IMG/VR virus record: IMGVR_UViG_3300004151_000021
Location: 1 to 35,789 of that record
Length of the DNA: 35,789 bases
From: a virus
Strand: one strand, 5' to 3'
The position numbers and the translations under genes were made by a program. Under the pieces are notes generated by a model. The model ran no database searches. It saw nothing but the letters and a program-made list of their open reading frames with translations, and was not told the DNA's origin. Of the stretch, positions 1-35,789 are shown one piece after another. Numbering within the stretch: the stretch's first letter is position 1; every line of letters begins with the position of its first letter.

Positions 1-60
1 CGGGAGAGCACTACCTTGACATGGTAGGGGTCACAGGTTCAAACCCTGTCGCGCCCACCA
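1..60 (+). tRNA. tRNA-Val(GAC), 3' part (5' end outside window)
   Basis: The segment holds the D-stem end, a full anticodon arm, the T arm and the acceptor 3' strand ending in an encoded CCA at 58-60. The anticodon stem is CTACC/GGTAG around the loop TTGACAT, giving anticodon GAC, which reads valine codons. The T arm shows the usual GTTCAAA loop. About 16 nt of the 5' end are missing because the window opens inside the gene. The prophage begins directly after the CCA, so this gene is the integration target and its 3' half is restored by phage sequence. Confidence 0.93.
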
Positions 61-1264
61 TTATTTCCCAAGGACTTAGGGGAATTTTGGAGGAGAGAAA
101 ATCAGACGTTGGGGCAGTCATTGGGGCAGTTATTCCACGGTTTCCCCTAACTTTGATGCTCGAATCAAGCGCCGCCGCTGCGGCTTTCAGATAATTTGGG
201 TTATGATGAGCATAAACACGCTCCGTTGTCCGGCTATTGCTATGTCCTAGATAGCTGGCAATTTCTGGAAATGAGACGCAAGCCTGAGCCATCCAAGAGG
301 CCGCCGTGTGCCGTAGCGTGTGCGGAGTGACATCGCTAAGCCCCGCAGAATCTGCAATACGTTTGAAACTCTTTTTGATCTCGCCTACTGGCCGGCCATT
401 GAATGCCATTACATAGCCAGTTTGTGAACCCCTCGCTCGCGCATAACGCAGAAATGTCATGAGCCTGTGCGGTATCGCTATGACAGCCCGCCTCTTTTTC
501 GTTCGTTCGCGGCCCGGCTCGTTAAAATCTATAATTCCTTCTTCAAGATTCACCTGCGTCCAGCGCAACGTTAAAATAGCCTCCTTGCGGGCAGCTGTAT
601 AAAGGCCAAGCAGAATGAAAAGGGGAAGCCACCTGCGTGCTCGGTTCTCAACTATTTTTCCTGTTTGTTTATCGAATCTGTAAGGTGCGTGAGCTGTTCG
701 CAGGAGCAGGGCGGCCTCATTTCGCGTGAGCCAGCGATCCTTTGGCCTATTTTGTGTCGGCTTCCAAACGTGGATCTGTCTTATCAACCGTCCCATCTTA
801 AAGTCGTGGTTGATTGCAGCTTGCAAAACGCCAAGCTCGCGGGCGATGGTTGCTTTATTAAGCGGCGTCTTTTTTTTGATATATTTCTTTGATGCTTGGC
901 GGAATGAAATATAGCCGGTGCACGAATCGTGTGTGACCTCAGCCGCAGATTTTCCAGACCAAAAGTCGAGAAGACTTTCAATGTTATATCCGGCTATGCT
1001 CGCGCTTTTAATGTGCCGCGCATGCTCGCTCCCGTAGCAAGCAAGTATGTCGTCTATCGTTCGCTCAGATGGATCAGCCGGCCCTGTTGATCTCTGCCCA
1101 TCTTTTTCTTCCTGCATGAAGGCGAAGAGCTTTTTTTCAGCAATGTGGCGATCGCTTGCGCCCGTGCTTTTGCGCTTTCTTTTTCCTGATTCAAACCAAA
1201 CGATTTCCCAAACTTGACGTTCCGCGCGCCATTCAAGGGTAAGTCCACGATTTTTCTTTGCCAT
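11..1264 (-). CDS. int: tyrosine-type phage integrase
   Basis: A 417-aa site-specific recombinase that would catalyse integration and excision at the tRNA-Val site. An N-terminal arm/core-binding part (about 1-170) precedes the catalytic domain. The catalytic residues are visible: R226 in TAARKE, H315 and R318 in HTLRH, H341 in LGHSN, and the nucleophile Y351 in ERVYAHH. After the tyrosine comes a tail of about 65 residues, and the last 15 (VGATGFEPVTPTMSR) are encoded by the antisense of the tRNA, with the stop at 11-13. The start at 1264 gives the usual N-terminus of the family (MAKKNRG). It overlaps the upstream excisionase-like gene by 211 nt. It is the last gene of the leftward early operon. 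Confidence 0.95.
   Translation of the reverse strand: MAKKNRGLTLEWRAERQVWEIVWFESGKRKRKSTGASDRHIAEKKLFAFMQEEKDGQRSTGPADPSERTIDDILACYGSEHARHIKSASIAGYNIESLLDFWSGKSAAEVTHDSCTGYISFRQASKKYIKKKTPLNKATIARELGVLQAAINHDFKMGRLIRQIHVWKPTQNRPKDRWLTRNEAALLLRTAHAPYRFDKQTGKIVENRARRWLPLFILLGLYTAARKEAILTLRWTQVNLEEGIIDFNEPGRERTKKRRAVIAIPHRLMTFLRYARARGSQTGYVMAFNGRPVGEIKKSFKRIADSAGLSDVTPHTLRHTAASWMAQACVSFPEIASYLGHSNSRTTERVYAHHNPNYLKAAAAALDSSIKVRGNRGITAPMTAPTSDFLSSKIPLSPWEIMVGATGFEPVTPTMSR
14..60. other. attL core region in the 3' half of tRNA-Val
   Basis: A tyrosine integrase gene lies immediately next to the tRNA 3' end and its last codons run into it, the usual arrangement for tRNA-targeting prophages. The crossover core should be a block identical to this 3' half, repeated at the distal end of the prophage. 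That second copy is outside the window, so the exact core limits cannot be set here. The call is an inference from layout. Confidence 0.6.
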
Positions 1265-1536
1265 GTTTTTTCTCTTTGCAATAAATAATCGCGTACATGA
1301 TCAGGCGTTATCGTATAGCGCGAGGCTATAACGAGGTGACCAAGACGTCCGCGCTTACATTCCTCTTGTACAAATCTTGGCGTGCAACGTAAAAGCGCAG
1401 CCACTTCCGCCGGGGTTGCTAGATCAGGAAGTTGAAGGACGGCGTGGCCTAACGCTGACACATCGCTTTTATCGAAATCAAGGTAACTTTTGCTAGAGAA
1501 ATCTGTTGTTTTCTCAAAGTTCACATTCTCAGGCAT
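1054..1536 (-). CDS. excisionase-like HTH DNA-binding protein
   Basis: A 160-aa protein with a central helix-turn-helix of the excisionase/MerR-like type (residues about 38-85: LATPAEVAALL, then TPRFVQEECKRGRLGH, then YTITPDHVRDYL). It probably binds arm sites and directs excision, as Xis proteins do; this follows from the fold and its place before int. The ATG at 1536 is chosen because it overlaps the stop of the methyltransferase gene by 8 nt and has GGAGG about 10 nt upstream; longer readings in this frame enter the methyltransferase gene. The basic C-terminal tail of about 70 residues lies wholly inside the integrase gene in another frame, which is an unusually long overlap. Confidence 0.75.
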   Translation of the reverse strand: MPENVNFEKTTDFSSKSYLDFDKSDVSALGHAVLQLPDLATPAEVAALLRCTPRFVQEECKRGRLGHLVIASRYTITPDHVRDYLLQREKTWQRKIVDLPLNGARNVKFGKSFGLNQEKESAKARAQAIATLLKKSSSPSCRKKKMGRDQQGRLIHLSER

Positions 1537-2110
1537 GTTGAATGGGCCTCCGCAAAATGGATATTTCTTGGGATTGCGCGTGTCTATCCCAAACCGTCCA
1601 CGTGTAACAACACCGCTGATCCGGCGTCCCGATTCCAAACATATCGGGCCGCCAGCCGAGCTTATATTCGCGCGCCGGCGGCCGACGCGCATAGATCGAA
1701 CGGCGTTTGTCTGTGTGCGGCCAGATTGCGGGCAGGAAGATCGCTAGATAATCGACATCGATGTCGAACAGGGCGTGCTTTACAAACGCTTCGGCAAGTT
1801 TGAAGGGGGGATTTGTTATGATAGCTTTCGGCCCCTTATATTCCATCAGAAAATCTATGCCGCCGCGCCCATAGCCACGATCAACAAGATCGGTCGCCAA
1901 AACCTTATGACCATGATCGACAAGATAGGATGCTATCGCGCCATCGCCGCAGGCTGGCTCCCACAATTTCTTTGGCATAAACGAACGCTCGGCTTCGTAA
2001 AATGCGACCGTGCATTCAAGTGGCGTCGGATGAAACTGGTTCGGATCCGGCACGTAGTCCGCCCTTGGCACAGCTTTCGGCGATGGTGTGAGTGGGAAGG
2101 GGGTGTTCAT
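1529..2110 (-). CDS. phage DNA N6-adenine-type methyltransferase
   Basis: A 193-aa class I SAM-dependent methyltransferase. The SAM-binding motif is EPACGDGAIA (residues 51-60) and the catalytic motif is NPPF (100-103), typical of amino-methylating enzymes acting on adenine N6 (or cytosine N4). There is no visible target-recognition domain beyond the short C-terminal part and no restriction enzyme gene nearby, so it is a solitary phage methylase, perhaps protecting phage DNA or altering regulation. Its start overlaps the stop of the upstream gene as ATGA, and its end overlaps the excisionase-like start by 8 nt, which suggests translational coupling. Confidence 0.85.
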   Translation of the reverse strand: MNTPFPLTPSPKAVPRADYVPDPNQFHPTPLECTVAFYEAERSFMPKKLWEPACGDGAIASYLVDHGHKVLATDLVDRGYGRGGIDFLMEYKGPKAIITNPPFKLAEAFVKHALFDIDVDYLAIFLPAIWPHTDKRRSIYARRPPAREYKLGWRPDMFGIGTPDQRCCYTWTVWDRHAQSQEISILRRPIQHA

Positions 2111-2472
2111 TTGATCATGTCGCCTATAACGATGTGTGGTGGTGGGCCGCTGGCCTTTGCTTTTATTTCTTTCGCGCAGCTCTTTATGGCCTTGTCGATT
2201 ATCTTGCGCACTTTCTTCGCCTCTTCTTGTGGGTCGAGGCCTTCCAATAATAACTCTCTGCGAACGCCTTCATCCGTCAGTGACATAATGCGTTTGATTT
2301 CCCCATCCTGTGCGAGCTTGAGGGCGTTTTCGACGCAATCTGCGGCGTTGGTGAGCTCGCTGCGCACATTGTCCGGCGCATTGCGGATGCACAGACGTGC
2401 GCGTACATAGGCAATCTCTGACGAAAGTCGAGCGATCACGCTCAAAGGATTATTGCCGCTTAGTTTTGGCAT
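2107..2472 (-). CDS. conserved phage protein of unknown function
   Basis: A 121-aa, mostly helical, charged protein (many Lys, Glu and Ala; likely alpha-helical from about 15 to 105). I do not recognise a domain. There is no signal peptide or membrane segment. It overlaps the upstream gene end by 13 nt and the methyltransferase start by 4 nt (ATGA), so it belongs to the leftward early operon. The tidy operon packing supports a real gene; no function can be assigned. Confidence 0.7.
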   Translation of the reverse strand: MPKLSGNNPLSVIARLSSEIAYVRARLCIRNAPDNVRSELTNAADCVENALKLAQDGEIKRIMSLTDEGVRRELLLEGLDPQEEAKKVRKIIDKAIKSCAKEIKAKASGPPPHIVIGDMIK

Positions 2473-2846
2473 GCCTTCCCCACTAGGCCACAGTAGCCAC
2501 GTTTTGGTGGATGTGTTTCTTTAACCGGAAGATACCACGCCCCGCTTTCGTGAAGCCGTGCTGGCCCATTGGTTTCAAAGTTTTCCGGCTTACTCATATC
2601 TAAGAATTCGCTTTTTGGAGGAGGATTCCCTTTAACCCATCCCTTCTCCGCTGCCTCCTTCGCTGATATAGAAACATCGTATTCTATTGCTGGCCTTGGA
2701 GTTGTTATCCACGCCATGCATAATGACCCGATGCATGCCGTTGATAGGGCAACCTTTGTTGTTTCTCCAAAAGCCTGTTCTCCACCGCTTTCATTTGCAA
2801 ACGGACACCATTTTGTTTTTGCCTCTTCTTCGGTCATATGTTTCAT
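2460..2846 (-). CDS. four-cysteine phage protein (CPF...CIGSLC...GYCGL)
   Basis: A 128-aa soluble protein with cysteines in a recurring phage pattern: KWCPF near residue 15, CIGSLCMAW near 42-50 and GYCGLVGK near the C-terminus. The spacing suggests a metal or iron-sulfur site, which is inference. I recall the pattern from uncharacterised alphaproteobacterial prophage proteins but know no function. The ATG at 2846 is chosen because AAGGAG lies 7 nt upstream; the frame stays open further up only because it runs through the GC-rich repeat of the preceding gene. Its first eight residues (MKHMTEEE) and its ribosome site are a near copy of those of the gene starting at 3549. Confidence 0.8.
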   Translation of the reverse strand: MKHMTEEEAKTKWCPFANESGGEQAFGETTKVALSTACIGSLCMAWITTPRPAIEYDVSISAKEAAEKGWVKGNPPPKSEFLDMSKPENFETNGPARLHESGAWYLPVKETHPPKRGYCGLVGKACQN

Positions 2847-2856
2847 GCCGAGCTCC

Positions 2857-3549
2857 TTATTTTGAGTTATCTGTCGATTTTCCAAAGTAGGAAATAAATA
2901 GATCTGATTGCCACTTCTTTTCAGCTTCCCACGCAGCAGCCCCCGCATCCCGCGCTTCCCCCGCAGCATCCCGCGCAGCCCACGCAGCATCCCGCGCTTC
3001 CCCCGCAGCAGCCCCCGCAGCCCACGCAGCACTCGCAGCAGCCCACACAGCAGCCAGCGCAGCATCCCGCGCTTCCCCCGCAGCAGCCCCCGCAGCCCAC
3101 GCAGCATCCCGCGCAGCCCACGCAGCCCACGCAGCATCCCCCGCATCCCACGCAGCATCCACCGCATCCCCCGCAGCAGCCAACTCTTTTCGTGTGTTTT
3201 GACCGTTTGCAAATGTGCGGCTGGCGCTTATTGCTTTTGCTGGTCTTGTGTCGCCGCTGTGTTTTGCGAGGAAAATAGGCAAGACGTGTTCCGCCACGTC
3301 GCAGTTAAATAAACGAACCTTTTTTTCGTATTCCTCCGGCAAGGCGCGAAGGCACCATATGGCATCTTCGATGCCATTACTTTTCAGTATTTCAACAAGC
3401 GCAAGCGGTTCATCGTCGGCCTTATTTTTCCCAAGATAGGAAAGAAGATTTTTCCAACCTCCCTCGCATGGGTGATTTTCGCGTATGGCGTTGAGGGTTG
3501 TGTAAACTGGTTCAGACATGATCAACTCTTCTTCCGTCATATGTTTCAT
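2857..3549 (-). CDS. Imm-5-like alanine-rich repeat protein
   Basis: A 230-aa protein. The N-terminal half (about 15-115) resembles the Imm-5-like putative immunity family: a CEGGW-like motif, KADDEPL, then AIWCLRAL, then RLFNCDVAEHVLP and an FANG turn. The C-terminal half (about 120-215) is almost wholly Ala, Trp, Asp, Gly and Arg in degenerate AAWAARDAA-type helical repeats, ending in a tryptophan-containing cap. 'Immunity' is only a family name; the role in phages is unknown. The start at 3549 has AAAGGAG 8 nt upstream and overlaps the preceding stop as ATGA. A start at 3519 (MSEPVY) would fit the family's usual N-terminus better, so the first ten residues may be a grafted leader. Confidence 0.8.
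   Translation of the reverse strand: MKHMTEEELIMSEPVYTTLNAIRENHPCEGGWKNLLSYLGKNKADDEPLALVEILKSNGIEDAIWCLRALPEEYEKKVRLFNCDVAEHVLPIFLAKHSGDTRPAKAISASRTFANGQNTRKELAAAGDAVDAAWDAGDAAWAAWAARDAAWAAGAAAGEARDAALAAVWAAASAAWAAGAAAGEARDAAWAARDAAGEARDAGAAAWEAEKKWQSDLFISYFGKSTDNSK
2983..3106. repeat. in-frame 75-bp tandem repeat inside the alanine-rich gene
   Basis: Bases 2983-3031 recur exactly at 3058-3106 (49 identical bases, period 75 bp, 25 codons). Shorter GCAGCC/GCATCC units extend the low-complexity block over roughly 2925-3185. The plus strand is strongly C-rich and the block far more GC-rich than its surroundings. The repeat stays in frame with the minus-strand gene, so it probably arose by slippage and could change copy number. 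Confidence 0.85.
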
Positions 3550-4169
3550 GCGCCGAGCTCCTTTCTTGCTAAGGCGATTGCGAGGTTGAGGCGGATCATG
3601 GCGGCGTCGCTTCCGCCCGCGTCGCTGTGCGCTCCTTTGGCTTTCTGGCGATAGCGATGCTCAGCTAGGGCGAGAAGGTCGCTTTTCTCACAACTATCTG
3701 GAAATGGCCCAAGCTCAACGCGCCAATCGATTGGTTTCTCATTCGTTGCGTTTTCAGGTGCAGGCAATGCTGTAAATCCGGCAAAGGCGCGTTCGATCAT
3801 TTGTGCGCCGCCATGACGATCAAGGCCGCGTAAATGTTCAATGGCAAGTGAAAGAGAGCGCAGATTTTGCGCGATATTGTCATAGCAATCACGCGCCATG
3901 GCCATTTGTTTGCCACGCAGCATGAAATATACGGCAATGCCGACATCACCATCGACGGTCTTTTTCGTGGCATAAAACTCGCCATCGTTTCGAAGGGGAA
4001 TGTTTGTCGAAAGAACGATGGTTTTTGCGCCGAGCAGACGCAGCTGTTCATAAAGATTCTCGCGTGAACTTTCGATTGTTGCGCGTTTGAGCTTATAATT
4101 ATAGGAGCGTTGCGCGCCTGGCGTGCGCGGCCAGCCATGCGGCCAGCAAAGGGGAAAAGCTTCAGCCAT
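3546..4169 (-). CDS. conserved phage protein with a degenerate J-domain-like C-terminus
   Basis: A 207-aa protein. The N-terminal 140 residues (PLCWPHGWPRTP, then LLGAKTIVLSTNIPLR, then GIAVYFMLRGK) belong to a family I know from alphaproteobacterial phages and plasmids but without a known activity. The C-terminal 45 residues look like helices II-III of a DnaJ J domain (AEHRYRQKAKGAHSDAGGSD), but the HPD motif needed to stimulate Hsp70 reads HSD. It may therefore bind without stimulating DnaK. The start overlaps the upstream gene by 8 nt; the end overlaps the next start as ATGA. Confidence 0.78.
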   Translation of the reverse strand: MAEAFPLCWPHGWPRTPGAQRSYNYKLKRATIESSRENLYEQLRLLGAKTIVLSTNIPLRNDGEFYATKKTVDGDVGIAVYFMLRGKQMAMARDCYDNIAQNLRSLSLAIEHLRGLDRHGGAQMIERAFAGFTALPAPENATNEKPIDWRVELGPFPDSCEKSDLLALAEHRYRQKAKGAHSDAGGSDAAMIRLNLAIALARKELGA

Positions 4170-4392
4170 TATTGGTCACCATTCGTCCGGCCTCAACTTG
4201 CCTGTCATCATTCATGATGGCTGTGAGCATTGATGCGGCGACAACTGAGAAGTTTGATCCGTTATGTGCGGCGATATCGTCGATATAGCCGACGACATCA
4301 AGGTCGAGTGTGATGGCGCGGCGCATGGTTGGCTTTTTCATCGCTTCGCGATGTGCGCGTGCTTCTTTGACGCGTGAGGAATATACTCTCAT
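4162..4392 (-). CDS. small possible ribbon-helix-helix protein
   Basis: A 76-aa basic protein. The segment RRAITLDLDVVGYIDDIAAH followed by a helical stretch looks like the strand-helix-helix of ribbon-helix-helix DNA-binding proteins, though the match is loose. A regulatory role in the left operon is only a guess. AAAGGA lies 6 nt before the ATG at 4392, and the gene is locked into the operon by an ATGA overlap upstream and an 8-nt overlap downstream. Confidence 0.65.
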   Translation of the reverse strand: MRVYSSRVKEARAHREAMKKPTMRRAITLDLDVVGYIDDIAAHNGSNFSVVAASMLTAIMNDDRQVEAGRMVTNNG

Positions 4393-4664
4393 TTTGGATC
4401 CTTTCTTTTCTCAACAGACCATTGCGCGGCAGCAAGGCGGAGGCAGTGCTCGCAAATCTTTGCACCATTGTTTGTGAAGATGAGCGTTTGTGGTCTTTCG
4501 CCTGCCTTTGGCGCAACCCATGATTTGCCGCAAAAATCGCAATGCGCACCGGCGTGGAGAATGACGTTATTAATCGCCTCCCAATGCCGCCCAATTTTAA
4601 ACCCAACAAACAAGCAAAATACTTGCGTGATCATGATGAGCATTATGAGTTCTACCGTCGTCAT
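4389..4664 (-). CDS. membrane-anchored C4 zinc-finger protein
   Basis: A 91-aa protein with one N-terminal membrane helix (about residues 4-24) followed by a four-cysteine zinc-finger-like module, CDFC near residue 42 and CEHC near residue 71, similar in spacing to ClpX-type zinc-binding domains. The soluble part would probably face the cytoplasm. AAAGGATAGG precedes the ATG at 4664. It sits directly downstream of the ParB-like gene. Function is unknown; it may recruit a nucleic acid or protein partner to the membrane. Confidence 0.72.
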   Translation of the reverse strand: MTTVELIMLIMITQVFCLFVGFKIGRHWEAINNVILHAGAHCDFCGKSWVAPKAGERPQTLIFTNNGAKICEHCLRLAAAQWSVEKRKDPK

Positions 4665-4677
4665 AGCTGCCTATCCT

Positions 4678-6297
4678 TTAGAGCTTTGGCCCTTTGTATC
4701 CGTCTGTTCGAAGCTCGACAGGGAGCCACCCTTTCTTTTGAATGATGGCTTTAAGTTTCTCAGCTATTTCCTTATTTGGTTTTTGGGCAAGCGCTTCTGC
4801 CGCTTTCTTATCGAAAAGATCGGCGGCGGCGCTGATCAACACGTTCTTTGGCGCGCGCAAAAGGAAAGATCCTGCATCGAAGTTTTGGACAAGCTCTTTT
4901 TGAAAGACTGATTGAGGAAGCGCTTTGCAGAGCGCAATATTGTCAGAAGATTCTAAAACACCTTTATGCCCTTGTGTGCGCATGTCGATTGTGCAAGCCG
5001 CAACTTCCGTGAGGATGCGCGTCACGTCAGCCGATGAGAGTTTTAGAATATCATCGAGCGACTGTTCCTGCCCATCAGCGTCCAACGTCATCATGCCGTG
5101 CACGTGGGCGTGCGCCGCGCTGTTGATTTTCAGGAAGGCTGACACAAGCACGGCCAGCGCGAGCTTACTATCGGCCCGGACGGCTTCTGCGGCCGCGAGG
5201 GTCAGCGTTTCAGAAAGATCGGCGTTAAGGGACATCGAAAGGCTGCTTGCTTTTTCGTTTTCGTCAGCTTTCTTTTTTGTCGCCTCTTTTTGCTTTTTAC
5301 CGCTTGGTTTCAGAACGCCATATTCGATCTTAAACATACCGTTGCTGTCGATCCCGACGATGCATCCAGACCTTTCTTTATCAGCCATGGCTGCGTTCTT
5401 TTTGGGTTGCTTAATGCGGGCCCACTGCCATTTTGCGCCTTGCGGGACATTTGTTTCATTTTCGGCCCAGCCCCATCCATTTGCGACAAGCTCGTCGCAT
5501 TTTTCTTTGATCTTCTCCGCCGTCATTTTCTCAAGAAGAGCAAGGTCAGCAACGAAAAGAGTATCGTTAAACAAATCCGTGATGATCGTGCCGCCTGCTT
5601 CTTTGTAGGCATCGGTTCCAACAAACAACAGGCTAGCATTAACGTTATGCTGCTCGCCGACGATCGCGCGTTTGATATTCCAATCTTGAAGGTGGCCTGA
5701 TTTCTTGAGCCTTTTAAAAAGTTTTTCCTGCTCAACATGATCGGTGACAAGCGTGAAAGCTTGCGCTTCATCCGCATCAATCTTGTCCTCACGCCATGCC
5801 TGTCTGATCTCTGGCGCAAGCTTTCCAAGCGCGAGCGCTTGTTTGACCGTACGTTCATCCACCGCATAGCGCGCGGCGATTTCTGCCGGGCTTGCGCCAT
5901 CGGAGAAAACGGCGGCAAACGCATCAAACCGATCAACAGGATGAAGGGGAAGGTGGTCTGTGTTTTCTGTTAATGAAAGGCGCAGGGCCTCAGTTGGGCT
6001 TAGCCCATCGCAGATAATGACCGGAACAGGATAATCTTCTGTCACGGCTTTATTTGCGAGGAGGAGGTGAAGGGCGGCCAAGCGCCGGTTGCCAGCGACA
6101 ATATAAAGACGCGTCCCATCAGTGGGATCAGGAATTGCAAAGAGAGACTGAATAAGGCCTTCTTCTTTGATCGATGCGGCAAGCTGCGCAAGCTCTTCAT
6201 CTGATTTTATTGTGCGGCAATTTATATTTGCGCCCGGATAGTCATTGCCGAAGTGCAGGCGAGACAGCGGTTCGAACATAATCGATTGGTTCATCAT
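4678..6297 (-). CDS. ParB/RepB/Spo0J-like protein
   Basis: A 539-aa protein. An N-terminal ParB/Srx domain includes LAASIKEEGL (39-49) and the nucleotide-binding GNRR at 69-72. A linker carrying LTENTDHLPLHPVDRFDAF-type residues (109-127) and an HTH (about 134-160, SPAEIAARYAVDERTV) follow. Such proteins bind DNA and often CTP. The long C-terminal part (about 200-539) is not a classical ParB dimer domain. There is no ParA partner in the window and the element is integrated, so partition is unlikely; a role in recombination or regulation is more plausible. Start at 6297 or the next codon at 6294. The 102 bp upstream (6298-6399) hold no gene. Confidence 0.85.
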   Translation of the reverse strand: MMNQSIMFEPLSRLHFGNDYPGANINCRTIKSDEELAQLAASIKEEGLIQSLFAIPDPTDGTRLYIVAGNRRLAALHLLLANKAVTEDYPVPVIICDGLSPTEALRLSLTENTDHLPLHPVDRFDAFAAVFSDGASPAEIAARYAVDERTVKQALALGKLAPEIRQAWREDKIDADEAQAFTLVTDHVEQEKLFKRLKKSGHLQDWNIKRAIVGEQHNVNASLLFVGTDAYKEAGGTIITDLFNDTLFVADLALLEKMTAEKIKEKCDELVANGWGWAENETNVPQGAKWQWARIKQPKKNAAMADKERSGCIVGIDSNGMFKIEYGVLKPSGKKQKEATKKKADENEKASSLSMSLNADLSETLTLAAAEAVRADSKLALAVLVSAFLKINSAAHAHVHGMMTLDADGQEQSLDDILKLSSADVTRILTEVAACTIDMRTQGHKGVLESSDNIALCKALPQSVFQKELVQNFDAGSFLLRAPKNVLISAAADLFDKKAAEALAQKPNKEIAEKLKAIIQKKGWLPVELRTDGYKGPKL

Positions 6298-6399
6298 GTC
6301 AGAATCTTTCGTGGTTAGAAGTTGGCGTCGGTTAGTTAAGGTTCCATAGGGTTTTTATCCAGCGCCAGTGTTGGCGAATGACGTGGAAAACGCGGCGTT

Positions 6400-6783
6400 T
6401 CATGCGGCACGCGGCGGATCTGGCGGCGCGGGCTGTTGCACGGAAAGCGATTGCATGATTTGGTCGGCGATAACCCGACCGCATTGCTGAAAACAATCGA
6501 TGTCGGCGGCAAGATCGTTTTCATTGATCAAGGCTAAGGTCACGGCGACCTGATTAATTTGCGTCAGCGCGGCGATCAGCATGCCGCAGGCGTTGAGCGT
6601 ATAGGACGCGTTCGAGATTTGGGCCGGTTCATTGTACCGATTGATCCGTTCCACAGCGGCCAGCGCCGCGTTGAGGTCGCGCTTGGGCTCAACAATCTTG
6701 GCGCGCATCACATCGCACATAAGCATGACGTTTTTCTTTGGGGCATCGAAGGGCTTGGGCCGAAACGGCGTGACGTTTTCCAT
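6400..6783 (-). CDS. phage protein of unknown function
   Basis: A 127-aa protein with no recognised domain. Residues about 38-115 look helical with no clear membrane segment, and the C-terminus is proline-rich (QPAPPDPPRAA). AAAGGATAACG precedes the ATG at 6783 at a good distance. It lies 12 nt after the upstream gene in the left early operon. The ribosome site and packing support a real gene; function unknown. Confidence 0.65.
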   Translation of the reverse strand: MENVTPFRPKPFDAPKKNVMLMCDVMRAKIVEPKRDLNAALAAVERINRYNEPAQISNASYTLNACGMLIAALTQINQVAVTLALINENDLAADIDCFQQCGRVIADQIMQSLSVQQPAPPDPPRAA

Positions 6784-6795
6784 ATCGTTATCCTT

Positions 6796-7290
6796 TCAGA
6801 TCAGTTTGCCTTGCTCGGGTGGGCGTTCGTCATTCATTTGGACGACGAAGTCATCGAGAATGCGCGCGCGGACGTCTTCGCCTTTGATGAAGCTTTCCAA
6901 AAAGGCGGCCAGCTCAAGCCGGAGCAGTGCCCCACAGGCTGGCGATAGGCGAGGGCCCGAAGAACGTGCCGTCGTGATGAAGCTTTGCCACGCCTTGCCG
7001 GCCACAATGGTCGTGGTGAGCGAAAGATTGAAATGATCGACGGCGCGTAGGCGCAGGTCGGCAGATTTGATGAGGGAAAGGAAAAAGACGCTGATATGCG
7101 CCACACAAAGCCGCAGGCTTGGCTCTCGACCAGAGGCGGCATAGCCTTTGCGCATGTCAACATAGTTGAGCCAAGAGGCATCAGCATCGGCAAGGCGCTC
7201 GGCTAAGCTCCGGCCATGGCGAATAGTTTGCGCGGCCTGCTCGGCGTGATCGTATTGTGTAGCGAGATTATAAGCGGCGACGTGTGTCAT
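6796..7290 (-). CDS. phage protein of unknown function
   Basis: A 164-aa mostly helical protein with no recognised domain or transmembrane anchor. I choose the ATG at 7290 (MTHVAAYN) because GAGG lies 6 nt upstream. An alternative ATG at 7302 overlaps the previous stop as ATGA and would add four residues (MRIP). It belongs to the leftward early operon between two other unknown genes. Confidence 0.65.
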   Translation of the reverse strand: MTHVAAYNLATQYDHAEQAAQTIRHGRSLAERLADADASWLNYVDMRKGYAASGREPSLRLCVAHISVFFLSLIKSADLRLRAVDHFNLSLTTTIVAGKAWQSFITTARSSGPRLSPACGALLRLELAAFLESFIKGEDVRARILDDFVVQMNDERPPEQGKLI

Positions 7291-7298
7291 GGGAATCC

Positions 7299-7553
7299 TC
7301 ATCTATCTGCATCGTTCTGCTCGATCTGGGCGTAGCCAAGAGCGATGGTGAAAAACTTGTCGATTTGCCATTGCGGGAATCCGGCTTTGTTCAAGATGTC
7401 CTGCGTGGCCGGTCGCCTACTGCGTAGCTCGGCCACAAGAATGTCGGTCATGCGCGAAACGATGTCCCACCGCTCTTTTTCGGAAAGGAGACGGTGCGGT
7501 GTGGCTGGGCCGGATGGCCCGGCGCGGTCTTCAATGTTGTGTGATGGCATCAT
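7299..7553 (-). CDS. small phage protein of unknown function
   Basis: An 84-aa soluble protein without a recognised domain. The frame can be extended to a TTG at 7568, but the ATG pair at 7553/7550 has AAGGA 7 nt upstream and is preferred. It follows the 52-aa membrane peptide gene and ends as an overlap with the next reading frame. Confidence 0.62.
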   Translation of the reverse strand: MMPSHNIEDRAGPSGPATPHRLLSEKERWDIVSRMTDILVAELRSRRPATQDILNKAGFPQWQIDKFFTIALGYAQIEQNDADR

Positions 7554-7568
7554 GACGCAATCCTTCAA

Positions 7569-7727
7569 TCAGTGGTTCATGAGGTATGAAAGCTTGCCGA
7601 TATACTCGATTGACCAGACGCTAAGGTGTGCTAGGCCAAGGGCTGCCATAACCACGAAAGGAATTGCGGCGAAAGGGAGGGGGCTCTCGCCGTTGTTGTT
7701 AAAGTTGTGTGGTTGGTGATTTTTCAT
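7569..7727 (-). CDS. 52-aa single-span membrane peptide
   Basis: A short gene starting MKNHQPHNFNNNG and ending SYLMNH, with one hydrophobic helix at about residues 17-40. GGAGG lies 4 nt before the ATG at 7727, the best ribosome site in this part of the operon. It is the first gene of the leftward operon, directly downstream of the operator-covered promoter at 7751-7779, so it would be among the first proteins made after derepression. Function unknown; position resembles early phage host-takeover or exclusion peptides, which is speculation. Confidence 0.68.
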   Translation of the reverse strand: MKNHQPHNFNNNGESPLPFAAIPFVVMAALGLAHLSVWSIEYIGKLSYLMNH

Positions 7728-7750
7728 GAACCCTCCGTCTGAGAGTTCAG

Positions 7751-7779
7751 TGAATAACGCAAATGCGTTAGCTAGTCAA
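7751..7779 (-). promoter_or_regulatory. left early promoter (pL-like)
   Basis: On the minus strand TTGACT (7774-7779, five of six to consensus) is 17 bp from TATTCA (7751-7756, weak). Transcription would begin about 15 nt upstream of the SD of the 52-aa gene. Both elements are overlapped by the 16-bp operators described at 7755 and 7778, so repressor binding would block it. Confidence 0.5.
7755..7770. promoter_or_regulatory. operator oL copy 1 (TAACGCAAATGCGTTA)
   Basis: A 16-bp inverted repeat, perfect apart from its two centre bases, lying in the spacer and -10 of the left promoter. It differs by one base from the perfect palindrome at 10937-10952, which links this promoter to the repressor/Cro region. 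Confidence 0.75.
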
Positions 7780-7793
7780 ACGAAAATGCGTTA
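7778..7793. promoter_or_regulatory. operator oL copy 2 (AAACGAAAATGCGTTA)
   Basis: Second copy, 23 bp from copy 1 centre to centre, with one conserved half (TGCGTTA) and one diverged half (AAACGA). It overlaps the -35 of the left promoter. A perfect TATAAT at 7803-7808 on the plus strand could serve the 7929 gene and would also fall under this operator, although no good -35 is visible. Confidence 0.65.
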
Positions 7794-7928
7794 TTTTTTT
7801 TATATAATCCTAACCACATTGTATTATTAATGTTTTTGTCTATTTTGGTAAAAAAAGAACTTGTGCCTATCCGGCAACAAAATAGGTGGCTAAGGTTCTT
7901 TTTGAAAATTGAACAAATGGAGGAAACA

Positions 7929-8180
7929 ATGATCGAAGTGTTTATCTCTTGGTATATCGTTTTATGCATCGGAACTTTGATCGGTTGGTACAAGGATACA
8001 ACGTTTTGGTCTTTTATGATGTGCTTGCTCTTTGGGCCTCTAGGCCTGCTAATTGTTATTTGCGCATCGGTTGATCTTTCAAAATGTCCCCATTGTTGCA
8101 AGAGAGTCAATGCAGAAGCCTCGATCTGCCCTTATTGTCGCAGCGTTTTGAAAACAGAAAAGCAATCATTAGAAAAATGA
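7929..8180 (+). CDS. membrane protein with C-terminal zinc ribbon
   Basis: An 83-aa protein with two hydrophobic helices (about 5-19 and 27-47) and a C-terminal zinc ribbon, CPHC at 53-56 and CPYC at 67-70. GGAGG 5 nt before the ATG at 7929 fixes the start; the longer open frame has no ribosome site. It is read rightward, against the early left operon, and is followed 43 bp later by another membrane/zinc-ribbon gene. These look like accessory genes carried by the prophage and possibly expressed in the lysogen. Function unknown. Confidence 0.72.
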   Translation: MIEVFISWYIVLCIGTLIGWYKDTTFWSFMMCLLFGPLGLLIVICASVDLSKCPHCCKRVNAEASICPYCRSVLKTEKQSLEK

Positions 8181-8223
8181 TTTATGTGAATCGTTTTGGG
8201 TTGGTTATAGGTTAGGAGGGGGT

Positions 8224-8667
8224 ATGGCGCTTATCACATGCAAGGATTGCCAAAAGGAATTCAGCACGGACGCTAAAAGCTGCCCACATTGCGGAGCGAA
8301 GAAGCCTTATGGCGTTCAGAAAACAATCATTGATGTGCTTTCCATTTTCTTTGTGTCATGGGTCTTTTTTTCATACCTAGCCTCGCAAAACGGTTCGAAG
8401 GCCGATTTATGCTCAGATAACAAGCAAGCTTACGAAGTTGTTTCTTCCTTCGCTAAGGACGGGAACAGCAATTTTGTGATGTCTGATATGGCTGAGGCGA
8501 AGTTTGAGCATCTCAGTGGTTGTATGATCCGCGTTACTTCATACGGGATGAAAAATGGTGAGCGTGACGATTTTTCCTTGATCGTTTCGCCGTGGACTCC
8601 GGAAGGTCAGACGAAGCAAATCTTTCGCATAAATCTCACTGAGACATTGAAGGGCGTAGAGGAATAA
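8224..8667 (+). CDS. N-terminal zinc-ribbon, single-span membrane protein
   Basis: A 147-aa protein. An N-terminal zinc ribbon (CKDC at 6-9 and CPHCG at 20-24) is followed by a membrane helix (about 34-52) and a C-terminal domain of about 90 residues that should lie outside the cytoplasm, with a cysteine pair at about 60 and 99 that could form a disulfide. AGGAGGGGGT precedes the ATG. It is the second gene of a rightward pair and ends 3 nt from the convergent acetyltransferase gene. I do not recognise the C-terminal domain. Confidence 0.78.
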   Translation: MALITCKDCQKEFSTDAKSCPHCGAKKPYGVQKTIIDVLSIFFVSWVFFSYLASQNGSKADLCSDNKQAYEVVSSFAKDGNSNFVMSDMAEAKFEHLSGCMIRVTSYGMKNGERDDFSLIVSPWTPEGQTKQIFRINLTETLKGVEE

Positions 8668-8670
8668 CCC

Positions 8671-9201
8671 TTATCCAGCGCGGCAAGAGGCACAGGACAT
8701 GGCCGCCATAAGCGGTCTTTCCAAAATGACAATAGGCGCTTCGATCCCATCTGCAAAAATCGCTTTTGTTTGACCGGACACAACGGCTCCATATTTGCAC
8801 TGCGCCTCAAGCCATCTGTTGTGGTCGGCGCGGATTGTCAAGATCGCCTTATCGCAGCCGTGTTCCGCCGCCCAAAGATCAAGCATCGAAAAAATAGTTT
8901 GCACAATGGCTGAGTGACGATAGGCTGGGCAAACGTAGCCGGCGATATATTTTGCCGTTTTTTCTTCTATTTTCTTAACCGTGACCGTTCCTGCGATATT
9001 ATTTTCTGTGAACGCACCAATTGTTGCATGTGTGCATGTTTCGGAACAAGCGGTACGCCATTCCTCATGCGTGCGTGAAAGCTCTTTCTGCGGATCTGTT
9101 GTGAAAAAGCGGCGATCGTCGCCCGTCAAAGCTTCCGTTCTTATTTTACGGTAAGCCTCTGCGTCGTTTGCTGTCAAAATGCGATAGGTGAAAGGTTTCA
9201 T
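8671..9201 (-). CDS. GNAT-family N-acetyltransferase-like protein
   Basis: A 176-aa protein with a GNAT-like order: N-terminal YRILTANDAEAYRKIRTEAL, a central strand IAGTVTVKKI, then YVCPAYRHSAIVQTIFSM where the acetyl-CoA loop (usually Q/RxxGxG/A) should lie, and a helix-strand end. The acetyl-CoA loop is degenerate because the glycines are missing, so activity is uncertain. Its start overlaps the stop of the HTH-regulator gene by one base (TAATG), so the two form a translationally coupled pair. Substrate unknown. A GNAT toxin with a regulator partner is a possibility, not an established fact. Confidence 0.7.
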   Translation of the reverse strand: MKPFTYRILTANDAEAYRKIRTEALTGDDRRFFTTDPQKELSRTHEEWRTACSETCTHATIGAFTENNIAGTVTVKKIEEKTAKYIAGYVCPAYRHSAIVQTIFSMLDLWAAEHGCDKAILTIRADHNRWLEAQCKYGAVVSGQTKAIFADGIEAPIVILERPLMAAMSCASCRAG

Positions 9202-9848
9202 TAAACAACCTCAGCTTTTTCCCACGCTGCATCGAATGCGTTTTTATACGCGATGGCAAAGGGGCCTGATTTGTGCAGAACGACGTATGGCGGCGTTTTG
9301 TGATCGAATGAGATAAGCGCCAAGTTATCGCCGAAAGCAAAGAATGAAACCTGCGGCATGTTGTGTTGTTTGGTTTGTCGCCGGATCACGGCCCATGTTT
9401 GGCTGAAATTTCCTTCAGCGGCAAGAATGCGGCCAGTGACTTTGCCAGAGCCGACAAATGCAAGCATTTTTGAGCGATAGCCTTCGATGTTTTTAATCGA
9501 ACGTTGGAAAGCCCCCTCATCGACAAGAGAGACAATGACTTCACCACCAAAACTTTCAAGATAGAAATAAACGAAATTAAGAAACTCTTGAAATCTATCG
9601 CGTCCCTCAAAAACTTCCATCCCAATTGGCAGGCGGCGCACGCCATCATTGTCAATGAACTCGATCCCGATGTTTCGGAAGGCAGATATGATCTTGATGA
9701 GCGTTTCTTTCTTGGGCGAATTTTTCTCTGTTTCGATGTAGCGGAGGGTTGCCGGGTTTAACCCGGTAACCCGCGCCAAATCTGTGCGTTCCCATCCGGC
9801 CAACGCGCGCGCCGCTTGAATCTGTTTTCCGCTCGGTGATGCACTCAT
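9201..9848 (-). CDS. XRE-family regulator with a C-terminal sensor-like domain
   Basis: A 215-aa protein. Residues 5-60 form an XRE helix-turn-helix (GKQIQAARALAGWERTDLAR, then NPATLRYIE), and residues 62-75 (IGIEFIDNDGVRRLP) are a linker typical of alphaproteobacterial regulators. The C-terminal 130 residues (FLNFVYFYLESFGGE, GYRSKMLAFVG, FFAFGDNLALISF) resemble a domain I have seen in other HTH proteins; it may have a phospholipase-D-like fold without its catalytic HKD, but this is uncertain. It is coupled to the GNAT gene and likely regulates its own promoter. It is distinct from the phage repressor at 10445. Confidence 0.82.
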   Translation of the reverse strand: MSASPSGKQIQAARALAGWERTDLARVTGLNPATLRYIETEKNSPKKETLIKIISAFRNIGIEFIDNDGVRRLPIGMEVFEGRDRFQEFLNFVYFYLESFGGEVIVSLVDEGAFQRSIKNIEGYRSKMLAFVGSGKVTGRILAAEGNFSQTWAVIRRQTKQHNMPQVSFFAFGDNLALISFDHKTPPYVVLHKSGPFAIAYKNAFDAAWEKAEVV

Positions 9849-9880
9849 CTTGACCCCAACTTATTTTTTCGCTTTTAGGA

Positions 9881-9950
9881 TACCGATAATAGGCGTGAAA
9901 GCAAAAATAAAAAATGAAGAATAAGACGGGTTCTACCGATAGAAGCGGTA
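9881..9950. promoter_or_regulatory. candidate autoregulatory region of the HTH/GNAT pair
   Basis: TACCGATA occurs at 9881-9888 and again at 9934-9941; the second copy lies in the inverted repeat TTCTA-CCGA-TAGAA (9931-9944) and faces CGGTA at 9946-9950. A minus-strand -10 (TATTAT, 9886-9891) overlaps the first copy. The whole interval 9849-10155 (307 bp) has no convincing gene; on the plus strand TTGTTT (10078) and TATGCT (10101) are a weak promoter candidate for the gene at 10156. Confidence 0.4.
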
Positions 9951-10155
9951 ATTTCTACCTAAAAATGGCAGTGATCTGGCCTGTATATGGTTAAATGGTT
10001 TATCATTTCCTTCAATCTATGGTCTTTTGCAATATCTCAAAACGTAACTTACAATAGCCCAAAACATTAAAACAAGATTGTTTTCACGTTATAAGATTAC
10101 TATGCTGAGAAGGTTATTTGTCTGTCATTTTAAGCGGAAAATTATGGGGGAATTG

Positions 10156-10455
10156 ATGAAACAAGCTTTTGAGCTGACGATTGTTGCGGCAGAGAACGAT
10201 GATGGCGCTGAAATTTTGAGCGTGACGGCCCGCGCCTGTGATGGCGCTAGCCTTTTAGTAAACCGTTATCAGTATACGTCTATTCTAGCCTGTTGCACCT
10301 ATGTGGCCCATACGGCGCGCACCATGGACAGCATGGTAGAGGATCTATTCTGCTTGAGCTTTGACATCGATGCGAGCAATCAGTTACCCGCCAGCCGTTT
10401 TGAGGATGCCATGCAGTGGTTTTGCGATTTTGATATGAAAAAGTTTATTCAATAA
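10156..10455 (+). CDS. small acidic protein of unknown function next to the repressor
   Basis: A 99-aa acidic protein with no recognised domain, membrane segment or signal peptide. The ATG at 10156 has GGGGGA 4-5 nt upstream; an in-frame ATG at 10144 would add four residues. It converges on the repressor gene, and the two coding ends overlap by 11 nt. A gene tail-to-tail with the repressor could be expressed in the lysogen, so an immunity, antirepressor or cargo role is possible but unsupported by any motif. Confidence 0.62.
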   Translation: MKQAFELTIVAAENDDGAEILSVTARACDGASLLVNRYQYTSILACCTYVAHTARTMDSMVEDLFCLSFDIDASNQLPASRFEDAMQWFCDFDMKKFIQ

Positions 10456-10867
10456 GGCTGAGCATATATTTCTTGATCTGCGCTGTTGTGGTTGGCTCTG
10501 AATCTTCGGCAAAATCGTCCCAAAAATACTTGATGGCCTTTTCCATGAGCATTTGCTCTGATTCTTTAGATAGCTTTCTATCAAACTTTACTTCAACAAG
10601 CGCATTAAGGCATGCAGAAGATATTTTTGCCCCTTGGCTTGCAATTTTTTGTCCGACTTTTGGCCTTGATTCAGCGCCAGTTGAGAGCCAATCGATTGTC
10701 GTCTCAAGCGCTTTTGCGAGTGCGGCTAAATCTCTGAACGACGTTCCTTTTCTGTCTAGGAATGATTGTATCGTGCTTTGCCTCTTTCCCATGCGAGTAG
10801 CCAGCTGATTTGGGTTCAACCCAAGCTGGTTCATTTTAAAAACAACGCGTTCATACATAGTGTTCAT
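10445..10867 (-). CDS. phage repressor, XRE HTH, no peptidase domain
   Basis: A 140-aa repressor candidate. The N-terminal HTH (about 5-65) reads LGLNPNQLATRMGKRQSTIQ, with LAALAKALE after it, a classic lambda-repressor-like fold. The C-terminal half is helical and acidic and lacks the S24/LexA Ser-Lys peptidase seen in CI-type repressors, so RecA-driven self-cleavage is not expected. It faces a Cro-like gene across a 95-bp region holding two operators. Its promoter has -10 TATAGT only six bases before the ATG, so the mRNA is probably leaderless, like lambda cI from pRM. A second ATG at 10858 is possible. Confidence 0.85.
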   Translation of the reverse strand: MNTMYERVVFKMNQLGLNPNQLATRMGKRQSTIQSFLDRKGTSFRDLAALAKALETTIDWLSTGAESRPKVGQKIASQGAKISSACLNALVEVKFDRKLSKESEQMLMEKAIKYFWDDFAEDSEPTTTAQIKKYMLSLIE

Positions 10868-10873
10868 GGTGCA

Positions 10874-10902
10874 ACTATATGATAAAGCTAGGGTTTTGTC
10901 AT
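10874..10902 (-). promoter_or_regulatory. repressor promoter (pRM-like)
   Basis: Minus strand: ATGACA (10897-10902, five of six to TTGACA), 17-bp spacer, TATAGT (10874-10879, five of six to TATAAT). The ATG starts six bases after the -10, so transcription should begin at or next to it. Operator 10903-10918 abuts the -35 on the upstream side, the place from which a bound repressor could contact RNA polymerase. Confidence 0.6.
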
Positions 10903-10918
10903 AAACGAAATTGCGTTA
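10903..10918. promoter_or_regulatory. operator oR copy 1 (AAACGAAATTGCGTTA)
   Basis: One half is the conserved TTGCGTTA and the other is AAACGAA, the same diverged half as at 7778-7793. It touches the -35 of the repressor promoter and covers the likely -35 (TTGCGT, 10911-10916) of the rightward promoter. Confidence 0.68.
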
Positions 10919-10940
10919 CATCGCAGCTTTACAAGATAAC
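10911..10940 (+). promoter_or_regulatory. right early promoter (pR-like)
   Basis: TTGCGT (10911-10916) and GATAAC (10935-10940) are 18 bp apart; both are imperfect. Transcription would begin about 16 nt before the Cro-like ATG. Each element lies within one of the two operators, consistent with repression in the lysogen. Confidence 0.42.
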
Positions 10941-10952
10941 GCAATTGCGTTA
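10937..10952. promoter_or_regulatory. operator oR copy 2 (TAACGCAATTGCGTTA)
   Basis: A perfect 16-bp palindrome, the best copy of the four. It is 34 bp from copy 1 centre to centre and 10 bp before the Cro-like start codon, over the -10 and probable start site of the rightward promoter. Confidence 0.75.
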
Positions 10953-10962
10953 ATTAGGGTGC

Positions 10963-11238
10963 ATGAAGAATGCACTGATAAGAGCGATAGAGCTGAAGAA
11001 AACGCAAACTGCACTCGCTGAATCGATGAGTGAAGCTGCGAAAGCCTGTGGATGCTCGAAAAAATACAGGCAGTCCCATATTTCCACATGGCTTCAACGT
11101 GGAAAGATACCAGCAGATGCCTGCCTTCATATCGAAGTAGCCCTTAGTGGCGAAGTGACACGGCAAATGCTTCGCCCTGACATCTTTGGGGTCCCAAAAA
11201 TTGAAATCAAAAGCAGACATTGTAACGGGCCTCCCTGA
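10963..11238 (+). CDS. Cro/YdaS-like HTH protein
   Basis: A 91-aa DNA-binding protein. Residues about 5-60 resemble the YdaS/Cro group: KNALIRAIELKKTQTALAES, then a recognition-helix region QSHISTWLQRGKIPADACLH, followed by the characteristic end of the domain (RQMLRPDIFG). It is divergent to the repressor and first in the right early operon, so it likely acts like Cro, competing for the same operators and favouring lytic growth. The region between the HTH helices is a few residues longer than usual. The SD is weak (AGGGT). An 83-bp gap follows. Confidence 0.85.
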   Translation: MKNALIRAIELKKTQTALAESMSEAAKACGCSKKYRQSHISTWLQRGKIPADACLHIEVALSGEVTRQMLRPDIFGVPKIEIKSRHCNGPP

Positions 11239-11321
11239 CCACCCTTTGATCATCACGCTCTGCGCGATGTGAAGAAAGAGAATTATGATCCCATTTTAAT
11301 CATAGAATTGTAGAGGCCCAA

Positions 11322-11780
11322 ATGAACCAGCCCAAACTTCACTCTGTTACAAGCGATGATATCAAAGAAGTTGTCGCGCGAAATTTAAGCCCACGTGTTG
11401 GCTTGCATAAAAAATGGAGCGTTGAATGTTTTGCGGAGCTAACGGGGCAGGAAGTTCAGACCGTTTATGGACAAATCAGCGGGACAGGGCTGGCACCGGC
11501 AGCCAAGCTTATGCGTATGGGCGATATTGTGGGGCCAACTTTCTTAAACGAAGTTCTCGCTCTTATCGGCATGGGTGGGGCACATAGGATTGATGGGGAG
11601 GGTTCTGATTGCCCAAGCCGCATTATTTCAGAAGCGGCGGATTTGATTAAGTCTATTTCTGAAGCACATGCGGATGGAACCCGTGATCATCGTGAGACGG
11701 CGATTATTCTCAAGGAGGCGAAAGAGCTATACGCGTGGCTCGGCGGATATATTCACGCCCTTTCACAGGATATTTCCTGA
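11322..11780 (+). CDS. CII-like phage regulatory protein
   Basis: A 152-aa protein with an N-terminal DNA-binding-like part (VVARNLSPRVGLHKKWSVECFAEL, then QTVYGQISG; residues about 12-55) and a helical C-terminal part. Alphaproteobacterial prophages often carry such a protein in the CII position, after Cro and before the replication genes, and I infer a regulatory role from that. Start at 11322, with only a weak AGAGGC site 5 nt upstream. Its stop overlaps the next start as TGATG. Confidence 0.65.
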   Translation: MNQPKLHSVTSDDIKEVVARNLSPRVGLHKKWSVECFAELTGQEVQTVYGQISGTGLAPAAKLMRMGDIVGPTFLNEVLALIGMGGAHRIDGEGSDCPSRIISEAADLIKSISEAHADGTRDHRETAIILKEAKELYAWLGGYIHALSQDIS

Positions 11781-12382
11781 TGGGTAAAATTGATTTTGAT
11801 GCACGTGAAATCAAGTGGCGCATTGCTCGGGCCCGAGAAGTTTGGACTGAAAGCAAACCAGCGCAAGGCTCAGTTGTCGAGACATTTATGGCGTCGCGTG
11901 GCTTTTCCCCATCAGAAATGCCAGAGGTTTTGCAATTCCATCAGAAACTTTGGAATGCCGAATGTGCACGGCCAATTCCTGCGATGATTTGCGGCATATG
12001 GCGCGGTGGTTTTATCACGGCGGTTCACTGCACTTTTTTGAAAAAGGACGGGAAGGGAATCGCGCCGTTGAAAAAGCCGCGTATTGTGATCGGCCATTAT
12101 ATTGGCGCTCACGCGCAATTTGATGTGATCGTGCGTGGCAATCTTGTTTTGACGGATTGTATTGAAACGGCGTTGCAATTTAAGCGCCGTGCCCCAGCTG
12201 TTCCTATTTATTCATCTATCAGGATTGAAAATATCAGCGCTCCGGTGCCAAAGGCTGTCGATAAACTCATTCTTCTGACGCGAGGAAGAAAGAGTGACGC
12301 AAGCGATGAGATTCTCTCATGCGCAGCGGCCACGCATGCCGCACGTGGGCACAGTGTTCGGATTGAAAGGTTGGCGTTGTGA
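11780..12382 (+). CDS. Toprim-domain primase-like protein (partial active site)
   Basis: A 200-aa protein resembling the short phage primase/Toprim family. An N-terminal region (SVVETFMASRGFSPSEMPEV, FHQKLW) and a middle strand part (MICGIWRGGFITAVHCTFL) precede the Toprim-like motif LVLTDCIETALQF at about 125-137. In active members this reads xxEGIETAL; here the first Glu-Gly is Asp-Cys, so catalysis may be weakened. There is no N-terminal zinc finger. It lies two genes before dnaB, consistent with replication. The ATG at 11780 overlaps the preceding stop; a longer reading of the frame intrudes on the upstream gene. Confidence 0.75.
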   Translation: MGKIDFDAREIKWRIARAREVWTESKPAQGSVVETFMASRGFSPSEMPEVLQFHQKLWNAECARPIPAMICGIWRGGFITAVHCTFLKKDGKGIAPLKKPRIVIGHYIGAHAQFDVIVRGNLVLTDCIETALQFKRRAPAVPIYSSIRIENISAPVPKAVDKLILLTRGRKSDASDEILSCAAATHAARGHSVRIERLAL

Positions 12383-12558
12383 TGATGGTAATCTACATCA
12401 TTTTACTTTTTTGTCTTGGCTTGCTTTCAATGGGGGTGCTTATCGTTCTTTTCCCATTCATTTCTATGATTGTTGTCGGCCAGATCATTTACCTAGTTCT
12501 TTCAGAAGTTTTTTCAGATTTTAAAAGCGCAATCATCAGAACGGTTCATAAGTCATGA
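12382..12558 (+). CDS. 58-aa membrane peptide in the replication operon
   Basis: A very hydrophobic peptide (residues 2-41 form one long or two short membrane helices; starts MMVIYIILLF, ends IIRTVHKS) with a short positively charged tail. Its ATG overlaps the stop of the Toprim gene as TGATG and its stop overlaps the dnaB start as ATGA, so it is fixed in the operon and likely translationally coupled. Function unknown. It could tether replication proteins to the membrane or act as an early exclusion or takeover peptide, both speculative. Confidence 0.7.
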   Translation: MMVIYIILLFCLGLLSMGVLIVLFPFISMIVVGQIIYLVLSEVFSDFKSAIIRTVHKS

Positions 12559-14009
12559 CACTTCCAGCACTCTCAATTGTCAAATCAGGCGCTGATGTTG
12601 GCTCTGTGCCGCCAAATAATCTTGAAATTGAGCAGAGCCTATTAGGAATTCTGCTTTCAAATAATAGAACTTATTACAGCGTTTTTGAGATTGTCACGTC
12701 GGATGATTTTTATGACCCTTTTCATGGTCGGATTTATAGCGCCATATCAAAAACGATTGATGCGGGCCGTGTTGCCGATCCGCAAACGTTACGCGCTATT
12801 TTTGAAATGGACGCGACGCTTAATGTTGCCGGTGGTGCCACGCAATATCTCGTTGGGCTTGTGGCTGGTACAATATCAACTATTAATGCGGCAGACTATG
12901 CACGTCACATTCAAGAGCTTTCCGTTCGTCGTAAACTTATTGCCTTCTCAAGCGAAGTTCGTCTTATAGCCTGCGACATGGAAGCGCCACCGTCTAGTGC
13001 AGACGATCTTGTGGTTAAGGCTGAGAATGCTCTTTTTCAGATTGCAGAGCGTCGCACGAAAGATAGCGTGGCCGACATGGAAGGAGCCTTTGCCGAGACG
13101 ATGGATCGGATTGACGCGGCCCATAAACTCGGCGGCGGTATTTCAGGATTGAGCGGTGGCATCAAGCGTTTGGACGAATGTCTGTCTGGTTTTCAAAAAG
13201 GCTTTCTTTATACGTTGGCTGGACGCCCCTCTATGGGTAAGACGGCTGGCGCAGTAACCATAGCCGTTAATGTCGCCATGACGGGCGCTAAGGTCATGTT
13301 TAACTCTCTTGAAATGGATCGAACACAGATCATGCAGCGCCTGATTGCCCGCATAACGGGCTTCTCGTCGCAAAAGCAAATGGGGCGACTTGAGGCAGAT
13401 GATTTTTCGCGCATCCTTGAGGCAAAAAAAGAAATATTGAGCTTGCCGCTTTATATCGATGATCGTTCGCGGCTCAATATCTCACAAATTCGAGGGCGGG
13501 CTATTCGTCAGAAAAGGCGTTTTGGGCTTGATTTTCTTGTGATCGATTATCTCGGTCTTATGGCCGCAACTGACGCGAAAATTAACCGAAATTATCAGAT
13601 CGAGGAAATAACAAAGGGCCTTAAGGACCTAGCTAAAGAGCTGAATATTCCGATTTTGCTCTTGTCACAAATCAACAGATCAGTCGAGACGCGAGACGAC
13701 AAAAGGCCAACGCTGGCCGACCTTCGCGACAGTGGCGCTATCGAGCAGGACTCTGACGTCGTGATGTTCGTTTATCGCCATGAATACTATCTTTTGCGGT
13801 CGGAGCCGATGCAAAAACCGGGCGAGAAGGAAGAAGTCTTCAACGACCGTTATGCGCAATGGGAGGGCGATCTGTTGCGCTCACGTGGGCGCGGCGAAAT
13901 TATAGTGGCAAAGAACCGCCAAGGAGAAACGGGCACAATACCGCTCAGATATGAGGCTTGGCGTTGCTTTTTTTATGAGGATGAGGGCGGCGTAAATGGC
14001 AAAGCTTAA
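12555..14009 (+). CDS. dnaB: replicative DNA helicase, DnaB family
   Basis: A 484-aa hexameric 5'-3' helicase of the DnaB type. The N-terminal domain (about 20-165) is followed by the RecA-like motor: Walker A GRPSMGKT at 223-230, Walker B FLVIDYLGLM at 327-336, SQINRSVETR at 371-380 and the DnaB signature DLRDSGAIEQDSD at 389-401. Length and motifs are complete. It carries the phage's own helicase for replication and overlaps the following initiator-like gene by 14 nt. No separate DnaC-type loader is seen, so loading may depend on the next gene or on host factors. Confidence 0.96.
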   Translation: MTLPALSIVKSGADVGSVPPNNLEIEQSLLGILLSNNRTYYSVFEIVTSDDFYDPFHGRIYSAISKTIDAGRVADPQTLRAIFEMDATLNVAGGATQYLVGLVAGTISTINAADYARHIQELSVRRKLIAFSSEVRLIACDMEAPPSSADDLVVKAENALFQIAERRTKDSVADMEGAFAETMDRIDAAHKLGGGISGLSGGIKRLDECLSGFQKGFLYTLAGRPSMGKTAGAVTIAVNVAMTGAKVMFNSLEMDRTQIMQRLIARITGFSSQKQMGRLEADDFSRILEAKKEILSLPLYIDDRSRLNISQIRGRAIRQKRRFGLDFLVIDYLGLMAATDAKINRNYQIEEITKGLKDLAKELNIPILLLSQINRSVETRDDKRPTLADLRDSGAIEQDSDVVMFVYRHEYYLLRSEPMQKPGEKEEVFNDRYAQWEGDLLRSRGRGEIIVAKNRQGETGTIPLRYEAWRCFFYEDEGGVNGKA

Positions 14010-14676
14010 TAACCCAAATAATCCTCGATCAATCTTTTACTGGAATGACTGGGCAAATGACCCATGTCTGCGCCTTTGCTGCTATGCGGCAAAGGGCTTT
14101 TGGATGGACCTTATGGCTATCGCTGCAAAGTGCGAACCCTTCGGCCACCTTTCTGTCAACGGGCGTCCTTTGAACCTCGATGATCTCTCACAATTGACAG
14201 GTCATCCAGCCGCAGAGTTGTCGCCCTTGCTGAACGAGCTGGAAACGAACGGCGTATTTTCTCGCGATGCGAAAGGTCGCATCTACTCCCGTCGCATGGT
14301 GCGTGATGAACGGGTTTTAGCAATAGCGCAAAAAAATGGTAAAAAAGGTGGCAATCCAACTATAGGCAACTCAAAGAGAAAATTGCAGGGGGTTAACCCA
14401 CCCCTTAACCCACCCCTTAACCCCTCTACCTATTCCTCTACCTCTTCCATACCCCCTAAATCCCCCAAGGGGGACTTCTTAAAATATAAAAATGAAGAAG
14501 GGGCAGGGCAAGCAGTGCCGTGGGAAAAACGGATCAGAAGCTTTTACAAAACAGGCTTTTGGAATGGCGAGCGGTACGGTGACACGCCTGACGGGCCGAG
14601 CTTTATTGGACCATTGGATGTTCTTGCGCTTGTGCGTGACGAACTCGGTATTTCAATCACGAAAGGAAATCTATGA
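13996..14676 (+). CDS. phage replication-initiator-like protein (DUF1376-type winged helix)
   Basis: A 226-aa protein. Residues about 12-115 (FYWNDWANDPCLRLC, GFWMDLMAIAAKCEPFGHL, TGHPAAELSPLLNELE, SRRMVRDE) match the winged-helix replication protein family common in alphaproteobacterial phages. A proline-rich linker (VNPPLNPPLNP, 131-141) is followed by a 70-residue C-terminal part. The linker DNA contains tandem 12-bp repeats next to an AT-rich stretch, as with lambda O and its origin, so the protein may bind its own gene. The start overlaps the end of dnaB by 14 nt; the end overlaps the next gene as ATGA. Confidence 0.75.
   Translation: MAKLNNPNNPRSIFYWNDWANDPCLRLCCYAAKGFWMDLMAIAAKCEPFGHLSVNGRPLNLDDLSQLTGHPAAELSPLLNELETNGVFSRDAKGRIYSRRMVRDERVLAIAQKNGKKGGNPTIGNSKRKLQGVNPPLNPPLNPSTYSSTSSIPPKSPKGDFLKYKNEEGAGQAVPWEKRIRSFYKTGFWNGERYGDTPDGPSFIGPLDVLALVRDELGISITKGNL
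14391..14424 (+). repeat. 12-bp iteron-like repeats in the initiator-like gene (candidate origin)
   Basis: TTAACCCACCCC occurs at 14393-14404 and 14405-14416 and partly at 14417-14424, with the palindrome GGTTAACC at 14391-14398. A 9-bp direct repeat CCTCTACCT follows, then an AT-rich stretch near 14478-14500. The inverted version of the core (GGTTAAG) recurs four times before the terminase gene. Repeats plus an adjacent AT-rich stretch inside an initiator gene fit an origin, but a coding explanation (PPLN repeats) is also possible. Confidence 0.5.
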
Positions 14677-15173
14677 GCAAGCGCTGCACTAGCCCGTCTT
14701 TCATCGTCAAGAAGAACTATTCTATTCTTGCCACCCCTGAGCGGCAAAAGAAGAATGGTGGCGTGGTGCGGGAATATGAGCCCGAAACACCTAACAGCCG
14801 CGTTATGGTCGTGCATCACAAGGCACGTGTGGAGTGCCAGCTTGATAGATGCCTGCGCATGAGCTGGATCGATAAGCCTGAATATGAAGCCGGGATTAAG
14901 TTCCGATCAGCATTCATGATCTACGCGGAGGGCGTGCGCGGAAAGGATAGCACGCAGGCCCTTATGATCGATGGGCGTGGTTGTGCTATGACTGATGCAG
15001 AACGGCGCGATAGGGCAAAGCACGTTGTCGATGATGCCTATAGCGTTGTATGCCCACTAGACAGAAGCATCCTGCGTCGCGTGTGTGGATTCGATGAACG
15101 AATCTTCAAAGAAGAATCGCACAAGCTTCATCGCTCACTTGACGCACTCGCAAGGCATTGGAAAATTGGATAA
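14673..15173 (+). CDS. DUF6456-like phage protein, end of the right early operon
   Basis: A 166-aa protein. The C-terminal half resembles the DUF6456 group of alphaproteobacterial phages: PEYEAGIKFRSAF, then RAKHVVDDAYSVVCPLDRSILRRVCGFD split over a helix pair, and HKLHRSLDALARHW at the end. Such proteins sit at the junction of early and late regions, the place held by antiterminator Q in lambda, but I know of no demonstrated activity. The start overlaps the preceding stop as ATGA. A terminator and 231 bp without a gene follow. Confidence 0.65.
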   Translation: MSKRCTSPSFIVKKNYSILATPERQKKNGGVVREYEPETPNSRVMVVHHKARVECQLDRCLRMSWIDKPEYEAGIKFRSAFMIYAEGVRGKDSTQALMIDGRGCAMTDAERRDRAKHVVDDAYSVVCPLDRSILRRVCGFDERIFKEESHKLHRSLDALARHWKIG

Positions 15174-15240
15174 ATAAAAGTGCTTGTAACCACCCGGATT
15201 TTAGACTAAAGATTGCCACACTCACCAAAGGTGGGCCAGA

Positions 15241-15274
15241 AAGCCGCTAGGGACAGTTCCCTAAGCGGCTTTTC
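15241..15274 (+). terminator. rho-independent terminator after the right early operon
   Basis: AAGCCGCTAGGGA pairs with TCCCTAAGCGGCTT around the loop CAGT, with one bulged base, and is followed by TTTT. It lies 67 bp after the last early gene and 131 bp before the small terminase gene, so it separates early from late transcription. An antiterminator would have to act here if late genes are read from pR. Confidence 0.8.
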
Positions 15275-15357
15275 CTTTGACTGTCTATATTTTCAGCGGG
15301 TCCTTCCTAGGTTAGAAGACATACGGTGCCACTGAGCCTTCCTAATTTTTAGTGGGT

Positions 15358-15395
15358 GGTTAAGTGTGAAGGGTTAAGTGGGTTAAGGGGTTAAG
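15358..15395 (+). repeat. four GGTTAAG repeats before terminase (candidate cos/packaging or control site)
   Basis: GGTTAAG occurs at 15358-15364, 15372-15378, 15381-15387 and 15389-15395, ending in the SD (AAGGAGG) of the small terminase gene. Spacing between starts is 14, 9 and 8 bp. In lambda-like phages cos with its terminase-binding sites lies just upstream of this gene, so these may bind the small terminase. The sequence is also the inverse of the repeat core at 14391-14424. Confidence 0.5.
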
Positions 15396-15404
15396 GAGGT
15401 TTTG

Positions 15405-16016
15405 ATGCAGCTGGAATTGAGTGAAAACAAAGCTCAGGTTTCAGATGAAAATCAAAATATCGTTTCAAAAACAGAATATGCTCGGCATCGTGAATGCTCG
15501 CAGGCGAACATTTCGAAATATCTGAAAAGTGGAAAAATAACAGCTCCTGCGATTCTGCCTGATGGGCGGATCAACATTGTACTTGCTGATGAGCAGTTGG
15601 CCCGCAACCTTGATCCTCAGCGCATTATAACCGGACCAGATGATCAAGATAATGCGCCATCACTTCCCGGCGCTGAAGATGGAAACCCAAGTTTTTCTGT
15701 CGAGCGGGCTAGGAGCGAATCTTTTAGAAGCCAAAAACTGGAGATCGAACTTGCGCGCCTGAAGGGCGAGCTTGTGTTGAGCGATGATGTATCACGCGCC
15801 GCCGAAGCTAATGCACGGTCGGTCCGGGACAAGTTTATGAACATGATTCCAGATCTTGTCATTAAGCTCGGGCTTTCGAATGAGCGCGAAGGTGAGCTGA
15901 TTATGCGTCAAGCTTTCATCAAGGCTTTCACGGAAGTTCATGCAGATATTGAGACAGGCTTGTTAGCTTCGCGCGGTACCGTGGAGGAAGAAACAACAGA
16001 CGATGGTGAATGGTGA
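15405..16016 (+). CDS. terminase small subunit (Nu1-like)
   Basis: A 203-aa DNA-packaging protein. The N-terminal 60 residues form a winged-helix-like domain (KTEYARHRECSQANISKYLKS split at the recognition helix, then PDGRINIV), and residues about 100-130 form a charged coiled-coil (ERARSESFRSQKLEIELARL) as in lambda Nu1. The C-terminal 60 residues likely bind the large subunit. AAGGAGG 5 nt before the ATG at 15405 fixes the start. It overlaps the large subunit gene by 14 nt. It should bind the site near its own 5' end, where four GGTTAAG repeats lie. Confidence 0.85.
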   Translation: MQLELSENKAQVSDENQNIVSKTEYARHRECSQANISKYLKSGKITAPAILPDGRINIVLADEQLARNLDPQRIITGPDDQDNAPSLPGAEDGNPSFSVERARSESFRSQKLEIELARLKGELVLSDDVSRAAEANARSVRDKFMNMIPDLVIKLGLSNEREGELIMRQAFIKAFTEVHADIETGLLASRGTVEEETTDDGEW

Positions 16017-18054
16017 AGCACGAACGGGGTTTGCTGATGGTGGCAAACTATACAGTTTGGTCTTTGCAAAGAGTTTATTGCCAGATCCAGATATGTCCAT
16101 CTCCGAATGGGCTGCGCGTTATCGGATTGTTCCGAGCGAAGCCAGTGCTCGGTCTGGCCCTTGGTCGAATGATGTTGTCCCATTCCTTAGCGAGATTATG
16201 GATTGCCTTTCGCCGCACCATCCGTGCGAGGAAGTTACTTTCTGTAAATCAGCGCAGGTCGCCGGAACGGAATGCGGCATTAACTTCTTTGGAGCTATTG
16301 CGCATCTTTTCCCTGGTCCGATGGGAATCTATTTGCCTAGCATTGACCTTCTTAAAAAATACAACACACAAAAACTTGATCCAACGATCAACGCATCGCC
16401 GATTTTAAGGCAGCGCGTTGCTGAGCAAAAGTCGAGGGATGAGAAAGGCTCAACGACACTTATCAAGAAGTTTCCGGGAGGTCTTTGTTTCCTTTCTACA
16501 AGCTCTTCATCGTCCGCCTTGCAATCAGTTTCGCTTAAATATCTGATCAAAGATGAGCTATCAGAATGGCCTGCGACGCTTGATGATCGTGGCGACCCAG
16601 ATACGCAGGTTGATAAACGAACAACGGCCTTTATTGGTCGCGGTCGAAAGATCTTCAATGTTTCGACACCGGCCATCAAAGGAAGCTGCAGGATCACTGC
16701 AAAATTCATGGCAGGTGATCAGCGACATTATTACGTTCCTTGCCCACATTGTGGTCATGAGCAGACCCTTGTTTGGGAACGGCTTCACTTTAATGATGAA
16801 CCTCCTTATGACGCGCATTATGTATGTTGCCATTGCGGCGCTTTGATTGAGCCTCGTCAGAAGAGAGAAATGATTGCAAAGGGCCGTTGGATTGCAGAAG
16901 CAAAAGGCGAGGGGAGGAACCCAAGCTTTCATATCAACCAGCTTTATAGTCCCTTTGTGCCTTGGAATTTTACCGTTGCAGAATACAAAAACGCGCTTGG
17001 CAAACCAGAGCAGGAAAAGGCATTTCATCAACAGGTTCTTGGCCTCGCCTATGAGGTCAAAGGCGAGGCCCCTGACGCTGACAAGCTTCTCGAGCGCGTT
17101 GAACCTTACAGACTGAGCCGCGTCCCGCCGGGCGCAATTCTCATTACCGGTGCGGCTGACGTTCAAGGTAATCGTTTAGAATATGGCATTTATGCGTGGG
17201 ACAAGTTCTTTTCATCGCACTTGATCGACAAGGGGGTCTTGGAAGGCGATCCGCATGAAGAATTTGTCTGGAAGAAGCTTTCCGAGGTCATAGACAGAAA
17301 ATATCAAGACCCTTGGGGAAACCCGCGAGGCATTGACGCTTTCGGTGTTGACACGGGATTTGCAAGTAACTGGGTCTATCGCTTTATTCGGCGGCAAGCC
17401 CATACGGAACGCGTTTATGCGCTTGATGGTCGCGGCGGTTCGCGCAACGCGCTTCATCCGCCGATTGGAACGCCGCGCAAGAGGGATATTAATATTGAGG
17501 GACGAAGCATCGGCGTCGTGATGCTTTACCCTGTCGGCACGTGGCCGATGAAGACAGAGCTTTACGCCAGCTTAAGGAAGACAATCGCGGGGCCTAATTC
17601 TGATGGGCTTTATCCTATCGGAACAGCTCATTATCCTGATGCCTGCGATATGGAATACTTCAAGCAGTTGACGGCTGAGTATCTGGCTGAAACTGACAAG
17701 CGCGACGGCTACGTCGTTCGTTCGTGGCGCAAGATTAGCGGTCAGGCAAACGAAGCCCTAGATATCGCAGTTTATGCGCGGGCGTTGGCGCATCGCGAGC
17801 TTGATCCTTTAACGGAAGCTGAGCTTTTGAGACTTGAGTCCATGCGTTGCGGTGGGCCAAAAGAATCAACGCTTTTTTCATGGGCCGGTGCATCCACAAT
17901 CAAGGTTGAAGACGATACCGGGCCGCAAGCAGAGCTAAGGATCGCGCCAAACGCTCAAGACGATCCAATAGAAGAAACAGAACAAGAGGCTTTTTTACAA
18001 CCGCGCCGTGAAAATTGGCTGCGCGGTCGTGGTGACAATTGGTTGGGGGGATAG
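16003..18054 (+). CDS. terminase large subunit, GpA family
   Basis: A 683-aa packaging ATPase/nuclease of the lambda gpA family. The deviant Walker A is CKSAQVAGTE (81-90), the Walker B region LKYLIKDEL (178-186) holds D184 and E185, and a zinc-ribbon-like insertion is at CPHC 247-250 and CCHC 275-278. The nuclease part begins near ITGAADVQGNRLEYG (about 381) with a further acidic residue in GVDTGFAS. Length and order are as usual. It translocates DNA into proheads and cuts concatemers, which with GpA implies cos-type ends. It overlaps the small subunit gene. Confidence 0.96.
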   Translation: MVNGEARTGFADGGKLYSLVFAKSLLPDPDMSISEWAARYRIVPSEASARSGPWSNDVVPFLSEIMDCLSPHHPCEEVTFCKSAQVAGTECGINFFGAIAHLFPGPMGIYLPSIDLLKKYNTQKLDPTINASPILRQRVAEQKSRDEKGSTTLIKKFPGGLCFLSTSSSSSALQSVSLKYLIKDELSEWPATLDDRGDPDTQVDKRTTAFIGRGRKIFNVSTPAIKGSCRITAKFMAGDQRHYYVPCPHCGHEQTLVWERLHFNDEPPYDAHYVCCHCGALIEPRQKREMIAKGRWIAEAKGEGRNPSFHINQLYSPFVPWNFTVAEYKNALGKPEQEKAFHQQVLGLAYEVKGEAPDADKLLERVEPYRLSRVPPGAILITGAADVQGNRLEYGIYAWDKFFSSHLIDKGVLEGDPHEEFVWKKLSEVIDRKYQDPWGNPRGIDAFGVDTGFASNWVYRFIRRQAHTERVYALDGRGGSRNALHPPIGTPRKRDINIEGRSIGVVMLYPVGTWPMKTELYASLRKTIAGPNSDGLYPIGTAHYPDACDMEYFKQLTAEYLAETDKRDGYVVRSWRKISGQANEALDIAVYARALAHRELDPLTEAELLRLESMRCGGPKESTLFSWAGASTIKVEDDTGPQAELRIAPNAQDDPIEETEQEAFLQPRRENWLRGRGDNWLGG

Positions 18055-18060
18055 AGCAGA

Positions 18061-18264
18061 ATGGCTTTTACGCAAAATGATCTTGAGGCTATTGATCGGG
18101 CCATTGCTGATGGTACGCTTTCAGTCGAAATCGAAGGCAAGCGTATTACTTATCGTTCTATGGATGATTTACGCAAATCCAAAAATATGATTGAAGCAGA
18201 GCTTGCACCTATGTCTGGTAAGGCACCGGTTTTAAGAACATTTGCCGCTTTTTCGCGTGAATAA
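18061..18264 (+). CDS. head-tail joining protein, gpW family
   Basis: A 67-aa protein of the lambda gpW type: MAFTQNDLEAIDRAIADGT, a short beta hairpin SVEIEGKRITYRS, then the second helix MDDLRKSKNMIEAEL. gpW fills the portal channel bottom after packaging and allows tail attachment. It lies between terminase and portal exactly as W lies between A and B in lambda. Stop at 18262-18264, one base before the portal start. Confidence 0.88.
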   Translation: MAFTQNDLEAIDRAIADGTLSVEIEGKRITYRSMDDLRKSKNMIEAELAPMSGKAPVLRTFAAFSRE

Positions 18265-18265
18265 A

Positions 18266-19825
18266 ATGGTGCAGAGCTCCTTGAATGATGTTGGTTTTCT
18301 TGATCGCGTAATCTGCGCGATTGCGCCTAAAATCGGCCATGAGCGGCTTTGTTATCGTGAACTTAACCAAAGGTATATTGAACGTTCTTCGACGCGATCT
18401 TATGACATCGCACGGCGCGGACGGAGTACGCAAGGCTGGCGCGCAGCTGGAACGTCAGCGACAGCAGAGATCGCCGGCGCGCTATCGCTTTCACGTTCAC
18501 GGGCCCGCGATCTTGTGCGTAACAACCCTTATGCAACCAGTGCGCTCAATAAGCTTCAAGCTAAGATTGTAGGCACCGGCATTAATCCACGAATCGAGCG
18601 TATGGCTGGCGGCAAGAAGATTCCAGACCAAACGCGTCACGATATTATGTCGGATTGGGCTTCGTTCTCTGAAAATTGCACAGCCGATGGTCTAACGGAT
18701 TTTAGTGGTCTTCAGTCACTTGTCGCCCGGACTGTTCCGGAAAGCGGCGAGGCTTTGGTTCTTTATGAGCCGCGTCCGACGTCATTTGGTCTGCGCATTC
18801 CTCTACAAATGCGCATTTTAGAGCCTGACTATTTAGACGACACTAAAAACGCCATTTTGGACAATGGCGGCGTGATTGTCGCTGGGGTTGAGTTTGATCG
18901 CTATTTGCGCCGGGTTGCCTATTGGCTCTTTGATGATCATCCTGGCGAATATTTTATATCGCGTCGTGGATCGTTGCAAAGCAGGCGCATTTCAGCGGAG
19001 TGGGTTGATCCGGTCTTCAATATGCTTCGCCCCGGCCAAGTGCGAGGCATGACGTGGTTTGCGCCTGTCGCGCTTAAGCTTCATGATATTGGTGATTATG
19101 AGGAAGCTGAACTTGTCCGCAAGAAAATAGAAGCCTGTCATGTCGGTTTCATCACGCGCCAAACGGGTGCTGCAAGCCAAACACAAGAAGGGCTTAAACG
19201 TGATGAATCTGGTCGCGTTATTGAAACAATGTCACCCGGTATTCTTCTGCGTGGTGCGCCGGGTGAGGACGTTAAGTTCAATAATCCGTCTGGAACGACC
19301 GGCGCAACGGAATATTTGACGCAACAGCTTCACGCGATCTCAGCTGGTCTGGGTCTTCCTTACTTCATGATGAGCAGTGATGTCAGTGCGACAAATTACA
19401 GTTCGGCGCGAGCTGCGATGTTGGATTTCTGGGATTTTCTGGATCATTGGCAATACAACATGATGGTACCGATGATGTGTCGCAAGGCGTGGCAGCGCTT
19501 TGCTCGTTATCGCACGGCGGGCCTCGGCAAAAGCATCGATCCAACTTTAAACATTGTCTGGACTCCACCCACGCGGCCCTTTGTTGATCCCGTCAAAGAT
19601 GCGGAAGCAGCGAAAGCACAAGTGCGTAGCGGCTTTAAAACATGGCGCCAAGTTGTCTCCGAAACAGGTTATGACCCCGATGATATTTTGGATGAATGTG
19701 AGGATACAAATCAGAGGTTTGATGAAAAAGGCTTGATCCTCGATTGCGATCCGCGCCGCGTTCAAGCCAGCGGTAAAAACCAAGATAAATCGAAAGAGGA
19801 AGGTGCTGCCGATGCCGAAAAATAA
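18266..19825 (+). CDS. portal protein, lambda gpB family
   Basis: A 519-aa portal subunit (a dodecameric ring in the family) that anchors terminase and later gpW. Recognisable parts are NPYATSALNKLQAKIVGTGI near the N-terminus, PESGEALVLYEPRP, RPGQVRGMTWFAPVALKLHD, LLRGAPGEDVKF and ISAGLGLPYFMMSSD in order, all typical of the gpB family. A frame extension to TTG at 18242 would overlap gpW; the ATG at 18266 is preferred. The C-terminus overlaps the start of the protease-capsid gene by 14 nt. Confidence 0.94.
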   Translation: MVQSSLNDVGFLDRVICAIAPKIGHERLCYRELNQRYIERSSTRSYDIARRGRSTQGWRAAGTSATAEIAGALSLSRSRARDLVRNNPYATSALNKLQAKIVGTGINPRIERMAGGKKIPDQTRHDIMSDWASFSENCTADGLTDFSGLQSLVARTVPESGEALVLYEPRPTSFGLRIPLQMRILEPDYLDDTKNAILDNGGVIVAGVEFDRYLRRVAYWLFDDHPGEYFISRRGSLQSRRISAEWVDPVFNMLRPGQVRGMTWFAPVALKLHDIGDYEEAELVRKKIEACHVGFITRQTGAASQTQEGLKRDESGRVIETMSPGILLRGAPGEDVKFNNPSGTTGATEYLTQQLHAISAGLGLPYFMMSSDVSATNYSSARAAMLDFWDFLDHWQYNMMVPMMCRKAWQRFARYRTAGLGKSIDPTLNIVWTPPTRPFVDPVKDAEAAKAQVRSGFKTWRQVVSETGYDPDDILDECEDTNQRFDEKGLILDCDPRRVQASGKNQDKSKEEGAADAEK

Positions 19826-21812
19826 GCAAGTTAATCCAAAGGACATGGTCTTTCATAGAGAGGCAAGTTTCAAACCAGCGTCAGTTGATAAGGATTCCAG
19901 AACAGTTGTCTTGTGTTGGGGAAGCGAAGTTCCGGTTGAGCGATATGATTATGAACTAGAAAGATGGTTCCTCGAGGTTTTAAGCATGGAGCCTTCTGCA
20001 GTTGATTTATCCCGTTTGTCAAGTGGAAAAGCGCCGCTACTTGTCACACACCAATCAAGAAATCTGGATGCACAAGTTGGTGTTATCGATAAGGCTTGGG
20101 TACAAGAAAAAAGTGGTTTCTCACTCGTTAGATTTTCAAAACGCTCAACAGTTGAAGATCTTTTTCAGGATGTTTCAGACGGTATTATTCAGAATGTTAG
20201 CGTTGGCTATGTAGTTTCTCAATACGAAATTATGGAGAGGTCAGGAGAGATTCCAATTTATACGGCTGTAAGGTGGCAACCGTTTGAAAATTCCCTTGTT
20301 CCTGTTCCAGCAGATCCATCCGCGAGTACGCGCAGCGCGGAAGATGGCTTTGAGGAAATCTGCGCTGATACTTTATTAACCAGGGCCGTCGCCCAAACTG
20401 AGGAGAGCTTAATGCCTAAAGAAAATACTGGCGGCAGCCCCGCCGAAATCCAAGCGCCTGCGATCGACCAGCGTGCAATTGCTAGCGAAGCTACTGCGGC
20501 AGAGCGCGAACGTCAAAAACAGATTCGTCAGGCCGCGCGTGCGCTGTCTGTGGAAGAAGCTGTTGTCGATGAGATGATCGAAAAAGGCATTTCGTCCGAC
20601 GATGCGCGGACCCGTATGATTGATCTTCATGCGCGTGCAGCCGAAGCGCAGCGTATTGTGGCCCCGCCGACTATTAAGGGCTCAGAGCGGGCCTCTGGCG
20701 ATGATCCGTCTGTGATCGGTCAAGCCATGGCTGAAGCTATTGCAGCGCGGTATTCAAACCACGCGAAGCCATCCGATCATGCGCGTCAGTTTATGGGGCA
20801 TAGCGTTTCTGATTTGGTTTCTGACCTGTTGCGCGCAAACGGCTTTCGCCTAGATACGCGCAACAAGGCTGAATTGATCGGCAAAGCGATGTCATTCCGG
20901 GCTGCTGGTATGCATGGCACGAGCGATTTTGCCGGTGTTCTTTTGAATGCGGCAAATAAAATCCTTCTCTCCGAATACACCATGAAGCCTCAAAGCTATA
21001 CGAAGTTGTCGCGCAAGCGCAATTTTACTGACTTCAAGCCTCATAATTTTGTTCGTCTCGGTGATTTTCCTGATCTTTTGGAAGTTGGCGAAAGCGGCGA
21101 GTTCAAATATGGCCGTTTGCAAGATGGTAAGGAATCGATTGCGCTTGCCACCTATGGTCGTGTGATCGGTCTTTCGCGCCAATCGCTTATCAATGATGAT
21201 CTTGGTGCTTTTGCTGATATGACGAGTAAGATTGGTCGCCGTTGTGCGTCATTTGAAAACAGCCTATTTTATAAGCTGTTGACGTCAAATAGTGGCATGG
21301 GGCCAGAGCTTTCTGATGGTGTCACCATGTTTGACGATAAGCATGGGAACGTCGCTGAAACGGCGTCTGCTATCGATGTGGAACATGTTGCTTTAGGCCG
21401 GTCGGCTATTCGCCAGCAAAAAGGCCTTGCAGACCCCAAGGATAAAAAATCGAAGGGCATCGATTTGAACCTTGAGGCTAAATATATCGTTGTTGGGCCC
21501 AAGCGCGAACTTCAGGCGCTTCGTATTTGCACGCCGACAGTCGCCGTTGAAACGGGTGAGGTCAATCCTTATGCGCGTTCGCTTGAGGCAATTGTCGATG
21601 CATCTATCTCTGATTACGGATGGTACATGCTAACCGATCCGGGCGATGCTGAAGCCTTTGTCCACGGTTGGCTTGAAGGTCAGGAAGGTCCGCGCGTCGA
21701 AACTCGCAATGGTTTCGATACGGATGGTATCGAGTTCAAGGTCGCCGAAGACTTCGCTGTCGGCGGCGTGGATTTCCGCCCCGGTTACTTCAACGCTGGT
21801 GCTGCCGGTTAA
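19812..21812 (+). CDS. prohead protease-scaffold-major capsid fusion
   Basis: A 666-aa polyprotein. Residues 1-155 are a U35/HK97-type prohead protease, with the probable catalytic His80 in LLVTHQ and Ser130 in QNVSVGY. Residues about 200-390 are an acidic, helical scaffold-like segment. From about 395 (MKPQSYTKLSRKRNFTDF) comes an HK97-fold major capsid protein. The protease would cut the fusion during maturation. The ATG at 19812 is chosen because GGAAGG is about 8 nt upstream. A strong internal ribosome site precedes an in-frame ATG at residue 201. It follows the portal with a 14-nt overlap and ends at a terminator. Confidence 0.92.
   Translation: MPKNKQVNPKDMVFHREASFKPASVDKDSRTVVLCWGSEVPVERYDYELERWFLEVLSMEPSAVDLSRLSSGKAPLLVTHQSRNLDAQVGVIDKAWVQEKSGFSLVRFSKRSTVEDLFQDVSDGIIQNVSVGYVVSQYEIMERSGEIPIYTAVRWQPFENSLVPVPADPSASTRSAEDGFEEICADTLLTRAVAQTEESLMPKENTGGSPAEIQAPAIDQRAIASEATAAERERQKQIRQAARALSVEEAVVDEMIEKGISSDDARTRMIDLHARAAEAQRIVAPPTIKGSERASGDDPSVIGQAMAEAIAARYSNHAKPSDHARQFMGHSVSDLVSDLLRANGFRLDTRNKAELIGKAMSFRAAGMHGTSDFAGVLLNAANKILLSEYTMKPQSYTKLSRKRNFTDFKPHNFVRLGDFPDLLEVGESGEFKYGRLQDGKESIALATYGRVIGLSRQSLINDDLGAFADMTSKIGRRCASFENSLFYKLLTSNSGMGPELSDGVTMFDDKHGNVAETASAIDVEHVALGRSAIRQQKGLADPKDKKSKGIDLNLEAKYIVVGPKRELQALRICTPTVAVETGEVNPYARSLEAIVDASISDYGWYMLTDPGDAEAFVHGWLEGQEGPRVETRNGFDTDGIEFKVAEDFAVGGVDFRPGYFNAGAAG
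20412..21812 (+). CDS. nested in-frame start: scaffold plus capsid product without protease
   Basis: Inside the fusion gene, GAGGAG (20400-20405) lies six bases before an in-frame ATG at 20412 (MPKENTGGS). Initiation here would give 466 aa containing the scaffold-like segment and the capsid domain but no protease. Lambda uses a similar trick for Nu3 within gene C. The prediction would give many capsid copies per protease copy. Evidence is the ribosome site and its exact position at the domain boundary; expression is inferred. Confidence 0.6.
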   Translation: MPKENTGGSPAEIQAPAIDQRAIASEATAAERERQKQIRQAARALSVEEAVVDEMIEKGISSDDARTRMIDLHARAAEAQRIVAPPTIKGSERASGDDPSVIGQAMAEAIAARYSNHAKPSDHARQFMGHSVSDLVSDLLRANGFRLDTRNKAELIGKAMSFRAAGMHGTSDFAGVLLNAANKILLSEYTMKPQSYTKLSRKRNFTDFKPHNFVRLGDFPDLLEVGESGEFKYGRLQDGKESIALATYGRVIGLSRQSLINDDLGAFADMTSKIGRRCASFENSLFYKLLTSNSGMGPELSDGVTMFDDKHGNVAETASAIDVEHVALGRSAIRQQKGLADPKDKKSKGIDLNLEAKYIVVGPKRELQALRICTPTVAVETGEVNPYARSLEAIVDASISDYGWYMLTDPGDAEAFVHGWLEGQEGPRVETRNGFDTDGIEFKVAEDFAVGGVDFRPGYFNAGAAG

Positions 21813-21819
21813 GGTGCTT

Positions 21820-21855
21820 AAGGGGGAAGGGCTTTAGGCTTCCCCCTTTTTCTTT
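21820..21855 (+). terminator. terminator after the capsid gene
   Basis: AAGGGGGAAG (21820-21829) pairs perfectly with CTTCCCCCTT (21839-21848) around a nine-base loop, then TTTTTCTTT. It follows the stop by 7 bp within the late operon. It may lower transcription of the genes beyond the capsid, or stabilise the capsid mRNA 3' end. Confidence 0.82.
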
Positions 21856-21916
21856 GAGATAGAAGCAGGCTGGAAACAAGGAAGGCCCTTCTAAACCCAA
21901 AACATACGAGGAAACC

Positions 21917-22246
21917 ATGAAAAACTTTATCCAAGAAGGCAATACGCTTTCAATCACAGCTCCTTATAACGTCTCTTCCGGTGATGGCATTCTTTTGAAT
22001 GCTTTGTTTTGCGTTGCGGCAAATGATGCACTCGCAGGCGCGGCGGTTGAAGGCAAAACCACAGGCGTTTTTGACCTCACCTCTTTGAACACCGATACGG
22101 CCACGCAGGGTACATTGGCTTATTGGGATGCCACAAATAAACGGGTGACTACAACAGCGACAAGCAACACCAAGATCGGTGTTTTTGCTGTAGCGAAGGC
22201 TGCTTCTGAAACGCAGGCGACAATCCGCCTGAATGGCTCGTTCTAA
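21917..22246 (+). CDS. head decoration protein (DUF2190)
   Basis: A 109-aa beta-rich protein matching DUF2190 capsid proteins: MKNFIQEGNTLSITAPYNVS, GDGILLNALFCVAANDA, then GVFDL and GTLAYWDATNKRVT. These replace lambda gpD and stabilise the expanded capsid from outside. It lies just after the capsid gene, in the D position. AACATACGAGGAAACC gives GAGGAAA at a good distance. Confidence 0.9.
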   Translation: MKNFIQEGNTLSITAPYNVSSGDGILLNALFCVAANDALAGAAVEGKTTGVFDLTSLNTDTATQGTLAYWDATNKRVTTTATSNTKIGVFAVAKAASETQATIRLNGSF

Positions 22247-22257
22247 GGGGACGGGCG

Positions 22258-22578
22258 ATGGCGGCGGCGTTCTCGAGCATGATTGACCGGTTGTTCGCTA
22301 ATCGCGATCTTGCCGAGAACGCCGTTTACAAAAGAAAGAGCGACGGTGTTTTAACGCCATTGCGTGTACTTCGCGTGCAGGAAGATAAATTTGGCTCCTT
22401 TGGCGAGAGTAAAAGCCTTTCATCGTCAACTGTTTTTGAAATTCGATCTTCTGACGTTTCTGATCCGAAGATCGGCGATGGCATTTCGATTAACGAGGTT
22501 TTGTACACGATACAGGCCGATCCGCAACGCAAGGCTGACGGACTTGTTTGGTCGTTAAATGTTCACGACGGGGGGTAA
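22258..22578 (+). CDS. head-tail connector/joining protein
   Basis: A 106-aa protein in the position of lambda gpFI/gpFII. It starts MAAAFSSMIDRLFANRDLAE and has a beta-rich core (PLRVLRVQED, GISINEVLYTIQADPQRKADGL) like small gpFII-type joining proteins. It would form part of the ring between head and tail. The frame ends 4 nt before the next start. The call rests on order and fold impression. Confidence 0.75.
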   Translation: MAAAFSSMIDRLFANRDLAENAVYKRKSDGVLTPLRVLRVQEDKFGSFGESKSLSSSTVFEIRSSDVSDPKIGDGISINEVLYTIQADPQRKADGLVWSLNVHDGG

Positions 22579-22582
22579 GGTC

Positions 22583-23014
22583 ATGCTTTCAACGCGCGAA
22601 GCAATCTTGACTGCCCTTTTCGGACGGCTTCAAACATTATCTGGTCCGACCGTTCTCAAAAATGATGATTTTCCTGCCCGCATTCCTGATGGTGGATTGA
22701 TTATTCTGCGTGATGGCACGCCGGGAGAGCCTGAAATAACGATGTCGCCGCTACGTTATTATTGGACACATTCTACGCCTTTGGATGTCGCGGTTCAAAT
22801 CGCTGACCCTGCATCGCGTGACGTCGCCTTTGACGCGCTGCTTCAAGATATAGCGTCAGTCTTAGCTTCTGACCCGACTTTGGGTGGTCTTTGTGATTAT
22901 GCAGAGCCGGGGGCTCCGGACACTGAAATGATCGCTCTTGAGGGGGCCAGCGGCATTAAGGGCGCAATTGTACCAATCATTATGGCATATGAAACAAAAA
23001 GCCAACTCGGTTAA
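22583..23014 (+). CDS. tail terminator/minor tail protein (gpU-like)
   Basis: A 143-aa protein in the position of lambda Z/U. The opening LSTREAILTALFGRLQTL and the later beta strands (PLDVAVQIADPA, VLASDPTLGGLCDYAEP, KGAIVPIIMAYET) are usual for tail terminator or completion proteins, which cap the tail tube. The ATG at 22583 has TAAGG 4 nt upstream; a longer reading would overlap the preceding gene. Confidence 0.78.
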   Translation: MLSTREAILTALFGRLQTLSGPTVLKNDDFPARIPDGGLIILRDGTPGEPEITMSPLRYYWTHSTPLDVAVQIADPASRDVAFDALLQDIASVLASDPTLGGLCDYAEPGAPDTEMIALEGASGIKGAIVPIIMAYETKSQLG

Positions 23015-23038
23015 TCAACACACAAAATGGAGGATATC

Positions 23039-23977
23039 ATGGCTCGCCAATATGGTTCGGGGGTGCAGCTTCTTGGCTCATTTGAGGATATTTACGGCAC
23101 AACGCCAAACGACAGCTTTATGAAGCTTCCCTTTGTCTCAGATAGCCTCGGTTCAGAGCAGGCGCTTGTTGAATCCGATATTCTAGGTCAGGGCCGTGAT
23201 CCAGCGGCCCCTTCGCGCGATGTCATCAAAGTTGAGGGAGATATTGTCGTTCCCGTTGATCTGCGGAACTTTGGGTATTGGCTTAAGGCGCTTTTGGGTG
23301 CGCCGGTGACGATTGGGGATACGCATTATACGCATTCCTTTTCGTCTGGCGCTTCTTCCTTGCCTAGCCTTTCGCTTGAGCTTGGTATGCCAAAGATTCC
23401 TGCTTATTTCATGACGGCAGGCGTTGTGATCAATTCGATGAACTTGAAGTTTGAGCGTTCAGGTTCCGCCTCGGCCACATTGGCCGCAATTGCGCAAGGG
23501 GAGGAACGATCTGCGGCAAGTCTCGGCGGCACGCCGAGCGAAGCTGTTTTAAAGCGGTTCAACCAGTTTCAGGGCTTTGTTAAAAAGGATGGGGCCCTTC
23601 TTGGCAATATCACAAGCGCTGAGTTGACCTATTCGAACAATGCCGAAAAGATCGAAACAATCCGTGATGATGGCAAGATCGATGGCGCAGACCCTACGAT
23701 TGCTTCTTTGACTGGTTCGATCGACATGCGGTTTGCCGATACAACGCTTCTCGATGACGCAACGAACGGCGATGCCGTTTCTTTATCATTTGGCTATAAA
23801 ATTGATGATGAGCAATCGTTGATTTTTGCTCTACCTGCCGTTTATTTGCCAAAGCCGAAACTTCCCGTATCTGGCCCAGGCGGTATCTCTGCCAGCTTCA
23901 GCTGGCAAGCGGCCAAGCCAACTTCAGGCACTATGCTCAGCGTCGTTTTGACAAACGACGTCGCGAGCTACGCCTAA
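23039..23977 (+). CDS. major tail tube protein
   Basis: A 312-aa tube protein. Recognisable features are MARQYGSGVQLLGSFEDIYG at the start, RDVIKVEGDIVVPVDLRNFG, LKALLGAPV, then SLSLELGMPKIP, with NSMNLKFERSGSASATLAAI in the middle and SLSFGYKIDDE near the end. The family replaces lambda gpV in alphaproteobacterial siphophages. GGAGG lies 5 nt before the ATG at 23039; an upstream ATG at 23027 is part of that ribosome site. It is followed by the chaperone pair as in lambda V-G-T. Confidence 0.88.
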   Translation: MARQYGSGVQLLGSFEDIYGTTPNDSFMKLPFVSDSLGSEQALVESDILGQGRDPAAPSRDVIKVEGDIVVPVDLRNFGYWLKALLGAPVTIGDTHYTHSFSSGASSLPSLSLELGMPKIPAYFMTAGVVINSMNLKFERSGSASATLAAIAQGEERSAASLGGTPSEAVLKRFNQFQGFVKKDGALLGNITSAELTYSNNAEKIETIRDDGKIDGADPTIASLTGSIDMRFADTTLLDDATNGDAVSLSFGYKIDDEQSLIFALPAVYLPKPKLPVSGPGGISASFSWQAAKPTSGTMLSVVLTNDVASYA

Positions 23978-24008
23978 TCCATTCACAAAGTAAAAGAGAG
24001 GATAACAC

Positions 24009-24386
24009 ATGCTTCGTCTTGGCCTTAAAAAAGAACCCTATTGGCTTGATCTATTAAAGGGCGTTCGCATTCAGGTCCGCCCACTGACTACGCCGCTGGT
24101 TATGGCGGCACGCGTTGAAGCAGCGAAGGCTGTTGAAAAATGTGAATCTGAAAAAACCGCTGAAGATCAAAATGGCTCAAACGTCATTTTTGCAGAGCTT
24201 TTCATTAAAAAGATCGCGCAAGAAGCCATTATAGCATGGGAAGGCGTTGGTGATTCCGAAGGCCAAGAACTTCCCGTTACGCCAGAACACATTGAGGCGT
24301 TGATGAATCTTCATTATGTCTATGATGCTTTCGATATTCAGTATTATCGGAAGATTGAGCTTTTGGATCAGGAAAAAAACGCCTAA
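24009..24386 (+). CDS. tail assembly chaperone, G-like product
   Basis: A 125-aa acidic helical protein in the position of lambda G, between tube and tape measure. MLRLGLKKEPYWLDLLKGVRI starts a typical alphaproteobacterial tail chaperone, which coats the tape measure during tail assembly. The last codons GAA AAA AAC GCC TAA carry a perfect -1 slippery heptamer, so a share of ribosomes should extend it into the T-like segment. AGAGG is 8 nt before the ATG. Confidence 0.85.
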   Translation: MLRLGLKKEPYWLDLLKGVRIQVRPLTTPLVMAARVEAAKAVEKCESEKTAEDQNGSNVIFAELFIKKIAQEAIIAWEGVGDSEGQELPVTPEHIEALMNLHYVYDAFDIQYYRKIELLDQEKNA

Positions 24387-24742
24387 CGGCTCGTGTCGAA
24401 TGGCATTTCGGAGACGGGCCTAAATACTGCGGCGCGTGCGCCGATCAAGACCTGCCATGCGCACGCGGCCTTGCCAATGAGGAGGGCGAGAGGTGCCCTT
24501 ATTGTTCCAATGAACCACAGACCGTTGAGGGATGGCAGGCTTGGGACCTCATTTTACGATGCGGGAACCAGTTGAGAACGTCTAAGGGGTTTGTTGTTGG
24601 GATAGACATGGAACCGGCTTTGCATATGGCCGAAGCACTTGGTTATGACCTTATGGCCATGGCTGAACTTCTTGCCCCGTGTGAGCTTGGCGTGACGACG
24701 GCCCTGAACAAAAAAATCTTAGGTATGTTGGAGGGCGAGTAG
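24009..24742 (+). CDS. tail assembly chaperone, GT-like frameshift fusion
   Basis: Predicted 244-aa fusion: 124 G-like residues, then about 120 in the -1 frame. The T segment has no start codon of its own near its beginning, so frameshifting is its only obvious route. It contains a cysteine-rich patch (YCGACADQDLPCARG, then RCPYCSN), possibly zinc-binding, followed by GWQAWDLILRCGNQLR and MEPALHMAEALGYDL, which recur in second-ORF chaperones of related phages. In lambda, the GT form bridges tape measure and tube protein. The stop is 2 nt before the next gene. Confidence 0.8.
24374..24380 (+). other. -1 ribosomal frameshift site A AAA AAC
   Basis: Bases 24374-24380 form X XXY YYZ in the correct frame (codons AAA at 24375-24377 and AAC at 24378-24380), two codons before the G-like stop. 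After a -1 slip the next codon is CGC at 24380-24382 and the frame is open to TAG at 24740-24742. Any stimulatory RNA structure downstream was not worked out. Confidence 0.82.
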
Positions 24743-24744
24743 GC

Positions 24745-25380
24745 ATGATCCCACTCAAGATATTTGGAAGCGTCAAAAGTCTTTTGGATATCTCGTTTGA
24801 TGAGCTTGCCGAACAAAACAAACAAGCTGTCCGTGGCGCGGGAACGTTCCTTCTTGATCTGCTCCGCGCGCAAGTCCGCGCAGCTGGTCTTGGTAAGAGG
24901 CTGGAAAAAGCATGGCGCGTTAGATTTTATCCTGAGCGGGTCGAAACAATCCATCCAATGGCGTTTATCTATTCTAATGCTGTAAAGATACATGACGCTT
25001 ATAACAAGGGCGGGATAATTAAAACCAAAAACGGTGCGCGATATTTGGCCATACCGACTAAGAACGTGCCACGAAATTTCTCGTCTAAGCTTCCAATGGC
25101 ACCGGTTCAGGCTGAAGCCCAATTTAATTGTGATCTTGAGTTTATTGCGCACAAGGATGGACGGCCAGGCGGCGTTCTTGTCATGCCAAAGCTGATTGCT
25201 TCCTTAAACGGCAAGGGGTGGCGCAAAAATACAAAACGACGAGTCAAAAAGGGCCGCGACGTTGAGAACGTTGTGATGTTTTACCTTGTGCCTTCCGTTC
25301 AGCTTAAAAAAAAGCTGGATATCGAAGGGGCAATTAAGGCAGCGGAAAGCAATTTTTATAATCGCTTGCTGAGGGAATGA
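24745..25380 (+). CDS. phage tail protein, DUF6441-like
   Basis: A 211-aa basic protein between chaperones and tape measure. The sequence order (FLLDLLRAQVRAAGLGKRLEKAW, HPMAFIYSNAVKIHDAYNKGG, ARYLAIPTKNVPR, VVMFYLVPSVQLKKKLDIE) matches the DUF6441 group from alphaproteobacterial prophages, often annotated as minor tail. The exact role is unknown. Start codon two bases after the T-segment stop; stop one base before the tape-measure ATG. Confidence 0.78.
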   Translation: MIPLKIFGSVKSLLDISFDELAEQNKQAVRGAGTFLLDLLRAQVRAAGLGKRLEKAWRVRFYPERVETIHPMAFIYSNAVKIHDAYNKGGIIKTKNGARYLAIPTKNVPRNFSSKLPMAPVQAEAQFNCDLEFIAHKDGRPGGVLVMPKLIASLNGKGWRKNTKRRVKKGRDVENVVMFYLVPSVQLKKKLDIEGAIKAAESNFYNRLLRE

Positions 25381-25381
25381 T

Positions 25382-27946
25382 ATGAACAAAAGCATTGCCA
25401 TTCAGCTAGGATTCAACGATCTTGATAAGATCAAGCAGGGGCTTAAAGAGCTTGGCGTAGAGGGTGAGAAGGTTTTTCAGAAACTCGAGCAGGCCTCGAA
25501 AAAACCTGCTGCGGGCACAAAAAGCTTTGAGAATATGCGCGACAGACTTGATGAAAGCTCGCGGGCTGCGTCTCAATTCCTCGATAGCATCAACAAGATA
25601 AATAATGCCTTTGGAAAAGGGCGCATTACTGACCCTTACACGAAAGAAATCCTAAGTGGGAACGAGGCTCTTAAAGAGCGCAATCGACTTATCTCGTTGG
25701 CTAATGACCGTGCGCAAGCTAGTGGCATTTTAACAGCTAACCGCTCGAGCATTCAAGAACGTGTGAATGTGACTACTGGGGTGATCGGGCGAGGTACGTC
25801 TGATGGCCGTGCGGCAGATATCGAGGCATATGGTCAGGGGCTTAATCAGCTGAAAGCCCGCTATGTTCCGCTTTATGCAGAGCAGATGAGATATAAACAG
25901 GCACTTGCCGATATTCGGAAGGCCAATGCGCTTGGCGCGATTTCGCAAGACGAGGAAGCCGCCGCTATTACGCGGACAAAAGCGGCTTTTGCCAGTCAAA
26001 TAAAAATGATGGGCTTATCAAAACAGTCAACACAATTAAACCGCATGCAGCTTTTGACGCTACAATATACGTTTAACGATGTTGTAGCATCGCTGTCTTC
26101 CGGCATTTCACCTATGACAATCTTGATGCAGCAAGGTGGTCAGGTGACGCAAGCGTTTGGCGGCCTGAGCGGGACTCTCAAATCTTTGCTTAATCCGACA
26201 ACTTTAGCTATCGCTGGTATTGCGGGTTTGGTTGGCGGGTTAGGGGTCCTTGCTGTTTCATCCGAGAAGGTTGAGCGCGGATTCCTTTCGATGGAAACGG
26301 TTTTGGCCGCTACAGGTCGCACGGCGGCGCTTTCGCGTGCTGAGCTTGATCAATACGTAACTCAGATTTCGAATATACCGGGCACAGACCGTGGCGATGC
26401 TGAGCAGGGCCTGCAGACACTACTTAAAACGCGTCAAGTTGGCGTCGATATGTACCAAAACTTGATCGATGTGGCTGGCGATTATGCTTCTGCAACGGGC
26501 AAGGACGTGCCGGAAGCCTTGGCAGAGCTTGCTAACGGCATGAAGCGCCCGACAGACATGGCCAATCAGCTCCATGATAATTTTGGCCTTTTAAGTTATG
26601 AGCAATATAAGCAAATTGCAGCGGCTGAAAAGGCTGGGCATGCTTATGAAGCCCAAGGCATTATTATTAATACCTTGAAAGAAAACCTACACGGATTGCA
26701 AAAAGATGGTCTGACTCCTATTCAGGAGTCCACAGATAAACTTGGTAATTCATGGGATAATCTGAAAAAATCATTCTCAGAATCGAAACTTGGTGAAGAT
26801 GTTGTTAATGCGGCCGCACGCGTCCTTGAATATGCTCAAACAGCCCTGAATTATTTTTCTTTGGCACGGAATTTTTTGTCTCAAGACAAAGCCGGTGCGA
26901 TGTCGTCTCTGGTTTCTCTTTATTCGAACAACAATTCACAAAGCAGTACAGCCCCACTCGCGGCTCAGCCTTCAACTCAATTGACCGTTCCAAGCAAGCT
27001 CGAACAACCAAAAAAATCTGCTACGCAAGGACAGGATTATAGCTCTAAGTCATTCTTAGAGCGCCTACGTGAGGAAGAAGAGGCCCAAAAGCGTACTGAG
27101 GCCGAAAACAAGCGCATTGCAGAGACACGAGATAGGGCAACGGAAAGCATCGAAAATCAGATTAAGGCCCTTCATGATGAGAATGACGGGATGGATATGA
27201 GCGACCGTGACCGCGCTATCCACAATGAGCTGATCAAGGCTGAAAACACCGCGCGACAGGCAGAAATCGACCTGACAAAGACGCAGCGCGATGCTTTGGA
27301 GGCTGAGTCTGCCGCTCTTTACGATAAGAAAGAGGCCAATGCCGAAGTTAAAAAAGAGCAAGACAGGCAGAAGCGCGAATATGAGCAGGCAGTCCAACAT
27401 ACAACGGACAAAATATCTGACGCTTTTGTTGACGCTTTAGACGGATCGAAAACGGCATGGGAGAGCTTCAGGGACTTTTCGCTGAATATCATTAAGGAAA
27501 TCGCGGCGAATGCCGTGATTAGGCCGTTGATCCAGCCTGTTGTCGAAAGCGCACTGCAAAGCACGAAGAGCTTATCTTTAAGCAGCCTCATGGCATCTGT
27601 ATTTCATAGTGGCGGAGAAGTTGGCGGATCCTCTGCCATGCGCAGTATTTCGCCTTTAGCTTTTGCCGGAGCTCCGCGTTATCACAGCGGCATTTTAAAT
27701 CTTGGACTCAAATCTGATGAACGCCCTGCTATTTTGCAAACTGGAGAAACGGTTCTTCCGCGCGGAACAAAAATTGGTGCCGGCGTTAATCCTAAGTTCG
27801 AGTTTAACGTCAAAGTCGATGGTACGGCTGCTAGTGATCCAAAGGTAGCGGCGCAGTCCGGAGCGGCATTTGCCACGGCGGCCAAGGCACAGCTTATTGC
27901 CCTTTTGCAAGAACAACAACGCGCGGGCGGCGTGCTTTACCGGTGA
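25382..27946 (+). CDS. tail tape measure protein (lambda gpH-like)
   Basis: An 854-aa protein that sets tail length and is ejected with DNA. The N-terminus (MNKSIAIQLGFNDLDKIKQG) is followed by helical repeats, then the conserved tape-measure block at about 222-250 (LTLQYTFNDVVASLSSGISP, MTILMQQGGQVTQAFGG) and a hydrophobic stretch at about 272-295 (AIAGIAGLVGGLGVLAV). A charged coiled-coil region (about 555-680) and a C-terminal gpH-like part (FRDFSLNIIKEIAANAVIRP, near 700) follow. It is the longest gene in the tail-shaft region, as expected. Confidence 0.94.
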   Translation: MNKSIAIQLGFNDLDKIKQGLKELGVEGEKVFQKLEQASKKPAAGTKSFENMRDRLDESSRAASQFLDSINKINNAFGKGRITDPYTKEILSGNEALKERNRLISLANDRAQASGILTANRSSIQERVNVTTGVIGRGTSDGRAADIEAYGQGLNQLKARYVPLYAEQMRYKQALADIRKANALGAISQDEEAAAITRTKAAFASQIKMMGLSKQSTQLNRMQLLTLQYTFNDVVASLSSGISPMTILMQQGGQVTQAFGGLSGTLKSLLNPTTLAIAGIAGLVGGLGVLAVSSEKVERGFLSMETVLAATGRTAALSRAELDQYVTQISNIPGTDRGDAEQGLQTLLKTRQVGVDMYQNLIDVAGDYASATGKDVPEALAELANGMKRPTDMANQLHDNFGLLSYEQYKQIAAAEKAGHAYEAQGIIINTLKENLHGLQKDGLTPIQESTDKLGNSWDNLKKSFSESKLGEDVVNAAARVLEYAQTALNYFSLARNFLSQDKAGAMSSLVSLYSNNNSQSSTAPLAAQPSTQLTVPSKLEQPKKSATQGQDYSSKSFLERLREEEEAQKRTEAENKRIAETRDRATESIENQIKALHDENDGMDMSDRDRAIHNELIKAENTARQAEIDLTKTQRDALEAESAALYDKKEANAEVKKEQDRQKREYEQAVQHTTDKISDAFVDALDGSKTAWESFRDFSLNIIKEIAANAVIRPLIQPVVESALQSTKSLSLSSLMASVFHSGGEVGGSSAMRSISPLAFAGAPRYHSGILNLGLKSDERPAILQTGETVLPRGTKIGAGVNPKFEFNVKVDGTAASDPKVAAQSGAAFATAAKAQLIALLQEQQRAGGVLYR

Positions 27947-27956
27947 GGCATAAAGA

Positions 27957-28301
27957 ATGGCGATCCTAACTTTTCAGCCAGCGCGCAACCCGGGGCTTCC
28001 ACTTAAGAAGACGCCTATTTTTAAGACAAGATCGGCAGGTTTCGGCGATGGGTATGAGCAAAACGAACCGGACGGGATCAACAGCGTTTTGTGGCAATAC
28101 GATCTGGTATGGAACAACATTCCGAATAATGAAGCCGACGCAATCATGGATTTTATAGTCGCACATAAGGGGGCTAAGCGCTTCCATTACACTCCGCCTG
28201 GAGAGATTCAGCGAAAGTTTATTTGCAAAAACCCCATAAAAACGTGGGAAAAAAGCAGCACCATTGCCAATGTCTCGCTTACCTTGACCGAGAAGGTCTA
28301 A
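27957..28301 (+). CDS. minor tail protein, gpM family
   Basis: A 114-aa tail-tip protein. FQPARNPGLPLKKTPIFKTR, GFGDGYEQNEPDGIN, FHYTPPGE and IANVSLTLTEKV follow the gpM family order. gpM takes part in the tip complex with gpH, gpL and gpJ. One base separates its stop from the gpL start. Confidence 0.92.
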   Translation: MAILTFQPARNPGLPLKKTPIFKTRSAGFGDGYEQNEPDGINSVLWQYDLVWNNIPNNEADAIMDFIVAHKGAKRFHYTPPGEIQRKFICKNPIKTWEKSSTIANVSLTLTEKV

Positions 28302-28302
28302 G

Positions 28303-29016
28303 ATGACAAACGAACTTTTAACCTCCGGCATTCAACAGCTGGATGCACCTGAGTTTGTTTTTCTCTATATGCTTGATGTGACGGCGCTTGGTGGCGGTAT
28401 TCAATATTGGACGCCGCGCAGAGAGGGTGACGATGAACCAATCGTCTTTCAAGGCAATACTTATGTTTGTACCGATATTCAGATTGATGAGGTTGACTTA
28501 ACGACATCTGGAACCTTGCCGAGGCCACAGATCACAATCGGAAATGCTGATGGTCTAGTAGGTGCACTCTTAGTCGCCTATGACGATATTAAGGGCTGTC
28601 AAGTCACGCGCATGCGTGTACGGCGTGATTGCCTTGACGGACAAGAAAACGCCGATGTGGAGGCTGACTGGCCAATAGATATCTTTCGTGTTGAACGCCC
28701 GGTTTCGAGAAACAAAAATAAGGTCGTGATTGAACTTGCGGCCGCAACCGACAATATGGGGGCCAAGGTTCCAGGGCGACCCATTTTGAGAAATGTATGC
28801 TCTTGGATTTACAGAAGATGGGATGGAACAGCCTTCAATTATGAGTCGGCGACCTGCCCTTATGCTGGAACGGCATTCTATACGCGGCTTGGAAAAACAT
28901 GCGCTTCATCAAAAGATTGCTGCGGCAAGCGTGTGAGCGACTGTAAATTACGTTATCCGTCCGAACCTCTGCCATTCGGCGGGTTTCCGGGCGTTGCAAA
29001 GGTGAGGACATCCTAA
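28303..29016 (+). CDS. minor tail protein, gpL family (cysteine-rich C-terminus)
   Basis: A 237-aa tail-tip protein. The N-terminal two thirds are beta-rich (PEFVFLYMLDVTALGGG, GRPILRNVCSWIYR). The C-terminal domain has Cys166, 185, 200, 206, 207 and 214; homologues of lambda gpL bind a [4Fe-4S] cluster with four cysteines in this region, and the needed residues are present here, with two to spare. The tip likely docks with gpJ and closes the tube. Confidence 0.9.
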   Translation: MTNELLTSGIQQLDAPEFVFLYMLDVTALGGGIQYWTPRREGDDEPIVFQGNTYVCTDIQIDEVDLTTSGTLPRPQITIGNADGLVGALLVAYDDIKGCQVTRMRVRRDCLDGQENADVEADWPIDIFRVERPVSRNKNKVVIELAAATDNMGAKVPGRPILRNVCSWIYRRWDGTAFNYESATCPYAGTAFYTRLGKTCASSKDCCGKRVSDCKLRYPSEPLPFGGFPGVAKVRTS

Positions 29017-29017
29017 C

Positions 29018-29767
29018 ATGGCTTTCCCAAGACCTGATTTCTCAGATTCCGTTATTGCCGCCGCCAAGGCTCATGCTGTTGCCTGTTATCCTAATGAGAG
29101 CTGCGGGCTTGTCATCGGTGACGCCTATGTGGCGTGCGAGAATATGGCTTCTGATCCTGAGAATGACTTTAAAATTTCAGCCAACGATGTAGCCTCGGCT
29201 GGCGATGCTCTTTTCGCCGTTATCCATTCGCATCCTGACGGCAAAGGCGTGCCATCAAAAGCAGATATGCAATCGCAGATCGACACGGATTGCATTTTTG
29301 GCATTATTCCGTGCAACAAAACAGAGGCTTTTAAGCCTGTCTTTTGGGGCGATTATCTTTTGGAAGGATTTTATCGCGGCGGTTCCTTTGTTGAAGGGCT
29401 TATCGGTCGTGAGTTTATTCACGGCATAAGTGATTGCTATTCATTAATCCGTGCCTATTTCTGGCAAGTACGCGGCATTAAGCTGAAAGAGTTCGCCCGC
29501 GATGAAAAATGGTGGAGCGATGGCGGCGATCTTTACCGCGCCAGCTTTGTTGAGGCTGGGTTTGAGTCTATTGATGAAAAAAGCGCCGCCGAAGGTGATG
29601 TATTTATCGGTTGTGTTTTGGCAAGCGTTCCCAACCATGGCGGCATTATCTTAGATCGAGGCCAAGGTTTGCATCATCTTGCCGATCGTTATGCGCGCCG
29701 AGAAGGTCTTTTAAAATGGCGTAAATATATTACGCACTGGCTTCATTACACCGGTACAGAGACGTAA
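29018..29767 (+). CDS. tail assembly protein gpK: JAMM + NlpC/P60 domains
   Basis: A 249-aa two-domain protein. The N-terminal MPN/JAMM domain has H70, H72, S80 and D83 with exact HxHx7Sx2D spacing and Glu27 in NESCG, so its metal site looks intact. The C-terminal NlpC/P60 domain has Cys140 (GISDCYSL) and His207 (PNHGGI). Family members act in tail tip assembly and may cut peptidoglycan during DNA entry. The order L-K-I-J is as in lambda. Confidence 0.92.
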   Translation: MAFPRPDFSDSVIAAAKAHAVACYPNESCGLVIGDAYVACENMASDPENDFKISANDVASAGDALFAVIHSHPDGKGVPSKADMQSQIDTDCIFGIIPCNKTEAFKPVFWGDYLLEGFYRGGSFVEGLIGREFIHGISDCYSLIRAYFWQVRGIKLKEFARDEKWWSDGGDLYRASFVEAGFESIDEKSAAEGDVFIGCVLASVPNHGGIILDRGQGLHHLADRYARREGLLKWRKYITHWLHYTGTET

Positions 29768-29778
29768 GGGTGTAGCCT

Positions 29779-30405
29779 ATGGCTCTTATTATTCTTCACG
29801 GAGACCTGCATCAATTCGGCGGGCCCTATTCGCTTGCGGTCAAGACTCCGGGGGAAGCTGTGCGTGCCCTTTGCCTTCAGATCAAGGGTTTTCGCAAACG
29901 TCTCAATGATGGACACTTTCGTATCGTCAAAAAAACACCCTGTTGTACCAAGAGCCGTGATTTACCGCTCGACATGCTCAGAATAGGCATCGCCCCATGG
30001 CACGAGATCCATATTGTCCCGGTCGTTGCCGGAAGCAAGAGCGGTGGAGGTAAGGTTCTAACTGGGCTGGCCATTGCAGCGATTGCGTTTGTGGCTTCGC
30101 CCGCTGTCGTTGGCGCTCTAGGGCCAACCATGGGTATGGCAACGCCTTTTGCAACGATTGCTGGGTTCAATATCACCTATGCTTCCGTAGCTGGTTTAGG
30201 CGCGGCGCTGGCGCTTGGTGGTGTGTCACAAATGCTTTCCAGCACAAAATCGTCATCCTCTTCATCCGTTGATACGAACGCCAGTTATCTTTTCAGTGGG
30301 CCCGTGAATGTAACGGAGCAAGGGGTTTCTATTCCACTTGGCTATGGCGAGTTTATCTGTGGATCTGTTGTCGTTTCCAGTGACCTTGAGACGGAAAATA
30401 TCTGA
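29779..30405 (+). CDS. tail assembly protein, gpI family
   Basis: A 208-aa protein. The ubiquitin-like N-terminal part (LIILHGDLHQFGGPYSLAVK, then AVRALCLQIKGFRKRL) and a small hydrophobic glycine/alanine-rich segment (about 93-160) fit lambda gpI. The hydrophobic segment could be membrane-active. gpI is required for tail assembly but is not found in the virion in lambda. It lies between K and J as expected. Confidence 0.9.
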   Translation: MALIILHGDLHQFGGPYSLAVKTPGEAVRALCLQIKGFRKRLNDGHFRIVKKTPCCTKSRDLPLDMLRIGIAPWHEIHIVPVVAGSKSGGGKVLTGLAIAAIAFVASPAVVGALGPTMGMATPFATIAGFNITYASVAGLGAALALGGVSQMLSSTKSSSSSSVDTNASYLFSGPVNVTEQGVSIPLGYGEFICGSVVVSSDLETENI

Positions 30406-30407
30406 GC

Positions 30408-33400
30408 ATGGTGCAGATCACTGAGATTATAGGTTCTGGCTCTGGCAAGTCTGGAAGTAGCAGCCGTGTGGCAAGCGAAGACCAGAACACGCTTCAATCG
30501 ACGTCTCTTGCGCGTGTTCTCGATGTGATCAGCGCTGGACCAATTGTAGGCCTTGTCTGTGATGCAAATGGTATCTATTTCGACGATACGGCTCTGCAAA
30601 ATAGCGATGGAACCTATAACTTCTGCCGCACGGATGATGATGGCAACAGCCTGCCTTATGAAGCTGGCATTGATTGGGCACAGCGCCTTGGGCTGCCGGA
30701 TCAGGATTATATGGCTGGCTTTACGGACACGGCAACAACAGTGTCCGTTAGTGTTGAAGTTAAAGTTTCAACGCCATTGGTTCGTACTGTTTCGGGCCCG
30801 ATTGATGCGGCGCGTATTACGGTAACGATTCCGGCCCTAACTTATCAAAACGCTTCAACAGGTGATTTACATGGAAGCAGCGTCAAGATTAGATTTCAGC
30901 GCCGGGAAACAGGAACGGAAACGTGGGAGACTGTTTCAGACATAACAATTACAGGAAAATGCGTTTCGACCTATCAATTTTCAAAGCGCATCACGCTCGG
31001 CGGTGACGGCGATTGGGATTTGCGGCTGGTTCGTCTTACGGCAGACAGCACGCAAAGCAATTTGCAGAACCATACATGGTGGGCTTCCACTTCGCTGATC
31101 ACAGACGGCAAGTTCATTTATCCGAACACGGCCTATATAGGGCTAACGGCTGATGCGCGCTATTTTGGGTCATCAATACCGTCGCGTGCCTATAAGTGCA
31201 AATTGCGGATTATCAAGGTGCCGTCAAATTATGACCCTGATGCGCGAGCCTACACAGGCCTTTGGGACGGTACGTTTAAATCGGCATGGACGAATAACCC
31301 AGCATGGGTTCTTTATGACGTCCTTACAGATCAGATTGATTGTTTGGGGCGTTATATCGATGAAGATCAGGTCGATAAATGGACGCTTTATGAAATCGCG
31401 CAATACTGCGACGAGCTTGTTGATGATGGTTTCGGCGGGAAGGAACCGCGCTTTACCTTCAATTATCAGATCACCTCAATGGAGGATGCGTACAAGGTCG
31501 TTCAATCGATTGCGTCTGTTTTTCGCGGGCTGACTTATTGGGCTTCCGGTCAAATCTTCTTTTTTGCCGATATGCCTTCTGACCCTGCGCGCCCTGTTAC
31601 TGCTGCGAATGTTAAAGATGGACTCTTTACTTATGAAGGGGCGGCTTACTCGGCGCAGCATTCTGCGGTCTATGTGACGTGGTTTGATCCTGATGATATG
31701 TGCCGTCAGGCCATTGAGCTTGTTGAAGATCCAGAGCTAATTACAAAGTTTGGATGGCGTACAACAGAAATCACGGCATATGCCTGCACCTCGCGTGGGC
31801 AGGCGCATCGGCTTGGAAAGTGGCTGCTTGATACGGAAAAATATTCGACAGAGACTGTCAATTATGAGGCCTCACTTGATCATATTAATTTTCGTCCCGG
31901 CGATATCATCGAAATTTATGATCCAGATTATCAAGGTTTGCGGCTTGGCGGGCGTATTGTTGAGGCCAGCGCAAACAGCGTGACGATTGATGATCCCATC
32001 ATCATTGAGAAAGGAAAGACCTATACGCTTAAAATTGTGATGCCTGATTGTTCGATGGCTAAACGCATTTTGACAAATAGTGTAGGAAACACAACGGTTC
32101 TTTCATTTGACGATGCGTTAACGACAATGCCAGTCGATCAAGCAATCTGGGGTGTAACCGTAAGCGATCTTGCGCCGCGCCAGTTCCGCGTGCTGTCAAT
32201 TAAAGAAAGCGGCGAAAATAATTATATTGTTTCTGCATTGTTTCATGACCCAACAAAATATGAGCGCGTTGAGCAGGATATCCAACTTGATACGTTGACC
32301 TACACAAGTTATAAAACGCAAAAGCCTGATGCGCCAACGGCACTCACAATAAAAGAATATGTTTACCGTTACAATGCGGCCCTAAGGTCGGCAGCGACGC
32401 TTACATGGACTCCGCCGGCGTATAGCAAGATCATTGAAGCTTATGAAGTTCAGCGTCGCCGGGCTGATGGTAACTGGGAATCCTGTGGCACAACGGCGCT
32501 CACTTCGATGGACATCAAAGATTGCGAATCCGGTGATTGGGTTTTTCGGATATGCGCCATAGGCTTTAACGGCCTTGTCAGTTATTGGTTTGTCAAGACG
32601 GTCACACTTTTTGGTGTGGCTGCTGCGCCGAGTGATGTCATGAACTTCAACCTTCAAGTTTTGGGTTCAATCGGTACGCTGAGCTGGGATAACGTATCTG
32701 ATCTCGATTTATCGCACTACAGAATTAAACACTCAACACTAACGTCCGGCGCGACTTGGGGAAGCGCAATTGATCTTGTCGTAAAAGCTACAGGCGTTTC
32801 AATTCAGGTTCCAGTGATGGACGGAACCTATCTGATTAAGGCGGTCGATCTTTCAGGGAGCGAAAGCAAAAACGCGACGCTTGTTGTAACGACAGTTTCA
32901 GGCGTCACGGGTCTTAATGCGGTAGCGGCGCTTAGTGATTGGCCTAGCTGGTCAGGCACACACGATGGAACGGCGGCAGACGGTTCTATTCTCAAACTTG
33001 CTTCTGGTTCTAGCTATGGAATCTATACCTTCGCGCAAACGTATGATCTTGGTGCCGTTTATACATCGCGTCTCTCGGCTGTTATAGATGCTTATGGTGT
33101 GACCATTGGCCGGACGTGGGCCTCGCTTGGGAGGTGGTCTTTAGTCGGAACGTGGTCACAGGCAGATCCTTCCGCGTGGGCTGTTAAAGTTCAAATGCGC
33201 CTGACACAAGATGATCCAAACAACGACCCCACATGGTCGGCATGGACCGATCTTATCGTTGGCGATTATACAGCTCGTGCTTATCAGTTCCGGTTAATTT
33301 TGAGCAGCACGGTTTCAAACGTTACACCTGCCGTTGCTGATGTGACAGCGACGGTCGATATGCCGGACAGAGTTGAAAGCGATGTGGGCCTTGTTGTTCC

Positions 33401-33611
33401 TGCCGTCGGCTTGGCTGTTGTGTTTAATCCGGCGTTTAGAGAAGCGCCGGCCATTGGTCCAACCTGCCAAAATGGTCAAACAGGGGATACACACCAATAT
33501 CTATCTGGGCCAACGAATGAAGGATACACAATTCAATTCTTAGACAATACCGGCACACCAGTGCAGCGCACAATGGACGCAATTTATCGTGGTATTGGCT
33601 ACGCCGCGTAG
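30408..33611 (+). CDS. central tail fibre/host specificity protein, gpJ family
   Basis: A 1067-aa gpJ-like protein forming the central tip fibre. The N-terminal 450 residues (SSRVASEDQNTLQSTSLARV, GPIVGLVCDANGIYFDDTAL, LWDGTFKSAWTNNPAWVLYD) are the conserved hub part. Fibronectin-like beta domains follow at about 640-790 (PDAPTALTIKEY, WTPPAYSKIIEAYEVQRRR). The C-terminal 200 residues are beta-rich and probably exposed; in lambda this end binds the receptor. Stop of gpI is two bases before this ATG. Confidence 0.94.
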   Translation: MVQITEIIGSGSGKSGSSSRVASEDQNTLQSTSLARVLDVISAGPIVGLVCDANGIYFDDTALQNSDGTYNFCRTDDDGNSLPYEAGIDWAQRLGLPDQDYMAGFTDTATTVSVSVEVKVSTPLVRTVSGPIDAARITVTIPALTYQNASTGDLHGSSVKIRFQRRETGTETWETVSDITITGKCVSTYQFSKRITLGGDGDWDLRLVRLTADSTQSNLQNHTWWASTSLITDGKFIYPNTAYIGLTADARYFGSSIPSRAYKCKLRIIKVPSNYDPDARAYTGLWDGTFKSAWTNNPAWVLYDVLTDQIDCLGRYIDEDQVDKWTLYEIAQYCDELVDDGFGGKEPRFTFNYQITSMEDAYKVVQSIASVFRGLTYWASGQIFFFADMPSDPARPVTAANVKDGLFTYEGAAYSAQHSAVYVTWFDPDDMCRQAIELVEDPELITKFGWRTTEITAYACTSRGQAHRLGKWLLDTEKYSTETVNYEASLDHINFRPGDIIEIYDPDYQGLRLGGRIVEASANSVTIDDPIIIEKGKTYTLKIVMPDCSMAKRILTNSVGNTTVLSFDDALTTMPVDQAIWGVTVSDLAPRQFRVLSIKESGENNYIVSALFHDPTKYERVEQDIQLDTLTYTSYKTQKPDAPTALTIKEYVYRYNAALRSAATLTWTPPAYSKIIEAYEVQRRRADGNWESCGTTALTSMDIKDCESGDWVFRICAIGFNGLVSYWFVKTVTLFGVAAAPSDVMNFNLQVLGSIGTLSWDNVSDLDLSHYRIKHSTLTSGATWGSAIDLVVKATGVSIQVPVMDGTYLIKAVDLSGSESKNATLVVTTVSGVTGLNAVAALSDWPSWSGTHDGTAADGSILKLASGSSYGIYTFAQTYDLGAVYTSRLSAVIDAYGVTIGRTWASLGRWSLVGTWSQADPSAWAVKVQMRLTQDDPNNDPTWSAWTDLIVGDYTARAYQFRLILSSTVSNVTPAVADVTATVDMPDRVESDVGLVVPAVGLAVVFNPAFREAPAIGPTCQNGQTGDTHQYLSGPTNEGYTIQFLDNTGTPVQRTMDAIYRGIGYAA

Positions 33612-33623
33612 GAGAACTAACAA

Positions 33624-34847
33624 ATGACGCAGACGATAGAGACACAAACGGTTGATGATGATGCGGCTGATTTCCCGGCTGTTTGGAATGCTCTCATTGA
33701 AGCTATTCTGACTGGCTTTTCAGGATCATCACGACCGGACAAGGCTAGAGCGGGCACGCGCTGGCTAGATGAAGCGGATAATATCTACTATTTTTATGAT
33801 GGCGCGATCGATATACCTCTTTTTAAGATCGATGCGGTAAACCATCTTTTAATCGCACCTATTGGTGGTGGTGTCGCCTCATTGGCTAGCGCAAGCACGG
33901 TCAATATCGGGAGTATTCTTCATAATGTGATTACGATCACAGGAACCACAACAATCAACAGTTTTGGCGATGGCATGAAGGCAGGCCAATCAAAAAAACT
34001 GATTTTCACAAGTGCTCTTTCAATCTCGAATGGAACGAGCCTTACGCTGCCCGGCGGAGCAGATATTCAAACAACGTCAGGCGATATGCTTGAAGTTGTT
34101 TGCACGGGAACGGGGGCGTATAAATGTGCTCTGTTTTCCGCGTCTGGTGTTGCTTCAAGCAATGAGCTTGCATCTGAAGTCACAGCTAGGGCTTCAGCTG
34201 ATACGGTTCTAACACAGTCAATAGCAGATGAAGTGTCCGCGCGCGCGGCGGCCGATGCGGCGTTGCAAAGCACGATTAATAATCTTGGAAGCGGCAAACA
34301 AGTCTTCACATCAAGCGGAACTATTACTGTTCCTGTGACAACCATTTATGCCTCTGCTTGCGGCGGTGGAGGCGGCGGCGGTGGTGGGCTCGCCGTGTCT
34401 TCGGATTCGGTACTATCCCCCGGCGGTGGCGGTGGTGGTTATGGTCAAACGGTTATAAGACAGCAAATATCAGGCCTTACGATCGGGGATTCCATAACTG
34501 TTACGGTAGGCGCGGGGGGAGTCGCGGGGGGAAGGGGCTCCAACGGCGGTAGTGGCGGTTCGAGTTCGTTTGGGGCTTATATAACGTGTGTAGGCGGTGA
34601 GTTTGGGCAGAAACCAGAATTGTCATATCTGGGGGGAGCGGGGGGTGGTTTTGGCGGCCAGCGCGGGAGTAGTCCTATCAGTGAATCCGGCGCTAACGGG
34701 TATGGTGGCGTCGGCGGGAGCGGGGCCTTTGGCTCCGGCGGAACAAATGGGTGGTACGGAACCGGATATGGTGCTGGAGGCAGCGGGGGAAATCATAACC
34801 ATGCAGGTGAAGTTGGGTTACCCGGAATAATTATTGTGGAGTGGTAA
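33624..34847 (+). CDS. tail fibre with a polyglycine-rich C-terminal domain
   Basis: A 407-aa fibre protein. An N-terminal attachment part (about 1-65, TRWLDEADNIYYFYDG), a beta-rich middle (SASTVNIGSILHNVITITGT) and a coiled-coil stretch (about 178-215, LASEVTARASADTVLTQSIA) lead to a C-terminal domain of about 160 residues with runs of glycine (CGGGGGGGGG, GGAGGGFGGQRG). Such polyglycine-sandwich domains act as phage adhesins, and loops between glycine runs set receptor choice. It follows gpJ directly. Confidence 0.88.
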   Translation: MTQTIETQTVDDDAADFPAVWNALIEAILTGFSGSSRPDKARAGTRWLDEADNIYYFYDGAIDIPLFKIDAVNHLLIAPIGGGVASLASASTVNIGSILHNVITITGTTTINSFGDGMKAGQSKKLIFTSALSISNGTSLTLPGGADIQTTSGDMLEVVCTGTGAYKCALFSASGVASSNELASEVTARASADTVLTQSIADEVSARAAADAALQSTINNLGSGKQVFTSSGTITVPVTTIYASACGGGGGGGGGLAVSSDSVLSPGGGGGGYGQTVIRQQISGLTIGDSITVTVGAGGVAGGRGSNGGSGGSSSFGAYITCVGGEFGQKPELSYLGGAGGGFGGQRGSSPISESGANGYGGVGGSGAFGSGGTNGWYGTGYGAGGSGGNHNHAGEVGLPGIIIVEW

Positions 34848-34849
34848 TC

Positions 34850-35041
34850 ATGGCAATATACGCAATTGTGAACAGCGACAGTGTCGTTGAGAATCTGATC
34901 GTGTGGGATGGGATTTCGACTTATGCGCCGCCAGAGGGGACAACGCTTGTCTACTCTGATGGCACGGCGATCATCGGCGGAACGTGGGACGGATCGGCTT
35001 TCGTTGATCCCGTCACTGAGGTTGAGGAAGCAACAGAATAA
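34850..35041 (+). CDS. small tail-associated protein
   Basis: A 63-aa protein, MAIYAIVNSDSVVENLIVWDG followed by an acidic tail (VTEVEEATE). Short proteins of this kind with a NLIVWDG-like motif follow tail fibre genes in many phages and are thought to help fibre assembly or attach to the baseplate. The ATG at 34850 is preferred over an upstream GTG at 34841. A terminator lies 12 bp after the stop. Confidence 0.75.
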   Translation: MAIYAIVNSDSVVENLIVWDGISTYAPPEGTTLVYSDGTAIIGGTWDGSAFVDPVTEVEEATE

Positions 35042-35053
35042 CAAACACGATTC

Positions 35054-35076
35054 AGCGGCCATCGGCTGCTTTTTTA
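35054..35076 (+). terminator. rho-independent terminator between tail genes
   Basis: AGCGGCC (35054-35060) pairs with GGCTGCT (35064-35070) around ATC, with one G-U pair, then TTTTT. It lies between the 63-aa and 126-aa genes, possibly reducing transcription of the last genes or marking a module join. Confidence 0.75.
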
Positions 35077-35098
35077 TTGGCTATGAAAGGATGAGAGA

Positions 35099-35479
35099 AT
35101 GAGCGTACGGGATCAATATAGTAGCGCCCTCGAGACGGTTGAGGTGGTTTTTGCCGCCGGGGCTTCGCAATCTGCGGCTATCGCTTGCGGTGGGCTGCGC
35201 TTGTTTGGCGTGTCCATGCCGACCGCAGCCGAAGGTTGGGATGCGGCTACGCTGACGTTTCTGACCTCAGCGACGGAAGATGGGACGTATCAGCCGCTCA
35301 TCGATCTGAGCACCGGTAACGAAATCACGGCCTATGTAGCGGCTGGTGTAAACGGCTCCTTTCCAGAACCCGTTCTTTTCTCGTCCTGGCAGTTCATGAA
35401 AATCAGATCCGGCAATAAGACGACGCCGGTCGCACAAACGGCGGCGCGCGCAATTAAGCTGCAAGTGCGGAGCATCTAA
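35099..35479 (+). CDS. phage structural protein of unknown role
   Basis: A 126-aa beta-rich protein (VEVVFAAGASQSAAIACGG, LRLFGVSMPTAAEGWDAATL, FLTSATEDGTYQPL). Similar short proteins lie near the ends of tail modules, and a virion or fibre-associated role is likely, not shown. The start has GAAAGGATG nearby. It ends 2 bp before the next gene. Confidence 0.7.
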   Translation: MSVRDQYSSALETVEVVFAAGASQSAAIACGGLRLFGVSMPTAAEGWDAATLTFLTSATEDGTYQPLIDLSTGNEITAYVAAGVNGSFPEPVLFSSWQFMKIRSGNKTTPVAQTAARAIKLQVRSI

Positions 35480-35481
35480 GG

Positions 35482-35789
35482 ATGGGCAATTTGCTCTTGA
35501 TGAACCGGCGGCACAATCGGGCGATCATTTATTGGCCATTGACGAATGGATTCTTGCCGTCAGGATTAACTTTTTCTCGTGCAAGTTTAGGCAGGCGTTA
35601 CAATTCTTCTGCTATGCTGGTTAGAGAAGCAATCAACTCACCTGCGTTTGAATATAATCCTAAAACCCTTGCCGAACGTGGATTGAGGATTGAACCGCAG
35701 CGCACGAATTACAACCCGCGCTCATGGAGGATTAGCCAGTGGGCTTCTAACAATGGTGTAGCAACTGATGGTGTTTATATAAGCCCGGA
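35482..35789 (+). CDS. tail/receptor-binding protein, 5' part (cut by window end)
   Basis: An open frame of 102 codons runs off the window. It begins MGNLLLMNRRHNRA and contains YWPLTNGFLPSGLTFSRAS, SPAFEYNPKTLAERGLRIE, and EPQRTNYNPRSW. The FSRAS...YNPKTL..RGL.IEPQRTN pattern is common in phage tail proteins with carbohydrate-binding or lectin-like domains farther on. The ATG at 35482 follows TAAGG. The C-terminus and domain type cannot be seen. Confidence 0.8.
   Translation, partial: MGNLLLMNRRHNRAIIYWPLTNGFLPSGLTFSRASLGRRYNSSAMLVREAINSPAFEYNPKTLAERGLRIEPQRTNYNPRSWRISQWASNNGVATDGVYISP

Follow-up and report, generated by a model that had tools for sequence, protein, structure and literature searches.

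Which protein reads the four copies of a 16-bp palindrome that lie at two places in the early region of one prophage, and do they form a switch of the lambda type? The window, which is the whole stretch of DNA analysed (IMG/VR record IMGVR_UViG_3300004151_000021, 35,789 nt, one strand), is a lambda-plan prophage record, and its host is probably an acetic-acid-type bacterium of the Acetobacteraceae. Matches to gene families give the order integrase, leftward operon, left operator region (OL), accessory genes and repressor, followed by a divergent Cro, a weak CII-like gene, primase, DnaB, terminase, portal, head, and tail. The left-end repeat was sought further along the record and was not found. 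The right end of the record lies beyond the tail genes, and the site counts given below cover this 35,789-nt record alone, not the whole prophage. The genes and landmarks on which the argument depends are the following.

1-60: match to the 3' end of a tRNA-Val gene, probable left attachment site
11..1264, minus strand: integrase
4678-6297: ParB-like protein, with ParB_N and HTH_ParB domains above the cut-off
7931-8180, plus strand: small protein, weak zinc-ribbon match under the Pfam cut-off (domain scan run on 7830-8180; start at 7931 read from GGAGGAAACA ATG)
8224-8667, plus strand: small protein, weak zinc-ribbon match under the Pfam cut-off
8671-9201, minus strand: GNAT protein
9201-9848, minus strand: second helix-turn-helix (HTH) protein (HTH_3), inside the immunity region
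10156-10455, plus strand: open reading frame (ORF) without a match
10445..10867, minus strand: repressor, 140 aa, 434-type HTH
10963..11238, plus strand: Cro-like protein, 91 aa, YdaS family (PF15943)
11322..11780, plus strand: possible CII-like protein, weak match to phrog_101 (E 0.0026)

The identities that the first-pass annotation had given to the repressor and Cro-like genes hold. The Cro-like protein reaches 45.9 bits against PF15943 (cut-off 30), which makes it of the YdaS type, and it matches the Cro structure 3bd1 with an E value of 1.3e-9. The CII-like candidate matches Pfam CP76 under the cut-off and gave no match in NCBIfam. The five genes between OL and the right operator region (OR), from 7931 to 10455, occupy the position of lambda rexAB. 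In lambda, the repressor is divergent from Cro, OL and OR are distant from each other, and OR2 lies at the -35 of pRM. The same gene order is found here, with operator-like sites between the divergent repressor and Cro, a second operator region at a putative leftward promoter beyond the repressor, toward the integrase, and a counterpart of OR2 beside the -35 of putative pRM. The lambda-style layout proposed earlier is thus supported by the divergent gene pair together with operator pairs at putative pL and pRM/pR, which are arranged as follows.

7751..7779, minus strand: putative pL, TTGACT-17-TATTCA (8/12), under the promoter scan threshold
7755..7770: OL1, TAACGCAAATGCGTTA, one mismatch, inside putative pL between -35 and -10
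7778..7793: OL2, AAACGAAAATGCGTTA, three mismatches, half-diverged, upstream of putative pL, sharing 2 bp with its -35
10874..10902, minus strand: putative pRM, ATGACA-17-TATAGT (10/12)
10903..10918: OR2, AAACGAAATTGCGTTA, two mismatches, half-diverged, immediately upstream of the pRM -35
10928..10956, plus strand: putative pR, -35 TTTACA, -10 uncertain, under the promoter scan threshold
10937..10952: OR1, TAACGCAATTGCGTTA, perfect palindrome, inside putative pR between -35 and -10

The coordinates first reported for the four sites are exact, and the sites stand far above chance. Allowing up to three mismatches, the window holds five matches against 0.24 expected, and at least five were reached in 0 of 100 shuffles; the pair pattern AACGNANNTNCGTT-N4..34-AACGNANNTNCGTT occurs twice (7756-7792 and 10904-10951) and in none of 100 shuffles. 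The scan of the window that the first-pass annotation had proposed brings up only one further copy, a weak one with three mismatches (22352-22367) within the ORF 22258-22578. With a matrix derived from the four sites, they reach scores of 28.0, 26.5, 25.1, and 23.6, followed by 16.5 for the copy at 22352 and 11.9 for the next position, and in a leave-one-out matrix they rank 1, 3, 3, and 4 among 35,774 positions. Of the 15 best-scoring positions, the only other candidate close to an array is a faint one at 7811 (score 6.3). The site coordinates confirm start-to-start spacings of 23 bp at OL and 34 bp at OR and two places, first put at 3.1 kb apart, whose midpoints are about 3.15 kb from each other. 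Each place does have one good and one half-diverged copy, with an AAACGA half common to the two poorer sites.

At pL and pR alike, the good site begins 3 nt past a -35 that matches at 5/6, while the -10 elements are weak and neither promoter passed the promoter scan. For pR, the -10 candidates are GTTAAT (spacer 15), TTAATT (16), TAATTA (17), and AATTAG (18). Over 7560-11400 the scan shows no enrichment of promoter-like sites, with 9 against an expected 6.1. The -10 of pRM ends 6 nt ahead of the repressor ATG and its transcript is predicted to start at about 10867; therefore, the repressor message would be leaderless. The centre of OR2 falls at about -43.5 relative to this predicted start. A perfect TATAAT at 7803-7808 would be the -10 of a possible rightward promoter, whose -35 position is also covered by OL2.

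The sites, their layout, their position relative to promoter-like hexamers, and the gene families present are best explained by a lambda-plan immunity region, a reading that we hold to be likely. The 140-aa repressor would bind the AACG-N6-CGTT palindromes, and at OL1 and OR1 it would occupy the promoter spacer, blocking the activity of pL and pR. At OR2 it would adjoin the -35 of its own promoter, and it may activate or tune pRM. The spacings of 23 and 34 bp, which are about one helical turn apart, would suit side-by-side cooperative binding. The YdaS-type Cro would bind, in competition, the same or overlapping sites, and the lytic state would be favoured.

Sites of this kind have also been found in other phages. 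The AACG-N6-CGTT motif appears in IMG/VR at 37 loci in 15 clusters, and the control motif ACGANANNTNTCGT at 18 loci in 6 clusters, 13 of them in a single cluster, which resembles a further genuine operator array; the excess over the control is therefore only moderate. The AACG sites are mostly paired and spaced by whole helical turns: in 10 non-coding clusters, the spacings are mostly 21-22, 32-34, and 42-43 bp, with exceptions at 39 and 46. A Rayleigh test at a period of 10.5 gives about 1.5e-4 for 16 non-coding spacings, different spacings within one cluster being counted as independent, against 0.16 for the 5 spacings of the control. The AACG core lies 3-4 nt past a -35 with a 17-bp spacer at 16 of the 37 loci (4 of the 15 clusters). 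Counted per site, the scrambled control passes this register test at a similar rate (9/76, against 16/156 for AACG), although all 9 of its passes belong to a single cluster, with a distance of 2 nt and poorer hexamers. The neighbouring repressors differ widely in sequence and are of the XRE type in several clusters. A phmmer comparison of the window's proteins with the ORFs around the pairs returned nothing (with filters off, the best E was 0.025 or worse). The exact 16-mer, scanned for in IMG/VR, occurs once in each of 11 loci; by eye, seven have common flanking sequence and a promoter-like place, L010 is likewise promoter-like, and in L007, L013, and L016 the site lies within ORFs. These loci were dropped as evidence, because by our estimate 11 is about chance for a collection of this size. 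An alphaproteobacterial LexA-type pattern matches the window once, against 0.95 expected.

These observations bear on two other candidate readers. With its ParB_N and HTH_ParB domains, the ParB-like protein could use the palindromes as parS-like sites, with a partition or gene-silencing role, parS sites being likewise 16-bp palindromes. This we judge very improbable, given that the four sites all lie at early control regions, the good ones equally placed with respect to the -35, and that similar sites occur near XRE-type repressors in several clusters. There is also scarcely any likelihood that the true repressor of the sites is the second HTH protein, although it is encoded inside the immunity region, between OL and OR: its gene adjoins neither array, and its helix, NPATLRYI as read by eye, lacks the pattern found near several AACG pairs.

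That pattern concerns residues 28-34 (434 numbering). They are QSTIQSF in the repressor; the HTH protein close to the pair TAACGCATATGCGTTA/CAACGCAATTGCGTTA of L027 has QSTFSTW, and QSVIGSM and ATTLQSM are found near the pairs of two further clusters. Of 5 HTH proteins close to pairs, 3 have [S/T]29 with S33, two of these three being from one cluster, against 1 of 22 others; L027 carries T33, and L033 does not fit. The suggested link between helix and site thus depends on few groups. In the nearest HTH relatives of the repressor, the recognition residues mostly differ. No exact AACG-N6-CGTT was found in the 15 loci examined, which comprise those of the nearest HTH relatives (L018, L021-L023, L026, and seven named phage records) together with L005, L006, and L071; L064 has one site carrying one substitution. 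L026 (LSTLMSY) fits the pattern and yet has no site, which is evidence against a simple recognition code. The helix of the Cro-like protein, QSHISTW, resembles by eye that of the repressor, and this speaks against single-protein sites, that is, against the short repressor governing pL, pR, and pRM through them, with the YdaS-type Cro recognising different sequences and working at other places. QSxIS is also present in 3bd1 and may therefore be a family feature. We consider single-protein sites unlikely, even though AACG sites elsewhere lie near such different repressors and PMC8630535 leaves the precise binding sequences of the two proteins of the CP-933P YdaS system unsettled, with two kinds of repeat overlapping.

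The immunity region of E. coli O157:H7 CP-933P (PaaR2/YdaS/YdaT) is the closest known system to the proposed two-protein switch, by a comparison of layout and gene types with published descriptions. According to PMC8630535, CP-933P has, as here, a short CI analogue encoded divergently from a YdaS-type Cro, palindromes lying over PRM and PR, and a PL with related operators; in two of its four inverted repeats the left half is diverged, recalling the half-diverged sites here. The repressor message is leaderless in CP-933P and only predicted to be so in the window. According to the same paper, CP-933P differs in that OR holds four inverted repeats and three operators and OL holds three operators, against two sites per region here; its operator sequence is another one (a GTTTAGTAA half), and a toxin-antitoxin pair follows the repressor. 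In Geobacillus virus E2 and its type, AACG-N6-CGTT operators likewise lie within the promoter spacer and the pairs are helically phased, but that group has a single array of two or three sites (L047 adds two stray ones), and the C-terminal part of the E2 repressor is of the LexA/S24 type. Lambda differs in its unrelated operator sequence and its three sites per region. The contrast with lambda's three operators, drawn from the start, stands in that each region here has two strong sites, but the number is not unique: PMC8065619 reports that operator number per region varies among lambdoid phages, and that Stx phage 933W has two operators at OL and three at OR.

A further difference from lambda lies in the repressor. 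The S24-type C-terminal domain of lambda CI is the part that loops DNA. An S24/LexA-like C-terminal domain was sought in the 140-aa repressor with Pfam and NCBIfam without a match to this trait of the lambda CI family, so looping would need another oligomerisation route. An OL-OR loop formed by the repressors, which would strengthen repression as in lambda and would be an addition to the proposed switch, not an alternative, is possible but unsupported, and we rather doubt it. In its favour, the two arrays are distant, no second distant pair was found in the 37 other records scanned (many of them fragments), and PaaR2 forms octamers (PMC8630535). Against it, the single-sequence AlphaFold model of the repressor is unusable (mean pLDDT 45.8), and PMC5880393 describes lambda's two sets of three operators as optimal for the stability and dynamics of the loop when set against two sets of two.

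No close relatives of the repressor or the Cro-like protein, in which conservation of OL and OR would show, were found. Among 397 genomes taken as Acetobacteraceae, one matched the repressor at E 1e-4, with the match confined to the HTH, and none showed the two-pair site pattern; in the class of G001, 4 of 190 gave HTH matches of 33-34%. These searches show rarity and offer no relatives for comparison.

The reading that best suits the prophage system is that of a new lambda-type switch in reduced form. Such a switch would extend the OL/OR plan to the phage of a probable acetic-acid bacterium in which the repressor is short and Cro is of the YdaS type, in an apparently very small form with two operators per region. 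Being compact, it would also serve as a natural test case for the contribution of three operators and of a C-terminal domain of the lambda type. More tentatively, and with less than even likelihood by some way, AACG-N6-CGTT may be a widespread class of operators read through [S/T]29 and S/T33 (434 numbering), on which unrelated families of phage repressor would have converged because its 14-bp core fits a 17-bp spacer 3-4 nt past the -35, the array being doubled here into a minimal lambda-type switch. If such an operator class and promoter register are indeed common to unrelated phages, they would give a testable rule by which phage switches could be read from sequence.

The window carries a real, well-formed double control region of the lambda type, in reduced form. 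The first-pass annotation had proposed a lambda-style switch built on four operator copies at two places 3.1 kb apart, and all four 16-bp sites were found where it had placed them, together with the genes of the two presumptive regulators:

7755-7770, OL1, good site of the OL pair
7778-7793, OL2, poorer, half-diverged site of the OL pair
10445-10867 (-), repressor
10903-10918, OR2, poorer, half-diverged site of the OR pair
10937-10952, OR1, good site of the OR pair
10963-11238 (+), Cro

These sites are, by a wide margin, the top four matches to their own matrix within the window, and no site pairs of this type appeared in 100 shuffles. A scan of the window for the 16-bp motif with up to three mismatches gave one further match, at 22352, inside a coding frame. 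Both poorer sites hold an AAACGA half on the same side, which in each case adjoins the -35 hexamer of a putative promoter directed leftward, overlapping that of pL by 2 bp and abutting that of pRM. A faint operator-like match at 7811-7826 (TAACCACATTGTATTA; matrix score 6.3), 33 bp from OL2, is possibly a decayed third OL site.

The best promoter match of the region is pRM (ATGACA-17-TATAGT), whose predicted start coincides with the repressor ATG, an arrangement that PMC8630535 also reports for lambda cI and PaaR2. At pL and pR (putative -35s TTGACT and TTTACA), the operator begins 3 nt past the -35, with its AACG core 4 nt past, and extends into the place of the -10; the chance of a -35 with 5/6 matches at one fixed place is 0.0047. 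The -10s of both are weak, that of pR being ambiguous, and neither promoter passed the tool's own promoter scan, which showed no enrichment of promoter-like sites (9 vs 6.1 expected). A perfect TATAAT at 7803-7808 would serve a rightward transcript toward 7931-8180, and since OL2 lies over its -35 place, OL may in addition control divergent transcription.

Pairs of AACG-N6-CGTT palindromes (the AACG class) were searched in IMG/VR as two AACGNANNTNCGTT sites with spacing free from 18 to 48, which returned 37 loci in 15 clusters by flank similarity. In ten clusters, at least one member has a pair that no ORF of at least 100 aa covers, and the spacings in these ten are 21-22, 32-34 or 42-43 apart from the exceptions 39 and 46; further values, from the coding clusters, are 21, 33, 35, 40, 45 and 48. 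In 16/37 loci, belonging to four clusters (L027/L043, the Geobacillus virus E2 group, L039 and L057), the AACG core follows a -35 with 5 or 6 matches at a distance of 3 or 4 nt, and the spacer is 17 bp; L027 (TTGACA-AAC-TAACGCATATGCGTTA) shows the same architecture as the window pL. A scrambled motif taken through the same search and register test yielded 18 loci in 6 clusters, including one apparently real array, and passed per site-strand in 9/76 cases vs 16/156 for the AACG class. All nine control passes come from the cluster of that array, 2 nt past the -35, with totals of 8-9 of 12 vs 9-11 for AACG; the control is thus not empty, and it is the agreement of four clusters that counts, not the rate. 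Thirteen of the 18 control loci (L072-L079, L082, L084, L087-L089) lie on contigs that are related to one another and carry ACGA-N6-TCGT sites in pairs spaced 23, 24 or 46 bp, which looks like another phage operator array.

Regarding the protein that reads the sites, residues 28-34 were compared among HTH proteins encoded no more than 1 kb from an AACG pair.

Residues 28-34 of the window repressor and of HTH proteins near AACG pairs
Window repressor: QSTIQSF
L028 and L046: QSVIGSM
L051: ATTLQSM
L027: QSTFSTW
L033: EAMVAKW

Ser or Thr at 29 with Ser at 33 occurs in 3/5 proteins near pairs vs 1/22 others, two of the three being from one cluster and the profile having missed most Geobacillus-type repressors. 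On this pattern, the 10445 repressor is the favoured reader. It is a 140-aa protein with a 434-type HTH (Pfam HTH_3 over cut-off; best E against 434 repressor structures, 2.1e-6), no S24 domain was matched in Pfam or NCBIfam, and it stands outside the lambda CI family, for which the C-terminal domain is taken as the defining part. Cro belongs to the YdaS family and is a sequence relative of the solved Cro 3bd1. No close relatives of either protein were found in IMG/VR (single matches: repressor, HTH, 35%; Cro, 46%), in species genomes (a single HTH match, 35%; matches in 4/190 and 1/397 genomes of two samples) or in named phages (13 and 10 records, every one below 60% identity, one match spanning the whole repressor at 26%). 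A second HTH protein of the immunity region (9201-9848) has a long C-terminal part.

Among described systems, the nearest one found was the CP-933P region of E. coli O157:H7, for which PMC8630535 describes PaaR2 as an octameric CI analogue, YdaS as Cro and YdaT as CII, with overlapping footprints, palindromes (two of them without a conserved left half), and a PL that has operators of its own. Operator number varies, with two at OL in 933W and four at OR in H-19B (PMC8065619). In the titles and abstract openings of a partial literature collection, no description of operators was found for Acetobacter prophages or for the Geobacillus GVE2 repressor.

The gene order of this 35,789-base virus record follows that of lambda from integrase to tail: integrase, leftward operon, OL, accessory genes, repressor, OR and Cro, and then a weak CII-like match, primase, DnaB, terminase, portal, head and tail. 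Positions 1-60 resemble (95%) the 3' part of a tRNA-Val gene carried by the Acetobacter phage phiAX1 record and are adjoined by the integrase, so that they probably represent attL, the left prophage junction, in a probable Acetobacteraceae-like host. The right end showed no repeat of this left end, and the record is therefore probably incomplete. The leftward operon of this integrating phage also encodes a 539-aa ParB-like protein (4678-6297; ParB_N and HTH_ParB), no ParA being seen among the window proteins scanned, and a match to an Imm-5-like putative immunity protein (2857-3549; PF21805).

The distinctive feature of the window is its second array. When the exact AACG class was scanned over the full length of all 37 other records, 31 held exactly two sites, a single pair, and six held more: three sites in one array (L054, L056 and L061), a third site about 190 bp off (L036), a three-site array with two stray sites (L047) and eight scattered copies (L030). 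A second distant pair was found in 0/37, a count that covers the exact class, would miss degenerate sites and includes many records that are fragments; the pair pattern was present in 0/397 genomes taken to be Acetobacteraceae. The eight copies of the viral contig L030, (G/A)AACGCATATGCGTT(C/T), spread across 3.8 kb (3934-7744), and the closest pair lies within a 304-aa reading frame. The window holds four sites as two pairs and, judged on its anatomy, this region would work like that of lambda, with putative OL-OR looping and putative competition between CI and Cro as reasonable components.

Follow-up and report, generated by a model that had tools for sequence, protein, structure and literature searches.

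The window analysed here, the whole 35,789-nt stretch of virus record IMGVR_UViG_3300004151_000021, is a 35.8-kb virus contig that carries genes for an integrase, a ParB-like protein, a DnaB helicase, a gpA-type terminase, a lambda-family portal and a lambda-type tail module. Within the tail module the genes follow the order tube - G - T - DUF6441 gene - tape measure, so that the reading frames of interest, G and T, have tail-family matches on both flanks (Table 1). Further upstream, positions 19803-21812 are occupied by one 669-aa ORF, which matches the Peptidase_S78 prohead protease family at residues 62-181 and Phage_capsid_4 at residues 362-660, and which is spanned end to end by phrog_4523 ('major head and protease protein'); on the strength of these matches, we read it as a fused protease-capsid gene.

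Table 1. Features of the G/T locus and its flanks (positions in the window).
Feature	Position	Strand	Basis or remarks
Tail tube (major tail) protein gene, upstream of GT	23027..23977	+	PF18906 Phage_tube_2, E 4.3e-56
G, zero-frame tail assembly chaperone ORF, 125 aa	24009..24386	+	phrog_313, E 3.4e-16
Slippery heptamer A_AAA_AAC	24374..24380	+	sequence; all 176 legible relatives have an X_XXY_YYZ in this position
T, -1 extension, 120 codons plus stop, predicted to be read only within a GT fusion	24380..24742	+	open frame; conservation; AlphaFold
Zero-frame stop TAA, one sense codon (GCC) past the heptamer	24384..24386	+	same placement in 40/83 dereplicated relatives
RNA hairpin, a probable frameshift stimulator; 24388-24394 and 24414-24420 pair as its outer 7-bp stem	24388..24420	+	fold; synonymous test; covariation
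Four conserved Cys in the N-terminal half of T (T residues 17, 20, 27, 39)	24428..24496	+	invariant or nearly invariant columns in two alignments
DUF7697 (PF24752) match, T residues 70-113	24587..24718	+	E 1.2e-12; 48 bits against a cut-off of 27
DUF6441 gene, separating GT from the tape-measure gene	24745..25380	+	PF20039, E 8.2e-20
Tape measure protein gene, 854 aa	25382..27946	+	PF06791 TMP_2, E 4.8e-37

G opens with an ATG at 24009 and ends 125 codons later at its TAA, the 3' end of its frame reading CAG GAA AAA AAC GCC TAA, with seven A's in a row at 24373-24379 and the heptamer A_AAA_AAC in the G frame. After a slip of one base backwards, the first codon would lie at 24380 (CGC CTA ACG GCT CGT), and this frame stays open until a TAG at 24740-24742, 2 nt before the ATG of the next gene at 24745. 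The earliest ATG, GTG or TTG in the T frame is the TTG of codon 65 (24572-24574). As a gauge of chance, 20 main ORFs of the window with 7021 codons in all contain 42 in-frame X_XXY_YYZ motifs, of which only the one at 24374-24380 is A_AAA_AAC. The anatomy set out in the original prediction, with a heptamer in the correct frame near the G stop, a -1 frame open for 120 codons to within 2 nt of the next gene, and a T segment that has no start of its own near its beginning, was recovered in full. The placement of the site is the same in all 176 legible relatives (see below). Its description as 'textbook' needs a qualification: A_AAA_AAC is among the top heptamers on mammalian ribosomes, yet is weak on those of E. 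coli, where it is far less shifty than A_AAA_AAG (PMC5009743). When we looked upstream for a Shine-Dalgarno stimulator, anti-SD pairing was not above synonymous expectation (mean z -0.39; 20% below -1), and a search of Rfam placed no family at the slip site, the sole match being a sub-threshold IS009 elsewhere.

To assemble relatives of the locus, we used G or T protein stretches, but not the heptamer, as queries against viral contigs, phage records and a set of bacterial genomes with a single genome for each species. This yielded 179 loci including the window, 176 of which were legible at the site (two had masked N's within it, and one match was unanchored at the T start). The named genomes are mostly those of Alphaproteobacteria (Rhodospirillales, Magnetospirillum, Bartonella, Pseudovibrio and others) or Betaproteobacteria (Achromobacter, Cupriavidus, Limnohabitans), and the phage records contribute 11 Rhodobacter phages, 2 cyanophages and 2 phages from faecal samples. 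In every one of the 176 legible loci, an X_XXY_YYZ heptamer ends on the first base of T, and it takes the form AAAAAAC in 108, GGGAAAC in 64, AAAAAAA in 3 and AAAAAAG in 1. The G homologue occupies the expected frame at 174 of these loci, and at 172 the G match stops exactly at the heptamer. The T protein tree implies a minimum of 3 switches of the site between the A and G types when only supported branches are counted, and 6 when the best tree is taken as it stands; no half-way, non-slippery site was found among the sites of the legible relatives. As a separate observation, an early zero-frame stop is present at 39/52 A_AAA_AAC sites and 1/29 G_GGA_AAC sites, a contrast behind which there are few independent heptamer switches.

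Immediately 3' of the slip site lies a stem-loop, whose outer stem is separated from the heptamer by 7 nt in the register used throughout, which is inside the 5-9 nt range for 3' stem-loop stimulators. Such downstream structures have been called rare at sites of this kind (PMC3091744) or often present (PMC3483164). An RNA fold had been proposed for positions 24381-24460, but this 80-nt sequence of the window, taken alone, folds no better than its shuffles (z -0.02), and a 51-nt sequence of the window alone does fold into the stem-loop but is not significant under dinucleotide shuffling (z -0.96). Since neither single-sequence fold is significant, the case for the hairpin rests on the comparison of the family, for which we used as a null synonymous recodings that preserve the T protein and local codon usage. 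Measured in this way, the first 15 T codons of the 83 dereplicated relatives have a mean z of -2.81, with 82% at p<=0.05 (the sequence of the window itself: z -2.15), as against mean z values of -0.03 to -0.19, with 6-8% at p<=0.05, in five control stretches later in T. Because the signal is alike in sequences with a zero frame that is closed by then (z -2.83) and in those with one that continues (z -2.80), overlapping zero-frame code is not its cause. The same preference can be seen at single codons: the Ala at T codon 4 is encoded by GCC or GCT in 75/75 sequences, where GCG and GCA together supply 45% of Ala codons elsewhere in T, and the Gly at codon 13 by GGG in 67/83, compared with 19% elsewhere.

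Compensatory changes were counted in the fixed register (81 sequences without gaps), where 28 cells are altered on both sides with the pair kept, against 7.5 expected, a level reached in 0/500 shuffles; slid registers score below this one. We regard the synonymous test as the stronger of the two, because the shuffle control ignores relatedness. RNAalifold retains only 4 pairs over all 81 sequences, because some subfamilies (among them the Rhodobacter phages and relatives L075 and L052) shift the register of the stem. In the phage RcKemmy, for example, GCGCCCTTGC pairs with GCAAGGGCGC, and in relative L176 the stem is likewise in another register, with CGGGGTCCGC pairing with GCGGACCCCG; unconstrained folds of longer stretches often gain further outer pairs. 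Judged by these comparisons, the hairpin is under selection in the family and more stable than synonymous recodings allow, and it probably acts as a frameshift stimulator. In the literature we searched, a set outside which Xu 2004 falls, no earlier comparative proof of the hairpin was found.

Two relatives depart from this pattern, L179 with a weak hairpin and L081 with none (z +0.41). L081 (3492-3542) is also the sole relative with A_AAA_AAG, the heptamer that is strong in E. coli; as a single case, this combination of a strong heptamer and no stable hairpin matches what would be expected of a hairpin that makes up for the weakness of AAC sites.

At the protein level, G has a match to phrog_313, a family of tail assembly chaperones, and an AlphaFold model with a mean pLDDT of 80.9, and the 120-aa T is modelled as a compact, mostly helical domain with a mean pLDDT of 96.2. 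The N-terminal half of T bears the signature R......WHF.GG..YC..C, and its four conserved cysteines may form a metal site. Among relatives' T proteins, 40/42 match DUF7697, 36/42 match phrog_11212 and 10/42 match DUF1799, but Pfam DUF7697 and phrog_11212 reach only the last ~50 residues of T. Because the phrog_11212 profile starts at T residue 65, where the T frame of the window has its earliest potential start codon, both families look like stumps left by gene callers, and would appear to represent the C-terminal part of a frameshift-encoded T (24572-24742) called from internal starts. Along with the two cyanophage records in which T is listed as a separate, shortened gene, these stumps agree with the earlier expectation that T is easily lost in gene calling. 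Searches of PDB by sequence and by fold with G and T gave no match. A fold search of viral models (BFVD) with T as the query returned 'tape measure chaperone' entries from enterobacterial phages at a probability of at most 0.96 and E values of 0.06-0.6, a likeness between models that is suggestive only.

How could G and T come to be joined? One alternative is that RNA polymerase, rather than the ribosome, slips on the A7 run, generating mRNAs that have gained one A or lost two and thereby fuse G to T. The run at 24373-24379 is indeed long enough for some slippage of the polymerase, but 64 of the 176 legible relatives have GGGAAAC, in which the longest run is three bases, and polymerase slippage is therefore not a mechanism that the family can share; we reject it as the general one. 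A hairpin 7 nt downstream that is selected over its synonymous alternatives also fits a ribosome, and overall we consider the polymerase a very improbable source of the fusion. A seven-A homopolymer is also prone to sequencing or assembly error, and the frame break might be an indel in what is truly a single fused ORF. This is the least probable of the explanations that we weighed, and it is refuted by the relatives, every legible one of which has the same frame break in independent genomes, including those with GGGAAAC and hence no homopolymer.

It is also conceivable that T is a separate gene with a start of its own, coupled to the termination of G, as the position of the G stop just inside T and the separate, shortened T ORF annotated in some records would allow. 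We rate this as slightly less probable still than polymerase slippage, and reject it, as there is no ATG, GTG or TTG in the T frame before codon 65 and a start at that point would drop the most conserved half of the protein. What is more, 41/83 relatives lack a start upstream of T codon 22, a T-frame stop abuts the heptamer in 3, and a slippery heptamer would be pointless if T were translated separately.

Programmed -1 ribosomal frameshifting, by contrast, accounts for what is seen at the locus, and we conclude from the sequence comparisons that this is very probably a tail-chaperone gene of the lambda G/GT type expressed in this manner. That a tail chaperone segment lies hidden behind a -1 frameshift, as the original prediction held, is supported by the phrog_313 match, the tube and tape-measure genes on the flanks and the conservation of both the site and the T frame, as well as by close homologues in Rhodobacter phages that are annotated as joined 'tail assembly chaperone' CDSs. 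In the proposed mechanism, most ribosomes would translate G and terminate at 24384, and a minority, with tRNAs on AAA and AAC, would slip back by one base at A_AAA_AAC, aided by the hairpin 7 nt downstream, to enter T and produce a GT fusion of ~244 residues. The G:GT ratio of lambda is ~30:1; its G covers the tape measure protein, its GT attaches to the tube subunit through the T part, and neither stays in the finished tail (PMC5009743). By analogy, an abundant G would coat the tape measure protein here, a scarcer GT would recruit tail tube subunits, and both would depart before the tail is completed. These binding partners are inferred, as are the occurrence and frequency of the slip in vivo and the part that the hairpin plays in it.

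The likeness to lambda lies in gene order and frameshift anatomy, with GT between the tube and tape-measure genes, a -1 shift near the end of G, T in the -1 frame, and a downstream tail module with M, L, K, I and J-type genes. The two differ in the heptamer, which is G_GGA_AAG in lambda and A_AAA_AAC in the window, and, unlike lambda, the window has a selected downstream hairpin and a T that is separated from the tape-measure gene by a DUF6441 gene. The Rhodobacter phages RcKemmy and RcSwan and their relatives have a homologous G (28-31% identity) and T (40%), with the slip position and the place of the hairpin as in the window and the CDS already joined. However, this group uses G_GGA_AAC, its zero frame continues for ~90 nt past the slip, and T directly overlaps the tape-measure gene. 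Near known systems also include gp18/gp19 of Burkholderia phage KL1 (PMC3483164) and the haloviruses HCTV-1 and HCTV-2 (PMC5009743). KL1 shares with the window a stop right past the site, a single gene that separates GT from the tape-measure gene, and a stem-loop folded by mfold (PMC3483164), although the KL1 stem-loop comes from a single sequence without comparative support, whereas the hairpin described here is supported by the family. In phage P2, E/E+E' (T_TTT_TTG) likewise involves a -1 shift in a tail chaperone gene before the tape-measure gene, but a downstream structure was not found in P2 and its relatives (PMC3091744). The -1 signals of E. coli dnaX and of IS elements, like that of the window, pair a slippery heptamer with a downstream stem-loop; the window differs from these in having A_AAA_AAC in place of A_AAA_AAG, and in an upstream Shine-Dalgarno pairing that does not exceed the synonymous expectation.

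Work from 1993-2004 (Levin 1993 and Xu 2004, cited here through PMC5009743) made frameshifting between G and T known in long-tailed phages, and the Rhodobacter phage relatives are already annotated with it. What the sequences add to existing records is a comparative case, in which one T family combines an invariant slip position with AAC-type heptamers and a clearly selected hairpin. A hidden protein cut off by standard gene calling is thereby confirmed at the sequence level, and two families of 'unknown function', DUF7697 and PHROG 11212, can be given a putative name as the C-terminal stump of T. The 83 dereplicated sequences also offer a collection of natural variation in slip site and hairpin, with which the joint influence of heptamer, hairpin and zero-frame stop on the G:GT ratio can be tested directly in non-enteric bacteria, in which A_AAA_AAC stands in for A_AAA_AAG, the favourite of E. 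coli. It may be, although we lean slightly against it, that the T family has a signal of its own kind, made up of an AAC-type heptamer and a strongly selected hairpin, that RNA structure would set G:GT in this family, unlike in P2, and that T would need a metal bound by its four cysteines.

Two further observations concern the genes around GT. In 60/83 dereplicated relatives, a DUF6441 homologue precedes the tail tube gene, and the placement seen in the window is found in only 2/83 (the window counted), from which we take the DUF6441 gene to be transposed within an otherwise conserved tail module; an extra gene before the tape-measure gene is also present in HK97, SPP1 and KL1 (PMC3483164). 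In Synechococcus phage Sc-Yong805-1, the gene before G (L017:1219-2157; OP858991.1 8326-9264) is labelled 'site-specific tyrosine recombinase XerD' and occupies the place of the tail tube gene in relatives; the label is probably a misannotation.
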